From a virus, in IMG/VR virus record IMGVR_UViG_3300027896_000075, positions 1 through 44,967 of that record: a stretch of DNA of 44,967 nucleotides; one strand, given 5' to 3'. The position numbers were made by a program, and so were the translations under genes. Shown here piece after piece: positions 1 to 44,967 of the stretch. Within the stretch, counting starts at the first letter, position 1, and the number at the start of each line of letters is the position of its first letter. The notes beneath the pieces were generated by a model that searched no databases, had not been told where the DNA came from, and saw only the letters and a program-made list of their open reading frames with translations.

Positions 1-1143
1 GAGCGCCTGGTGCACGATGCCAAAGGGCGTCTGGACGGGAAGGGCGGTCTGAAGCATCCGGTTGTCAAAGTAAATGCCGCTGCCAGCCGAGAGCAGCGCG
101 CGGTTGTTAAACTCCAGAATCCGGTTCTCGTTAATGCTGATCGGGGTATCCCCCCAAGCCTGGTCGTTTCTGACGGCCATCGCCAGGCTCTGGATGCTCG
201 GCTGAAGCGTCTGGAAAAACAAGTCGCTGTTCACCTTTACTACGGAGCGGTCGTTGACCGGCCCGGTCGAGAGCGAGATACAGTACTGCATCGGCTTGTT
301 GTTGGCGTCGGCTCCAATCCAGTCCGTGCGCGTCACGGGCACCTGAAGGCCGTAAATCTGTTTCCGCGTGCCGATGAGCAAGATCCCTTGCCCAAGCAAG
401 GTGTTGTTGGTGGCAGCATACCCAAGCCAGCGGATGGCCCCCGCGTTGCTGGGTACGCTGAAGCCGTCGCCACCAATGGCCAGCGGGTTCTCGGTCACCC
501 TCAAAATCGAATCGCGGAAGCCGTAGGGCGCGCTGCCCGAGGCTGTGTTCCCTACCATGTCGCCGGCTGTGTAGGTGCGGATGTCCCCAAACACGTACCA
601 AAGTCTCTCCATGTAGTACGTCATGGCGTAGCCGGCGGGAAGCTCACGGGGGCTGCCCGTCAGCCCATTGGATCGGCGCAACGTGGTGCCATCCCAGAAG
701 AGCGGCAGTGTCACCCCGTCGCCCGCCTGGATTACGAGGAATTGTTCGCCCTGAGCGAAATAGGCGTGAGGCTCCGTCGCGGGCATCCTGAGTGCCGGGT
801 TGCCCCCGGTGAGGTCCACGGGCACCGGCTTGTCCGGGTCGGGGACGGCGTAGAGAATGCCGTCCATCAGGAAGATGAGGTATGGAAAAGCTCCGTTTGG
901 CTCATACATGATGCCGCCCTGGTACAGTCCCGGCGTCGGGAATAGCTTCCCAAGCGGCTGCTGACCTGCTCGCGGCTCAATGACCCCACCGCGCACGGTG
1001 CCGTTGACGAGCCAGGAAAGGCAGTTCTTGCCCAGACCGTTGGGGTTGAACTGCGATTGTGCCGTAGTGACGCTGTAGCTGTTGACACCCCCTGACCAGT
1101 CCATTGATCCGTCCACGATTATGCTCGTATCCTGCGAGGGCAT
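1..1143 (-). CDS. Phage virion protein (tail/connector, beta-propeller-like), C-terminus off window
   Basis: Reading the minus strand from the ATG at 1143 gives 381 codons without a stop to the window edge, so the gene is partial. The N-terminus begins MPSQDTSIIVDGSMDWSGG and soon has NGTVRGGVIEPRAG. This 'N...RGGVI.PR.G' opening is familiar from structural proteins of short-tailed phages that decorate the connector or nozzle. The rest is rich in short Gly/Asn turns and beta-type segments (for example GILLIGTRKQIYGLQVP), which suits a beta-propeller. An in-frame TAG at 1165-1167 supports the start, although no clear ribosome-binding site is seen. It diverges from the terminase gene with only 45 bp between them. 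The virion role is fairly safe; the exact position in the tail is inferred. Confidence 0.6.
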   Translation of the reverse strand, partial: MPSQDTSIIVDGSMDWSGGVNSYSVTTAQSQFNPNGLGKNCLSWLVNGTVRGGVIEPRAGQQPLGKLFPTPGLYQGGIMYEPNGAFPYLIFLMDGILYAVPDPDKPVPVDLTGGNPALRMPATEPHAYFAQGEQFLVIQAGDGVTLPLFWDGTTLRRSNGLTGSPRELPAGYAMTYYMERLWYVFGDIRTYTAGDMVGNTASGSAPYGFRDSILRVTENPLAIGGDGFSVPSNAGAIRWLGYAATNNTLLGQGILLIGTRKQIYGLQVPVTRTDWIGADANNKPMQYCISLSTGPVNDRSVVKVNSDLFFQTLQPSIQSLAMAVRNDQAWGDTPISINENRILEFNNRALLSAGSGIYFDNRMLQTALPVQTPFGIVHQAL

Positions 1144-1188
1144 TGCTTTGACATTACGCCCCGACTACCTTCCGGCAAGAGAAAAGCA

Positions 1189-3957
1189 ATGCCACAGACC
1201 TGCGAACCTTATCCGGGAATCATCGTCCAAACCACGTTTTCGCCTGTCGCGCTCGAAATTGACATCGTTCGGAGAGGCGGGAAGTTCAAGAACCGGGCGG
1301 GGAAGATGTGCGGAAACGGCCTCTACTACCACTTCAAAAAAGGCTGTTCCTTGATCTGGCCGGACATCGTGTGGCACCGCTGGAACGAGTTGGTGCTCAA
1401 GGAATGGCTGGAGCACAAGTACGTCGGCGTGATGGGCGCCGCGTCGTCCGGCAAGACGCACACGATGGCCTTTGCGCACCTGTTCGACTACTACTGCTTC
1501 CCCTACTCAACCACGACCATCGTCTGCTCCACGACCGAGCGCGACCTGGAGAATCGTATCTGGGGAGAAATGAAGCGCCTTCACCGGGATGCTACCAGCC
1601 GCTGGGACTATCTCCCCGGCCACTTGATCGAGGGCAAGCTGCGGATAGTCACCGATGACCGGAGCGAGGCCCAGGAGGGCCGTGACTTCAGGAACGGCGT
1701 TTGTTTCCCGTCGGGAACGCTAGTTGATACCGCCTCCGGTCCTCGATTGATCGAAACCATCCGTCGAGGAGATGCCGTGCTCTGCGCGTCAGGGATTGGC
1801 AGAGTTACTCAGACAATCAAACGCACTGCTCGGTCGCTCGTGCGAATTTCCACTAAAGATGGGAGAAGCATTTGTTGCACCCCGGAGCATCCATTTTTCA
1901 CTCAGTTCAGATGGAAAAAGGCTTGCGAGCTTAACGAGGGATGCTTTATGCTAAGCCCCTATGAAACGATGCGAATTCTGCGGCAGCCCACTGACTTATC
2001 AGAAGAGGTTTTGCAGTCTGTCCTGCAATGCGAAATGGATGCACAGCCAGCCGGACATTCAAGTTCACCGATTGAAGAAGCTGTCTATTGCGAGGCGCAA
2101 GTTTTTGAAATCTCACCCGGACTTTACGAGTCGAATTGCAGATCGGTTTCGGGGATACCGATGGTCATTGGCTGCCAGGCAAGCGCTTTCCAAAACTATG
2201 CGCGAGCGCGGAATCAGACCCACCGTGCGAGGCGGCAATGGGCATGGACCAACGAACCCAGAGAAAAAGCTATTGGAATTGCTCCCCGCTGGCCTTTGGA
2301 ATTACGGAATCAAAACCGGCAAATGGAACGGCAGTGGGTTCCCCGCGATTTACAAAGTGGACATCGGGCTGCCGGAATTGAAACTTGCAATCGAGGCGGA
2401 TGGATTCACTCACAACAATCCTGGCCGTCGAGCCAAGGATTTGAAGAAGGACGCATTCCTATCGGGGCTTGGGTGGAAAGTGTCACGATTCTCGAATCAC
2501 AGGATTTTGAACGATACGGAGGCCGTGATGGCAGAGTTGAAGTCTATAATCTCGAAGTTGAAGGGCACCCAAGCTACAGCGTAAACGGACTGCTCGCCCA
2601 CAACTGCGGAGTCCCTTGCAAAAAGGGAACTTCGTATGTCGGAATATCCGCTTTTGTAGGAATCAAGAACAAACGCCTTCGTATCTGCGCCGACGAGGCG
2701 TCACTTTTACCCAAGGCGTTTCTGGACTCGCTTTCCAATCTGATGAAGGGCGTTCCCGGCTACACTGACCGGAAAGCCTCTGGCATCGGCAACCCAGCCG
2801 ATACCTTGGATGCCCTCGGCTTGTTCTGCGAGCCCGCTGCGCACCTGGGGGGCTGGGATGGCGGCATTGACCAAACGCCCGTAACGAAGGTCTGGGAGAC
2901 GCGGATGCCCGATGGCGTGTGCGTCCAGCTTTGCGGGTCCGACTGCCCCAACATGGTCGCGCCCAAAGGAGCCGCGCCGCCTTACCCGTTCCTCATCACC
3001 CGGGACAATATGGAAGACGACGCCAAGGTCTGGGGAATAGATGACTGGCACTACAAGATGTTCGATGACGCGATGATGCCGCGCGGCCAGGGCAGCCGGC
3101 GCGTCATCACCCGCCAGCAGTGCCTCAAGTTCCACGCCTTGGATGAGCCGCTGTGGCTCAACGCCAACCGGACGCGCATCTGCTTCCTCGATGCGGCTTA
3201 TCGGGGCGTCGGGGGAGATCGCTGCGTGTTTGGCACCCTGGACTTTGGCGCTGAGTCCGTGGCCCCTGAACTACTGGGCGCGCACGTCGCCCAGTCCTTC
3301 ATCAACCAGACGCCGGACAAGGACAAGAACCGCATCATCCTCGCGCTGATTGACTTGGTGATAATCCCGATCGTACAGGGCACCGGCGAGCCCGCCGAGG
3401 ATCAAATCGTCGCCTTCGTACAAAGCGCCTGTGAGGAGAGGCACGTCCCGCAAACGCACTTCTACTATGACGCCGGTATGCGTACCTCGCTCGTCCAAGC
3501 CTTCGCGCGGCATAACTGGAACCAGTGCAACTCCATTGACTGCGGCGGCAAACCTACTGAGGACCAAGTAAGCGCCGACATTGACGTGTCCTGCCGGGAC
3601 TACTACTCGAAGTTCGTGACGCAGCTTTGGTTTGACGTGCGCTACATCATTGAGGCGAACCAGTTCCGGGGAATGACTCAGGACGTGATGCTCGAATTCT
3701 GCGCCCGCGAGTGGAAGCGCGTCGGCTCCAACAAGATCGAAGTCGAGTCCAAGGAAGAGTTGAAGAAGAAGACGGGCCGGTCACCGGACCTGGCCGATGC
3801 GCTGGCCATCGGCGTCTTTGGCGCCCGCCAAAAGGGTTTTGTTATCAAGCGGCTGGGCAACGCTCGCAAGGATAAGAACGACAATGCCTGGCAGAGAGAA
3901 CTGATCCGGCAGGCGCGCCTCATTTATCAATCAAGTCAGCTTGACCACGCCGTTTAA
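1189..3957 (+). CDS. terL: Terminase large subunit precursor interrupted by an intein
   Basis: The 922-codon frame encodes the DNA-packaging motor ATPase/nuclease, about 621 residues once the 301-residue intein is removed. The Walker A motif GAASSGKT is at residues 83-90. Walker B is RICADEA, with D502 and E503 in precursor numbering. The RNase H-like nuclease domain follows: FLDAAYRGVGGDRC near 665-680, YYDAGMRTS in the middle, and the last acidic motif GRSPDLADALA near 863. The intein lies between Walker A and Walker B, joining GV to CGVPCKKG, so packaging activity should need splicing. Upstream there is only a purine-rich stretch (AAGAGAAAAGCA) before the ATG. An HNH gene follows 123 bp downstream. 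No small terminase was identified in this window. Confidence 0.93.
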   Translation: MPQTCEPYPGIIVQTTFSPVALEIDIVRRGGKFKNRAGKMCGNGLYYHFKKGCSLIWPDIVWHRWNELVLKEWLEHKYVGVMGAASSGKTHTMAFAHLFDYYCFPYSTTTIVCSTTERDLENRIWGEMKRLHRDATSRWDYLPGHLIEGKLRIVTDDRSEAQEGRDFRNGVCFPSGTLVDTASGPRLIETIRRGDAVLCASGIGRVTQTIKRTARSLVRISTKDGRSICCTPEHPFFTQFRWKKACELNEGCFMLSPYETMRILRQPTDLSEEVLQSVLQCEMDAQPAGHSSSPIEEAVYCEAQVFEISPGLYESNCRSVSGIPMVIGCQASAFQNYARARNQTHRARRQWAWTNEPREKAIGIAPRWPLELRNQNRQMERQWVPRDLQSGHRAAGIETCNRGGWIHSQQSWPSSQGFEEGRIPIGAWVESVTILESQDFERYGGRDGRVEVYNLEVEGHPSYSVNGLLAHNCGVPCKKGTSYVGISAFVGIKNKRLRICADEASLLPKAFLDSLSNLMKGVPGYTDRKASGIGNPADTLDALGLFCEPAAHLGGWDGGIDQTPVTKVWETRMPDGVCVQLCGSDCPNMVAPKGAAPPYPFLITRDNMEDDAKVWGIDDWHYKMFDDAMMPRGQGSRRVITRQQCLKFHALDEPLWLNANRTRICFLDAAYRGVGGDRCVFGTLDFGAESVAPELLGAHVAQSFINQTPDKDKNRIILALIDLVIIPIVQGTGEPAEDQIVAFVQSACEERHVPQTHFYYDAGMRTSLVQAFARHNWNQCNSIDCGGKPTEDQVSADIDVSCRDYYSKFVTQLWFDVRYIIEANQFRGMTQDVMLEFCAREWKRVGSNKIEVESKEELKKKTGRSPDLADALAIGVFGARQKGFVIKRLGNARKDKNDNAWQRELIRQARLIYQSSQLDHAV
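1702..2604 (+). other. Intein in the terminase (C172 to N472 of the precursor)
   Basis: This is a protein-splicing element. The N-terminal block is CFPSGTLVDTASGPRLIETI, starting with the catalytic Cys172. Block B is TPEHPFF, with the conserved Thr and His. The C-terminal blocks are VYNLEVEGHPSYSVNGLLAHN, ending in Asn472, and the +1 extein residue is Cys473. All residues expected for a splicing-competent class 1 intein are present. Between the half-domains (about residues 258-420) the intein frame stays open but has no LAGLIDADG, HNH or other endonuclease motif. The same DNA carries an endonuclease gene in the +1 frame. The stretch looks poorer in GC than the flanking terminase, consistent with recent acquisition. 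Confidence 0.92.
1961..2584 (+). CDS. Vsr/EDxHD-like homing endonuclease nested out of frame in the intein
   Basis: This is a 207-residue protein in the +1 frame relative to the terminase/intein. It starts with a probable zinc finger (C4, C7, C18, C22), then a basic linker with NUMOD3-like helices (about 35-85). The PD-(D/E)XK/Vsr-like domain has PEKKLLELL (E101), YKVDIG (D134), KLAIEADGFTH (E145, D147, H151), an Asp-rich helix (D160, D164) and GWKVSRFSN (171-179). This pattern matches DUF559/Vsr-type and EDxHD homing enzymes. An in-frame TAA at 1952-1954 limits the start; ATG 1961 is the first candidate and has no good Shine-Dalgarno. The gene ends 20 nt before the intein's last Asn codon. 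It probably drives homing of the intein. Confidence 0.88.
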   Translation: MKRCEFCGSPLTYQKRFCSLSCNAKWMHSQPDIQVHRLKKLSIARRKFLKSHPDFTSRIADRFRGYRWSLAARQALSKTMRERGIRPTVRGGNGHGPTNPEKKLLELLPAGLWNYGIKTGKWNGSGFPAIYKVDIGLPELKLAIEADGFTHNNPGRRAKDLKKDAFLSGLGWKVSRFSNHRILNDTEAVMAELKSIISKLKGTQATA

Positions 3958-4080
3958 TTGTCGGATACTGTGGTCGCCTTAACGTGGCTTGAAGCATGAC
4001 AACACAGATTTCACAGCCCCTTGCTGATTGCGGCCAATCATGCGCCGACGTTACTTTCCGCTTGGGGCTGTTCTCCTTGA
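3958..4080. other. Spacer between terminase and HNH gene
   Basis: These 123 bp separate the terminase stop from the HNH start. I see no convincing promoter, terminator or small gene. An in-frame TGA lies directly before the HNH start codon. Confidence 0.5.
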
Positions 4081-4563
4081 ATGAAAACGATTCCCCTCTC
4101 TCGTGGGCTTTTTGCTTTGGTTGATGATTGCGACTTTGACTTTCTGAACCGGTGGAAATGGTATGCGTGGACCAACGGGAAGATTTTCTATGCAGTGCGT
4201 GCGGGCAAACTTCGGCACGTATCAATGAAACTGATCCACATGCATCAAGTGATACTCGGGTTTCTGTCCTGCTTTGAGATAGACCACAAAGACGCTGATG
4301 GATTGAACAATCAGAGGTCCAACTTGAGGCTCGCCACGCGGTCTCAAAATGGCGCCAACCGCCGTAAGACGCTTGATGCTACTACAAGCCGGTTTAAGGG
4401 CGTGAGCTGGAGAAAAGACGAAAATTGTTGGCGTGCAAGGATAATGTTCCAAGGCAGACCAATTTCACTCGGTAGTTACAAGGACGAAGTGGAAGCGCGG
4501 CTTGCTTATAATCGGGCCGCGCTCAAATTATTCGGGCAATACGCGAGGAGCAACGCGGTCTGA
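4081..4563 (+). CDS. HNH homing endonuclease with AP2 DNA-binding domain
   Basis: This 160-residue protein is a typical free-standing phage homing nuclease. The N-terminal segment (MKTIPLSRGLFALVDDCDF) is the usual lead-in of this family. The HNH core follows, with H55, then FEIDHKDADG (D68, H69) and NNQRSNLRLAT (about 76-86). The AP2 domain occupies about 103-155 (SRFKGVSWRKDENCWRARI and LGSYKDEVEARLAYNRAAL). The start is the first ATG after a TGA at 4078-4080, and no strong ribosome-binding site is visible. It is more A/T-rich than its neighbours, which fits transfer. It sits beside the intein-bearing terminase and meets the tail-fibre gene tail to tail, one base apart. Confidence 0.9.
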   Translation: MKTIPLSRGLFALVDDCDFDFLNRWKWYAWTNGKIFYAVRAGKLRHVSMKLIHMHQVILGFLSCFEIDHKDADGLNNQRSNLRLATRSQNGANRRKTLDATTSRFKGVSWRKDENCWRARIMFQGRPISLGSYKDEVEARLAYNRAALKLFGQYARSNAV

Positions 4564-4564
4564 G

Positions 4565-5968
4565 CTACACGGCGCCGCCTCCTAGCGCCGTTCTGAGGGC
4601 CTGGATCGCGTTGAAGAAAGCCAAGCTCTCAGCCGCAGTCAACCCGTTATGGATCGCCACGAAGGAAAGTCGTTTGCTCGTCCAAAGAAAAGGCGTGCCA
4701 TTATTGTTACCCGCCCAGACGTAGTATTGAGGCGTGGGCATAGCGCCCGGAGCGGCCGTGCCATGAACCAGCGAGGAGTGGGCGTTGCCTGAGTTGGCGA
4801 AATAGATGTCAAAGGAGCCGGACGAGATGCGGTTGCCCGAGACGTAGCCTGCCGCCGTAAGGGCATGGCTGATTTCAGACGGCGTGGTGTTGAAGCAATC
4901 GAAATAGATGACGCCGCTGTACAGATAGATCCCCACCTGATGGGCCGAGGCGTCCAGCGACAACAGTTCCACCGCCGCCTCGTTCACGTAGCTCGAATAG
5001 TAAACAGTGAATCCTGCACTCGCGGAGGTCACAAAGACATCGCCAGCCACTCCAGTTGTGGCGTACTTGGTGGTCCCGTTGCCCACCAGCCCGTTCACCG
5101 TCAAATCCCCGGAAACAAAGTTGTGGTTTCCCCAAGGGTCGGTTGACGACCCCACGATTAGAGGCGTTAAGGCCGCAGTCAAATTGTCGGGCACAATCGC
5201 GTTCATCGTCAGCATCTTTGTGTTCAGTCCCGAGTTGGTTAGAGAATGTAAAAAGATGGTCAGCGCAAGCTGCGTATTGGTGCTGGTTGAGGCCCCGCCA
5301 TTCGCTATCACGCGCGCATTCCAACTGGTCACCTGTGGTGAAATCTGGAAGACAATGGCCTGTAAACCGCCGTTGCTGAAGACCAGGCTGTTGAGCGTGC
5401 CGTCGGCAAAATACACGCTGAAGTTGGTGGTCAGGCCGGCGCCGCCCCCACCAGTGGAGTTGATGCTCAGAACGCCTGTGTTGGTCGTGAAGGTAACGCC
5501 GGTGCCCGGCGCGAATCCAATCAGCTTGGTGGCCGGGATGGTGAAATTATTCGTGGCATCATGCGCCGCTCCGGCTGGATCATAGAGAACGCCCCAAGGA
5601 AACCCGTTCGTCGCGTCATGGGCCTTTGTTGCCGCCAGTCCGGCGGCATCGTAAAGCACGCCCCAGGGAAACCCATTCGTGGCATTGTGGGCCGCGCCTG
5701 CGGGGTCGCTCAAGACCAGCCAGGGGAAGCCATTCGTGGCATCATGGGCTGCCCCCAAAGGGTCCCAGGGGCCACCACCGCCGCCTGCGCTGTTCAAAAT
5801 CACCCTGTTTGTGGCATAGGTAAAAAACATGTTCTGGCCAGGCACAAACCAGAACTCTTGAGACTGCTTCGCGTCCGGCTTCCTTTGAAGCTGAGAAAAC
5901 CAATACGACGGCTGTGCCTCAGCGACGAGCATGGAGAGCAGCAAGAGGATGGCCGCGACCTTCTTCAC
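4565..5968 (-). CDS. Tail-fibre/receptor-binding-like protein with signal peptide and repeats
   Basis: 467 residues, starting at GTG in a GTGA overlap with the upstream gene. The N-terminus (MKKVAAILLLLSMLVAEAQP) is a clear Sec signal peptide, unusual for a virion protein. Residues about 68-145 contain four near-copies of a unit like AHDATNGFPWGVLYD. The middle is Gly/Thr/Asn-rich beta structure (GVTFTTNTGVLSI). The C-terminus has the arrangement seen at the ends of many phage fibres: a laminin-G-like 'YVSGNRISSGSFDIYF', an aromatic 'YYVWAGNNNG' and a final helix 'LSFVAIHNGLTAAESLAFF'. Receptor recognition is inferred from this architecture. The signal peptide leaves open a surface-exposed or exported product. 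Confidence 0.7.
   Translation of the reverse strand: MKKVAAILLLLSMLVAEAQPSYWFSQLQRKPDAKQSQEFWFVPGQNMFFTYATNRVILNSAGGGGGPWDPLGAAHDATNGFPWLVLSDPAGAAHNATNGFPWGVLYDAAGLAATKAHDATNGFPWGVLYDPAGAAHDATNNFTIPATKLIGFAPGTGVTFTTNTGVLSINSTGGGGAGLTTNFSVYFADGTLNSLVFSNGGLQAIVFQISPQVTSWNARVIANGGASTSTNTQLALTIFLHSLTNSGLNTKMLTMNAIVPDNLTAALTPLIVGSSTDPWGNHNFVSGDLTVNGLVGNGTTKYATTGVAGDVFVTSASAGFTVYYSSYVNEAAVELLSLDASAHQVGIYLYSGVIYFDCFNTTPSEISHALTAAGYVSGNRISSGSFDIYFANSGNAHSSLVHGTAAPGAMPTPQYYVWAGNNNGTPFLWTSKRLSFVAIHNGLTAAESLAFFNAIQALRTALGGGAV
5549..5770 (-). repeat. Four imperfect tandem repeats within the fibre gene
   Basis: Four degenerate units encode AHDATNGFPW or close variants, each followed by V/L-rich turns and DPAG or DAAG. 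On the plus strand they appear as recurring TTCGT(G/C)GC(A/G)T blocks near 5551, 5606, 5671 and 5731. Spacing between units differs slightly and the third has an insertion (AATKA). Such repeats usually set shaft length in a fibre and can expand or contract. Confidence 0.75.
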
Positions 5969-6450
5969 GGGTAAATCTGCTTGAACAGCGGAGACTGCCA
6001 GAACTGGGCCGGGGCCACCTTCTTTGCCGGCCAGGCTGCGGCGAACGGGTAGAAATTACCCGCGTTGTAGAACAGGTCCGCCAGCATAGAGCAAAACTCG
6101 GACTTGTAGTTCGTTGTGTTGTTGCCCTGGTCTTTCGGCAGGTAAAAGTCGAACAGCCCACCGAGGTCGTACTTGTCGCCCTTAGCCTGTGCGTCGAACC
6201 ACTCCATTGCGGAGGTCAGATCAAAGGGCATCGTAGGCTCCAGCACGCCGCACACGTACTTGTCGTTGCGGATGGGGTACTCGTTGACGCCCTCCATGCG
6301 CGCCGCTACTGAGGTCGTGCGGCTCACGACAACCTCAATGTGCGAGGTCCACGACCAGGTTTTGATACTGATTATCACGCCAATCAGGTTCGACGGGCGG
6401 TACAAAACACACCGACCCGGCGTGAGGAGGGACTGGTCAACAACCGGCAT
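5965..6450 (-). CDS. Permuted NlpC/P60 (YiiX-like) cysteine peptidase/amidase
   Basis: This 161-residue protein has the order of a circularly permuted papain-fold enzyme. An N-terminal strand region (PGRCVLYRPSNLIGVIISI) precedes the candidate catalytic His in WTSHIEVVV. The candidate nucleophile follows in YKSEFCSMLADLFYNAG, with His before Cys as in the YiiX/YaeF group. A peptidoglycan- or amide-cleaving role is likely, placing it in the lysis or tail-lysin set. Its stop overlaps the GTG start of the fibre gene. The start codon is ATG at 6450, three bases after the lipoprotein stop. Confidence 0.7.
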   Translation of the reverse strand: MPVVDQSLLTPGRCVLYRPSNLIGVIISIKTWSWTSHIEVVVSRTTSVAARMEGVNEYPIRNDKYVCGVLEPTMPFDLTSAMEWFDAQAKGDKYDLGGLFDFYLPKDQGNNTTNYKSEFCSMLADLFYNAGNFYPFAAAWPAKKVAPAQFWQSPLFKQIYP

Positions 6451-6453
6451 GGG

Positions 6454-6735
6454 CTACTTGAGTGCGGGCGTATTGGTCACAATGGGCACGTTGGGCCGAG
6501 GCATGGTCGGATTCAGCGGGTAAGTGACTGACACGCCGCCATCGCTAGCTTTGGAGACGGTCATGCCCGGGATGACGCCAAACCGGAAAATGTGTCCGTG
6601 CCCGTAAAGCGTTTGGACATCCAAGTCCACGCAGTTAGGATCGTCTTTGAGTTGCTGTACGACTGTCGCCATACCGGCGCAGCCTGTGAGTCCCGCGCAC
6701 GTCAGCGCGGCCATTAGTGTGATTAGTCTCTTCAT
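6454..6735 (-). CDS. Small lipoprotein (possible outer-membrane spanin)
   Basis: 93 residues from ATG 6735. The N-terminus MKRLITLMAALTCAGLTGCAG is a lipoprotein signal peptide with lipobox LTGC, so the protein should be acylated and held in a membrane. The rest is short, with several prolines near the C-terminus (NPTMPRPNVPIV). A small proline-containing lipoprotein beside a holin-like gene and a cell-wall peptidase resembles an o-spanin (Rz1 type), though no matching i-spanin is obvious. A hairpin with the CGGATTGAAAC tail (6808-6842) lies about 70 nt upstream. Confidence 0.65.
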   Translation of the reverse strand: MKRLITLMAALTCAGLTGCAGMATVVQQLKDDPNCVDLDVQTLYGHGHIFRFGVIPGMTVSKASDGGVSVTYPLNPTMPRPNVPIVTNTPALK

Positions 6736-6807
6736 AATAAATTGGTGCCCGTGAAGCCGCACGGGCGACGGTTTTATCGCGTCGGAACCGACCAACGCTC
6801 AGTTACA

Positions 6808-6842
6808 GTTTCAATCCGCTCCCCGACCAGCCAGCCAGGGAG
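6808..6842 (-). promoter_or_regulatory. Hairpin plus CGGATTGAAAC unit (CRISPR-repeat-like), minus strand
   Basis: On the minus strand, CTCCC (6842-6838) pairs with GGGAG (6823-6819) around a 14-nt loop and is followed directly by the 11-nt tail CGGATTGAAAC (6818-6808). The unit starts 5 nt after the stop codon of the upstream gene and lies upstream of the lipoprotein gene. The end of the stem plus tail, GGGGAGCGGATTGAAAC, is close to the 3' half of type I-C CRISPR repeats. The same tail recurs on the plus strand in this window after unrelated stems. Confidence 0.6.
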
Positions 6843-6847
6843 AAATG

Positions 6848-7111
6848 TTATGGCGTCGGCGGGGTGACCGGAGGCGTCAACGCGTCCGTAGCGGTCTTCG
6901 TCACCGACTGGATGTTGGTGATCGCCGCCGCCAGTTGCGCGTTGGTGGGCTCGGAAGCGAAGGCCACCGCCAGGGCGTTTACCGCCGTGGTGAGGTCCGC
7001 AATCGCCGTGTTCAGGTCGTCTATAAGCATACTTAACCTTTCGTTTTGTTGATGTTTCTCTCTTCGCCAGTCCACAATGAAGTGGAAAATCTTTTCCAGC
7101 CACTTGCTCAT
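6848..7111 (-). CDS. Small coiled-coil/amphipathic protein with two possible starts
   Basis: 87 residues from ATG 7111, which overlaps the stop of the upstream holin-like gene as ATGA. The N-terminus MSKWLEKIFHFIVDWRREK is an amphipathic helix. A second in-frame ATG at 7030 (MLIDDLNTAIADLTT) has a much better ribosome-binding site, GAAAGGTTAAGT, and would give a 60-residue helical protein. The long helix (IDDLNTAIADLTTAVNAL) and Pro/Thr tail show no known family. Both products may be made; a regulatory partner of the membrane protein is possible but unproven. Confidence 0.6.
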   Translation of the reverse strand: MSKWLEKIFHFIVDWRREKHQQNERLSMLIDDLNTAIADLTTAVNALAVAFASEPTNAQLAAAITNIQSVTKTATDALTPPVTPPTP

Positions 7112-7413
7112 TTTGCTTTGCAGTCCTCTTTTTTGGGGGCCACGCAAGGAAGTTTATCCAGCTTCTCTTCCAGCGTTTTGAACCGCTCCTCGAATTTGTT
7201 GAAGACTTCCTGGGCCAGCACGAGTTGATCCGTGATGCCTGTGAACTTGCTGCCCAGCCACCAAACGCCAGGAATGACCAAGCCGCCAACCGCAAACACC
7301 GTTCTCAAGTCAACCGTCCAGTCGGGCGTGATCTGAGTTGCCGCACCGCCAACCGCAGTTGCCAGCATGGCCGTGCCCCCAATCGCTAAAGGAATAAGTC
7401 TGGTCATCGCCAC
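7108..7413 (-). CDS. Holin-like membrane protein
   Basis: About 101 residues (GTG 7413; ATG 7407 also possible). There are two hydrophobic segments: LIPLAIGGTAMLATAVGGA and VFAVGGLVIPGVWWLG. A charged coiled-coil C-terminus follows (VFNKFEERFKTLEEKLDKL, ending CVAPKKEDCKAK). Size, two membrane spans and the charged tail fit a class II-type holin. Its neighbours are a lipoprotein and a cell-wall peptidase. No sequence family is recognised, so the role rests on topology and context. Confidence 0.5.
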   Translation of the reverse strand: MAMTRLIPLAIGGTAMLATAVGGAATQITPDWTVDLRTVFAVGGLVIPGVWWLGSKFTGITDQLVLAQEVFNKFEERFKTLEEKLDKLPCVAPKKEDCKAK

Positions 7414-7414
7414 G

Positions 7415-7798
7415 TTATTGAGTCCAGACGCTCTCCAGACCAGTGATGGTGTTACTCGCAGTCACACCAAACCATACCATGCTCGCCCCCTTGTCCAAGG
7501 GTAAATTACAGGCGTTGCTGGTCATCGTGGCTACGATTGGCCAGGACGGGTCCGGCGCTGAGAGCGGTCCCTTGAGGCAGCGCACGTTGAACACGATGGC
7601 TTCCTGGCTGCCGGCGAAATCCCAGTCGAGCCGGATAGACGGCGCTAGGGCTGCGCGCGGGGCCTTGGCAATGAGGTCTAACGCAGCCCGGCCTTGATGG
7701 ATGGCAGCCGACTTGTGCGGGCGCTTCGGTAGGGTTGGAACCAGGGGAACGCTGGCTCCAAGACACAGGAAAACAAGAATACCGAGCCAGAGCTTCAT
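7415..7798 (-). CDS. Secreted/periplasmic small protein, unknown function
   Basis: 127 residues from ATG 7798. The N-terminus MKLWLGILVFLCLGASVPLVP is a strong signal peptide, so I prefer this start over longer in-frame extensions. The mature part has beta-type segments (SIRLDWDFAGSQEAIVFNV and ASMVWFGVTASNTITG) and two cysteines, suggesting a small Ig-like or jelly-roll fold exported from the cell. A 19-codon frame ends on its start codon (TGATG). Function is unknown. Confidence 0.65.
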   Translation of the reverse strand: MKLWLGILVFLCLGASVPLVPTLPKRPHKSAAIHQGRAALDLIAKAPRAALAPSIRLDWDFAGSQEAIVFNVRCLKGPLSAPDPSWPIVATMTSNACNLPLDKGASMVWFGVTASNTITGLESVWTQ

Positions 7799-7857
7799 CA
7801 GAAACCGTTGACATCCGCCGCTGGGATATAGAGCGGGCGTTCTTGGAGCCGGTGCAT
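7798..7857 (-). CDS. Possible 19-residue micro-ORF
   Basis: ATG 7857 opens a frame encoding MHRLQERPLYIPAADVNGF. Its TGA shares the A of the next start codon (TGATG), which would couple translation. It fills the 73-bp gap between the leucine-rich protein and the secreted protein. Too short to judge by composition. Confidence 0.3.
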   Translation of the reverse strand: MHRLQERPLYIPAADVNGF

Positions 7858-7871
7858 AAGAGGCCCGGTGA

Positions 7872-8525
7872 CTAGTCAGTTGTACAGGTCCACGCCGGGA
7901 TTTCGGCCAGCAACGCCGCTTTGGCTGCAATCCCGTCAGGGGGGCCAACGCTGGGCGGCGCGGCGGGAGTTTGACCCATGATGAGGCAGGTCCCGCCAGT
8001 AAGGCCAAAGGTCACCAGTTGGGCCAGAATCGTGTTCACGTCCAGCACGCTGAGTGACATGTTGTACACGAAAACGAAGGTCAGCAACGGGTTGTGGCTG
8101 ATGTCCACCGCAGCGATGGGGTTGCTGGCTATCCAGAGGAAGAAAAGTTGTGGATTGCCGCTGATGTCCACGGGGCCAGCGAAGGCGCCATTATTGTGCA
8201 AATCGAGTGAGCCTAAAGTCGGAAACAGGTTCAAGTTTGAAATCGAGGTCAGTGTTTGATTGGCAATCGTGATGCTGACGACCCAGGCGAAATGTGCGTT
8301 GGCCAGGAAGAAAGCCAGGTTCCCCGTGTGGGTGCCTCCACCGTGGGATTCAACCCAGGTAACGAGGTCGGTAGCTGGGGTGTAGGAGAATTGCGGCGGT
8401 GGCGGTGGTCCGCCGTTGTCCCACGCGCAGGCGGTGGCTATCTGGACCGATCTCAGCATCCCCTCCGGGACACATGTGTCCACGCACCGGGCCAGATCAA
8501 TCAGCCCTTGAGGCGAACAATCCAC
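7872..8525 (-). CDS. Leucine-rich-repeat-like protein
   Basis: 217 residues, starting at GTG 8525 with a good ribosome-binding site (GGGAGGGTGAC) formed by the end of the preceding gene. The N-terminal 35 residues (CSPQGLIDLARCVDTCVPEG) repeat a motif found twice in the neighbouring 80-residue protein. After a poly-Pro linker, residues about 85-180 contain irregular leucine-rich repeats: ITIANQTLTSISNLNLFP, LGSLDLHNN, VDISGNPQLFFLWIASNP and VDISHNPLLTFVFVYN. Such repeats usually mediate protein binding, here perhaps as a virion-surface adhesin. That role is inferred. Confidence 0.65.
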   Translation of the reverse strand: MDCSPQGLIDLARCVDTCVPEGMLRSVQIATACAWDNGGPPPPPQFSYTPATDLVTWVESHGGGTHTGNLAFFLANAHFAWVVSITIANQTLTSISNLNLFPTLGSLDLHNNGAFAGPVDISGNPQLFFLWIASNPIAAVDISHNPLLTFVFVYNMSLSVLDVNTILAQLVTFGLTGGTCLIMGQTPAAPPSVGPPDGIAAKAALLAEIPAWTCTTD

Positions 8526-8526
8526 G

Positions 8527-8769
8527 TCACCCTCCCGCCTTCGCCGCCAGCGTGCAAAGCAACTGCGCGATGATCGCTGCGCGCAGGCCCTTGGGCACGC
8601 AGCAGTCTATCTGCCGCGCACCGTCAATGAGCGCCTGCGGATTGCTGCTCACCCCGGCGCCGACGCTCAGAATGTAAATCAGCACCGCGTCCTTCATCCC
8701 TTCGGGGATGGTGCAATCAATGCACTTCGCCGCTTCCAGCAGCGCGCTGGGTTCGCAAGAGATGGCCAC
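8527..8769 (-). CDS. Small protein of two tandem Cys-containing repeats
   Basis: 80 residues from GTG 8769. It is almost entirely two copies of a ~35-residue motif: CEPSALLEAAKCIDCTIPEG and NPQALIDGARQIDCCVPKG, each followed by an amphipathic helix. The same motif opens the next gene, so the repeat has been copied or fused within this operon. Four conserved cysteines might bind a metal or pair. Placed among head/tail genes, it is possibly a minor virion protein; no family is recognised. Confidence 0.65.
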   Translation of the reverse strand: MAISCEPSALLEAAKCIDCTIPEGMKDAVLIYILSVGAGVSSNPQALIDGARQIDCCVPKGLRAAIIAQLLCTLAAKAGG

Positions 8770-8772
8770 AGG

Positions 8773-9165
8773 TTATTGCCTCACCTCAGTATGAGTGATC
8801 TCGTAGAACAGGTACGCCTCAGCCGCCAGAAGCTGAGCCATGTCGGCCTCGCAGCAGCAGCCCGCCAGCGCGCTTTGGAATCCCTCCGCACTGCCCTCTT
8901 CCAGACCTTTGGAGAGCGCGGCCAGATATGCCTGGCGCAACTGATAGTCCGGCAGCGAGGCACAAGCTTTGAGCGAGTCCAGCAGCGGGCAGAGGTTGGC
9001 GCTGTAATCGGGCCCGTTCAGTTCCTTGATTATCAAGGCCAGGATATAGACTTTGACGGCCTGGTAGGGCACTCCCTTTTGAACTGAGGCAAAGGCCGCC
9101 CCCTCGGTTACGAGGGTTTGAATCACTGCGCATGGGTCGGTTACTACTGGCACTTCTACGGGCAT
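8773..9165 (-). CDS. Unknown late protein, 130 residues
   Basis: Starts at ATG 9165 after an A-rich leader (GAAACGAAAGACAAATT). Predicted all-helical, with several cysteines (PCAVIQTLV, NLCPLLDSLKACASL, GCCCEADMAQLL). It is co-directional with, and closely spaced to, the capsid genes, so it is probably a structural or assembly protein. No family is recognised. Confidence 0.6.
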   Translation of the reverse strand: MPVEVPVVTDPCAVIQTLVTEGAAFASVQKGVPYQAVKVYILALIIKELNGPDYSANLCPLLDSLKACASLPDYQLRQAYLAALSKGLEEGSAEGFQSALAGCCCEADMAQLLAAEAYLFYEITHTEVRQ

Positions 9166-9198
9166 AATTTGTCTTTCGTTTCGGCTGTTGGTGTTTGA

Positions 9199-9486
9199 CT
9201 ACTCGTACAGAGAATTCGGCGGGGCGGCTGGCGCCGGGCCGGCAGCGCCTTCCTCGGGGGCAGGCTCTTCCTCTTCGGGGGAATACTTAACCGAGTACTG
9301 GTCCTCCAGGACCTGCTCCACCGTCACGGAGAATTTGTCGCCCACTTTCATCTCCGTGCTGCAAATGTCCTTTGGGACAAGGACGCTCTTGTAATTGTCC
9401 TCGCCCTTGGGCTCAGCATCCGGCTGAGTGGCCGCATTGGCTGCCGGGGCTGGTGTCGGGTCACCGTATAAATCTTCTGCTGGCAT
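9199..9486 (-). CDS. Small acidic protein downstream of the capsid gene
   Basis: 95 residues, very acidic and Pro/Ala-rich at both ends. A compact centre (MKVGDKFSVTVEQVLEDQYS) resembles a short beta-barrel strand pair. The start is ATG 9486 with the unstructured leader CAACAACGAAAGCGCAACCT. Position directly after the major capsid gene suggests a head decoration or minor head protein; this is inference from gene order. Confidence 0.6.
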   Translation of the reverse strand: MPAEDLYGDPTPAPAANAATQPDAEPKGEDNYKSVLVPKDICSTEMKVGDKFSVTVEQVLEDQYSVKYSPEEEEPAPEEGAAGPAPAAPPNSLYE

Positions 9487-9522
9487 AGGTTGCGCTTTCG
9501 TTGTTGGCAGTTAAGGGGAAAC

Positions 9523-9554
9523 GCCCGGCCACCCCAACAACTAGGTGGCCGGGC
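9523..9554 (-). terminator. Perfect 11-bp hairpin after the capsid gene
   Basis: GCCCGGCCACC (9523-9533) and GGTGGCCGGGC (9544-9554) form a perfect 11-bp stem with a 10-nt loop in the 86-bp gap downstream of the major capsid gene. No T-run follows in the minus direction. It may therefore protect the 3' end of the capsid message or attenuate, rather than act as a classical intrinsic terminator. Confidence 0.6.
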
Positions 9555-9572
9555 ACGTAACCATCCCAGCTA

Positions 9573-11087
9573 CTACTGATCCGTCGAGCCCGGAGGCACC
9601 GGCGTCGGAGGCTGCGGCACGGGGCCGTCCTCAGTGCCGGTCGGGACTCCCGTCCCGTAAAGCGCGGTGAACGCCGTCGGGATCGGGCACGGCGGCAGCG
9701 TGCTGTCGTAATTCTGGGCCGGGTAACCCGGATCAGGCGAGCACGGGCTGATCTCCGGGATGCAGAACTGCTCACGCCGGTGGAAGATGGCTTCCATGAA
9801 TTCGTAGTGGAGCGGGCGGACGTAGTACTTGAACCACGCAATGAACTGGCCCTTGTTCTCCCACTTGTTGGCGATGACCTGGCCGGCCTGGTCGGCCCCG
9901 AGGTCGTGCATGGCGAACCGCCACTTGCCACCAAAGTCCCGATGCCCAAACGGCATCTCGGGGTTGAGCGGCTTGGCGTCGGGCACCAGAAGCTCCATCC
10001 CCTTCTTGTGATGGATCTGGCTGATCGAGAACTGCGCGGTCTCGTAGTCGGGATTCTCGTCGCTGCCGAGGCCCGCCGCGCCGCCTGCCCCAGTGGTGAT
10101 GCTGTTCTTGTATGGCAGCACGATCTGGTAACGATAGCGGTTGGGAGCCGCCGTCGCACCCAGGTCCGTGACGTAGTTGAAGCGCAACCCCATCGGGTCC
10201 ACCCGGACCATGAAGTTGCCAATCTGGCCGCTGAAGCCGTAACGCCAATACTTGGTGCTCTCGTCGAAGTTCTGGAAACGCCAGTTGCCCAACACATTCG
10301 GGCTGTCGCCGCCGCCGATGCCTTGCTGGCCGCCCAGGTGCTCAAGCTCCCAGGTCGTGTCCATGTCGGACACCAGTTCGATGAACGGGCTGGTTTCCTT
10401 GAACGGATTCTCGCCGGCATAGCCTTTGAGCATCAAGGGGTTAAAACGGTGCTGGAGCATCTGCGGCGCGAGCTTGAACACGCGCGACGGCGGGACCGAG
10501 CAGTCGAAGTAAATCTCTTCGTCGCCCAGGACGCCGCCCAGCGTCCAGGTGTACGTGAACACACCATCGGTGCCGGGCGTGGCGAAATTCCGGTTGGCCA
10601 CGCTCTTAACCTTCGCCCAGAACAGGTGCCGCTTCCTTAGGAAATTCGAGGAGACCGCGCTGGTAGCCGGACGCAGGATCTTGCTGATGATCTGGTCAAT
10701 GTGCTCCATCGCATGCGTAATGTGCATGTCTTGGTCGTAGCACAAGAGGGGGGTGCCCCAGGTCTGCTGTTCCGCGTAGTAGGTCAGCCGGTCAGCGCCC
10801 CAACTGATCTGATGTTCGTGAGGATCGCACGGGTTGCCCTGGCAGCCCGGACCATTCGCGTTGACCTTCGTCCACGTCTTGGTCGTGTTGGGCCACACCG
10901 AGCGGAATCGGTCTTGGGTGATTTCAACCGGCGTCCCCATCGGGGTCGTGCCGGTCGAGACGTTGAGGAGCCAGCCGTCGGTTGCCCTTATGTCTTCCAT
11001 GATCATTTCGTCAAACCGCGGGGTTTGATCAACAAAAAAGTTGGGAAAGTCGCAGGCCGCAATAATTTGCGAGGTTGGACAGGACAC
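9573..11087 (-). CDS. Major capsid protein
   Basis: 504 residues from GTG 11087, preceded by the A/G-rich leader GAAGAAAGAAAAAAACT. It directly follows, in transcription order, the scaffold-like gene and a capsid-adjacent HNH gene. The protein has the length and mixed alpha/beta composition of a phage coat protein, with a spine-helix-like segment (HITHAMEHIDQIISKIL) and abundant aromatic beta segments in the middle. It ends in a long Pro/Thr tail (PPTPVPPGSTDQ). No peptidase domain is fused. The call rests mainly on position, length and the scaffold-capsid order; I cannot confirm the fold by search. Confidence 0.75.
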   Translation of the reverse strand: MSCPTSQIIAACDFPNFFVDQTPRFDEMIMEDIRATDGWLLNVSTGTTPMGTPVEITQDRFRSVWPNTTKTWTKVNANGPGCQGNPCDPHEHQISWGADRLTYYAEQQTWGTPLLCYDQDMHITHAMEHIDQIISKILRPATSAVSSNFLRKRHLFWAKVKSVANRNFATPGTDGVFTYTWTLGGVLGDEEIYFDCSVPPSRVFKLAPQMLQHRFNPLMLKGYAGENPFKETSPFIELVSDMDTTWELEHLGGQQGIGGGDSPNVLGNWRFQNFDESTKYWRYGFSGQIGNFMVRVDPMGLRFNYVTDLGATAAPNRYRYQIVLPYKNSITTGAGGAAGLGSDENPDYETAQFSISQIHHKKGMELLVPDAKPLNPEMPFGHRDFGGKWRFAMHDLGADQAGQVIANKWENKGQFIAWFKYYVRPLHYEFMEAIFHRREQFCIPEISPCSPDPGYPAQNYDSTLPPCPIPTAFTALYGTGVPTGTEDGPVPQPPTPVPPGSTDQ

Positions 11088-11274
11088 AGTTTTTTTCTTT
11101 CTTCAAATTGTTCACTGCACGCGGTTATGCGCGGGCGCATTTCGTTTCGGTGTGAACGGTTGAAGAAGACTTCACTATGGCCCCGTCCCGGGCTTACTGA
11201 TTCTCGGCTCAGTGCGGGCCGTCCGATTTACCCCTCGGAAGGGGCGAAGCCGCTTTGAAGCGACTATCGCTCTT
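11088..11274. other. Leader region upstream of the capsid gene
   Basis: 187 bp between the HNH stop and the capsid start, both on the minus strand. It holds a small stable hairpin, CCCCT/AGGGG, at 11231-11244, and an A-rich stretch before the GTG. No clear sigma70-type promoter was found. Confidence 0.45.
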
Positions 11275-11892
11275 TTACACCTCTCCTGTGCAACTCGTCA
11301 AACTCTTTTTTTGACGCATTCGCTTCCAGCGTTCCAAAGCGTCGTGGTGCTCTGCGCAAACCCAGCGAATGTCCATCGGGTTTTCGTACGAGTTATGGTG
11401 GGCCTCGGTTTCGAGTTTACCGCAAACGTCACAGGGCTTTGACTTCAATTTGCCTCGCTGCATCAAATGATTGACATAAGCTCTCGCAACCAGTTTGTGC
11501 CTAACCCCTCGCTGTGCCGCGTACGCCCATGCGCCCCCTCTGGACTTCAGCCACGCTTTTCGGATTTGGTTTGCGCACTGATAGCAGTAGCCCTGAGATG
11601 TCCGCTTCGGTCTTTCATTACACACAGGGCAAAGCGATGGGTGTTTTGCCTTTCGAGTCCAACGCACCGGCGACATGCCCCTGCTGACACGTTGGCACTT
11701 TAAGCAGTAGGGATGGTTTGGAAGGTGAGGTTCTGCTTTGCATCTCGCGCAACAAGGGTGGGATTTCAGAGTTGCCTCGCGTTTCTTTTTCCGGCAGTCA
11801 GAACAGTGCGGATAAAGCCCGTCTCGGTAGCGAGCGGACTTTACAAACTCCGTCTCCGGCAACTCCCTCTGGCACTTGCTACAACGCTTCAT
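11275..11892 (-). CDS. Free-standing HNH endonuclease with multiple zinc ribbons
   Basis: 205 residues from ATG 11892 (MKRCSKCQRELPETEF). Four CxxC pairs form zinc ribbons: CSKCQRE, CSDCRKK, CARCKAEP/CLKCQR and CPVCNERP/CYQCANQ. The C-terminus has an HNH-type core, PCDVCGKLETEAHHNSY, then DIRWVCAEHHDALERW, giving a Cys-coordinated His-Asn-His nuclease. It separates the scaffold cluster from the major capsid gene without interrupting either, as mobile endonucleases beside conserved phage genes often do. It is A/T-richer than its neighbours. Confidence 0.85.
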   Translation of the reverse strand: MKRCSKCQRELPETEFVKSARYRDGLYPHCSDCRKKKREATLKSHPCCARCKAEPHLPNHPYCLKCQRVSRGMSPVRWTRKAKHPSLCPVCNERPKRTSQGYCYQCANQIRKAWLKSRGGAWAYAAQRGVRHKLVARAYVNHLMQRGKLKSKPCDVCGKLETEAHHNSYENPMDIRWVCAEHHDALERWKRMRQKKSLTSCTGEV

Positions 11893-12011
11893 AAACAAAA
11901 ATCCCCGCCCAAGTTGCGCCGGCAATCAGGAGACTGCCGCAAGGGCGGGGAAAAAGTTCGTTGGTTCAGTGGCGCAATCACTGACCCACTATCGCGTACC
12001 TATCGGGGAAG

Positions 12012-12230
12012 TCAATTCTCCAGCTTCCGCAGCGTGGCCTGGACCGCTTGCGGAGTCAGTTGAGCCCGGCGGCATGGCCAATGGCGGTAGCTCTTCCAGG
12101 TGCTCCCATCGTCCATGTTGTAAGTGACTACGAAGGCTTTCAAGTGCTTGCCGGGCGTGTAAGTAACGCCCTCACCGCATGCCGGACAAACTCCAAACGT
12201 GGTCTCTTGGGTAAGGAAGGTGGTGCTCAT
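12012..12230 (-). CDS. Small zinc-ribbon-like protein
   Basis: 72 residues. The N-terminus carries one CPACGEG knuckle, and a later Cys/His pair (RHWPCRRA) could complete a zinc site. The ATG lies one base after the scaffold stop (TGA-A-ATG), so the two are probably translated together. Function unknown. Confidence 0.65.
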   Translation of the reverse strand: MSTTFLTQETTFGVCPACGEGVTYTPGKHLKAFVVTYNMDDGSTWKSYRHWPCRRAQLTPQAVQATLRKLEN

Positions 12231-12231
12231 T

Positions 12232-13563
12232 TCAATGCGCCCGCTTTTTCAGATCCTCGTGCATCTGCTCCATTGCGCTGAGTCGGCCAGCCGGAGCGGG
12301 TCCGCCGTCTCTGCCGCCAGCGGGCGGGGTGCTGCCTTTGTACTTCGCCAGTTCCTTTTGCACAGCCTCAAGGTCGCTCTTGAGCTTGGCATTCTCCCAT
12401 CGGAGTGGGCCATAAGCCATCGCTCGGTTGCGGACGGCGGCATGACGCTTTACGGCCGCCGCTCGGTCCTCGGGCGAAAGCCGGGGGTCCATCGGGTCCA
12501 CGCTGAAAGCCTTGTCCACCAGCGCGGCGCCTTGGCCCAAACGCTGGTTCCACTCCGCGTTGCCTTCCTTCGGTTTGAAGTACTCGCCGTGTTGGGGATC
12601 GGCCAGGGCCTCGGCATTGGCCTTCTCCCAAATCTGCCGGACGGAGTTGGTCGTCTCAGTGCGCCACTTGTTGATCGCCTCCATCTGCTGCTGAGTCCGG
12701 GCGCTGCCGTTCTTCTTGGCCTCGGCCAGGGCGTTGGTCTGGGCCTCGAAGAGCGTTTTGATCTCTTTCCGATGCGCCATGACGTCGTCGGCAAACTTAC
12801 CGAAGACGGAATCGGCAATCTCGCGGGCCTTCTGCAAGGGTAGCTGAACCAATTCGAGCATGTCCTCGCTCGATATAGGGCGCGCCGCGCCGGTAGCCGG
12901 GTCGCCCACGGTCAACTCCTTCAGGTCGCTCATAGCGCGCGCCCAGGCTTGCTCGTAGGGCTTCTGGTACTTCTCCTGAAACTCGGGGTGCTTGGAATAG
13001 TCGAGGAAACGCATGTGCTCCTCGTATGCCTTGGCCTTGGCCTCGGCCTGCTCGACCCGGGCAGTGAGGGCCTGGCGCTCCCGCTCCGGTACGATCGAAG
13101 CCTTGAAGTCTTGATATTCCTTTGCGGTCTTGGCGTGGGCAGCCTTTTCGCCCTCCCAGAGCTTCCAGGGAGAGACCTTGCCCGGCTTCCCTGCCGGCGG
13201 TTGTTCGGTTGCCGGCGGGGTCGTCGGCTGTTCGTCAGAAGGAGAGGGCGAGCTAGGAGTCTCGGGCTCACCCTCTCCGGGGCGGGCCTCATCCCCCGGA
13301 GTTGCAGGGGAGTCTGCGGGGGTCTCCGGGGAAGGTGTTGCGGGTGGGGTCGAAGGTTCGATGCCAGCCTTCTTTTCCAGCGCCGCGTGCATCCGGGCCT
13401 TGGCGCTGCCGGGTCTGGTGGGGCTAAGGGTCGGGTCGCCTTTGGGAAGGGCGGATACGCGGATCTCGGTCGTCGGTGGAGGCGGCGGCTTGGGTGGTGC
13501 GCCCTCGATGATGGTGACTCCAGACGGCAGAGCGGCGGGCGGGGCAAGAGTGTCGGCGCTCAT
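12232..13563 (-). CDS. Head scaffolding-like protein
   Basis: 443 residues with the composition of an internal scaffold. The first ~140 residues are disordered and Pro/Thr/Glu-rich. They are followed by long charged coiled coils (about 150-400; RQALTARVEQAEAKAKAYEE and WENAKLKSDLEAVQKELAKY), and the tail contains MEQMHEDLKKRAH. It lies just upstream, in transcription order, of the major capsid gene, the usual place for a scaffold. The start overlaps the previous stop as ATGA. No protease domain is visible, so maturation cleavage would need another enzyme. Confidence 0.7.
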   Translation of the reverse strand: MSADTLAPPAALPSGVTIIEGAPPKPPPPPTTEIRVSALPKGDPTLSPTRPGSAKARMHAALEKKAGIEPSTPPATPSPETPADSPATPGDEARPGEGEPETPSSPSPSDEQPTTPPATEQPPAGKPGKVSPWKLWEGEKAAHAKTAKEYQDFKASIVPERERQALTARVEQAEAKAKAYEEHMRFLDYSKHPEFQEKYQKPYEQAWARAMSDLKELTVGDPATGAARPISSEDMLELVQLPLQKAREIADSVFGKFADDVMAHRKEIKTLFEAQTNALAEAKKNGSARTQQQMEAINKWRTETTNSVRQIWEKANAEALADPQHGEYFKPKEGNAEWNQRLGQGAALVDKAFSVDPMDPRLSPEDRAAAVKRHAAVRNRAMAYGPLRWENAKLKSDLEAVQKELAKYKGSTPPAGGRDGGPAPAGRLSAMEQMHEDLKKRAH

Positions 13564-13853
13564 GTGCGGTGGTCAAGTTGGTCGGGAATAATCGGGGCTG
13601 GCTGGCGGGGTGTCTCGCTCAACATCCTGAGCGTCTGGACAAGCTCCAGCGCGCCTTGCAACTTGAAGCCGGCAGCCAAGGCGGTGTTGGCATTCTCGTT
13701 CTGCTTCACCAGCAGGGATTGGTACTCCAGGAGCCCAAAGTCAACGGCCCGCATGAAGGGGTCCGAGACGATTAGCTCGCGGTGCTGATTCACCCAAGTC
13801 GGATTGCTCCGGTATCGTTGGGCGGGGGATGGGTTTACGATGGGGACTGCCAT
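13560..13853 (-). CDS. Unknown small head-module protein, 97 residues
   Basis: Begins MAVPIVNPSPAQRYRS at ATG 13853, with an unusual unstructured leader of about seven CAA repeats (13855-13876). The second half is helical (LLEYQSLLVKQNENANTAL). It overlaps the scaffold start by ATGA. Possibly a scaffold partner or head-completion protein, from position only. Confidence 0.65.
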   Translation of the reverse strand: MAVPIVNPSPAQRYRSNPTWVNQHRELIVSDPFMRAVDFGLLEYQSLLVKQNENANTALAAGFKLQGALELVQTLRMLSETPRQPAPIIPDQLDHRT

Positions 13854-13854
13854 A

Positions 13855-13876
13855 GGTGTTGTTGTTGTTGTTGTTG
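13855..13876 (-). repeat. CAA trinucleotide run in a translation leader
   Basis: The minus strand reads as repeated CAA ending directly before the start of the 97-residue gene. CAA repeats are known to form unstructured, translation-enhancing leaders. Shorter CAA runs precede the AAA+ ATPase gene (33850-33861) and lie near 38492-38502. Confidence 0.6.
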
Positions 13877-13877
13877 A

Positions 13878-14090
13878 CTACCAGTATTTGATCTTCTTGT
13901 GCTTTAGCTTAACCGTCTGGGGGGCGGCAAGCCCTTTCTTCGGGCCTCGGCTGTTCGTCCTCGGCCTTGGTCTGAGCATCCTGCCGAGGACTTTGGTCAG
14001 GATACCTTGCTGTTTCGGATGCGCGATAGGTATGCCCCGCGGCGGCTGGTGCACTGGGAAGCTAGGTATGATGGGGGCTGGGTCGGTCAT
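13878..14090 (-). CDS. Small basic protein, 70 residues
   Basis: Rich in Pro, Lys and Arg (LKHKKIKYW at the C-terminus, GRMLRPRPRTNSRGPKKG in the middle), which suggests nucleic-acid binding or a short virion peptide. It overlaps the upstream gene by ATGA. No known family. Confidence 0.55.
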   Translation of the reverse strand: MTDPAPIIPSFPVHQPPRGIPIAHPKQQGILTKVLGRMLRPRPRTNSRGPKKGLAAPQTVKLKHKKIKYW

Positions 14091-14302
14091 TCCTTTGGTG
14101 CGTGCTGATTGCAGGCAAACTGACGATACGTCTTCAAAGCCGCGTGGTAACCCTCGCTATCTATAGCTAAAGCCATTGACGACAACCCAGACTCGTGAAC
14201 GTGGCCCATTGTTTCTGCCATGCCACACCAGTTCCAGCCTTGGGAGACAGAACCTGGTTCTTTCACCTTTCCCCACCATTTGCAGGTTTCACAGTGGTTC
14301 AT
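14087..14302 (-). CDS. Small Cys-rich protein, 71 residues
   Basis: MNHCETCKWWGKVKEPG and NWCGMAE together offer a CxxC...C metal site. ATG 14302 overlaps the upstream stop (ATGA), so I choose it over the in-frame TTG at 14317. Function unknown. Confidence 0.6.
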   Translation of the reverse strand: MNHCETCKWWGKVKEPGSVSQGWNWCGMAETMGHVHESGLSSMALAIDSEGYHAALKTYRQFACNQHAPKE

Positions 14303-14481
14303 GGCCGGATCATCCAATTAGCGGTCTTGAACTCCTTATCCGCTCGCAGCCACATCATCAAAAGAACGAAGCATCTTGCGTGGTGACGTTGCTCGGGATT
14401 GTCCTTGGGATAGAGCACGGGGTAAGAGAGCGCCTGGCGATTGTGCCAGCCGGCCCGCTCTGCGACTTGGAGGGAGTTCAA
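14299..14481 (-). CDS. Small protein, 60 residues, TTG start
   Basis: MNSLQVAERAGWHNRQALSY opens the protein; RCFVLLMMWLRADKEF follows. The TTG start overlaps the TGA of the upstream gene (TTGA), and its own stop overlaps the next ATG. This arrangement in the chain supports a real gene despite the rare start codon. Confidence 0.5.
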   Translation of the reverse strand: MNSLQVAERAGWHNRQALSYPVLYPKDNPEQRHHARCFVLLMMWLRADKEFKTANWMIRP

Positions 14482-14654
14482 AGGTACTTCACTTTCTTCC
14501 GCTTGTCTGGCCTGATTATCCCGGCCTGGCTGATGACCTGATTCTCGTTGACCCAGCGCTTGTTCTTGCGCACGGCGTTATCGTACGCGGGACTCTGGTT
14601 GACCTTCGTTTGGGGGAACTGGCAGCCGCTGGCGATGGATGATGGGGCGTTCAT
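14478..14654 (-). CDS. Small basic protein, 58 residues
   Basis: ATG 14654 lies in an ATGA overlap with the stop of the ATP-grasp gene, and its TGA overlaps the TTG of the next gene. The protein starts MNAPSSIASGCQFPQTKVNQ and ends in a basic tail, IIRPDKRKKVKYL. Coupling at both ends makes it a likely real gene. Function unknown. Confidence 0.6.
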   Translation of the reverse strand: MNAPSSIASGCQFPQTKVNQSPAYDNAVRKNKRWVNENQVISQAGIIRPDKRKKVKYL

Positions 14655-15958
14655 GTTTCGATGACTGTAGCCGGCTCGGGCACCGGCTGGTCGGTGAATT
14701 CAACGCCTTGCTTCTCCGCTGCTTTGACCTGCTGAAGCAGTTCCGCAAAGCCTTCGATCTGGCAATGCAGCGGTTCGCTCTCCAACGCGGCGAAGTGTTC
14801 CTTGAGGCTGTCGAGCGCGTCCTCGATGGAATCTCCCATGCCGATGACTACTCCCGCTTCGTCGCATTCCAGTGGCACTGAGGGGGCGAAGTGGTAGAGT
14901 CCGTCGGCCATGCAGTAGTGATAGAGCTTCACCCACCGCTTTACTTCTTCAGGGATCTCCAAGGCAAACCACTGATTTCTCACATGGTCGCAGCAGTGAA
15001 GCGTCGCCACCGCGACAAACTCAGCTTCATACTCGGGAGTGAGTAATTCGCCGTTGGCCCCGTGCCAGATGACTTCCGCCAGGTTGGAACAAGTCTCAGG
15101 CAGTTGGTCCTCGGTCAAACCGGCCATCCGAAAAGTTGGATCAATGAAATACGGTACGTCGTCTTTGATACGGATTTCCGTCGCCAGGAAGTTGCGGTAG
15201 CCGGCGCTGGCTAGCATCGGCATCATGGCCTTGTTTACCTCGCGGACCTGTTCCGGCAAATCCTGATAAGCGAGCAGCGAGCCGAGGTAGAGTTCGTTCT
15301 TCAGCTCGTAGCCCTGGAACGAGCGATTGGGGAATTGACCGTCCACGCACCAGCCATCGTAGCCAATCTCTACGTCGCACTCGATTTCGTCCTGAACAAC
15401 AAAGACGACTTCCTCTTTCAACCCGCCAAATCGGACGGCCCACTCGTCCAGCTTTTGCAGGCTGTGCGCGTAGTCTCGGTGGTGGTACGTCTCCATGCAG
15501 GCCCGGAAGCGGTTTAGCTTTATCCATTTCCCTTTTACCTGACGCAGATGGATGGCGAGGTTGGTAAGGCCGACGACCTTTACCGAATTCACTGTCGGTA
15601 ACCCAACCTCTTTGAGATAAGCCAGGAACTTCGTTCGGGACAATTCGAGGTCATTTACCCCCATCGCACCCCACACCGCCTTGCCCATGTCTCTCAGGTG
15701 TTTCTGGACGCCGGCAAAACCGATGTCCGGGAACACAAGCAGGTCAATGTCCTTGAGCACTTCCGGGTCAAGGAAATCGTCGAGCCGTTCTATGCCCGGC
15801 AGACCGTCTCCCTTCACGGCGTCGTTGATGTCCTGAAACTCGCGGTCAACCGGGGAATGGTAATACACCTTGGCCGCTTTCCCTACAAAGGCGTCGGCCA
15901 GGAAGATGAACTTGCCGTAGTCCACTATGCACACCGTTATCTCGCTCAAATCTTTCAT
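14651..15958 (-). CDS. ATP-grasp-fold protein in the head gene cluster
   Basis: 435 residues with ATP-grasp organisation. There is a pre-grasp Rossmann-like part (DIDLLVFPDIGFAG, about 70-83). The helix SRTKFLAYLKEVGLPTVNS is typical of the start of the grasp domain (compare PurD-type ligases). The lysine motif VKGKWIKLNRF is next, with the acidic catalytic strands EIECDVEIGYDGW and ATEIRIKDDVPYFIDPTFRM. Family members join a carboxylate to an amine or thiol using ATP. A substrate cannot be read from the sequence. Tight ATGA coupling to portal-side and scaffold-side genes suggests it acts late, perhaps modifying a virion or host peptide. Confidence 0.75.
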   Translation of the reverse strand: MKDLSEITVCIVDYGKFIFLADAFVGKAAKVYYHSPVDREFQDINDAVKGDGLPGIERLDDFLDPEVLKDIDLLVFPDIGFAGVQKHLRDMGKAVWGAMGVNDLELSRTKFLAYLKEVGLPTVNSVKVVGLTNLAIHLRQVKGKWIKLNRFRACMETYHHRDYAHSLQKLDEWAVRFGGLKEEVVFVVQDEIECDVEIGYDGWCVDGQFPNRSFQGYELKNELYLGSLLAYQDLPEQVREVNKAMMPMLASAGYRNFLATEIRIKDDVPYFIDPTFRMAGLTEDQLPETCSNLAEVIWHGANGELLTPEYEAEFVAVATLHCCDHVRNQWFALEIPEEVKRWVKLYHYCMADGLYHFAPSVPLECDEAGVVIGMGDSIEDALDSLKEHFAALESEPLHCQIEGFAELLQQVKAAEKQGVEFTDQPVPEPATVIET

Positions 15959-16353
15959 CGCCTTTTCGACGGTCCCGGAAACTCGCGTATTAGCTCATTC
16001 TGGTAGTCCTGCCAGTCCACTTTCAATTCTGCGCAGAGGATCATTTCGATAGCGGTAGCCAGGCGGTGCTCGTGGGCGTATGGCGCCGCTGGATCGTCGC
16101 CAGCACCCAGATCCTCGGTATGGGTCTTGTCGAAGGCCAAATCAAACTCATCCACGGCCTGCTGAGAGACGCCGTTGTGCTTGCACATGATGGCCTCCAC
16201 GGTTTCATGGATGGCTAGCAGAATCTCCCGCCGCCAGTCGCTCATTGGAGCGACTTGCACCTGAAGGTCGCCGTTGGGCTCCCAGAGCCAATCCACCCCA
16301 TCTACTTCAGGGCGCATATCTCTGGGCTCGGTGACTTTTATAGTAATGTTCAT
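15955..16353 (-). CDS. Conserved-type phage protein with HExxE-like helix
   Basis: 132 residues from ATG 16353 (ATGA overlap with the upstream stop). The core helix ILLAIHETVEAIMCKHNG contains HExxE, and a second helix (YAHEHRLATAIEMILCAE) has another His/Glu set. Together they could bind a metal, as in small zincins, but full catalysis is not shown. It begins MNITIK like the gene just upstream, so one start region may be a copy of the other. Confidence 0.6.
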   Translation of the reverse strand: MNITIKVTEPRDMRPEVDGVDWLWEPNGDLQVQVAPMSDWRREILLAIHETVEAIMCKHNGVSQQAVDEFDLAFDKTHTEDLGAGDDPAAPYAHEHRLATAIEMILCAELKVDWQDYQNELIREFPGPSKRR

Positions 16354-16550
16354 AAGCGCCATTCCAACAGATGTTGATACTTGGTGAATTCCCTGCGGGT
16401 AAAAGGTCCCCCAAAGGCCAAGTCTGGTCTCTGACCACCTGGAAGGTCTGGATTTAGAAATCGGAAGTTCACTTTACCGCCCAGGTGTTTGAAAGCTTCG
16501 GTCTTGTCTCGTAACGCTGCTTGCGGGATGGTCTTGATCGTGATGTTCAC
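16350..16550 (-). CDS. Small protein, 66 residues
   Basis: Starts MNITIKTIPQAALRDKTEAF in an ATGA overlap with the portal stop and ends in an ATGA overlap with the next gene. Contains a Gly/Pro-rich turn (NPDLPGGQRPDLAFGG). No family recognised; coupling supports it. Confidence 0.6.
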   Translation of the reverse strand: MNITIKTIPQAALRDKTEAFKHLGGKVNFRFLNPDLPGGQRPDLAFGGPFTRREFTKYQHLLEWRL

Positions 16551-18850
16551 TCCTTCATGCTTGTGAGCCTGTTCCTGCGGATGTTTCCGACGGCTTCCAG
16601 GTCGAGCTTCTGCAACTCGGCAGCGTGCTTTTCACGGTCCTGCTTGAGCCCTTCCTCGAAAGCAATCTGCCGCTGGGCTGTCTTGGCCGCGTGACTCTGC
16701 TGGCCCATTTGGATCTTGCTCTGCGCTTGGGCCTGAGTCGCCTGGATCTTCGCGGCGTCCTTCGGGTCGAGCCCGCCCTTGCCATTGCCCTGCTGCGCTT
16801 GCTTCTGCGCCGCCTGCTGCTGCCGCTGCATGTAGCCTTTGACCTTATTGGCAATACCCCCCAATTCGCCAGCAAACATCCGCACCATGTTCACGGAGCC
16901 TTTGTCGGCTTCCAGCATCGCTAGAAACGCCTTCGTATAGACTTCGCAGTGGTTCAAGCCGATCACGTCCTGCGGGGTGCCTACAGCGCCGGTCTGGTCA
17001 ATGTCAATGACCTTCGCCTGCATCAACCGGAGCATGGTCGCCAGCACTTCCACCGGGTTGAGCCCGGGCTTGGGCGTAACTGCGGTGCCGCCCATGAGAG
17101 TGCCAAAGGCAAACTCGGTGTCGTGGACTGAATCGCTGATGTGCGGCGCATCGGGCACCAGGTCCACCGCCTCGGCCGGGTCGTCGTTGAAGGCGAACAC
17201 CGCCTTGCGCAACACCTTTGATTGGCTCTCGGGCGGCATCAACGGGCGCCATTCCATCAACTGCTGGGCAATCGTCATCTCGCGGGTCTTGTCTCCACCG
17301 CCCATGACGCGCTCGTGTTCCACTTCCCAGGCGTCCGGGTTGAAAACCAATTCCTCGGGGATGCCCTGGCGGATGCAGTTGGCCTGCACGCGCTGCACCG
17401 CCGCGTCGGTCGAGAACTTGATACAGAAGCGCCGGGAAATCTCCGCGTCCTCGAAAGTCTGGTAGTGGTACGCCTGCTCCATCGCCGCCCCGATCATCGC
17501 GCTGGCCGCGTTCAACTCGGCCATCACCTGGAAGCGGGTCTTCTCGGTGCGGTCTTTCGAGTAGTCGGTCTTTTGCGAGAAGAGGCCCGTGGAATCGTCC
17601 ACCAGCCGGCCATTCTCCTGGAGGCCAAGCTCTACCAGATTAGAATTGACCTGGAAACGGTCGGCAGCCGGCACGGCCTTGACCGTCTTGTCAATGAAAC
17701 CGCGGTTGATGAGGTTCACCTTGAGCGCCCGCTGCACGTCCTCCGGGCTGTCGCCGTAGAAGTACATGTTCATCGCCTCGGCTACGGCTTCGTTGAACCG
17801 GCAGCGCAGGCGGTTCTGCCAGAGGCACACCGCCCACAGTAGAAATCCCAGGCTCCGCACCGAATGATACCGCTGCGGGAAGACCGAGGACAGGTCCGCG
17901 AACGTGAAGCTGGCCAAGTTCTTCCAACTGGTCGCCACCTTGCGTTCGCCGCTGGTGAACAGGAAATCGTCCTTGCTGCTCTTGTCAATGTTCCGGCTCT
18001 TCCGGCTCACCTGATACTGACCGCCAACCAGCGAGGGATTCTCCCAGGAATCGAGGATGATCCGCCGCACCCAACCGCTCTCGCCCTTGCTCTCGGTGTA
18101 GCCGTAAATGTCGAAACAGTCCACCGTCGGCACGCGGTCCCCGACGTAGGAACCGCCGTCCTCTTTAAACCGCTCCACGATCTTCTCCGGAGCGTAAACG
18201 TCCGGCCAGTTCTGGGAGCGCAACTGCGTGGTCTGTTCGTCCAGCCATTCCATGCAGCGGTTCACGAAGGGCCGGTTCCACCCATCGTCTTCGCTACCTT
18301 CTCGTGTGAGCTTCTGCAATTCGATCCCCGTGAACTCCCGCCGGAAGAAGATAAACGGCAGGTTCTCGAAGCCAAGGAACGTATGCGAGGGCACCAGCAC
18401 GTCCTCCAGCCCGATAGGCCGCGGGCACCACCAATCCTCTTTCTCCCAGACGCCCGGGCCGATGCCATGCAGCACGAGGTTCCCGATCTTCGCCCGCATG
18501 TGCTCGTAATACTTGATTGAGCCCTTCATCACTTTGGCTATCTCGCGCGTGCGGATGGCCCCATACTCGCTCCGCTTGTGCTGCGCGCCGCCGTCCGTCC
18601 GGCAGATGAAGTAGTTGCCGGTCTTGAGCAGGCCGTTGGCCATTTGCGTGCGGGCGTCGTGGAGCCGGCGGGTCATGGTCAGGTCCGCAAAATTGCAGTC
18701 GATCTGGCTCTCTTCGACCTGCTTCTGGGAGAAAGGCGGCTCGCCGTTGGCGAGGGCGGAAATCTTCGCCCGGTTGGATGACCGCGGGCTTTCTGTCAGC
18801 AGCGAGTCGTATGCGATTGCGTCGAGGAGCCTAGCGTCATTCCAGTTCAT
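16547..18850 (-). CDS. Portal protein (head-tail connector)
   Basis: 767 residues, in the size range of P22-like portals. The pattern is that of a portal: an N-terminal helical region (MTRRLHDARTQMANGLLK), a central alpha/beta clip-wing part and a long Gln-rich helical C-terminus (MQRQQQAAQKQAQQGNGKGG). It ends with charged coiled coil (EEGLKQDREKHAAELQKLDL), as in barrel-forming portals. It lies upstream of scaffold and capsid genes in transcription order. A sigma70-like promoter inside the end of the preceding HNH-like gene would give an almost leaderless message. Identity rests on length, composition and gene order. Confidence 0.75.
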   Translation of the reverse strand: MNWNDARLLDAIAYDSLLTESPRSSNRAKISALANGEPPFSQKQVEESQIDCNFADLTMTRRLHDARTQMANGLLKTGNYFICRTDGGAQHKRSEYGAIRTREIAKVMKGSIKYYEHMRAKIGNLVLHGIGPGVWEKEDWWCPRPIGLEDVLVPSHTFLGFENLPFIFFRREFTGIELQKLTREGSEDDGWNRPFVNRCMEWLDEQTTQLRSQNWPDVYAPEKIVERFKEDGGSYVGDRVPTVDCFDIYGYTESKGESGWVRRIILDSWENPSLVGGQYQVSRKSRNIDKSSKDDFLFTSGERKVATSWKNLASFTFADLSSVFPQRYHSVRSLGFLLWAVCLWQNRLRCRFNEAVAEAMNMYFYGDSPEDVQRALKVNLINRGFIDKTVKAVPAADRFQVNSNLVELGLQENGRLVDDSTGLFSQKTDYSKDRTEKTRFQVMAELNAASAMIGAAMEQAYHYQTFEDAEISRRFCIKFSTDAAVQRVQANCIRQGIPEELVFNPDAWEVEHERVMGGGDKTREMTIAQQLMEWRPLMPPESQSKVLRKAVFAFNDDPAEAVDLVPDAPHISDSVHDTEFAFGTLMGGTAVTPKPGLNPVEVLATMLRLMQAKVIDIDQTGAVGTPQDVIGLNHCEVYTKAFLAMLEADKGSVNMVRMFAGELGGIANKVKGYMQRQQQAAQKQAQQGNGKGGLDPKDAAKIQATQAQAQSKIQMGQQSHAAKTAQRQIAFEEGLKQDREKHAAELQKLDLEAVGNIRRNRLTSMKE

Positions 18851-18851
18851 G

Positions 18852-19493
18852 CTACCTGCTATATGTCCGTTGCACTGGTTTTGTCAACGCCTGTTCGTCG
18901 CTCCAACCGAGCAGCATCCTGTTTCTAAGGGTCATGGGCTTCATGCCGATCAATCCGGCCCAGACGCTGAGTTGCGCCCGTAGTCCACAGAAATTGAGGA
19001 TCACGTTACTGCGCCGATTCAGGGCCTGTTGCTGCGCTGTGGCCCAAGTGCAGTTCTCTTTGCAGTAGTGGCCGTTGTTGTCTTTACGCTCGATCTGAAG
19101 GCCGGGCTGATAGCTCGGCTCCATGTCGCGCTTGAAGTCTTCGTAGCACGCCCAGAGAATCTTGATGCCCCTGCCTCCCCAGTCTTCGTAATGGGGTGAG
19201 TTGGGGTTTTCACACCGCTGCTTCATTGCCCTCCAGACCCCATAAAAGTGTCCAACTTCGTGGTTCTTCAAGTCCCCGTGCGTCGTGTGCGCTCGCGCTG
19301 TTGCTTCCAGCTTCCAGCACCCGCAAGACTTCGTGTGGCCGGTCAGGACGTTGCTGCGCTGCGCAACAGTGCGCTTGCCGCACTCGCACTCAAACTCCCA
19401 AAGGGGCACGCGCTTGCCGTAAGGCAGCCATCGCCACTTCACGAACCTGACCGCCGTGAGCCTATTGAATTTCTGGCCGGTGATGTCCTTCAT
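18852..19493 (-). CDS. HNH-like homing endonuclease beside the portal gene
   Basis: 213 residues. The N-terminus has a zinc-binding region (FECECGKRTVAQ, SCGCW). The middle carries the family signature: GVWRAMKQRCENPNSPHYED, then WGGRGIKI, then QIERKDNNGHYCKENCTW with ATAQQQALNRR. This corresponds to the common phage nuclease pattern 'W..M..RC..P....Y...GGRGI...IDR.dN.G.Y...NCRWAT..eQ..N'. The C-terminal helix-turn-helix (SVWAGLIGMKPMTLRNRM) would bind DNA. It ends one base before the portal start without interrupting it. Confidence 0.85.
   Translation of the reverse strand: MKDITGQKFNRLTAVRFVKWRWLPYGKRVPLWEFECECGKRTVAQRSNVLTGHTKSCGCWKLEATARAHTTHGDLKNHEVGHFYGVWRAMKQRCENPNSPHYEDWGGRGIKILWACYEDFKRDMEPSYQPGLQIERKDNNGHYCKENCTWATAQQQALNRRSNVILNFCGLRAQLSVWAGLIGMKPMTLRNRMLLGWSDEQALTKPVQRTYSR
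18859..18888 (-). promoter_or_regulatory. Candidate promoter for portal operon (near-leaderless)
   Basis: On the minus strand: -35 TTGACA (18888-18883), an 18-bp spacer and -10 TATAGC (18864-18859). The portal ATG begins 8 nt after the -10, so the message would carry a leader of only about 2 nt. The promoter lies inside the coding end of the HNH-like gene. Confidence 0.45.
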
Positions 19494-19529
19494 TTTGCTT
19501 TACGCCCGTTGGGCGTGGGTGTCAACGCT

Positions 19530-19793
19530 TTACGGCACGTGCGGCATCGTGTAGCCGGTATCCGCCAGTGTTCGCATGTCGTCGGCGTACATGTAGGCGC
19601 GGTCCTCGGGCGGCTCTTCGTCCTCTGAGCAAACATGCCACGTCCGTTTGCAAAAACGGCAGGAGAAGTGACTGCCTTGGTTGTAGTAGCCGTCCTCTCC
19701 ACAGTTCGGGCACGAGAGGATAGCGATGTCGTCGGGCGGTCGGCTTTTCAACGCGGCTTTCACTTGTGGGTCTTTCCAAATATCTTTGCTCAT
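19530..19793 (-). CDS. Zinc-ribbon protein, 87 residues
   Basis: Starts MSKDIWKDPQVKAAL. The zinc ribbon is CPNCGEDGYYNQGSHFSCRFC (two CxxC knuckles, about 28-48), followed by an acidic segment. Co-directional with the late genes. Function unknown; ribbon proteins of this size often bind nucleic acid. Confidence 0.7.
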   Translation of the reverse strand: MSKDIWKDPQVKAALKSRPPDDIAILSCPNCGEDGYYNQGSHFSCRFCKRTWHVCSEDEEPPEDRAYMYADDMRTLADTGYTMPHVP

Positions 19794-19796
19794 AAT

Positions 19797-20027
19797 TCAA
19801 TCCTTCTCCCTCTGCCGGGCCTTCCGCTCCAGCTTGCTTCGGGACTCCTTCCTCAACTCAGCCTGCCTATCGGCGTCCCGCTGCGCGTCGAACTTCGTCG
19901 GCCCGCCGTCGGCCTTCCAGCGCAGGTATTCCTCCAAGAACGCAAGCTCGGCGGCTTCCTCCGGTCGCTTGATGAACTTCAACTCGGCGGCGCGCTTCTC
20001 GATGGGGCTGTCGCGATACTCGGTCAT
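19797..20027 (-). CDS. Charged helical protein, 76 residues
   Basis: I take ATG 20027 (MTEYRDSPIEKRAAELKF) because it follows the upstream stop by only 4 nt. The protein is Lys/Arg/Glu-rich and almost wholly helical (RKESRSKLERKARQREKD). Function unknown. Confidence 0.6.
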   Translation of the reverse strand: MTEYRDSPIEKRAAELKFIKRPEEAAELAFLEEYLRWKADGGPTKFDAQRDADRQAELRKESRSKLERKARQREKD

Positions 20028-20031
20028 CACT

Positions 20032-20259
20032 TCAGCTTTGGTCTTTTGACTTCGGGCTAATACCACTGTTCGGAAGTTGTGAGAGCATCCACCTTGCCCC
20101 CTCTTGGAATGCGTAGGCAGTGGGAACATTGCCTTGCTCGTCGCGGAACTTTCGTGCGGCATCGGCTATCTGGTAGTCGTTTGGTCGGCCCAGAGATTCC
20201 GAACCAATCGCTGGAGCACAACGGCCACCAGCCTCGCAGTTATCGGTTGTCTCACTCAT
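20032..20259 (-). CDS. Unknown small protein, 75 residues
   Basis: The later part (YQIADAARKFRDEQGNVPTA, then FQEGARWMLSQL) is a compact helical pair seen in many small phage proteins. The start is ATG 20259. It ends 4 nt before the next start. Function unknown. Confidence 0.6.
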   Translation of the reverse strand: MSETTDNCEAGGRCAPAIGSESLGRPNDYQIADAARKFRDEQGNVPTAYAFQEGARWMLSQLPNSGISPKSKDQS

Positions 20260-20271
20260 TTTCGTTTCCTT

Positions 20272-20526
20272 TCAGGTCGTCGGGTGGCCGTGGCTCAGCT
20301 TGTCGTTGGGCAAGATGGACTCAGCCCATTCTGTGAGTGTAGCGCGGGTAATCGGCCCTCGGTTTGGATCACTGAGGTATATGTGTGCGAAGCGCCCGGT
20401 TGGGGGACGGAACTCCAGCCAGTATCCATCGCAGTCGCGGCAGAGTTTCAGGCCGCACTTGCCCAACAAATCGGTGCAGGCAACAGCCGCCGGGCGTTTC
20501 CGTTTCCTGGCTTTGTTGGTCTTCAT
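20272..20526 (-). CDS. Unknown small protein, 84 residues
   Basis: Basic N-terminus (MKTNKARKRKRPAAVACTD), then CGLKLCRDCDG, a possible metal site, and a beta segment (YWLEFRPPTGRFAHIYLSD). ATG 20526. Function unknown. Confidence 0.6.
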   Translation of the reverse strand: MKTNKARKRKRPAAVACTDLLGKCGLKLCRDCDGYWLEFRPPTGRFAHIYLSDPNRGPITRATLTEWAESILPNDKLSHGHPTT

Positions 20527-20544
20527 ACGTTCTTTCTGTCGGGC

Positions 20545-20643
20545 TCAGTCGCTCTCAGCGGCTGTGCCTGACCTCTGGCGTTCCTGCAGCGCCTTCAGCG
20601 CCACTTCCCCGGCCTGCCGCGACGCGTCGGTGGTGAAGGTCAT
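20545..20643 (-). CDS. 32-residue coupled mini-gene
   Basis: ATG 20643 overlaps the upstream TGA (ATGA). The product begins MTFTTDASRQAGEVALKALQ and is helical. The tight coupling matches the rest of the operon. Confidence 0.4.
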   Translation of the reverse strand: MTFTTDASRQAGEVALKALQERQRSGTAAESD

Positions 20644-21065
20644 ACCGGCATCTCCTGCTGGGATTGGCTCTGCCGCCAGTCCTTATACATCCGCCAAAGC
20701 CTTCCTACGATTGGCCCCCAGTCCTGCGGTCGGGCCAGTAGCGCATCCACGATGCCTTCATCCCAAAGCATCCCGTCGTTGCGGTTCCACTTGGCGACCA
20801 TCTTGGCATATTCCTTGGTCAAAAATTCGAGGTTGCTCCGGGCCTTGTCCGGCACCGGCACCCGGGCCGACTTTAGCAACTGGATGGCGTAGCACTGGGC
20901 CTTCAACCGTTCCTCCAGATTGCGCTTGCTCACGCGCACGTCAGCACAGTGATTACAAGAGGAGAGCGGAATCAGCTTGTGAGGGTCCGCAATCACGTCG
21001 TAGGAGTCGTCAATCTCCAGGGTTATGGGCTTGTGGCAGAATTTGCAGGTAGTCGAGAAGTTCAT
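20640..21065 (-). CDS. Zinc-containing protein, 141 residues
   Basis: ATG 21065 overlaps the upstream stop (ATGA), so I reject a long N-terminal extension. MNFSTTCKFCHKPITLEI and LIPLSSCNHCADVRV give two CxxC pairs about 26 residues apart, a plausible zinc site. The rest is helical and charged, ending in a Gln/Ser-rich tail. Position in an operon with a replication-like motif protein hints at DNA work, but there is no firm family. Confidence 0.6.
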   Translation of the reverse strand: MNFSTTCKFCHKPITLEIDDSYDVIADPHKLIPLSSCNHCADVRVSKRNLEERLKAQCYAIQLLKSARVPVPDKARSNLEFLTKEYAKMVAKWNRNDGMLWDEGIVDALLARPQDWGPIVGRLWRMYKDWRQSQSQQEMPV

Positions 21066-21511
21066 TGGGGTGAGTGGAAATTGTTGATCTGCCTCACGGC
21101 ATCGTCCGCGATGGTCCGGTAGCTGCCGCCAACCGGCTGGCGCACACCGGAGCCGGGGCCGGTTCGTTCTTGCCAGTTGCTCCGCCAGTGGATCATCGCT
21201 GCGTGCCAGGACTTCATGCCGTTCCTTCCGACTTTCCAGCCATTGGCTTCGTAATACGAGTGAAACTTGATGCACTCGTTTTGAGGCAACCCAATTTTGG
21301 CCCCGTTCAAGAGCACGGCATCAAGGCAGGGAGGCTCGAATTTGCCATTGGACTTGGTGCGACTGGAAACTGGTTTTGAAAGGAGCTTTTGGGCTTCTCC
21401 AAGGAGCGTATTGATTTTGTCAATGCTACCAAGGGGAGTTCCCAATTCATTGATGGCAGACTCGATTAGATACGAGGCGCGAGCCGACGGACTTTCAGAT
21501 TCTTCATTCAT
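21062..21511 (-). CDS. Replisome-organiser-like C-terminal domain protein, 149 residues
   Basis: I choose ATG 21511 because GAGAGAGAAATT just upstream is a good ribosome-binding site. The C-terminal half reads ECIKFHSYYEANGWKVGRNG followed by MKSWHAAMIHWRSNW. This 'F..Y...nGWkVG...MK.W.aA...W' signature is common at the ends of phage replication-initiation/DnaT-like proteins. The N-terminal half is a charged helix. It may be a detached replication-accessory domain. An RNA-like element and promoter lie 225-330 bp upstream. Confidence 0.6.
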   Translation of the reverse strand: MNEESESPSARASYLIESAINELGTPLGSIDKINTLLGEAQKLLSKPVSSRTKSNGKFEPPCLDAVLLNGAKIGLPQNECIKFHSYYEANGWKVGRNGMKSWHAAMIHWRSNWQERTGPGSGVRQPVGGSYRTIADDAVRQINNFHSPQ

Positions 21512-21735
21512 AATTTCTCTCTCTACTCTCTGCATATCCCCCCAACCCCCCAACGGAAGCAAGCTCGAAGGGGACATCATAAAATGATGAGTGAGGGTCA
21601 CCCCTGGCGAGTATTTCGTAAAGCGCCCCGGCCATTGCTTCGATCCCATGACAGGCGCACCGCAGCCCTTGATTTTGATACGGTCCAAGGGAATACAACC
21701 GCCCGCTCGGCTCGAAACCGAATCACGGGGAGTAC
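21512..21735 (-). other. Untranslated stretch downstream of the small RNA
   Basis: About 220 bp between the candidate small RNA and the 149-residue gene. The frame is open on the minus strand, but its predicted peptide looks like chance coding and has no start with a ribosome-binding site. If transcription reads through the small RNA's terminator this would be a long 5' leader. No further element is seen. Confidence 0.4.
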
Positions 21736-21803
21736 AAAAAGACGGCCGGTGTTGCTGGAATCTTGAGAGCAAGAGACCCGGAACCTTTCGGCTCCCACCG
21801 GCC
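21736..21803 (-). ncRNA. Candidate 68-nt structured small RNA or attenuator
   Basis: On the minus strand a three-way junction can be drawn. P1 pairs GGCCGGTG (21803-21796) with CACCGGCC (21751-21744). P2 is GGAGCC/GGTTCC closed by a GAAA tetraloop (21795-21780) and stacks directly on P1. P3 is TTGCT/AGCAA (21772-21768 with 21756-21752) and adjoins the P1 3' strand. An alternative P3 is TCTTG/CAAGA. P1 is followed by GTC and five T (21740-21736), as in an intrinsic terminator. P2 needs a G-U pair that exists only in the minus-strand RNA, supporting the orientation. The predicted transcription start falls on the first P1 base. No known RNA family is recognised. Confidence 0.5.
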
Positions 21804-21809
21804 CAAGCA

Positions 21810-21838
21810 AATCTAATGTTTTGTCTCTCATAGGTCAA
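21810..21838 (-). promoter_or_regulatory. Sigma70-like promoter for the small RNA
   Basis: -35 TTGACC (21838-21833), 17-bp spacer, -10 TAGATT (21815-21810). Transcription would begin near 21803, which is the first base of stem P1. It could also serve the operon that begins at 21511. Confidence 0.5.
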
Positions 21839-21927
21839 GTCAGCAAGACTTGATGCCGTCAATTTCTCAGAAGTCGGTCAGGCCGTCAACCCCCTTTTTG
21901 AAAAAGTTGTCCCCAAGTTATTCACAA
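21839..21927. other. Gap downstream of the fibronectin-III gene
   Basis: Holds the 3' flank of the Fn3 gene and the region upstream of the small-RNA promoter. A short CTTTT/AAAAG inverted repeat near 21900 is too weak to call a terminator. Nothing else is seen. Confidence 0.35.
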
Positions 21928-22374
21928 TCACGGCCCCAGGCGGATGCGCAGGTTGGTGGGCGGTGGAGGCGGCACCGGGATGTTGGTGAAGACCTCCGTC
22001 GAGAAGTCGCTCTCCAGACCATTCACGTCCGTGGCGGTCCCGGCGAAGTAGTAGGTGGGACCGCGCACCAGGTTGGTCACCGCGACGGTCAGGGCTGGTC
22101 CGGGGCTGACCGAGTTGGTGTACGTGCGTGAGGCTACGCCCCAATAGACGTGGTAGGAGGCGATGACGTTGGTTCCGGGGCTGGGGTCCCAAGCCACGGT
22201 TACCGATCCAGTGACAGGCGGCGCCGCGTTCGCCAGCGCGCAGAACAAAAGCAACCCGCCAACCGCGGCCCACACGCGCGTTCTCCGCAGGGGGCTATGA
22301 TATAACGAGCAGCCTCTACTGCCCGGCGCTGTCCTCGCTCCAAATCCACAAAAAGCCTGACGGGTTGTATTCAT
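21928..22374 (-). CDS. Secreted fibronectin type III domain protein
   Basis: 148 residues from ATG 22374. A hydrophobic segment VWAAVGGLLLFCALANAAPP acts as signal peptide; an internal GTG just before it could be the true start. One Fn3 domain follows: VTVAWDPSPGTNVIASYHVY, then TVAVTNLVRGPTYYFAGTAT and VNGLESDFSTEV, with the usual Trp, Tyr and Leu core. It ends in a proline stretch. Fn3 domains on phage or surface proteins usually bind carbohydrate or other surfaces weakly. The gene stands between the glycosyltransferase group and the small-RNA locus. Confidence 0.7.
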   Translation of the reverse strand: MNTTRQAFCGFGARTAPGSRGCSLYHSPLRRTRVWAAVGGLLLFCALANAAPPVTGSVTVAWDPSPGTNVIASYHVYWGVASRTYTNSVSPGPALTVAVTNLVRGPTYYFAGTATDVNGLESDFSTEVFTNIPVPPPPPTNLRIRLGP

Positions 22375-22419
22375 GTTATGAGCATTGAATCACTGAATCT
22401 TACAGCCTGTGTCAAGGGG

Positions 22420-23238
22420 TCACCAGCGGATGTTATCCCAAGGTCCGGGCACCAGGCTTTTCATCGCCAGGTCCATGTCCCGCGGGGTGATGATGTCGTC
22501 CGGGCCGTCGTGGTTCTGGTGGACGCTGATTGAGTCCAGGTCCTGCAGGGTCACCAGCGGCACGCCGCGCCGGTTACGCTCCATGAGCCACGACAGATCC
22601 CCCGGCCCCCACACGTCGGACTCCACGAAGCCGCCCATGTTGCGCCAGCCCTTGCGGGTCATCCCACCTACCATGTTCGTGACGAATTCCTTTGCCGCGT
22701 CAATGTTCTTGGCCTGGTAAGCATCATGCCCCCCGATCTCAGCCGACGGCTGGTTGTAGAAGTCCGGCAGCTTGCGCACGGCGGCAGCCACACCTAGGCC
22801 CCGCCAGTCCACAGTGTCGAGGTCCTGCTGCATCCGTTGCGTTAGCAGGTAGCACTTCCCGGTAAAGAAGGTCAGCGAATCGTCTCCGCCGTGGATGCCG
22901 CATTCCCGCATCATTTCGTGTAGCAAGGTTCGGCCCGGCATCACTTCCGGCGACGTGCAGATGATGAAGTCCCCCGCCGCCGCGCGGATGCCGTAGTTCA
23001 TAATCGAACCGCAGTCCCGGAAGCCGCCCGGCCGCTTGAACCAGAAGTGCTTGAGGTCGAGGTCGTAAGTCTGCGCCAATGCTCGGCAGCAGAATTCCAT
23101 CTCATCGTCGGAGCCGTCATCGAGGAGGATAATCTCGAAGTCCTTGAAGGTCTGCCGGGCGTAGCAGGACAGCGAGCGCCGGAAGTACTTTGCCCGGTTG
23201 TGGGTGGCGATGACGACGGAGATTTTGGGGCGAGTCAT
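22420..23238 (-). CDS. GT2-type glycosyltransferase
   Basis: 272 residues with a GT-A fold: the nucleotide-binding start ISVVIATHNRAKYFRRSL (6-23), then FEIILLDDGSDDE (35-46), the usual first acidic motif. Next come GFRDCGSIMNYGIRAAAGDF and, near 225, WGPGDLSWLMERNRRG, where a DXD-type or ED catalytic acid is expected. It would transfer a sugar from a nucleotide donor to a glycan, protein or DNA base. It overlaps the methyltransferase gene by ATGA and belongs to a four-gene sugar-modification block. Confidence 0.85.
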   Translation of the reverse strand: MTRPKISVVIATHNRAKYFRRSLSCYARQTFKDFEIILLDDGSDDEMEFCCRALAQTYDLDLKHFWFKRPGGFRDCGSIMNYGIRAAAGDFIICTSPEVMPGRTLLHEMMRECGIHGGDDSLTFFTGKCYLLTQRMQQDLDTVDWRGLGVAAAVRKLPDFYNQPSAEIGGHDAYQAKNIDAAKEFVTNMVGGMTRKGWRNMGGFVESDVWGPGDLSWLMERNRRGVPLVTLQDLDSISVHQNHDGPDDIITPRDMDLAMKSLVPGPWDNIRW

Positions 23239-23801
23239 TTTTGAAGTACGAAGGTGAAGCCATTACCTACCTTGTCGTCGGTGTCTCGCCATGCAATCAC
23301 AAACCACTTCTGGTTTTCGCAAAGTTCCAGCGCGTCCTGCGTGATCCAGATCGTGTGATGATCGTCGGCGGCAACGGGCTGCTTCTCGGGCGGCTCCGCG
23401 TGGCGCTTCAGCAGTTCGGCCAGGGTCGTGCGCGGCTTATCCTTGTCGAATGTCCGGTCTTTGTGCGGGAAGATCACGAAGACCAGCCCGCGCGGCTTTA
23501 TCACCCGGAGCCATTCCTGCACGGTCTTGATGGGATCGTAGAAGTGCTCCAGAACGTGCGAGCAGATCACGAAGTCGAACGTCTCATCCTTGAACGGCAG
23601 GTCATCGCCTTCACAGATGTGGTCGAGCCGCTGGACCTCGCCGCACAGCTTCATTTCCTCTTTGGCGTAGTCCGTGCCGGCGGTGTCGCGGCCTACCATC
23701 AAGGCGTCCAGGCCAAAAGGGTTGTGGCCGGACGGGCCAATCTCTACGCCCCGCTTGCCGTCGAGCAAGGCGTGAGCGAGGGCTGATTCGGGGAATTTCA
23801 T
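23235..23801 (-). CDS. SAM-dependent methyltransferase (class I)
   Basis: 188 residues from ATG 23801, 5 nt after the upstream stop. Motif I is RGVEIGPSGHNPFG (17-30). The acidic ribose-binding region and the motif FKDETFDFVICSHVLEHF (70-87) are typical of Methyltransf_11 enzymes. The C-terminus contains VIKPRGLVFVIFPHKD. Because it sits between glycosyltransferase genes, the target is probably a sugar or glycan; the acceptor cannot be seen. Confidence 0.85.
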   Translation of the reverse strand: MKFPESALAHALLDGKRGVEIGPSGHNPFGLDALMVGRDTAGTDYAKEEMKLCGEVQRLDHICEGDDLPFKDETFDFVICSHVLEHFYDPIKTVQEWLRVIKPRGLVFVIFPHKDRTFDKDKPRTTLAELLKRHAEPPEKQPVAADDHHTIWITQDALELCENQKWFVIAWRDTDDKVGNGFTFVLQK

Positions 23802-23806
23802 AGCGT

Positions 23807-24460
23807 TTATCTCGGGCAGTTCATCGGGAAGTGCGGAGCTAAGTCTCGCACACGCGGAGCCTTTTTGCCAGTCCCGATCCACGCCTCCGCGTTGTAGCGC
23901 GCAGCGGAACTGTCCGCGCCAATCGGCGGCAGAGTGCGCAGGAAGTCGCTGCTTGCCCAAAAGAAGTTCCCTCCCCAGTAACGCTGTGAGGGCGGGATCA
24001 TGGGATACCTCTGGCTCGTCATCCAGTGGGCGCCCGCGCTGTCGTAGCCGCTCTCCAGCGCCGCGACGCACTCCTGCCAGCCCCAAATGACGTGAAGAGT
24101 CATGCACTTGCGCCAGGCGTTCCACGTTGGGTTGTTGGGATACTGTGCCCCCTTCATGTGCCAGTACAGCACGTTCCAACCGGGATTGGTCGCGCACCAG
24201 TTCTGCATCAAGATCATCGTCGGCAGTTCGGTCTTGCCTTGCGGCGAGGCAATGACGACGGCCTTCCCCGGCGCGAGAGACTGCACGGCCATCCGGTCGG
24301 TCTCGTCGCCGTTCACGCCGAAGAAGATGCTGGTCGCCGCCTGCGCCAAGCCACTGTCCACCAGCGCCGCTATTTGATTGGCCAGGAGCGTGAAGAGCCA
24401 ATCGCTGTCCAGGCCGGGGCCTGCCAGCAGGCCGTGGTAGAAGACGGCGATGGGTTTCAT
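23807..24460 (-). CDS. Glycosyltransferase-like protein, 217 residues
   Basis: Start ATG 24460 (MKPIAVFYHGLL), overlapping the upstream stop (ATGA). Residues such as NVLYWHMKGAQY, the Trp/Cys-rich middle and RYWGGNFFWASSDFLRTLP followed by YNAEAWIG resemble small capsule or LPS transferases that act late in chain building. I recognise the general pattern but not a named family. Probable role in glycosylation with its neighbours. Confidence 0.6.
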   Translation of the reverse strand: MKPIAVFYHGLLAGPGLDSDWLFTLLANQIAALVDSGLAQAATSIFFGVNGDETDRMAVQSLAPGKAVVIASPQGKTELPTMILMQNWCATNPGWNVLYWHMKGAQYPNNPTWNAWRKCMTLHVIWGWQECVAALESGYDSAGAHWMTSQRYPMIPPSQRYWGGNFFWASSDFLRTLPPIGADSSAARYNAEAWIGTGKKAPRVRDLAPHFPMNCPR

Positions 24461-25092
24461 CCTATGCCGGCCCTCTCTGAATGCTGATCCAGGCAAAGGC
24501 ATTCTTCCCGGCCAAGGCAATCCCAGTGGCTCGCGTCGAGCACGCGCGTCCACGTCACTTGCGGCGTCTCAAATCCCATCTTGCGCGCCCAGAGCGTGAG
24601 CGAGTTCGGGCCATGCTCGAAGGGGTAGCGCGTCTGGTTGGCGACGTAGTACGGATACTCGTTCAACAACTGCGGTGGGCACCAGAAGGCCGTGGTGCGA
24701 ATGTGGGGCAGCGGCTCAAAGAAACCCCAGCAGCCGTACAGGCCCGGCCCGTTCCTTACGTACGCGTCCACCATGCGGTCGAGCCAGCCTGGACGCCAGA
24801 AATGGACGTGCGCGCCAAAGCACACCAGCAGGTCGCAAGCGAGAGTCGCGGCTGCCTTCTGAAAGGCGCCAATGTCTTTTGCGGTGTTGTCGTGCTGCAT
24901 CGCGGTGTAGGGCAGCCCGGCGAGCATCTTCTGGTGCCGCGGCCCCATCGCCGGGCCATTGCCGACGACGACGACTTGGTGCGGCGTCGCGCCGGGCGGG
25001 AATTGCTGGTACGTCATGGCGAACCGGCGCGCGGCGTTGTCGTAGAGAACGCTGTTGATCGTCGGGTAACAGTATGCGATTGCCGTTCGCAT
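24457..25092 (-). CDS. Glycosyltransferase-like protein, 211 residues
   Basis: Starts MRTAIAYCYPTINSVLYDNA at ATG 25092. It has a GT-A-like core: VVVVGNGPAMGPRHQKML, DNTAKDIGAFQKAA, then DLLVCFGAHVHFWRPGWLDR, where a metal/nucleotide site is expected, and a long aromatic C-terminus. The order of motifs matches small GT2-like enzymes. It is the first gene of the sugar block after the zinc-protein genes. Confidence 0.65.
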   Translation of the reverse strand: MRTAIAYCYPTINSVLYDNAARRFAMTYQQFPPGATPHQVVVVGNGPAMGPRHQKMLAGLPYTAMQHDNTAKDIGAFQKAAATLACDLLVCFGAHVHFWRPGWLDRMVDAYVRNGPGLYGCWGFFEPLPHIRTTAFWCPPQLLNEYPYYVANQTRYPFEHGPNSLTLWARKMGFETPQVTWTRVLDASHWDCLGREECLCLDQHSERAGIG

Positions 25093-25095
25093 GGG

Positions 25096-25812
25096 TCACC
25101 GCTTCAGCACTTTTTCCTCTGCCAACACCCAGCATTTGGGGTCGAGACCTCTGCGGGTGTCAGCGGTCATGTGCTTGAGTTTGAACTGAAGCGGTGTTTG
25201 AACCAGAAGGGGCAGCGGACAAAGGCATATAGTGCAAACCCCAAGTTTTGCGTCTTGAGTCGTCACCAGCTTACGAGTGCCGAGCTTTTCAATCTGGCGC
25301 TTGATGGCCTCGCTTGCAGGAACTGTGAACCAGGTTTCCAGACCGCCCTTGCCGTTGAGCGGGCACGTGGCACAGACCGCGGCTCGCGCTTCTGCCTGCG
25401 CTGGTGGCACTGCTGGCATTCCAGAGTCGAGCCAGTCATCGGTTGATTTCAAACCGGCCCACAGTTTTTTAACCACCCCCACAACAGCGGCTAGCTTTTG
25501 CTGGTACTGCTGCTGTTGTGGGGGCGACATTTTTGGGGGCGGGGCGGCCGCTCCTTCTTCGGCCACATAATCAGTCCAACCCATGCGCAGACAAACCTCA
25601 GCGTTAAATTCGTCAATGCGGTCGGTCATCGCCTGATCCGACAAATCCCAGCCCAGCTTTTTGGCAATCTGCGGATTGCCGCGTAGCGCGGCTTGGGCTT
25701 GTTGCACCAGCGAGTCCAGCGAGGACTGCGGTCGGGGCGTCCATTTCAAGTTTGGGATGTAAAAGACCAGTCCGTTGGGTATGGACATCTGCCTGTTTTT
25801 GAGTCTGCTCAT
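25096..25812 (-). CDS. Cys-cluster protein, 238 residues
   Basis: Start ATG 25812 in an ATGA overlap. The C-terminal half has a Cys cluster (VCATCPLNG, then VCTICLCPL and DPKCW), probably a zinc site. The middle has a poly-Gln helix (PPQQQQYQQKLAAVVGVVKK). Such 'WC..C' proteins occur in many phage accessory regions without known function. Confidence 0.6.
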   Translation of the reverse strand: MSRLKNRQMSIPNGLVFYIPNLKWTPRPQSSLDSLVQQAQAALRGNPQIAKKLGWDLSDQAMTDRIDEFNAEVCLRMGWTDYVAEEGAAAPPPKMSPPQQQQYQQKLAAVVGVVKKLWAGLKSTDDWLDSGMPAVPPAQAEARAAVCATCPLNGKGGLETWFTVPASEAIKRQIEKLGTRKLVTTQDAKLGVCTICLCPLPLLVQTPLQFKLKHMTADTRRGLDPKCWVLAEEKVLKR

Positions 25813-26090
25813 GTCTTTACTTGTGCCGGATTTGTGGCACTCGTCAATAAGGATGCGCGTTTGGCTCGTTCGTTGAAGATCCTCACCAACCGCTTCGCCG
25901 CCATTGATTTGGAGCGGTACTTGTGGCCACACCTACGACAACGGCAGATAGCCCAGTCTCCGCGAACACCAATGACTTCAACGTCCAAGTAGTTCCGAAT
26001 GTAATCCCGGTCATAGTGGCCCGGTCGGGCTGCGTCCTGGCGCTTGCAGACCGAGCAAAAAAGGAAACAGACGGGAGTAGATGCGCTCAT
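25809..26090 (-). CDS. Zinc-ribbon protein, 93 residues
   Basis: ATG 26090 overlaps the upstream stop. CFLFCSVCKRQDAARPG and AICRCRRCGHKYRSKS form two knuckles of a zinc ribbon about 40 residues apart; the basic tail would suit nucleic-acid binding. Function unknown. Confidence 0.65.
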   Translation of the reverse strand: MSASTPVCFLFCSVCKRQDAARPGHYDRDYIRNYLDVEVIGVRGDWAICRCRRCGHKYRSKSMAAKRLVRIFNERAKRASLLTSATNPAQVKT

Positions 26091-26344
26091 GCCTTCTTTC
26101 TGCAGCTGCCGGTGCTCCGGGTCAATAAGAACCGCAAGCCCCTCGGCAGGTCTTTGGGCTCCACGAAGCCAACCCAGAGATGGCGCCGACCGCAGTCCTG
26201 GCACGGGTTGCCTTTGTTGACGGCGACCAGCGTCACCTGGCCGTCCACAAAGCGGCCTCCCAGATTCTTGGAGATTGCCAGCACGTCGTGCATGGTCAGG
26301 CCACATTCGCCCAGCCGCTCAAAAAGGCTTTGGTCGTACTGCAT
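26087..26344 (-). CDS. Small zinc-site protein, first gene of the leftward operon
   Basis: 85 residues from ATG 26344, the first gene left of the divergent promoter. It has an N-terminal helical part (SLFERLGECGLTMHDVLAIS) and CQDCGRRHLWVGF, a likely half zinc site. The -10 box of its promoter ends 10 nt before the ATG, so its mRNA should have almost no leader. Function unknown. Confidence 0.6.
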   Translation of the reverse strand: MQYDQSLFERLGECGLTMHDVLAISKNLGGRFVDGQVTLVAVNKGNPCQDCGRRHLWVGFVEPKDLPRGLRFLLTRSTGSCRKKA

Positions 26345-26354
26345 TGGAGGTCAG

Positions 26355-26415
26355 GTTACACCCCGTCGAAAAAAGTGTCAATAGGTGTTGACAGATTTCT
26401 CACCAGTGGTAGAGT
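26355..26415. promoter_or_regulatory. Divergent promoters sharing a TGTCAA-N6-TTGACA palindrome
   Basis: Rightward: -35 TTGACA (26388-26393), 16-bp spacer, -10 TAGAGT (26410-26415); the ATG at 26422 is where transcription should start. Leftward: -35 TTGACA (26381-26376), 15-bp spacer, -10 TGTAAC (26360-26355), 10 nt before ATG 26344. The two -35 boxes form an inverted repeat with a 6-bp centre, so one repressor dimer could silence both directions. The short leftward spacer is the weak point. Confidence 0.55.
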
Positions 26416-26421
26416 TCGATT

Positions 26422-26652
26422 ATGTCAACGACGAGCGACATCAAAAAACAAGTCCGGCTGGAGCAGCAGGTTTACGATCAACTGATGGAGATTAAGAACC
26501 GCTGCCCGTGGCCTGCTACTATCGGAGCCATCGCCAACTACGCGCTGGCCAACGGAATGAAGGTCGCTCGCCGCACGTTCAACAACAAGATCGCACCGGC
26601 TCAGTCGCCGGCGCGCGGATTGAAACCGCAAAGTCATAAAGCCCCTCGATGA
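26422..26652 (+). CDS. Possible ribbon-helix-helix transcription regulator
   Basis: 76 residues. KKQVRLEQQVYDQLMEIKNR is an N-terminal beta strand leading into a helix, then TIGAIANYALANGMKVARR gives a second helix, the order of Arc/MetJ-type repressors. It is the first rightward gene and its promoter predicts an mRNA starting at the ATG itself, as for lambda cI from PRM. It may regulate itself and the divergent operon through the palindrome at 26376-26393. The fold is inferred; a plain DNA-binding or unknown protein is possible. Confidence 0.5.
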   Translation: MSTTSDIKKQVRLEQQVYDQLMEIKNRCPWPATIGAIANYALANGMKVARRTFNNKIAPAQSPARGLKPQSHKAPR

Positions 26653-26702
26653 GGCTATCGAAAGGCCCGGGGGCCGCAAGCTCGCGGGCCAGATTGAAAA
26701 AC
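26596..26702 (+). promoter_or_regulatory. Two hairpin units with GATTGAAA tails before the 88-residue gene
   Basis: Unit one: CCGGC (26596-26600) pairs with GCCGG (26607-26611), and the exact tail CGGATTGAAAC lies at 26616-26626. This part is also coding for the end of the regulator, so it is less certain. Unit two: GGCCCG (26664-26669) pairs with CGGGCC (26685-26690), followed by AGATTGAAAAAC and the ATG at 26703. From the stem to the start codon is 12 nt, as at 27088. Confidence 0.5.
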
Positions 26703-26969
26703 ATGCCCAAACAAAATGAACTGGAGATTAAAGGGGAAGGTGCAGAACGGAAAATCATCAAGCCGCTCGAAGAGGCTATCGAAGCCTGGACCGCGGTGAA
26801 GAACAAACGGATGGCCTTGACCGACAAGGAAATCGAGGCCAAGGCTGCCGTGCTCGTGATGATGGAGAAGTACGAGATCGAGGTTTACAGGTTCGACGAC
26901 GAGCACGAGGTCGTCTTGCTCGACACGGTGAAGATCAGAAAGCTCGAAAAGCCGGACGGCGACGAGTAA
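26703..26969 (+). CDS. Unknown helical protein, 88 residues
   Basis: Starts MPKQNELEIKGEGAERKI at ATG 26703 just after a hairpin leader; an upstream in-frame extension is rejected. Highly charged and helical (KPLEEAIEAWTAVKNKRMAL), with a beta C-terminus (YEIEVYRFDDEHEVVLLD). Function unknown. Confidence 0.65.
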   Translation: MPKQNELEIKGEGAERKIIKPLEEAIEAWTAVKNKRMALTDKEIEAKAAVLVMMEKYEIEVYRFDDEHEVVLLDTVKIRKLEKPDGDE

Positions 26970-27049
26970 CTTTATACAAAACGAGGGCGGACTGTCGGAC
27001 ACGGCTCGAAGCCCACATGTGAGTCAGTAGAACAAACCCTACCATCAGC

Positions 27050-27087
27050 CCCCGGAGGCGGATAAACCTCCGGGGCGGATTGAAAGT
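27050..27087 (+). promoter_or_regulatory. 9-bp hairpin plus CGGATTGAAA leader
   Basis: CCCCGGAGG (27050-27058) pairs perfectly with CCTCCGGGG (27067-27075) around an 8-nt loop. CGGATTGAAAGT follows and then the ATG at 27088. This is the strongest stem of the recurring set. Confidence 0.65.
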
Positions 27088-27426
27088 ATGGAACCAGTAC
27101 CCATTGAACAGTACACGCAGGTAATAGAGGGCCTGCGCGCCCACATGGAAATCGAGCGCAAAGCGCACGTCGCTTTGCTTCAGCGACGTGATGCGCAACT
27201 CAATGACATCGTGCGGCTCTGTGAGCCATTCGTTCGCTTTGAGGAAAAACCCAACTGCTACGGCCAGCCCCTGGAAGCCGTCCGGTGGATCACTGATCGG
27301 CTGCTGCGCACTGAGCTAGAGTGCGAAAGGGTCCAAAAGCGTCTTGAGAAAACCGAACAGGCGTTTATGGAACTGGACGGTGAAGTCAAAGCCAGGAAGG
27401 CACGCAAGCGAAAGCAGAAACCGTGA
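27088..27426 (+). CDS. Coiled-coil protein, 112 residues
   Basis: Starts MEPVPIEQYTQVIEGLRAHM. It contains a helical dimerisation-type N-terminus, a conserved-looking middle (CEPFVRFEEKPNCYGQPLEA) and a long coiled coil (ELECERVQKRLEKTEQAFME) with a basic tail. It overlaps the GroES gene by GTGA. Function unknown. Confidence 0.65.
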   Translation: MEPVPIEQYTQVIEGLRAHMEIERKAHVALLQRRDAQLNDIVRLCEPFVRFEEKPNCYGQPLEAVRWITDRLLRTELECERVQKRLEKTEQAFMELDGEVKARKARKRKQKP

Positions 27427-27716
27427 TTATCAAACCCCTCGGCAGCCACGTCCTCTTGTCTCCGCCGCTGCGCGCTGTTCTGCGTCCAACCATCTGCATC
27501 CCAGAGCAGTACCTCGATCCGCGCGTCGGGCCGCAATACCGGGTTCTGGCCGTCGGGCCTGGCCGGCGCAATCATAAAGGCATCGTCCTCCCGCCCGAAG
27601 TCCAGGCCGGCGACTTCGTGCTCCTGGACGGCAGCCGCGATTACCAGACGCTCTACGATGGCCGGCTGGTCGTGGACGAGAGCCAACTGCTAGCCAAATG
27701 GAGTGGACAGCAATGA
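27423..27716 (+). CDS. groES: Phage GroES-like co-chaperonin
   Basis: 97 residues with GTG start in a GTGA overlap. The Cpn10 pattern is clear: IIKPLGSHVLLSPP at the N-terminus, a loop (LRAVLRPTICIPEQY) where the GroEL-binding mobile loop lies, then YRVLAVGPGRRNHKGIVLPP and VQAGDFVLLDGSRDY. It should cap the host GroEL ring during folding of a phage protein such as the coat protein, as T4 gp31 does. No GroEL gene is in this window. Neighbours are small early genes of unknown role. Confidence 0.85.
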   Translation: MIIKPLGSHVLLSPPLRAVLRPTICIPEQYLDPRVGPQYRVLAVGPGRRNHKGIVLPPEVQAGDFVLLDGSRDYQTLYDGRLVVDESQLLAKWSGQQ

Positions 27717-27904
27717 AATTTACGATGACGCTTGAAGTCCGGGCTACCAAGCGATGCCGAGGCCAAAGCTGGGTTGCTTGTTACACCCTGCCTACAGGGA
27801 CAACCCGTTTGACCGATAAAGCCTATGCTCGAAGATTGGCGAAAGCTATGGATTCCGTCATCCGATCCGTTGACGAAGAGGAAATGAACTGCCGCCCAGA
27901 CTGA
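27713..27904 (+). CDS. Unknown small protein, 63 residues
   Basis: MKFTMTLEVRATKRCRGQSW begins at ATG 27713 (ATGA overlap with GroES). Beta strands followed by a helix (AYARRLAKAMDSVIRSVDE). Function unknown. Confidence 0.6.
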   Translation: MKFTMTLEVRATKRCRGQSWVACYTLPTGTTRLTDKAYARRLAKAMDSVIRSVDEEEMNCRPD

Positions 27905-27907
27905 ACG

Positions 27908-28069
27908 ATGAACAGCAACACCCGCGAATATCTGAAGGAGTTCATCGAGAAGCTCCAAACCCTCGCCGAGTGGATTGACCTGGAACCGGACTCTCGGCCC
28001 CAAGCGGAATTCCAGCAAGCGGCGGAGGACCTTAAACGGCAACTGGACCAGGACGAAACCATCCCATGA
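27908..28069 (+). CDS. Unknown small helical protein, 53 residues
   Basis: Starts MNSNTREYLKEFIEKLQTLA; acidic, helical and coiled-coil-like. It ends in an ATGA overlap with the next gene. Function unknown. Confidence 0.6.
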   Translation: MNSNTREYLKEFIEKLQTLAEWIDLEPDSRPQAEFQQAAEDLKRQLDQDETIP

Positions 28070-28206
28070 TGACAATACTAGCGATTATCTACCTGTGGCT
28101 TTTTGCCTTTTGCTTCTGGGTGTTGGGATTTGTGATGGGCGTCCGGGCTGATCGAAAGGCGACGATCAAACTGATGGATGAAACTCCGCTGTTTAAGAAG
28201 CCATGA
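28066..28206 (+). CDS. Small membrane protein, 46 residues
   Basis: One transmembrane helix at the N-terminus (ILAIIYLWLFAFCFWVLGFV) and a basic cytoplasmic tail. Two adjacent ATGs, 28066 and 28069. Overlaps both neighbours by ATGA. Function unknown. Confidence 0.6.
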   Translation: MMTILAIIYLWLFAFCFWVLGFVMGVRADRKATIKLMDETPLFKKP

Positions 28207-28424
28207 CTCCGGGCGAAATTCCACCCGTGCCCTCGCGCCGGTCGTGCCCGTCTTGCGGCCCGGCCAAGACCGAGCACCCGCGCAGCGCGGATGAAATCGT
28301 CGGCAGTCTGAGGCGGGAAGGCTGGCAGCATTGCGCGGGCACCGTATTCCGCAGCCGCGATGGTAAATTCGCCAAGGTCGTCTGGTTCGACGGTTCCAGC
28401 GCGCAGGGGCCTATCATCCCATGA
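28203..28424 (+). CDS. Small Cys-containing protein, 73 residues
   Basis: RRSCPSCGPAKTEHPRSADE offers a single CPSC knuckle, followed by a compact beta region (FRSRDGKFAKVVWFDG). ATGA coupling on both sides. Function unknown. Confidence 0.6.
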   Translation: MTPGEIPPVPSRRSCPSCGPAKTEHPRSADEIVGSLRREGWQHCAGTVFRSRDGKFAKVVWFDGSSAQGPIIP

Positions 28425-28507
28425 CTCCCATCATCCTCGGTTTCATCGTCCTGGCGGTGATCTGTCTGCTGAGCTACCTTTTCGTACGCAACCCGCCGCA
28501 AAAATGA
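28421..28507 (+). CDS. 28-residue membrane peptide
   Basis: MTPIILGFIVLAVICLLSYL forms one transmembrane helix with a short basic tail. ATGA overlaps at both ends support translation. Function unknown. Confidence 0.55.
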   Translation: MTPIILGFIVLAVICLLSYLFVRNPPQK

Positions 28508-28719
28508 GCGCAAGAAATTGGTCAAAGGAGTTCAATGCCCTGCCACAGGAAGTGCGAATTATCGGGGCCGCAATGGAGGCGCGCACACGCATCCAGCAAC
28601 TGCTTGAGGAAAAAGAGCGGCTCGAATACCGGCACAAGTATAGCCTCTCCGAAATCAACCAGCACATCAAAAACTGTGAGGATTGGCTGTCCAGACTCGA
28701 AGCCAACAACCCTATCTGA
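28504..28719 (+). CDS. Coiled-coil protein, 71 residues
   Basis: Starts MSARNWSKEFNALPQEVRII at ATG 28504, overlapping the membrane-peptide stop. Long charged helix (IQQLLEEKERLEYRHKYSL) and a second helix. Function unknown. Confidence 0.6.
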   Translation: MSARNWSKEFNALPQEVRIIGAAMEARTRIQQLLEEKERLEYRHKYSLSEINQHIKNCEDWLSRLEANNPI

Positions 28720-28721
28720 AA

Positions 28722-29648
28722 ATGAAACGCTGGCTGGCTCGGCATCCTCTTCCCTCGTTGCCCTGCGCCTGCCTCTGGGCGCTGATCGCGTACCTGGAGC
28801 CCGGCAATCCGCCGGCGGCTCCCGCCAACCTGCATTTCTCCCAGCCGACTACGGACCTGGCGAGCCTGCTTGCAGTATCCGTCACGAGCCGGCTGCAGGA
28901 CTTAACGCCTACGCTCGAAACCGTGGACCTGTACGCGAGCGCCGATGACGCCACGCTCAGCTACAGTCGCAACGCCTGCCTCTGGTGCGCCGACGTGGAC
29001 CTCACCTGCATCCCAGTCCAGGGAAACTCAGGCGGCGCTTACGTCGGGGTGTTGGTGGCACCAGACATTCTGATCCAGGCCAACCACGCGCACGCTTTCG
29101 GCGCCCTCTACTTCGTGGACGCGGCCGGCAATACCCTGACCAACTATGTCCTCGGCGGGATGAACCTGCCCGGCTCCCTCTACGGCGACGTGTACGTGGC
29201 CCGGCTGGCCAATCCGCTGCCGCCTTCGATCGTACCGGCTGCCGTGCTGCCGCCGGAAGCCTACGCTGGTCCCTGGCTAAATCTGCCTGCCGCGACCGTC
29301 ACGTCGCGCGCTATCCCGGTCGCCTTCGTGAACCAGCAACGCCAAATGCGGGTCGGTTCCCTCTCCTGGCTCCAGAACATCGTCAACGTCCTGAAACCCA
29401 CCAACGCGCTGGCCCCCTGGTACGCCCCGGCGCTCAACGGCGATTCGGGCCTGCCGGTGTTCCTCCTGGCCGGGAACCAGCCCGTGGTGCTGGGCGTCTG
29501 GGTGCTTTCCGACGGAAACAGCTATGCCGCCGCGCCACCCATCGCCCAATATCTGGACGACATCCAAGCGGCCATTATCACGCTGGGCAGCACTGGCACA
29601 CTCTCCCGGTTTGACCTGAGCCCCTACACGCGCTATCCCAGTCCATGA
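28722..29648 (+). CDS. Trypsin-like serine protease
   Basis: 308 residues. After a weak, Pro/Cys-containing hydrophobic N-terminus (HPLPSLPCACLWALIAYLEP), a chymotrypsin-type fold can be followed. A His is present in IQANHAHAFG (H122 or H124), an Asp in YGDVYVARLANPLP (D156), and the nucleophile lies in the canonical GDSGLPVF (S242), then VVLGVWVLSDG. The His-Asp-Ser spacing is right for an S1-type peptidase. The substrate is not visible; a phage serine protease in the early operon could process a phage or host protein. It is coupled to the next gene by ATGA. Confidence 0.75.
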   Translation: MKRWLARHPLPSLPCACLWALIAYLEPGNPPAAPANLHFSQPTTDLASLLAVSVTSRLQDLTPTLETVDLYASADDATLSYSRNACLWCADVDLTCIPVQGNSGGAYVGVLVAPDILIQANHAHAFGALYFVDAAGNTLTNYVLGGMNLPGSLYGDVYVARLANPLPPSIVPAAVLPPEAYAGPWLNLPAATVTSRAIPVAFVNQQRQMRVGSLSWLQNIVNVLKPTNALAPWYAPALNGDSGLPVFLLAGNQPVVLGVWVLSDGNSYAAAPPIAQYLDDIQAAIITLGSTGTLSRFDLSPYTRYPSP

Positions 29649-30007
29649 ACACGCCAACCCAACCCAAAACCATCACCGCCCAGAACATGCTCAGCGATCA
29701 GAAGAGCTACCTCACCCTCAACTTCGCCATCGTCGGTGACCCTGAGACCGACGCTATCAGCGGCGTGCTGGCGGTGATGGAGCGCTGCGGGCTACATGCC
29801 CGCGAGGCCGTCCGCCTCCTGGAATATGTCAAACAGCGATTTGCCGCCCAACCCAGCGCGCAGCCCTTCGATCTGGGTGAGATTGCGGCGATGGCGGCGC
29901 AAAGGATAGCGCAGCAGGCGCTGCTACCACCACCCGGAACTATCGCCCCCGGCAGCCCCTACCAATCCAATCCGCACGGCTACACCAGCGTCGGCCCGTG
30001 GCCATGA
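29645..30007 (+). CDS. Unknown protein, 120 residues
   Basis: Starts MNTPTQPKTITAQNMLSDQK. The middle is helical (ETDAISGVLAVMERCGLHAR) and the tail is Pro/Ala-rich. Coupled by ATGA on both sides. Function unknown. Confidence 0.6.
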   Translation: MNTPTQPKTITAQNMLSDQKSYLTLNFAIVGDPETDAISGVLAVMERCGLHAREAVRLLEYVKQRFAAQPSAQPFDLGEIAAMAAQRIAQQALLPPPGTIAPGSPYQSNPHGYTSVGPWP

Positions 30008-30219
30008 CGCGGATCCAATACGACCTGCTCCGCGCCCAGGAGCCCGCCCTTGACCTTCCCGATTGGGAACTCATGGGCGCCCGTTGCCTGGATGATATGC
30101 TCTTCGTCAGCCGCAACACGCGAGAAGAGGTTATCGCCAACCGGGCGGTGAAGTTGATGACCGGCGGCTTTGGCTATCGGCCTTACGAAAGGCTGGTCCC
30201 CCGCTCGCAGCGAGACTGA
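30004..30219 (+). CDS. Unknown small protein, 71 residues
   Basis: MTRIQYDLLRAQEPALDLPD at ATG 30004 (ATGA overlap). The 3' end overlaps the opposing gene by 37 bp, so the two transcripts converge here. Function unknown. Confidence 0.55.
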   Translation: MTRIQYDLLRAQEPALDLPDWELMGARCLDDMLFVSRNTREEVIANRAVKLMTGGFGYRPYERLVPRSQRD

Positions 30220-30449
30220 ACCCACCGCTCGTTCCACGCAAAGATCGCCGCGCTCATCGCCTTGGTCGCCGGCCCGGCGGGCGGAATTTCAAAGCTGGGT
30301 AGCGCCGGCACGTAAGGCGGGTATTGCAGCCGCGGCGCCCCGTCCCCCGGAAACTTCACGTTAAACCCCGTCCGCGCGTCGTAAGCCCGGTTCGCTGCCG
30401 CCACCGCCTCCGCGTCGTAGCCTGCGACCTCGGAATACTTTAGCGTCAT
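30183..30449 (-). CDS. Unknown protein downstream of the replication gene, 88 residues
   Basis: Starts MTLKYSEVAGYDAEAVAAAN; ATG 30449 overlaps the upstream stop (ATGA). The N-terminal half is a helix and the centre is Pro-rich (PPYVPALPSFEIPPAGP). Function unknown. Confidence 0.5.
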   Translation of the reverse strand: MTLKYSEVAGYDAEAVAAANRAYDARTGFNVKFPGDGAPRLQYPPYVPALPSFEIPPAGPATKAMSAAIFAWNERWVQSRCERGTSLS

Positions 30450-30982
30450 TGCTCTTCCGGAAAATCCTCCGCCCGCAACCGCGCCAGCCGCTCCCCCTCG
30501 CTCTCCCCACCGTTGCCCGCCGAAACCGGCAACGCCGCCGTCGTCAACCGATCCGCCCCAGCCTGATCCCCCCGCCCCGCCGCCGCCACCGCCTGCGTCT
30601 CGCCCGGCAGGGGCTTGCTCTTGGCCCGATACTCCCGCTGCTTCCCGGCCTTGTACGCCCTCCGGTTGATCGAACGCATCAAATCCTCGTAATACTGCCC
30701 GTTGAGCAGCAACCAGCCATCCGCGACCTTCTCAACTCGCCGCCCCTCGTGCGGCTGCGGCTCGATCCGCTTCTTGTCCGGCGCCCCCAGCACCTTCAGC
30801 GCCGCCAATACCTCCGCCTCCGTCTTGTGCGCCCGCTGGCCGATGGCAAAGGCGTTGTACCGAACCACCTGATCCGCGTCCTTCAGCGCCATCATCGTCA
30901 GAAACACCTTCACCACGTTGTCCGGCTCCGTCCACACCGACGAGTCCACGATCTTCGAGAACAGCGGGGTCCATGTGTTCAT
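30446..30982 (-). CDS. Phage replication-organiser protein (Lin1244/Lin1753-like)
   Basis: 178 residues. The N-terminal winged-helix-like domain reads FSKIVDSSVWTEPDNVVKVF, then TMMALKDADQVVRYNAFAIG and LKVLGAPDKKRI followed by RRVEKVADGWLLLNGQYYE. This is the pattern of replisome organisers with an N-terminal wHTH (W-E-D...A.AL..L..PD..S....EGRRI...GW...N...Y). The C-terminus is a charged, Ala/Gly-rich tail. It probably binds the phage origin. Its promoter overlaps a long palindrome and predicts a nearly leaderless mRNA. Confidence 0.7.
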   Translation of the reverse strand: MNTWTPLFSKIVDSSVWTEPDNVVKVFLTMMALKDADQVVRYNAFAIGQRAHKTEAEVLAALKVLGAPDKKRIEPQPHEGRRVEKVADGWLLLNGQYYEDLMRSINRRAYKAGKQREYRAKSKPLPGETQAVAAAGRGDQAGADRLTTAALPVSAGNGGESEGERLARLRAEDFPEEQ

Positions 30983-31019
30983 ATGTGGACAAATGTAGCA
31001 AAAGTGTCCACATTGTCAA
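30983..31019 (-). promoter_or_regulatory. Promoter overlapped by a 9-bp inverted-repeat operator
   Basis: Leftward promoter: -35 TTGACA (31019-31014), 16-bp spacer, -10 TACATT (30997-30992), with ATG 30982 only 9 nt on. ATGTGGACA (30983-30991) and TGTCCACAT (31005-31013) are perfect inverted repeats flanking the -10, separated by 13 bp, one arm reaching the start codon. This is a good operator layout for autorepression by the product. Confidence 0.6.
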
Positions 31020-31300
31020 CGGTGGATATTGCGAGGACAAATTGAGGACATATACAGATACAGATACAGAAGGGGGTACAGGGGGAGTCGCCGTCAAAGT
31101 TCTATGTGGAAATTCGATAGCCGCTACAGCGGACTTCGCCCAATTATCCCCCAAAATCGAATTGGTGGGAATTCGGCGCCAGACTCGTTATCCGGCAAAC
31201 CGAATTGGTGAGCGGAGGGGGCTGTCATTCCACCCCCCGTCCCGGTTCCCCCCTCCCCCCCGGTTCCCGTCCCCACCCTCCCCTGCGCAAAAGAGATTCC
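31020..31300. repeat. Non-coding region with short tandem repeats and C-rich tract
   Basis: I see no gene here. It contains three ATACAG units at 31052-31069, a direct repeat CGAATTGGTG at 31158-31167 and 31201-31210, and a C-rich tract at 31232-31285. The minus strand of the C-rich tract has runs of G that could form a quadruplex (complement of 31266-31283), between the HNH stop and the rest of the region. Confidence 0.5.
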
Positions 31301-31666
31301 CTAAATTCTTCTGGCGTGCTTGCTGTTCTGGCTTCGTGTTGCCCACTCCAAGTTGCTGACTCGATTGTCCACTCGCACCTTGTTCTTGTGGTTCACGTCG
31401 CTGTGCGCTGGGCTTGGCTGCTCCAGGAAGGCTGCTGCTACCAGCCTGTGAGCCAGCCTTGTTTCCTGCCTGCCGTTGCGGAATAGGCCGATGTGCAGAT
31501 AGCCGTTGTGCACCGTGGTTCCTCCAAGGTATTGGCCTGTCCATCGGTTACGAAACCTGCCCATGCTCGACACCTCGTAGCGCGGGAAGTCTGGCACTGG
31601 CCGCCATTCCTCCTGGCTGGCAACTACGCTTTGTCCGTCGTCGAAGAGCTTGAATTCGGTTTGCAT
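31301..31666 (-). CDS. NUMOD4/HNH homing endonuclease
   Basis: 121 residues. The NUMOD4 segment is EEWRPVPDFPRYEVSSMGRF, with beta pieces HNGYLHIGLFRNGR. The HNH_3 core is LAHRLVAAAFLEQP, then DVNHKNKVRVDNRVSNLEWA, TRSQNSKHA. The family is intron- and HEG-associated. Its start overlaps the end of the 137-residue gene by about 43 bp in another frame, suggesting insertion at that gene's 3' end. It is more A/T-rich than its neighbours. Confidence 0.85.
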   Translation of the reverse strand: MQTEFKLFDDGQSVVASQEEWRPVPDFPRYEVSSMGRFRNRWTGQYLGGTTVHNGYLHIGLFRNGRQETRLAHRLVAAAFLEQPSPAHSDVNHKNKVRVDNRVSNLEWATRSQNSKHARRI

Positions 31667-32037
31667 GGTGTTTGCTGGGGCGTCGGCATCGGTTCCGCTT
31701 CCACGTCCAGGGCAGCCGGCTCGGGCTCCGCGGCGTTCATGATCTGGGCAGGAACAGCGCGCGTCCGCGGTCGATGATTGCGCGGGTCAACGTCAATGTC
31801 TTTTGGCTTGGGACGCATGCGGAGGATGCGCTTGCGCTCCTCACACTCACAGATGGCTCGCATGATCTGAGCGAGAGCACTTGGCGTAATCCTTGGCTTG
31901 TGGGCCTGTGCATAGCCAAGCTTCTGCAAATCAACGAGGGCCTGATAAGGCGAGTATTTTGCTTTGCGGGTGGTTCCGTTGGAGCCCTTGGCGAAGGGAG
32001 TCAGACCGGAAGTATTGGGAGTGGGATTGCCAAGCAC
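31624..32037 (-). CDS. Unknown protein, 137 residues, GTG start
   Basis: Begins MLGNPTPNTSGLTPFAKGSN, with a helical middle (YSPYQALVDLQKLGYAQAHK, then ITPSALAQIMRAICECEERK), a basic patch and a Glu/Pro-rich tail. The GTG start lies where its promoter predicts transcription to begin. Possibly a DNA-binding or packaging-associated protein; no clear family. Confidence 0.5.
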   Translation of the reverse strand: MLGNPTPNTSGLTPFAKGSNGTTRKAKYSPYQALVDLQKLGYAQAHKPRITPSALAQIMRAICECEERKRILRMRPKPKDIDVDPRNHRPRTRAVPAQIMNAAEPEPAALDVEAEPMPTPQQTPCKPNSSSSTTDKA

Positions 32038-32043
32038 AGAGGA

Positions 32044-32073
32044 CTTTTAGTGTGTAACCATCACAATTGTCAA
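32044..32073 (-). promoter_or_regulatory. Candidate leaderless promoter
   Basis: -35 TTGACA (32073-32068), 18-bp spacer, -10 TAAAAG (32049-32044), with the GTG start 6 nt on. The -35 lies in CCTATTGACA, identical over 10 bp to the leftward promoter at 26385-26376. Confidence 0.5.
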
Positions 32074-32129
32074 TAGGAGAAGGGTGAAGCGGTGAAGAAT
32101 CGTGCATCCTCGGATGAAAGGTAAAACAG

Positions 32130-32315
32130 ATGAAGCAGTGCGTATTTGGATGGTTTGAAGGGGTATTGCAGCGTTCGGTGGTGAAGGCGTTGTTACGCTG
32201 GCATCCTGGCAAGGTGAATGCGGATGGGACGTATCATGAGAGCAAGTTGGCGGTGGTGGGGTATTCGAGGTGGTTGGGGTGGTACAGTGCTTTGGGGAAT
32301 GGGGGAGGGCGATGA
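32130..32315 (+). CDS. Unknown protein, 61 residues
   Basis: Starts MKQCVFGWFEGVLQRSVVKA, preceded by the ribosome-binding cassette GAAAGGTAAAACAG (32116-32129), which supports it. Function unknown; the last residues overlap the next gene by ATGA. Confidence 0.55.
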   Translation: MKQCVFGWFEGVLQRSVVKALLRWHPGKVNADGTYHESKLAVVGYSRWLGWYSALGNGGGR

Positions 32316-32536
32316 ACACCAATCGCATGTGTCACGGTTCTGGGCCATGTTTGACTGGTGAAGTACGGTTTCTGTCTAATGGGGCAATTCCAGATCACGG
32401 CAACGTGATTCTGTGTGCCGCCTGTTTTCGGCGGGAGATACGATGGCGAGCGGAGCGCAACCGGGAATTGGCGGCTGATTGCCGGTTCAAGCTGCCTGAG
32501 TGGTTGCAGTGCAAGATTTACGGGGATGGCCACTGA
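32312..32536 (+). CDS. Small zinc-type protein, 74 residues
   Basis: MNTNRMCHGSGPCLTGEVRF begins at ATG 32312 (ATGA). MCHGSGPC and LCAACFRRE provide a four-Cys site. Function unknown. Confidence 0.55.
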   Translation: MNTNRMCHGSGPCLTGEVRFLSNGAIPDHGNVILCAACFRREIRWRAERNRELAADCRFKLPEWLQCKIYGDGH

Positions 32537-32571
32537 TTACAGCCTGAGGGCCTGCGCTACGGGCCTTCTGC

Positions 32572-32620
32572 TGTAGCCAGAAGCTACACGCCAGCGATGG
32601 CGAGATTGAAAGGTAAACGG
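32572..32620 (+). promoter_or_regulatory. Tandem hairpins and ribosome-binding cassette before the DUF3150 gene
   Basis: TGTAGC/GCTACA (32572-32577 with 32583-32588) is directly followed by CGCCA/TGGCG with a GCGA tetraloop (32589-32602). AGATTGAAA and GGTAAACGG follow to the ATG at 32621. The tail combines the GATTGAAA motif with the GAAAGGTAAACAG cassette. Confidence 0.5.
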
Positions 32621-33490
32621 ATGAGTATGAATCAGTTCAAATTAGGCGAGCGGGCGGTGCTGATGCGGCTGTCGGTCGGGCTGCCGGGCAAGAGTCGGAA
32701 GGACAAGGCGTTGACCGGCGACATACAGACGGAGCACGCGCTTGGGCGGGAGTCGGGGAATTGGGTGAAGTCAAAGTTTCCCAAGTGGGCGTTAGAGCCA
32801 CTGGAGAAGCTGGTGGGGGAAGCGCGGCAATATCACGCGCGGGTCACGTTGCCGTTTGATGCGGGGATCGGGATCTTGCCGGCGGGGCTGATCCAAGAGT
32901 ACACGGAGACCATGCGCGAGTATGCGGGGAAGTTCCTGGGGCTGGCGCACTCGCACTTTGAGTTGCGCTATGCTGAAATGGTCGAGTGGGCGAGGGCGGA
33001 GCACAACGGGACGTTCGACGCCAGCGATTATCCGCCGGTGGAGGAATTGCTGGAGTGTTTCACGTTCAAGGCGGAAGCGACGCCGATACCGGGCGAGGAG
33101 CACTACGCCGAGGGTATCAAGGCTTTGCTGGGAGTGGACAGCGCCTCCGTGGACGTGCAAATCAATGACGCGGCGGTCGAGGGTCAGCGGGAGCTAATGC
33201 GCCGGCTGATGGCGCCGGTGCGGGCGATGGCGGTCAAACTGGCGGAAGATCCTGGCGATGGGAAAGCGCCGATTTTCCGGGATACGCTGATCGGGAACTT
33301 GCAGGAGATTGCGGGTCTGGCGCCCAAGCTGAACATTGGGGGCGATGCGCAGATTGACGCGTTTGCCCGGGAGATTTCCGCTCTGACTCAGTTCACTCCC
33401 TACATTCTGCGCCAGAGCGCGGGGGTCCGAAATGAGGCGCAGAATGCGGCGGCGGCGCTACTGGCCAAAATGGACGGGTATCGCTTATGA
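32621..33490 (+). CDS. DUF3150-like protein, partner of MoxR/VWA genes
   Basis: 289 residues from ATG 32621 (MSMNQFKLGERAVLMRLSVG), taken because the ribosome-binding cassette lies just upstream. Largely helical, with charged segments (KWALEPLEKLVGEARQYHA, then TETMREYAGKFLGLAH). Position in front of a MoxR-type ATPase and a VWA gene, together with its size, suggests the DUF3150 group found with such genes in phages and bacteria. The function is not known; it may be a substrate or adaptor of the ATPase. Confidence 0.6.
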   Translation: MSMNQFKLGERAVLMRLSVGLPGKSRKDKALTGDIQTEHALGRESGNWVKSKFPKWALEPLEKLVGEARQYHARVTLPFDAGIGILPAGLIQEYTETMREYAGKFLGLAHSHFELRYAEMVEWARAEHNGTFDASDYPPVEELLECFTFKAEATPIPGEEHYAEGIKALLGVDSASVDVQINDAAVEGQRELMRRLMAPVRAMAVKLAEDPGDGKAPIFRDTLIGNLQEIAGLAPKLNIGGDAQIDAFAREISALTQFTPYILRQSAGVRNEAQNAAAALLAKMDGYRL

Positions 33491-33777
33491 GCCACACTTC
33501 AAAAACCTGGCGCTTGCGTGAGCGGATTGTAGGGCACGTATCGCGCATCGCAGAGGATCGGAGCACTAACCCGCGGTTTTACAATCGCTGGTTTGTGGAC
33601 TGGCCTCCTGAGCGAGTGGTCCATATCGTGCTCCAGCGACGGTGTAGGCATCCTGGGGCCGGGCAGGTGGCGTACATGCAAGTCGAGTGTAGCGGGCGTC
33701 GTATGCTGCTGAAGGAGCTACGCGAGTTCGCGGACTGGTTGACGGACAAGGCTTCTGTGAACAAAGCGCAGCGTTGA
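33487..33777 (+). CDS. Unknown protein, 96 residues
   Basis: Starts MSHTSKTWRLRERIVGHVSR at ATG 33487 (ATGA overlap). Basic, with a helical C-terminus (RRMLLKELREFADWL). Its stop codon lies in the 5' arm of the large hairpin that precedes the AAA+ gene. Function unknown. Confidence 0.55.
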   Translation: MSHTSKTWRLRERIVGHVSRIAEDRSTNPRFYNRWFVDWPPERVVHIVLQRRCRHPGAGQVAYMQVECSGRRMLLKELREFADWLTDKASVNKAQR

Positions 33778-33877
33778 CACCAGAGCAAGCATCACCGTCT
33801 GCTAAGTGTGGGGGCGGTGATACCTCTCCGGTGTCAATGTCGGCATCGGTCAACAACAACAAGAGAAAGGTAAACAG
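33774..33877 (+). promoter_or_regulatory. Nested hairpin and ribosome-binding cassette before the AAA+ gene
   Basis: TTGACACC (33774-33781) pairs with GGTGTCAA (33830-33837). Inside it, ATCACCG (33791-33797) pairs with CGGTGAT (33815-33821). A CAA-rich stretch and GAAAGGTAAACAG (33865-33877) precede the ATG. The structure could terminate upstream transcripts or regulate the ATPase. Confidence 0.5.
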
Positions 33878-35002
33878 ATGAGTATGGACGAAAGCATCGG
33901 CCTGACGGCGAAGCTGCCCATATCGGGTTACAGCGACGTTGGGGGTAACACGGTCCTCGGTGCCAAGGAGCTATTCGAGGACTGCTTAAAGAACAACCTG
34001 CAGGTGCTCTTTCGGGGGCCGCCGGGGGTCGGCAAATCGGTCATGGTCGAGGATGTCTGCAAGGAATTGGGCTACGACCTGATCCCGATTTGCACGCCCC
34101 TTTGCACCCCTGAGTTTATCTCAGGATACCCGTTCCGGCATGATGGCACTGCGGGTCATGCGCCGTTCGGGCCGATTGCCCGGGCGTTGGCGGCGAACAA
34201 GCCGACTTGCGTTATCTGGGATGAACTGGGCGGGGGCAGCGAGTCGGTGCTCAAGGCGCTACTCCGGGGGATGCAATTCCGGGAGTTCGCTGATCGGCGC
34301 TTGCCGGACTGTGTGACAATGTGCGGTGCCACTAACGATGTCGGTCACGGGGCCGGCGTCATGGGCCTGCTGGAGCCAATGAAGGACCGGTTTCAAACTA
34401 TCATCGAAATTGAGCCTTCGGTGGAAAGCACGGTCGTTTATGGGCTCGGGCATCAGTGGCCGGCCTCGGTGTTGGCCTTCCTGCGGAACAGCCCTGACAG
34501 CCTGCTGGATTGGAAGCCCGTTCGCAGCATGGCCAGCGGCGGCGCTACTCCGCGCGGCTGGGGCGACATCGCCCGGATGGAAAGCATCGGGCTCGTGGAT
34601 CGGTTCCCGCAGGCCGTTATCGGTAAAGTCGGCCTCGGGTCGGGGGCGAAGTACCTCGCCTATCGCAAGCTGATGGGCGAGTTGCCGGATCTGGCGGAGA
34701 TTCAACTCAATCCCGATGCGGCGCCGGTCCCGGAGAATCCCGGGGCGCGTTACCTGGTGGCGATGGCCCTTGCGATGCGGATGGACGGCCACAGCTTCGG
34801 GCCGTACCTGACCTATCTGAAGCGTCTGCCGATGATGTTCCGGGCGTACAGCGTGAAAGATGCCTTCCGGTCGGAAGCGGCTCGGCGGTCGGCTGGCAGC
34901 CTCCCGCAGAACTGGAAACCGCTGAAGGACAGTCCTGACTTCACTCCGTGGGTGTGTTCGGCGGACTGGCGGGCTATTGAGCAGGCTGCCAGCGGGGCGT
35001 AA
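33878..35002 (+). CDS. MoxR/CobS-type AAA+ ATPase
   Basis: 374 residues. The Walker A motif is GPPGVGKS (47-54), Walker B is CVIWDELGG (about 111-119), and sensor-type NDVGHGAGVMG follows near 150. The helical lid and C-terminus fit the MoxR/CobS clade, which typically chaperones metal- or cofactor-dependent partners together with a VWA protein. It is followed by a metallopeptidase-like/VWA gene and preceded by the DUF3150-like gene, so the three probably act together. No viral role is established by the sequence. Confidence 0.85.
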   Translation: MSMDESIGLTAKLPISGYSDVGGNTVLGAKELFEDCLKNNLQVLFRGPPGVGKSVMVEDVCKELGYDLIPICTPLCTPEFISGYPFRHDGTAGHAPFGPIARALAANKPTCVIWDELGGGSESVLKALLRGMQFREFADRRLPDCVTMCGATNDVGHGAGVMGLLEPMKDRFQTIIEIEPSVESTVVYGLGHQWPASVLAFLRNSPDSLLDWKPVRSMASGGATPRGWGDIARMESIGLVDRFPQAVIGKVGLGSGAKYLAYRKLMGELPDLAEIQLNPDAAPVPENPGARYLVAMALAMRMDGHSFGPYLTYLKRLPMMFRAYSVKDAFRSEAARRSAGSLPQNWKPLKDSPDFTPWVCSADWRAIEQAASGA

Positions 35003-35025
35003 CCGTCATAGATTGCCTATAGTGT

Positions 35026-35093
35026 CAGCCCTTGCTTTCGGGCGGGGGCTGCGGATTGAAACATTGTGGAAGTGGTAAACGAAAGGTAAACAG
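35026..35093 (+). promoter_or_regulatory. Hairpin, exact CGGATTGAAAC tail and ribosome-binding cassette
   Basis: CAGCCC (35026-35031) pairs with GGGCTG (35046-35051), followed by CGGATTGAAAC (35052-35062) and then ATTGTG rather than a start ATG. GAAAGGTAAACAG (35081-35093) precedes the ATG of a 22-residue frame. Confidence 0.6.
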
Positions 35094-35162
35094 ATGAAAT
35101 TGAGTCAAAAAGCCTCAGGTGCGGCACGCATTTTGAAGTTGGGGGGTACGCATGAAGCGTGA
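35094..35162 (+). CDS. 22-residue leader peptide
   Basis: ATG 35094 follows the standard ribosome-binding cassette. It encodes MKLSQKASGAARILKLGGTH plus two residues and overlaps the next gene by 11 bp. It may couple translation of the basic protein and the VWA gene. Confidence 0.4.
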   Translation: MKLSQKASGAARILKLGGTHEA

Positions 35163-35343
35163 CGTCGAGCGCGCCAGCCCGATGACGTTCTACTTTCGGA
35201 GCAATACGGGCCTGTTGTACAGGCTGCCAGCTAATGCTCTGAGGACACGCAAGCGGCGGCTGCGGGCTATGCGACGTTCCCGAGCAGTCATCACCCGGCT
35301 GGGCTTCACGCTGCCTGGCCGAAACCGGAGGGCCAGCCGATGA
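35152..35343 (+). CDS. Small Arg-rich protein, 63 residues
   Basis: Very basic (LRTRKRRLRAMRRSRAVITR). It overlaps the leader peptide upstream and the VWA gene (ATGA) downstream. Nucleic-acid binding is plausible. Function unknown. Confidence 0.45.
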   Translation: MKRDVERASPMTFYFRSNTGLLYRLPANALRTRKRRLRAMRRSRAVITRLGFTLPGRNRRASR

Positions 35344-36620
35344 ACCGCGATAAACGAGTCGAGAAAGCGCAAACGGGCGTGGTTTTCCGCGTCCCGTTCT
35401 TTGCGCCTGGGGTGGCTAAACTCTCGGTCGTCTTTGGGGATGGAGGGCCATACGGCACAGCATGTACTAATGGCGAGCGTATTGACTTCAAGTCAGAGTG
35501 GTTCGACAAGCTCACGGACGGCAATGTGGTGACCGTCGAGTGTCACGAGGTCTGCCACGAGCTATTGGGCCACCGTTGGCGTGCGCCGGCGGAAGCCGTG
35601 GCCGATGACGGCCTGTGGAAGCTTTGGAATCAGGCTGCGGACCATGAGGTTAACTTGATGCTCAAGGAATGGTCGGCGCAGGTGATGGCCAGCGGGAAAG
35701 CTGACCCGTTCCCGTTCCCGGAGCCGGCGAACGCCTATTGCGCTGATCCGCGGTTCTCGGGGCAGTGTGCGGAGCAGATTTACCCTGTCCTGAGAAGCGA
35801 GCAAGACTCAGGGAATGGGCCTGGGAAGCATCCACTTGGTCAGGGCGGGGTCGGAAGCGGGCAGGGGGTATCTGGATACCCTCCAAACGGTCCTGGGTCA
35901 AATGCGGGGCAAAAACCGTCTCCTCACTCTATGCCAGCCTTCGGCCAGTTCACTCCGCCAAAGCCCAACAATCCGGTGTCCAATAATCAGACACGTAATG
36001 ATTGGCGGGTAACCCTGACGCAATGCGTGCAAATTGCACGGGGGCAGGAGACTTTGCCGGCGGGTATGGAACGCCTTGTGGGCAAGCTGCTCACGCCGAA
36101 AGTGGACTGGGTTGACCTGCTGCGGAGCTTTCTCCGGGAGCAATGTGCCGATGATTGGTCATGGGAAAAGCCGAATCCGTACTTCGACGAGTCAGGTTTG
36201 ATGCTTCCTCGGCTCGAATCTGAGCACATGGCGGGCGTGGTGTTCGCTGTGGACTCTTCGGGAAGCATAGACCAGGACCTGCTGGCCCGGTTCCGGTCGG
36301 AACAGCAGGCGGCTTTGGATGATCTTTGTCCTGAGTTCTTGCTGGATATTGTGTGCGATGCGCGGGTGCATCGGGTCACGGAGTATCGGGCGGGCGACCA
36401 TATCAAGACCGATGCGCCTGGCGGGGGCGGCACGGACTTCCGTCCGATATTCGAGCATTGCGACGGGCTGCAGCAGGCGCCTAAGTGCCTGGTGATACTC
36501 ACGGACCTATGGGGCACGTTCCCGGACAAGGCACCGGACTGGCCCGTCCTCTGGGTGGTTTACGGCAATTCGGACCCGAAAGCGCCGTTTGGCGAGGTCG
36601 TGAAGTGCGATGAAAACTGA
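35340..36620 (+). CDS. Metallopeptidase-like plus von Willebrand A domain protein (DUF2201-like)
   Basis: 426 residues. The N-terminal part has a zincin-like helix VECHEVCHELLGHRW (H69, E70, H73) and, 25 residues on, WNQAADHEVNLML, a plausible third ligand or catalytic helper. After a disordered Gly/Pro/Ser linker (about 165-225) comes a VWA-type domain with a MIDAS motif, AVDSSGS (D305, S307, S309), then GGGTDFRP and VILTDLWG. This matches the putative metallopeptidase/VWA-like proteins that accompany MoxR ATPases. It follows the ATPase gene after a small basic gene. The function in phage is unknown. Confidence 0.8.
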   Translation: MNRDKRVEKAQTGVVFRVPFFAPGVAKLSVVFGDGGPYGTACTNGERIDFKSEWFDKLTDGNVVTVECHEVCHELLGHRWRAPAEAVADDGLWKLWNQAADHEVNLMLKEWSAQVMASGKADPFPFPEPANAYCADPRFSGQCAEQIYPVLRSEQDSGNGPGKHPLGQGGVGSGQGVSGYPPNGPGSNAGQKPSPHSMPAFGQFTPPKPNNPVSNNQTRNDWRVTLTQCVQIARGQETLPAGMERLVGKLLTPKVDWVDLLRSFLREQCADDWSWEKPNPYFDESGLMLPRLESEHMAGVVFAVDSSGSIDQDLLARFRSEQQAALDDLCPEFLLDIVCDARVHRVTEYRAGDHIKTDAPGGGGTDFRPIFEHCDGLQQAPKCLVILTDLWGTFPDKAPDWPVLWVVYGNSDPKAPFGEVVKCDEN

Positions 36621-36628
36621 GCAAGTGT

Positions 36629-36659
36629 CACCCTGCCAGTGCGGGGTGCGGATTGAAAC
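36629..36659 (+). promoter_or_regulatory. Hairpin plus exact CGGATTGAAAC directly before an ATG
   Basis: CACCC (36629-36633) pairs with GGGTG (36644-36648), and CGGATTGAAAC (36649-36659) then leads straight into ATG 36660. Upstream AGTGTCA also occurs before the related unit at 35026. Stem-proximal GGGTGCG plus GATTGAAA resembles the 3' end of type I-C CRISPR repeats. Confidence 0.65.
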
Positions 36660-36878
36660 ATGAATACTGAGGCTGCCGAGCAACAACTCCTGGCGATGGA
36701 CCTTGCCCGGAAGTATCTCAAGCGCCACGACAAGCTGGTCGAGGTTGTAGCTGATTACGAGCGCGAGATTGGCCGGCCTTGTCCAGGGCAGCGCGCTGTG
36801 TACCAGGACTATTATGAGCGCGCCAAGGTCATCCTGGCGTTGGCGGTCTTAACCGAGGGCGCTAACGATGAACGCTAA
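36660..36878 (+). CDS. Unknown helical protein, 72 residues
   Basis: Starts MNTEAAEQQLLAMDLARKYL. The C-terminus YYERAKVILALAVLTEGAND is similar to that of the next gene, so the pair is probably a diverged tandem duplication. Function unknown. Confidence 0.6.
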   Translation: MNTEAAEQQLLAMDLARKYLKRHDKLVEVVADYEREIGRPCPGQRAVYQDYYERAKVILALAVLTEGANDER

Positions 36879-37044
36879 GCAACCATCACTGCGTGCGAAG
36901 GGTGAAGGGCGGCGCATCCGGCGGGCGCGCAACATCGTGCGGCGATACGCTAACGCGACCGAGCGGAAGCTGATGCGCAGATACGAGCGGGCGCAGGTGG
37001 TCATCGCCACGGCGCTTTTAACAGACAATCTTGGGCCAGTGTGA
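36868..37044 (+). CDS. Basic helical protein, 58 residues, related to the preceding gene
   Basis: Starts MNAKQPSLRAKGEGRRIRRA, overlapping the previous gene by 11 bp in another frame. Its end (YERAQVVIATALLTDNLGPV) parallels the neighbour's. Nucleic-acid binding is possible from its charge. Function unknown. Confidence 0.5.
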   Translation: MNAKQPSLRAKGEGRRIRRARNIVRRYANATERKLMRRYERAQVVIATALLTDNLGPV

Positions 37045-37085
37045 CGCCCTTCCTTCACAGTCAGGAGTGACTTGTACTCGTTCAG

Positions 37086-37153
37086 GCGGTCCGCTGGGCC
37101 GCTTGACCGAGAGCGCCGGGAATAACCTCGGCGCTTATGAGAAAGGTCAGAAT
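37086..37153 (+). promoter_or_regulatory. Two hairpins before the 74-residue gene
   Basis: GCGGTCC/GGGCCGC (37086-37092 with 37096-37102, one G-U pair, 3-nt loop) and AGCGCCG/CGGCGCT (37112-37118 with 37129-37135), then GAGAAAGGTCAGAAT to the ATG at 37154. Same leader style as its neighbours. Confidence 0.5.
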
Positions 37154-37378
37154 ATGTTAACAGATCAAGAATACCTAGCGGAGTTTGCGCTCAAAGTCCC
37201 GCTCGTTCCAACCGTGCGAAAATGGCTGGGCGCGTGTTGCCCATGTGATTCGCTCGGCCTCTCGGCAGACAAAGCTGTGGAAGGGCTGCGCAAAATCGAA
37301 GACGGCCAGATAATCCTGTCACGCATAAAGTGGGTTAACGACGATCCAAGTACGAACGTGCGAATTGTCAACTGCTAA
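37154..37378 (+). CDS. Unknown protein, 74 residues
   Basis: MLTDQEYLAEFALKVPLVPT is the start supported by the ribosome-binding cassette variant. Contains CCPCDSLGL and a helix. Function unknown. Confidence 0.55.
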   Translation: MLTDQEYLAEFALKVPLVPTVRKWLGACCPCDSLGLSADKAVEGLRKIEDGQIILSRIKWVNDDPSTNVRIVNC

Positions 37379-37404
37379 CAGCCGCACTAATGAAAGGTAA
37401 ACAG

Positions 37405-37605
37405 ATGAGTAAGCAGATTGGAGCGGTAAAGGCGCGTAACTGCTACGTCTTGGTCACCCGCTTCTACGGCGGCGACAAAGACGGGCGTTGCGTTCAACTA
37501 ACGCCGCGCGACGGCGAGCAGTTCATCCAGTTAACGGAGAGCCAGGTCCGTGAGTTGCGTGAGATTCTGGAGCACGCGGTCGCAGACGTTGGGGGTGAAT
37601 CATGA
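37405..37605 (+). CDS. Unknown protein, 66 residues
   Basis: MSKQIGAVKARNCYVLVTRF begins after GAAAGGTAAACAG (37392-37404). A beta N-terminus and a helical C-terminus (LTESQVRELREILEHAVAD). Coupled to the next gene by ATGA. Function unknown. Confidence 0.6.
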   Translation: MSKQIGAVKARNCYVLVTRFYGGDKDGRCVQLTPRDGEQFIQLTESQVRELREILEHAVADVGGES

Positions 37606-37850
37606 GCGATGAACAAATCAGCCAGACGCAGGTCAACAAAGCCCTGCGCGTGTTGGCAGGGACCAAGCAAAAGTACACGGTGAGAGTGCATCACGCGGAC
37701 GGCAAAGTATTGGAGTTCCAGGCCAAAGAGGGTCCTTCCTTGAAGTGGGTGGATGATGATCGGCGGCTATGGATTTGCTGCGGGTACGGCAATCCGGTGA
37801 TGCCGTGGCAGGAGGGCATGGTTATTATGACGGAGGAAAACCCAAAGTGA
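37602..37850 (+). CDS. Unknown protein, 82 residues
   Basis: Starts MSDEQISQTQVNKALRVLAG; a small alpha/beta protein with KVLEFQAKEGPSLKWVDD. ATGA at the start, GTGA at the end. Function unknown. Confidence 0.6.
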   Translation: MSDEQISQTQVNKALRVLAGTKQKYTVRVHHADGKVLEFQAKEGPSLKWVDDDRRLWICCGYGNPVMPWQEGMVIMTEENPK

Positions 37851-38050
37851 AAACTGAACCTCTGATCCGCCAGGCGCGCAAGGCGTACCTGCAAACTGAA
37901 GTCGCGGCCGTCGCGGACCTGCTCGAACGTGAAGCCTATTGGAAGCGGCGGCACACTATCGCCACAAACAAGCTGGCCGCGTTCCGCAAGCTGATTAACT
38001 CCAAGGCAATGGAGTTGGCTGAGGCAACACTCAAAAAGCAATCCTTATGA
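37847..38050 (+). CDS. Unknown helical protein, 67 residues, GTG start
   Basis: GTG 37847 overlaps the upstream TGA. KTEPLIRQARKAYLQTEVAA and a charged helix (NKLAAFRKLINSKAMELAEA). Function unknown. Confidence 0.55.
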   Translation: MKTEPLIRQARKAYLQTEVAAVADLLEREAYWKRRHTIATNKLAAFRKLINSKAMELAEATLKKQSL

Positions 38051-38475
38051 GAACACCCCAATACGAGTTAGCTAATAGTGGCGAGGCGTTCAACCTCGCT
38101 GTCGAGCGGGGCGTTGACCCGGAGCGCGTCATCCGGGAGCGTATCGCCGCCGACAAGGCGAGGACTGAGGCACGCGAGTATCAAGCCAAGATGCAGCGAA
38201 TGCTCGCTGAGTGTCCAGGTGTAATTGGCTGGGACTTGCCAGGCTGCGAGTGCGGCAAGGGCAAGGTCACCATCGAGCCGGGCCGCATTGCTGACGCGAT
38301 GCCGTGGCTGAAGCGGCGGTTTCATGTGTCAGAGATTTTAGAGCTTTCAACGGACTGCGGATTGTGCGTTGAATGGTCGCCCCGACGGAAAGGAAAGGCG
38401 CGGATTGAAACAACGAAGGGCAAGCGTGTCAAAGTGACGTTCGGGCCTCTTGAGCAATTCACGCTGGGCCTGTGA
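38047..38475 (+). CDS. Unknown protein, 142 residues
   Basis: Starts MRTPQYELANSGEAFNLAVE (ATGA). Helical N-terminus with RIAADKARTEAREYQAKMQR, then GCECGKGKVTIEPGRIADAM and CGLCVEWSPRRKGKA, giving four cysteines. It sits directly before the recombination genes and may be an accessory of them. The DNA at 38378-38411 also fits the hairpin plus CGGATTGAAAC pattern. Confidence 0.6.
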   Translation: MRTPQYELANSGEAFNLAVERGVDPERVIRERIAADKARTEAREYQAKMQRMLAECPGVIGWDLPGCECGKGKVTIEPGRIADAMPWLKRRFHVSEILELSTDCGLCVEWSPRRKGKARIETTKGKRVKVTFGPLEQFTLGL

Positions 38476-38488
38476 TTTTGGAAAACGG

Positions 38489-38574
38489 ATGACAACAACA
38501 ACTAATTTGGCTGGCTCGGAGGTCGTCGCAAGGCGCCCCGGTTCCCTCATCTGTTACCGCAAACCGGGCTAGCC
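38489..38574 (+). promoter_or_regulatory. Structured leader upstream of recT (or 27-residue frame)
   Basis: GGCTGG (38509-38514) pairs with CTAGCC (38569-38574), and inside CCCGGTT (38537-38543) pairs perfectly with AACCGGG (38562-38568). The same stretch holds a frame of 27 codons from ATG 38489 (MTTTTNLAGSEVVARR). I favour the structured leader, but a leader peptide is possible. Confidence 0.4.
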
Positions 38575-38601
38575 ATCCTTAAAGAAAGAACAGTTAAAGT
38601 T

Positions 38602-39633
38602 ATGACCACACCAACAACAACTCAGGCAGTGATTAAGAAAGAGCCTGCTGCCGTCGAATTCATCCCATACGGCTCTCAGGACAAGGTGAAGATGACGGTC
38701 GCTATCATCCAGAACCTTATTGCGGTGAAGACCAAGAGCGGCAAGACCTGTTCGGAGCGGGACGCAATTCGCTTCATGGCGATGTGCCAAGCGCGGCGCA
38801 TGAACCCTTTCGAGGGAGACTGCTTCCTGATCGGCTATGACGGTAAAGACGGTCCTAGCTTTGCCTTGGTCACCGCGCATCAGACTTATCTCAAGCGGGC
38901 CGAGCTTCACCCGGAGTTTGACGGGATGCGGTCGGGCGTTATCGTGCGCAATGCCGATGATGGCAAGCTCGCGGACTTGGAGGGAGATTTCCATGAAGAG
39001 CATCAACAGGTGGTCGGCGGCTGGGCCACGGTATTCTTCAAGAACCGCAAGCAGCCGATGAACAAGCGGCTGAACCTGTCGCGTTTCCAGAAACCCTTTG
39101 GAGTGTGGCAGGATGATCCCGGCGGCATGATCTGCAAGTGTGCCGAGGCAGACGCGCTGCGGTCGGCATTCCCCACCATGCTAGGAGGTCTCTATCTGCG
39201 TGAGGAAATCGAGATTGAGCCGCGCAAGCTGGAATTCTCCAAGCCCATCTTCAACGGTAGCCAGCCGCCTGCGGTCACCGAAGCGCCGCCACCGGAGGCC
39301 GAGCGCGTTCCAGAGCCAGAGCCAACGCCAACGGCCACACCTGAGCAACTGGCAGGGCTCAAGACGGACCCGGTTAGCGGGCCGGCCAACGGCCATTCGA
39401 GCGGCTTCAACCCGCTCAAGGCTATGCGCAATCTCCTGAAAATGGCGCACCACACAGAAGGACAGTTCCTGGATTGGATGGCCTGCTCAGGCGTCACGGA
39501 TGGCTCCTACGGTTCTCTTGAGGAAATGGTCATGTCCAAAGGGCCTGACCAGTTGACGGCACTGTGCAACGACTGGCCGCGCATTGACGAGGCGATGACG
39601 GCGACGAAGGGGAAAGGAATGGCCAATGAATAG
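38602..39633 (+). CDS. recT: RecT/Bet-family single-strand annealing protein
   Basis: 343 residues. The core matches phage annealases: RFMAMCQARRMNPFEGDCFL, then GPSFALVTAHQTYLKRAELH with PEFDGMRSGVIV, and ICKCAEADALRSAFPTMLGG. The C-terminal third is Pro/Glu-rich and likely disordered, followed by a short helical tail. It would anneal complementary single strands in recombination-dependent replication, working with the nuclease that starts in its last codons (8-bp overlap). A/G-rich AAAGAAAGA lies upstream as ribosome-binding site. Confidence 0.85.
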   Translation: MTTPTTTQAVIKKEPAAVEFIPYGSQDKVKMTVAIIQNLIAVKTKSGKTCSERDAIRFMAMCQARRMNPFEGDCFLIGYDGKDGPSFALVTAHQTYLKRAELHPEFDGMRSGVIVRNADDGKLADLEGDFHEEHQQVVGGWATVFFKNRKQPMNKRLNLSRFQKPFGVWQDDPGGMICKCAEADALRSAFPTMLGGLYLREEIEIEPRKLEFSKPIFNGSQPPAVTEAPPPEAERVPEPEPTPTATPEQLAGLKTDPVSGPANGHSSGFNPLKAMRNLLKMAHHTEGQFLDWMACSGVTDGSYGSLEEMVMSKGPDQLTALCNDWPRIDEAMTATKGKGMANE

Positions 39634-40762
39634 CGTTGATCCTCGCGGTGGATGGAGTTCTGCCTCGAACGCACAAAGTGACTTGTTATGTCCCGGTCGG
39701 CATCTCGCCCAAAAGGGCATCCCCGAGACTCCCGGCCAGTACGCCGAGACCGGCAGCCGCATTGACAAGGCGCTGGAGAAAGGCGACCCGGCGGGGCTTA
39801 CGCTGGAGGAAACCGAGACCTTTGACGCCTGCCAGAGCATCGAGGCGCTGAAGGCCAGCGAGTACTTCGGTGCGGACCTGCCCAAAGCCAAGGTCTTTCG
39901 CAAGACGCGCTACTGGGTGCGCTTTCCTGTTGGCGACAATCATGCCGTGCTGAAGCACTCAGGCGAAACTGATGTCGTCTATCGCTACGGCGGCAAGGCG
40001 ATGATCTGCGATTATAAGGCCCTTTGGGGCGACGTAGCCGAGTCGCCGGCCAACCTACAACTCCGCGACTACGCGGTGCTCGTTCGCGGGCATTTAGTTC
40101 TCGTGGACCAGGTAGCGGTCTGCATCATCCAACCGCGTGTCAGCAGGAATCCAGAGGTCTGCGTGTACCAGAAAGCGGACCTGGACCGCGCTGCTGCGGA
40201 ACTTTACGAGAGGGTCGTAAAGTCCAATGATCCGAAGTCGCCGCGAGTGGCGGGGCAGCCCCAGTGCCAATACTGCCGGGCTAAGTCCCTCTGCGTTGAA
40301 TACTCGAAATGGACGGCCAACCTGCTGCCGGTCGTCGTCGAGCCCGCGCGCCAAGCAGCGCTGTTTCAGGTGGCAATGGCAAACTGGACGCCGGACCAAT
40401 GGGCACTGGCAGCCGACATCCTGGCGCCGGCCGGGAAGCGTCTGGACGAAATCAAAGAGGCCATCAAGGCTCGGCTTGAAGCGGACGGCGCTTCCGTGCG
40501 CGGCTGGACACTGGCGCCCGGCAGCAAACGGGAAACCATCACGGACCCGCAAGCGGTGTACGATCGGCTGGCGGCGCTGGGCGGCACGCTGGAGAAGTAC
40601 ATGAAGTGCCTCAGCGTCGGCAAGACGCTGCTGAAGGAAGTTGTGCATGAAGTAACCGGCGCGAAAGGAGCGGCGCTCAACGCAGCGATGGACACGCTCA
40701 CCAAGGGCCTGGTCGAAGTGAAACAGACAGCGCCATCGCTGAAGAAAGTGGAGCCCAAATGA
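39626..40762 (+). CDS. PD-(D/E)XK exonuclease, DUF2800/Cas4-like
   Basis: 378 residues. The nuclease core is SGETDVVYRYGGKAMICDYK, with the D...DYK (D-E/D-X-K) pattern, and a following helix NLQLRDYAVLV with the usual Gln and Tyr of RecB-type nucleases. CQYCRAKSLC may bind a metal or iron-sulphur cluster as in Cas4-like enzymes. Its role is likely 5' resection to load RecT, whose gene it overlaps. The C-terminus is helical and charged. Confidence 0.8.
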   Translation: MNSVDPRGGWSSASNAQSDLLCPGRHLAQKGIPETPGQYAETGSRIDKALEKGDPAGLTLEETETFDACQSIEALKASEYFGADLPKAKVFRKTRYWVRFPVGDNHAVLKHSGETDVVYRYGGKAMICDYKALWGDVAESPANLQLRDYAVLVRGHLVLVDQVAVCIIQPRVSRNPEVCVYQKADLDRAAAELYERVVKSNDPKSPRVAGQPQCQYCRAKSLCVEYSKWTANLLPVVVEPARQAALFQVAMANWTPDQWALAADILAPAGKRLDEIKEAIKARLEADGASVRGWTLAPGSKRETITDPQAVYDRLAALGGTLEKYMKCLSVGKTLLKEVVHEVTGAKGAALNAAMDTLTKGLVEVKQTAPSLKKVEPK

Positions 40763-40914
40763 AGGCCATCCGCGCTTGGGCTGCCATCTCCGGTGCTCTG
40801 CTACTGGCGGCACTCTGCCTGCGCACTCTCCCCACAAGCTGGCAAGGGGTGGCCATCTTGGGCGGGGTGATGCTCACCAACCTGGGGCTGCTCGTTTACA
40901 TTTTACGACGATGA
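40759..40914 (+). CDS. Small membrane protein, 51 residues
   Basis: Two hydrophobic helices: ISGALLLAALCLRTLP and VAILGGVMLTNLGLLVYI. Overlaps the nuclease gene by ATGA. Function unknown. Confidence 0.55.
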   Translation: MKAIRAWAAISGALLLAALCLRTLPTSWQGVAILGGVMLTNLGLLVYILRR

Positions 40915-41168
40915 ACCTATGCTCCAGTGGTCACGAAGAAATCTGCTTTGAGGAGCGGGAGTGTCCTTTTTGCGCCTCGATAGCTAAGAAGGATGAGACC
41001 ATCAAAGACTTGGAAGAGGAGCGAGAAGCGCTAGAGAGCGCCATAGTAGAAGCCAATGCTCGCATCGCAGAGCTTCAGGAAGAGCCTCTAATCACTCAGG
41101 CAGAGAACGCGCTCAGAGCCGTTGCTAAGGCAAATCATGGACCGCTTCTCCTATCAACGTCTGTGTGA
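40911..41168 (+). CDS. Zinc/coiled-coil protein, 85 residues
   Basis: MNLCSSGHEEICFEERECPF begins at ATG 40911 (ATGA). A C/H metal site is followed by a long coiled coil (IKDLEEEREALESAIVEANA). Function unknown. Confidence 0.55.
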   Translation: MNLCSSGHEEICFEERECPFCASIAKKDETIKDLEEEREALESAIVEANARIAELQEEPLITQAENALRAVAKANHGPLLLSTSV

Positions 41169-41397
41169 GTCGCGGCCGGGGTTGTCATTACCGCCCTGGC
41201 ACCGGCTCACGCGGACTGACCGGCATCGCGCCAAGCGGTTCACTCAGGATGAGCTTATCACAAAGCGCGTGGCGGTGCTGCTCGCCCGCACCAACGGCAC
41301 AGATCGGCTTCAACCTATGAAATCAATCAGCAAACTCACTCGCTGGAGTAAGGGCCTTAGGAATGGTCCCTACAACGGCGTGTGCGCTCCTATATGA
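41137..41397 (+). CDS. Unknown basic protein, 86 residues
   Basis: Starts MDRFSYQRLCESRPGLSLPP, overlapping the previous gene by 32 bp. Rich in Arg (RLTRTDRHRAKRFTQDELIT). Its TGA overlaps the ATG of the next frame (ATGA), which favours a real gene. Function unknown. Confidence 0.4.
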   Translation: MDRFSYQRLCESRPGLSLPPWHRLTRTDRHRAKRFTQDELITKRVAVLLARTNGTDRLQPMKSISKLTRWSKGLRNGPYNGVCAPI

Positions 41398-41894
41398 CAC
41401 AAGATGAACTCGACTCCTCAATGCTCTCAAAAGGATATGTTCGCACTGCCTCCGGATGGTCAAGGCCCGCTCGTGCTCGAATTGACCGGCATCCAGGCAC
41501 CGCGGACACTGGCCCAGAAGAAGCACAAGCTGCTGCATCCAGCACTGCCGAACTACCACATACCGAGCTTCAAGAATGCGAAGCACTGGATCACGAAGCT
41601 GCCCAACGGGAAGCCGCTCAAGAGACCGTTCCTGATTACATCCCCGGCGTTTCAGGAGTGGATGGAGAAAGCCGTCCAGAGTTTAGAATCTCAGTTACTC
41701 TCAAAGTGTCAAACCGGGGCCGACGCGACCCAACTGGTGCGCTCGAAACTATTTGCGATGTTATCACGGCTACCCGCCGACGACTCAGTGAACGACTTAG
41801 TGGAGGGGTCGTGGAAAGTGGTAAGGGTAGCTCCCGGCGAAGAGGGCGCGACCATCACCATCGAACGGCTGTAGAGGACAAGGTGCCATTTTGA
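41394..41894 (+). CDS. Possible RusA-like protein, outer frame of a nested gene pair
   Basis: 166 residues from ATG 41394, which overlaps the upstream stop as ATGA. The N-terminus is MTQDELDSSMLSKGYVRTAS followed by GWSRPARARI. The middle is acidic (LPHTELQECEALDHEAAQRE), and near 105-135 it reads FRISVTLKVSNRGRRDPTGA then ICDVITATRRRL, reminiscent of the RRD.DG region of RusA resolvases. The tail is Arg/His-rich. The whole frame overlaps a second convincing frame shifted by +1. Its reality depends on homology I cannot test. Confidence 0.45.
   Translation: MTQDELDSSMLSKGYVRTASGWSRPARARIDRHPGTADTGPEEAQAAASSTAELPHTELQECEALDHEAAQREAAQETVPDYIPGVSGVDGESRPEFRISVTLKVSNRGRRDPTGALETICDVITATRRRLSERLSGGVVESGKGSSRRRGRDHHHRTAVEDKVPF
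41404..41874 (+). CDS. Unknown conserved-type protein, inner frame of a nested gene pair
   Basis: 156 residues in the +1 frame inside the 41394-41894 gene. Protein-like throughout: GPLVLELTGIQAPRTL, then the block HIPSFKNAKHWITKLPNGKP, RPFLITSPAFQEWMEKAVQS and, at the end, RLPADDSVNDLVEGSWKVVR with APGEEGATITIERL. The IPSFKN...ITSP..QEWME pattern is one I associate with small phage proteins next to recombination genes; a RusA-type resolvase-like fold is possible. It has no ATGA coupling of its own. I judge this frame real. Confidence 0.65.
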   Translation: MNSTPQCSQKDMFALPPDGQGPLVLELTGIQAPRTLAQKKHKLLHPALPNYHIPSFKNAKHWITKLPNGKPLKRPFLITSPAFQEWMEKAVQSLESQLLSKCQTGADATQLVRSKLFAMLSRLPADDSVNDLVEGSWKVVRVAPGEEGATITIERL

Positions 41895-42018
41895 CCTATG
41901 GCTTTTCAATACTGGCCGCAATGGCGGATCTGGGCTTCTAACGAGGCAGAGGCCAAACACCTATCGCCCTCCTCGTGGCGGCAGGATGTGCAGAGAGTGC
42001 TTGAGGATACGGAAGCGA
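41895..42018. other. Gap between convergent operons
   Basis: 124 bp between the last rightward gene and the stop of the large leftward gene. A rightward frame begins at ATG 41898 but runs into the opposing gene, and I do not trust it. No clear terminator hairpin was found. Confidence 0.4.
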
Positions 42019-44967
42019 CTACTCTAATCGGACGTACCACTGGTAGAACTTCTCCAGCAGCCCCATGCGCTCGTCCAGAGCCTTCGAGTATTCCTCAATC
42101 TGCTTCTCGTTCAAGGACGCCACAAACTGGCGCTCCGTCTGCTGGCTCCCGGTGAAGGGCCGGCGCGAATAGCTCTGCATAGCCTTGATTATGGCGGTGT
42201 CGCTCGGGTGAGTCTTGCGTAGCTCGTCTAGAATCCTCCTGGCCTTGCCTTCGTCATCGTTGCGGAGAGCGGTCCTCAGTTTTGAGTAACTGGCGGCGTC
42301 CGTCTGCACTTGCTGCCAGCCGGTGGTCTTGGTGAGCCCCTCCTTGGCCATGAACTTCCTGGCCAGTTCTCCGACGTTTCCGGCATCCGAAGCGGCTGGT
42401 TCCACCTTGATGCCGGCGGTGCCAAAGGCTTGGCGCATCATCGAACCTGCCGGCGGTGCGGAGACCATTCCCGGCAAAGCCGCGTGGCCGGCAGCCTGCG
42501 CGTAGCGGCCAAAGGTGATTGGCACGGGCACGGCGGCGCCGGCAGCGGCCTGCAGCCTGCCTCCCGTCGTGGTCGTGCGCTCGCCGGTCGGCGTTACGCC
42601 CGTTCCCAAGATCATCGCGGCCCGGGTGATCGGTTGTTCCTTGTTCCCGGCAATCTGGCTGACGGCATCGGCAAAGGTCGGCTTGGTGTTGTAGAGCCGC
42701 CAGAGGTCGTGAGTGACTTCGTTGAATATCGCCAGAGGACTCAGCCAGAAACCGTGAGAGTCCGCACCGAAACCGGGAATCCAGGCGTCCATCTTGTGGC
42801 CTTCCTCTTCATTCTGCCAAGTCGGCTGCTTGCGGGTGATGAGATTGATTGCCTGCGTGAGCCCGGCCAGGAACAGCAGCCCTTTCCCAATCGCCATGCC
42901 GGTGGTTCCCAGCCCGGTCAATCCTTCCCTCTGTCCGGTGACCTTCGACAAGCCCGTGAGCCTCGCCGTGGACACGACTTCCTTCTTGAGCAAACCTTCA
43001 ACCCACTGCGGTGCCAGGAACAGCATCCGAGCCAGGTCCTGCTGCCACTTCGCCTTGAGAATCCCTTGCCGCCCGATGTTGCCGTAGAAGTTGTTCACGT
43101 CTTTGGCGATGTCGCGCATTAACGCATCGGGGTTAAAGTCGGTGCCGCGTTTGCTTAGGATCGCGTGCTGGCGTTCGTATTCGTGGACCACCGATTCAGA
43201 CATCAAGCCGCGAGTGAACTTGTCGAACAGGAAACGGTTGTACCGCCCCACGCTCGGGTCGAGCGCGGCCTGGAGGCCGCGACGCACAGGGCCGGCCATC
43301 GGAGTAAGGTTGGTCACCAGGTCCTTGTAGAGCGCATCCTGCACGCGGCCGAGGTTCGCGCCCATCTCGCCGTAGAACTTCTCCACGAGTGCTCTGCGGG
43401 TGATTTTACCGTCGCCATAAGGGACAAGCTCCTTGGCCCAATCGGCATCGGCGGGGCGGACGAGGCCCTTGCGCACCGCCTCCGGGATGTCGCGCTCAGC
43501 CCAATCCAGCACGGACACACCTTTTTGACCCAATTCGTAGGTTTGAAGGCCAATGATGGATGTCCCGTAGTAGGTCATCCTGCCCAGGTGGAAGAAATCG
43601 CCAACGAGCAACGTGTGCTTGATTAGCTGGGTAGCGTAGAGAAGGTTCCGCGTCGGGGCGTAGTTCTCGATGACGTTCTCGGCGAACAGATTGTTGAGCC
43701 CGCTGTGATAGTCCTTCAGGACGGCCAGGCCCGTGTTCCCTACCAGCTTGTAACGCGGATCGCCTGGTATCAATCCTCCGCCGCTCGCCTGCTTGGCTTT
43801 GACGGCCATCGGCGTGCCGTCGGGCAGCTTCATGTCCAGCAGCGCCTCTTTCCACTGATCGCGTAGGATTGCGCCAAGGCCCTGGCGGTAGCGGTGGCTG
43901 GCGAGGCTGGCAATGTCGTGGGTCACTCGCATGAAGGGACCAGCTTCCAAGGCGTCGTAGTGGGTCTTAAACGTCCTCGGCTCCCGATACATTCGGCCAA
44001 TTACGGAGGGATTGAATATGGTATCGAAGGAGCGCCAGATGTCCACGAAACGATGCCCAAGGTAGCTCGGCAGCTTCGTGACGACAATCCCGGCGTCATG
44101 CTCCTTGCGGATGATGTCATCCATCGCCTGCCGGGCGCGGTAGGACGTCTCCTGCAAGGCCGGATCATCCCAATGGGCGATGGCGTAGCGGACTTCCTTC
44201 TCGCTGGTGTCAAGGTCGCGGAGCCAACCGCGAGCAACCTGCTTCTGGCGGATGGTGCCAGTCTTGAGCAGGTCTTGCGCCTTCACTCGGCCAGCATCAA
44301 TCTTGGCCAGGAAACCAGGGGCCTCGGTGCGATTGAAACCGGCCTCAACCAACACGTTCGCCGCGTGCAGGACTTCCTTGTTCCCACGCTGCCAGGGCAG
44401 TCTTAGCCGGCCAAGACCTGTGGGCTTCTGTACGGATGGCGCGCGGATGCGGTTTTCGATCTGCTGGGAGAGGTTGCCTTTCTGGTTGTCGGCCGAGTCG
44501 AGCGCCCGAGCGGTGTCCGAAACCAGCCCCCGCCGGCTCACGATCAGGCTGAAGGCTTCACCGGAGCGGTCCACCAGGTCTTTAGCCTCGCGGGCCGAGG
44601 GCATCATGGCGCCGGGCTTTTCTCCCTCCAACTTCAGTGTTGCCCGGCTCTCTTTGTAGCCTTCAGGCATTGTGCCAGTGGGCAATCGGGGCTCAGTTGG
44701 TTCATAGTACGCTTTCGACCCGGATGGCTGGCCGGTTGCGTAGTAGCGCCCTTTCGCTGGCCCAACTCTCAGCGGCCAGCCTGGACCCAGCGGAGGCGCA
44801 CCTGTGGGCGGTCCAGTCGGACGCGCAATCTTCGGCACGTCGAAGCCGCGGGCGAGTGTGCCTTCTTGGGCTTCGGCTTGGCGGGCCACGAAGCGTTGCG
44901 CCTCGGGGGAGAGCGTCTGCCGTGCTGGTTCCGGTGGGAACTTCTGCGGGTAGCGGGCCAGTGGTGT
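42019..44967 (-). CDS. Large polyvalent-type virion/injected protein (LPD38-like region), N-terminus off window
   Basis: At least 982 residues; the frame is open to the right edge, so an internal GTG at 44889 is not the true start. The visible part begins LARYPQKFPPEPARQTLSPE. The N-terminal third is Pro-rich; the centre is helical. Near residues 600-750 lie RYNRFLFDKFTRGLMSESVV, MRDIAKDVNNFYGNIG, RMLFLAPQWVEGLLKKEVVS, a hydrophobic helix IGKGLLFLAGLTQAINL and DAWIPGFGADSHGFWLSPLA. This pattern is typical of the LPD38 domain of large phage polyproteins that are packaged and injected. The protein ends in a helical coil. It faces the recombination genes and belongs to another leftward operon. 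Confidence 0.7.
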   Translation of the reverse strand, partial: TPLARYPQKFPPEPARQTLSPEAQRFVARQAEAQEGTLARGFDVPKIARPTGPPTGAPPLGPGWPLRVGPAKGRYYATGQPSGSKAYYEPTEPRLPTGTMPEGYKESRATLKLEGEKPGAMMPSAREAKDLVDRSGEAFSLIVSRRGLVSDTARALDSADNQKGNLSQQIENRIRAPSVQKPTGLGRLRLPWQRGNKEVLHAANVLVEAGFNRTEAPGFLAKIDAGRVKAQDLLKTGTIRQKQVARGWLRDLDTSEKEVRYAIAHWDDPALQETSYRARQAMDDIIRKEHDAGIVVTKLPSYLGHRFVDIWRSFDTIFNPSVIGRMYREPRTFKTHYDALEAGPFMRVTHDIASLASHRYRQGLGAILRDQWKEALLDMKLPDGTPMAVKAKQASGGGLIPGDPRYKLVGNTGLAVLKDYHSGLNNLFAENVIENYAPTRNLLYATQLIKHTLLVGDFFHLGRMTYYGTSIIGLQTYELGQKGVSVLDWAERDIPEAVRKGLVRPADADWAKELVPYGDGKITRRALVEKFYGEMGANLGRVQDALYKDLVTNLTPMAGPVRRGLQAALDPSVGRYNRFLFDKFTRGLMSESVVHEYERQHAILSKRGTDFNPDALMRDIAKDVNNFYGNIGRQGILKAKWQQDLARMLFLAPQWVEGLLKKEVVSTARLTGLSKVTGQREGLTGLGTTGMAIGKGLLFLAGLTQAINLITRKQPTWQNEEEGHKMDAWIPGFGADSHGFWLSPLAIFNEVTHDLWRLYNTKPTFADAVSQIAGNKEQPITRAAMILGTGVTPTGERTTTTGGRLQAAAGAAVPVPITFGRYAQAAGHAALPGMVSAPPAGSMMRQAFGTAGIKVEPAASDAGNVGELARKFMAKEGLTKTTGWQQVQTDAASYSKLRTALRNDDEGKARRILDELRKTHPSDTAIIKAMQSYSRRPFTGSQQTERQFVASLNEKQIEEYSKALDERMGLLEKFYQWYVRLE

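Follow-up and report, generated by a model that had tools for sequence, protein, structure and literature searches.

In canonical bifunctional inteins of the LAGLIDADG or HNH kind, a Hint domain and an endonuclease are combined within ATPase active-site motifs and move as a unit, as at the locus described here, but their endonuclease is read in the intein frame, whereas ours is a separate protein in the +1 frame. The split inteins of fractured genes (the gp41-1 type), reportedly described by Dassa et al. in 2009 with an EDxHD endonuclease between the halves, likewise carry that endonuclease as an ORF of its own between the Hint halves; they consist, however, of two pieces, whereas the present intein is contiguous and overlaps the whole endonuclease gene. 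In the HNH insertions of ShiLan, Pacc40 and Applejack, an endonuclease is likewise hidden in another frame of an open phage gene (PMC11855218, PMC12613952), but no intein or intron was detected there and the nuclease is of the HNH kind, whereas our locus has a Hint domain and an EDxHD nuclease. I-Bth0305I and other EDxHD homing endonucleases of group I introns share the nuclease fold and motif (3r3p) but are carried by introns, so that, unlike here, no open host frame is needed over the length of the gene. As stated in February 2025, homing endonucleases usually occur as intein domains or as intron-borne ORFs (PMC11855218). Our search of the full-text literature turned up no intein whose endonuclease is out of frame; a preprint from the group of the ShiLan paper, whose title mentions a non-canonical architecture of actinobacteriophage inteins (bioRxiv 10.1101/2025.01.02.630785), lay outside that search, and priority for such an intein is not certain.

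The DNA analysed, referred to below as the window, is a stretch of 44,967 nucleotides from a virus, and it very probably carries a mobile phage intein overlapped in the +1 frame by an independent gene for its homing endonuclease (HEN). The features concerned are as follows.

1189-3957 (+): TerL precursor, 922 aa, interrupted by the intein (PHROG 2 terminase large subunit, 1.1e-8; intein-free homologues 62-63% identical)
1702-2604 (+): contiguous intein, 301 codons, at the site NGV/C...HN/C (Intein_splicing match)
1702-2031 (+): N-terminal Hint half with Cys1 and block B TPEHPFF (pLDDT ~98 for residues 1-90, 87-92 for residues 91-110)
1952-1963 (+): TAA GCC CCT ATG, a HEN-frame stop just upstream of the HEN start, as read in the sequence (stop-to-stop ORF from 1955)
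1961-2584 (+): nested HEN gene, +1 frame, 207 aa, ATG start, TAA stop
1970-2026 (+): zinc finger of HEN, Cys4-Cys7-Cys18-Cys22, near-invariant among 65 relatives
2044-2451 (+): intein-frame linker, residues 115-250 (pLDDT ~40-58; substitution classes taken from relatives)
2252-2566 (+): EDxHD/DUF559 nuclease domain of HEN, with invariant D134, E145, D147, H151, D160, R176 and N179
2452-2604 (+): C-terminal Hint half VYNLEVEGHPSYSVNGLLAHN (pLDDT 91-98)
2542-2581 (+): dual-coded block, intein block F VYNLEVEGHPSYS and HEN C-terminal SIISKLKGTQATA

A preliminary description, made from the letters alone, had placed a terminase intein with complete splicing blocks at 1702-2604; its coordinates were right, and the intein models of Pfam (Intein_splicing, 1.3e-9) and NCBI (the N- and C-terminal models TIGR01445/01443, above cut-off) both match. 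Hint blocks A, B, F and G and the nucleophiles (Cys1, His-Asn, Cys+1) are all present, with Cys1 at precursor residue 172 followed by TPEHPFF, VYNLEVEG and HN/C, and the TerL frame stays open from 1189 to 3957 across the intein, which is therefore not a pair of separate halves. The insertion is precise relative to two intein-free TerL homologues, L093 and L094, which read NGV/MGLPLKKG and NGV/MAIPLKKG and lack HEN; at 62-63% identity they are the nearest empty alleles found for this terminase. AlphaFold2 with the family alignment, proposed earlier as a check on both proteins, modelled both Hint halves with confidence (pLDDT ~98 for most of either end), residues 115-250 between them being disordered, and by Foldseek the intein is nearest to gp41-1, its best match, and then to other mini-inteins. 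The linker is a passenger translation of the HEN gene in the intein frame, kept open and not conserved as a protein. Adjoining the 3' side of the intein-bearing terminase lies a free-standing gene for an HNH and AP2-domain endonuclease (4081-4563, +).

HEN begins 259 nucleotides after the start of the intein (1961-1702 = 259 = 1 mod 3) and thus lies in its +1 frame. The 207-residue endonuclease with a zinc finger and acidic and histidine residues that had been proposed at 1961-2584 was confirmed as an ORF, by its match to PF04480 (DUF559, 5.2e-12) and by its conserved residues, D134, E145, D147, H151, D160, R176 and N179 being invariant in 65 aligned relatives; a GGNG linker motif is present besides the Cys4 zinc finger. 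Its AlphaFold2 model, again from the family alignment, is well folded (pLDDT 91). A search for homologues of the protein in nuclease families was likewise positive, since Foldseek at E <= 0.001 returned only the DUF559 protein 3hrl and the catalytic domain of I-Bth0305I, 3r3p (E 1e-3, TM(target) 0.71). The DUF559/REase_MTES_1575 proteins (PF04480; 3hrl) are the closest sequence family of the catalytic domain but are without the zinc finger and GGNG linker of HEN and are not known to home. At its 3' end HEN runs over codons essential to Hint, with block F (VYNLEVEGHPSYS) and the HEN C-terminus (SIISKLKGTQATA) written on the common bases 2542-2581, an overlap that had been missed before; both ends of the HEN/intein overlap are truly dual-coding.

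Relatives were gathered by tblastn in phage records and by scans of IMG/VR, for which HEN is a useful probe; a search of viral contigs with the intein protein alone gave no matches, because the linker is not conserved. There were 131 distinct loci with a complete HEN, and in 122 it was nested in the +1 phase of an open host frame in which the Hint halves were detected; the remainder comprised three split inteins with HEN between the halves (L170, L178, L182) and six free-standing HENs. The arrangement of this phage is thus present as described before but not unique: it belongs to a large family sitting mostly in the Walker-B motifs of helicases and terminases. Host genes include SF2 helicases (ResIII, SNF2 and strawberry-notch type), a UvrD-type helicase and terminases, and 57 of 63 delimited inteins sit immediately behind the Walker-B DE. 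The NGV/C site of the window is among the exceptions; in L001 and L002 the element lies at the TerL DE site, so the element has occupied at least two TerL sites. By these scans the family looks phage-centred: a scan of genome contigs, run with patterns from helicase-type members only, gave one convincing match (L090, a Polyangiaceae MAG) and two weak ones. The annotated records of five isolated phages (L004, L005, L006, L007 and L008) list only the interrupted helicase CDS, or a hypothetical or coil-containing protein, and leave the nested HEN without annotation of its own. Such nesting is common in phages, though annotation misses it, and it provides a large set of same-strand overlaps of ~200 codons; each pairs two functional proteins, and comparison is possible over well over 100 homologues, some from very AT-rich genomes.

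Two side observations concern members of this family. In L022, a free-standing relative (4001-4654, 39% identical to the HEN of the window) lies directly upstream of an intein-free TerL, its stop overlapping the TerL start region. The host ORFs of L059 and L087 contain an additional LAGLIDADG-like domain near the nested-HEN intein, which is probably a second mobile element.

Long ORFs can be spurious, as in the window itself, where a 311-aa frame at 10-945 (+) is open antisense to the gene at 1-1143 (-) with nothing pointing to coding, and the +1 ORF might likewise be a chance open frame, or an in-frame endonuclease moved by a sequencing indel. The preliminary description had put the chance of a stop-free overlap at about 5 in 100,000; that the openness is non-random stands, but the 61/64 figure behind the estimate is crude, and a null model in which synonymous codons are shuffled within HEN, keeping protein and codon usage, serves better. 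With 2000 shuffles, the intein frame of the window had 0 stops against 9.4 expected, zero being reached in 0/2000, whereas the +2 frame, an internal control, had 11 stops against 10.7 expected. Across 72 distinct homologous loci, which are related by descent and not fully independent (most are 30-55% identical in protein), the intein frame had no stop every time at a mean expectation of 9.0, against 14.0 observed and 12.6 expected in the unused +2 frame. The avoidance is visible in the codons: a T-ending HEN codon never precedes one starting with AA, AG or GA, a combination that makes an intein-frame stop, and the conserved Tyr131-Lys132 pair has TAC for Tyr in 68/68, TAT being commoner elsewhere in these genes. 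Homology to nucleases and a conserved active site also speak against a chance frame. Loci with the endonuclease in the intein frame were looked for, and none was found among the 131 distinct relatives (0/131); the +1 phase of 122/131, isolated phages among them, means that the frame difference is not a sequencing indel. Shuffle null, codon avoidance and conserved +1 arrangement together rule out both chance ORF and indel, for which we see practically no chance at all.

A further question is how HEN would be translated. Production as an in-cis extension of the N-terminal intein half through a programmed +1 frameshift would suit the constancy of the +1 phase, and in many relatives the open stretch of the HEN frame starts far ahead of the zinc finger (median 32.5 codons). 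In the window, however, an in-frame TAA (1952-1954) stands two codons before the ATG, so HEN requires its own start and does not extend the upstream frame by frameshifting; an in-frame stop likewise lies within 15 codons of the zinc finger in 41/120 relatives, and the split forms encode N-half and HEN as distinct ORFs, HEN having its own ATG. SD-like sites before the HEN start in part of the family also argue against it. The window stop, the split forms and the start-site scan thus disfavour frameshifting as a route to HEN, and we hold it to be quite improbable. Independent initiation is supported by the upstream stop in the window, the separate HEN ORF of split relatives and the SD-like sites of some relatives. 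An SD-like 4-mer precedes the HEN start in 33/100 relatives against 14% of control starts; this enrichment is modest, and SD-based initiation was rejected as a general rule. No Shine-Dalgarno sequence is evident before the HEN start of the window, where a crude scan finds one for 4/47 genes.

Splicing, HEN translation and empty-site cleavage are the steps that we infer from these sequences for an intein with an independent nested gene. The terminase precursor would be translated straight through the element; the Hint halves would fold together over the long unstructured linker, and the intein would be excised (Cys1, Asn301, Cys+1), restoring TerL. The linker, being the HEN gene read out of step, would face the sole demand of containing no stops. 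Separate initiation at the internal ATG (1961) would yield a free 207-aa zinc-finger EDxHD endonuclease, which would cut TerL alleles that lack the intein, in co-infecting phages, close to the insertion site; repair would then copy intein and nested HEN gene as one unit.

Among isolated phages there are near-isogenic alleles that differ by intein plus HEN: of the Corynebacterium phages, phi673 carries the element and phi674 lacks it; of the V. cholerae phages, CP-T1 carries it and 138 lacks it; and of the Vibrio phages, 1.194 and K391 carry it and 1.024 lacks it. At the helicase DE/C site where 1.194 and K391 have the nested-HEN intein, Vibrio phages K389 (L123) and K459 (L126) have a HEN-less intein of ~150 aa. 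These observations bear on whether the element might be an unspliced insertion of the ShiLan type, tolerated in the protein, given that there too an out-of-frame endonuclease lies in an open host frame (PMC11855218). Our locus, however, has a complete Hint domain with all splicing blocks where ShiLan has none; insertion mostly falls inside the Walker-B DE/C, where retention should destroy the ATPase; and a HEN-less mini-intein occupies the same Vibrio site. We therefore consider an unspliced insertion highly improbable. In K459, a gene annotated as 'endonuclease' lies directly downstream of the helicase.

Vibrio phages 1.194 and 1.088 are 95.8% identical in the intein at the nucleotide level but 78.2% in the helicase N-extein, and this contrast (96% against 78% in the flank) indicates that intein and HEN move as a unit and is compatible with homing. 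HEN might instead act elsewhere than on the intein-free allele, as a free-standing type that hitch-hikes in a mini-intein with only incidental mobility; collaborative homing is known for T4-type HEGs, and free-standing relatives exist, some near intein-less genes (L022). Against this, intein and HEN form a precisely inserted unit that near-isogenic alleles either have or lack and whose similarity exceeds that of its flanks, and we regard incidental mobility as unlikely, with a small chance of being correct. Homing by the nested HEN is directly testable in the isolated pair phi673/phi674.

Selection was measured in relatives, the window being without a close relative that bears the same insertion. 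In the 1.194/1.088 overlap, 31 of 35 substitutions are synonymous and 4 nonsynonymous in the HEN frame (~26.5 nonsynonymous expected), and 30 are nonsynonymous in the intein frame (24.4 expected), the expectations being derived from all possible changes. The per-frame comparison proposed in the preliminary description thus revealed strong purifying selection on HEN in 1.194/1.088. Seven more pairs showed the same direction, and L041/L046 did not; in this last, recent pair (96.5% identical in nucleotides) 14/22 overlap substitutions are nonsynonymous in HEN, which may be decaying there. Taken together, the substitution classes imply that HEN is maintained as a protein, while staying open is essentially the sole constraint on the intein linker. 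Many inteins of this family already tolerate long unstructured linkers, which is useful for protein engineering.

The split helicase inteins of L170, L178 and L182 have an EDxHD HEN ORF overlapping both halves, and N-half and C-half each stand in the +1 relation to HEN, as in the nested forms. In a quick, midpoint-rooted tree they form one clade (99) adjoining the nested L160 (96), inside a mostly nested tree. This suggests that split inteins of the EDxHD-HEN kind derive from nested ones: stops accumulating in the linker would leave HEN intact between the intein halves. This offers a concrete path by which naturally split inteins may have originated. The arrangement had first been presented as a third one; the contiguous intein with a nested HEN does stand as a third way of joining endonuclease to intein, but it is continuous with the known split arrangement, given its split and free-standing relatives.

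A second class carries an HNH endonuclease on the antisense strand of a terminase intein, and it was found in the following loci.

L001, 3705-4268 (-): HNH endonuclease antisense to a second intein of this terminase, at Walker A
L118, 2423-3151 (+): member of the same class
L096, L098, L102, L104-L108 and L110-L112: further members

This class is unrelated to the EDxHD-HEN class, and the frame-nesting of endonucleases in inteins therefore seems to have arisen at least 2 times. We are inclined to think, with some reservation, that frame-nesting is general and repeatedly invented (at least one EDxHD invention in the +1 sense frame and one HNH invention in antisense), and that sense-nested forms are the progenitor of split inteins and of HEN-less mini-inteins, either of which would result when the overlapped linker gains stops or is lost. 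By scan there are 11 distinct antisense-HNH loci in terminases, with the site at Walker A, ...HN/SGK[ST] (HN/TGKS in L118). In 10/11 loci a single antisense phase, the same one, is open, with 0 stops against 2.5-8.2 expected under synonymous shuffling; in L108 two antisense phases are open, and it is uninformative in the stop test. The isolated Pectobacterium phage Abuela also carries an antisense-HNH terminase intein.

Follow-up and report, generated by a model that had tools for sequence, protein, structure and literature searches.

We analysed a linear virus record from IMG/VR, 44,967 bases long (the window). The candidate RNA lies within a 416-bp gap of this record, from 21512 to 21927, which is bordered by minus-strand genes on both sides; the features of the region are collected in Table 1. 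The product of the first gene downstream resembles phage DUF4373-type and helix-turn-helix proteins in their C-terminal part. With the 767-aa gene of the window (16547-18850) as query, 18 related loci were recovered. A 504-aa gene at 9573-11087, which had no family match, was 78-79% identical in the two nearest relatives, and this conservation suggests that it is probably the major capsid gene. The sole relative found among reference genomes was a contig of a Pedosphaera MAG, so that the host is probably a verrucomicrobium. Homologues of genes 25096 and 24457, and in one relative also of 23235, are located close upstream of the 767-aa gene in the nearest relatives. Most of the genes from 18852 to 22374, which surround the RNA, were not found in these relatives, and the RNA therefore probably belongs to an accessory cassette. 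Elsewhere in the window, the large terminase gene (1189-3957, plus strand, 922 aa) carries an apparent intein, with a Hint/intein splicing domain within residues 171-472, and a minus-strand gene at 5965-6450 has a product that resembles enoyl-CoA hydratase/carnitine racemase-like phage proteins.

Table 1. Features of the gap and of the adjoining transcription units
Feature	Position	Strand	Basis or remark
Upstream transcription unit: methyltransferase, glycosyltransferase and fn3-protein genes	24401-21928	-	same strand as next operon
Perfect 7+7 dyad TCAAGTC-N5-GACTTGA, putative operator	21835..21853	-	overlaps -35 box
-35 box TTGACC	21833..21838	-	promoter pattern scan
-10 box TAGATT, 17-nt spacer from -35	21810..21815	-	promoter pattern scan
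Predicted 68-nt RNA, three-way junction	21736..21803	-	MFE folding, shuffles
P1 5' arm GGCCGGUG, begins at predicted +1	21796..21803	-	
P2 hairpin GGAGCC-GAAA-GGUUCC, one G-U pair	21780..21795	-	
P3 hairpin, CUCU loop; UCUUG/CAAGA and two basal pairs	21757..21778	-	
P1 3' arm CACCGGCC	21744..21751	-	
U-rich tail GTCTTTTT, putative terminator tract	21736..21743	-	directly after P1 3' arm
Remaining leader up to first gene	21512..21735	-	z -0.12, structure not above chance
First gene downstream of RNA, 149 aa	21062..21511	-	similarity search

The original prediction held that nothing protein-coding explains the gap. This was nearly right, except that the prediction was silent on the frame of the downstream gene, which is open across the gap up to a TTG at 21862. 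GC content by codon position was flat in this extension (0.50/0.55/0.56), as compared with 0.60/0.40/0.83 in the 767-aa gene. Neither homologues nor a protein family were found for the extension; where relatives of the downstream protein are longer, they aligned only with that protein's own C-terminal part and not with the extension. Plus-strand ORFs in the gap also had no family match. With no codon signal, no homologues and longer homologues that do not match, a coding role was rejected, and judging from these sequence properties we regard the gap as noncoding. A single DnaA-box-like TTATTCACA (21918-21926) sits within GTTGTCCCCAAGTTATTCACAATC at the edge of the gap; a replication origin at this position was considered and rejected, because the turn in GC skew is near 31-32 kb.

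As predicted, a minus-strand promoter sequence of the form TTGACC-17-TAGATT is present at 21838-21810. No other 9/12 match occurred within 2.5 kb, for which chance predicts 0.7; taken alone, the promoter hexamers are at chance level. A 6-nt discriminator lies between the -10 box and the predicted start at 21803, which, in agreement with the original prediction, is the first base of the closing stem. The scan gave no further match between this candidate promoter and the downstream gene. We also observed that the dyad TCAAGTCttgctGACTTGA, the only perfect match in the dyad search, spans positions -50 to -32. Perfect repeats of its size number 20 in the window, and a given 21-bp zone has a probability of about 0.013 of being touched by one. 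This evidence is post hoc, yet it is independent of the RNA fold.

The minimum free energy (MFE) fold of the 68-mer is exactly the three-way junction that had been described, with 2 hairpins, one of them closed by a GAAA loop, inside an 8-bp stem whose arms (21744-21751 and 21796-21803) are 100% complementary and which runs straight into GTCTTTTT at 21743-21736. Its MFE was -33.3 kcal/mol (z -4.09, or about -4.1 to -4.2), with 1 of 200 shuffles as good. In contrast, the plus strand of the same 68 bases gave -25.8 (z -1.89, about -2) and did not form P2, because the G-U pair becomes A.C; thus, the assignment of P2 to the minus-strand RNA only was upheld. Only about 3 of 1200 random windows of the record reached z <= -4, and the folding signal is limited to these 68 bases and to the minus strand. 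In the ensemble of the 363-nt leader transcript, P1 formed with a probability of about 0.69.

Two aspects of the original prediction fared less well. It had proposed 2 mutually exclusive P3 pairings, as in a switch, but in the next suboptimal folds, at -32.8, only the register of the basal P3 pairs shifts; the UUGC/GCAA alternative, at -29.3, is about 4 kcal/mol weaker than the MFE fold, and these energies do not support a switch. It had also offered the element as either a small RNA or an attenuator: a self-contained unit of promoter, 68-nt RNA and terminator is consistent with our findings, whereas no antiterminator was identified for the leader, as attenuation would call for.

The promoter, the start position, the stem and the U-tract thus line up, and it must be considered whether they do so by accident. 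The conjunction scored was a promoter followed 4-10 nt later by the start of a stem no shorter than 8 bp, together with a U-tract. This was seen once in the window, against a shuffled-window mean of 0.067 (arms <=140 nt apart) or 0.14 (<=200 nt). The conjunction occurs in 7-13% of shuffled windows, and the case from promoter, stem and U-tract is for that reason only suggestive. No other RNA of the same design was found in the window, the remaining promoter matches having stems of only 6-7 bp. Possibly, the fold and the promoter match both arose by chance in an unremarkable intergenic remnant. The arrangement was selected post hoc, with 0.07-0.14 expected per window, and folds as good or better occur elsewhere in the window (at 25464 and 41153, for example); against this, several independent features meet in one noncoding gap, and we consider such an accident improbable.

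A serious rival is an ordinary intercistronic terminator, which would end the upstream unit and isolate the next operon, the promoter being fortuitous and no discrete small RNA being made. The stem and U-tract would be enough for a terminator, the position between 2 gene groups on the same strand is suitable, and the promoter match is, as stated above, at chance level. Yet the stem begins exactly at the predicted +1, a dyad is present on the -35 box, and the 2 internal hairpins would be superfluous for a terminator; on balance, this explanation appears to us rather doubtful.

Searches for relatives of the RNA gave no match to any family in Rfam at gathering score, and one unrelated match (E 3.9), away from the RNA, at permissive settings. 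Among 15 records of related phages, 293 genomes from the putative host order, and the phage and plasmid sets, no homologue was detected. It should be noted that the covariance model used was built from a single sequence and is insensitive; distant relatives may have escaped it. Its best match among the related phages had an E value of 0.04, in one record, and its best among the 293 genomes (the order of the Pedosphaera MAG) had 0.002 per genome, which is at chance; the alignments had no consistent core in common. DNA similarity searches likewise detected no relative, whether among phages, among plasmids or in 288 genomes from the putative host phylum. Exact and degenerate patterns retrieved 2 sequences from IMG/VR that share P1 and the U-tract; these were rejected, since their interiors are unrelated and inspection of the 60 nt upstream by eye showed no promoter resembling that of the candidate. 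A P1-only pattern run on 387 genomes of the putative host phylum returned noise, a control pattern matching at a broadly similar rate.

The explanation that we favour, although tentatively, is that a regulated promoter gives transcripts most of which end once a folded leader RNA of 68 nt has been made, and that read-through feeds the operon from 21511. A sigma-70-type minus-strand promoter would start transcription at 21803, probably controlled by a protein that binds the dyad overlapping the -35 box. Most transcripts would adopt the three-way junction and end at the U-tract, leaving a stable 68-nt RNA, and a minority would read through the 224-nt leader into the first gene. The promoter, the fold and the tail are features of the sequence; promoter use, the dyad-binding protein, termination, read-through and any action in trans we infer. 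In addition to the alignment of elements noted above, we count in favour the perfect dyad covering the -35 box, the noncoding codon-position composition, a fold whose stability greatly exceeds that of shuffles, but only for the minus strand and between these end points, the formation of P1 in the leader ensemble, and the lack of a second promoter match before the downstream gene. Counted against it are the chance-level promoter score, the frequency of the combined architecture in shuffled windows (only about 0.07-0.13 per window), the absence of a homologue and hence of covariation, and the 44-nt branched loop, which is unusual for an intrinsic terminator. A bolder form of this proposal, which we think hardly likely, would have a phage-specific leader RNA outside described families, with the whole three-way junction in the role of terminator hairpin; the junction, controlled by a repressor bound to the dyad, would set how far the accessory cassette is expressed.

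The RNA could instead be free-standing and act in trans on phage or host mRNAs, unconnected to the downstream operon, as a promoter and terminator of its own might suggest. Among start codons in the window, the P3 segment paired best with that of the gene starting at 20526, which ranked first of 55 at -22.7 kcal/mol. The target scores are weak, however, and with no related copy found, no conserved seed is visible; we give such a role little credence. The first gene's ribosome-binding site was rejected as a target of P3, the pairing being no better than chance (22-28% of shuffles).

The favoured reading, a regulated promoter with early termination, has counterparts among known RNAs. In the Gifsy-1 prophage, the phage small RNA IsrK arises from termination just downstream of an operon promoter, its read-through transcripts are the operon mRNA, and its action on that mRNA has been demonstrated (PMC4825925). 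The candidate would be analogous in promoter-proximal termination and read-through into an operon, and we claim no sequence homology; in contrast to IsrK, it is known from sequence features alone. UpsM of Rhodobacter sphaeroides, which derives from an intrinsic terminator inside a 268 nt 5' operon leader with about 1% read-through (PMC5089854), would likewise be analogous as a small RNA from a terminator in an operon leader, but UpsM is chromosomal, Hfq-dependent and conserved in a bacterial family (PMC5089854), whereas the candidate is a phage orphan. Lambda OOP RNA and P22 sar RNA are short phage RNAs that influence gene expression, and each is antisense to a coding gene (PMC12197685). The candidate differs from these in being sense to its neighbours and in a noncoding gap; the strand opposite it offers only ORFs with no family match, and codon-position GC is flat. 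What the locus does have in common with IsrK and UpsM, as features of sequence, is a promoter upstream of a predicted intrinsic terminator in an operon leader, and the candidate is probably a small leader RNA of this familiar kind, although an orphan. Phages of Verrucomicrobiota have hardly been studied, and a limited literature search found no small RNA from one. If transcribed, the candidate would be a compact leader small RNA tied to an accessory gene cassette; as a single sequence with no relatives, its general importance is small.

Three other structured places in the window may be recorded. On the plus strand, a very strong hairpin of 14 plus 8 bp, with no U-tract, lies near a gene end at 41159-41216 (MFE -56.5 and z -6.4 for 41140-41240), and 2 strong hairpins stand side by side at 37076-37136 (z -5.1). 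A long inverted repeat at 25477-25525 (z -5.3 to -7.3) is near where the minus-strand gene 25096-25932 probably starts.
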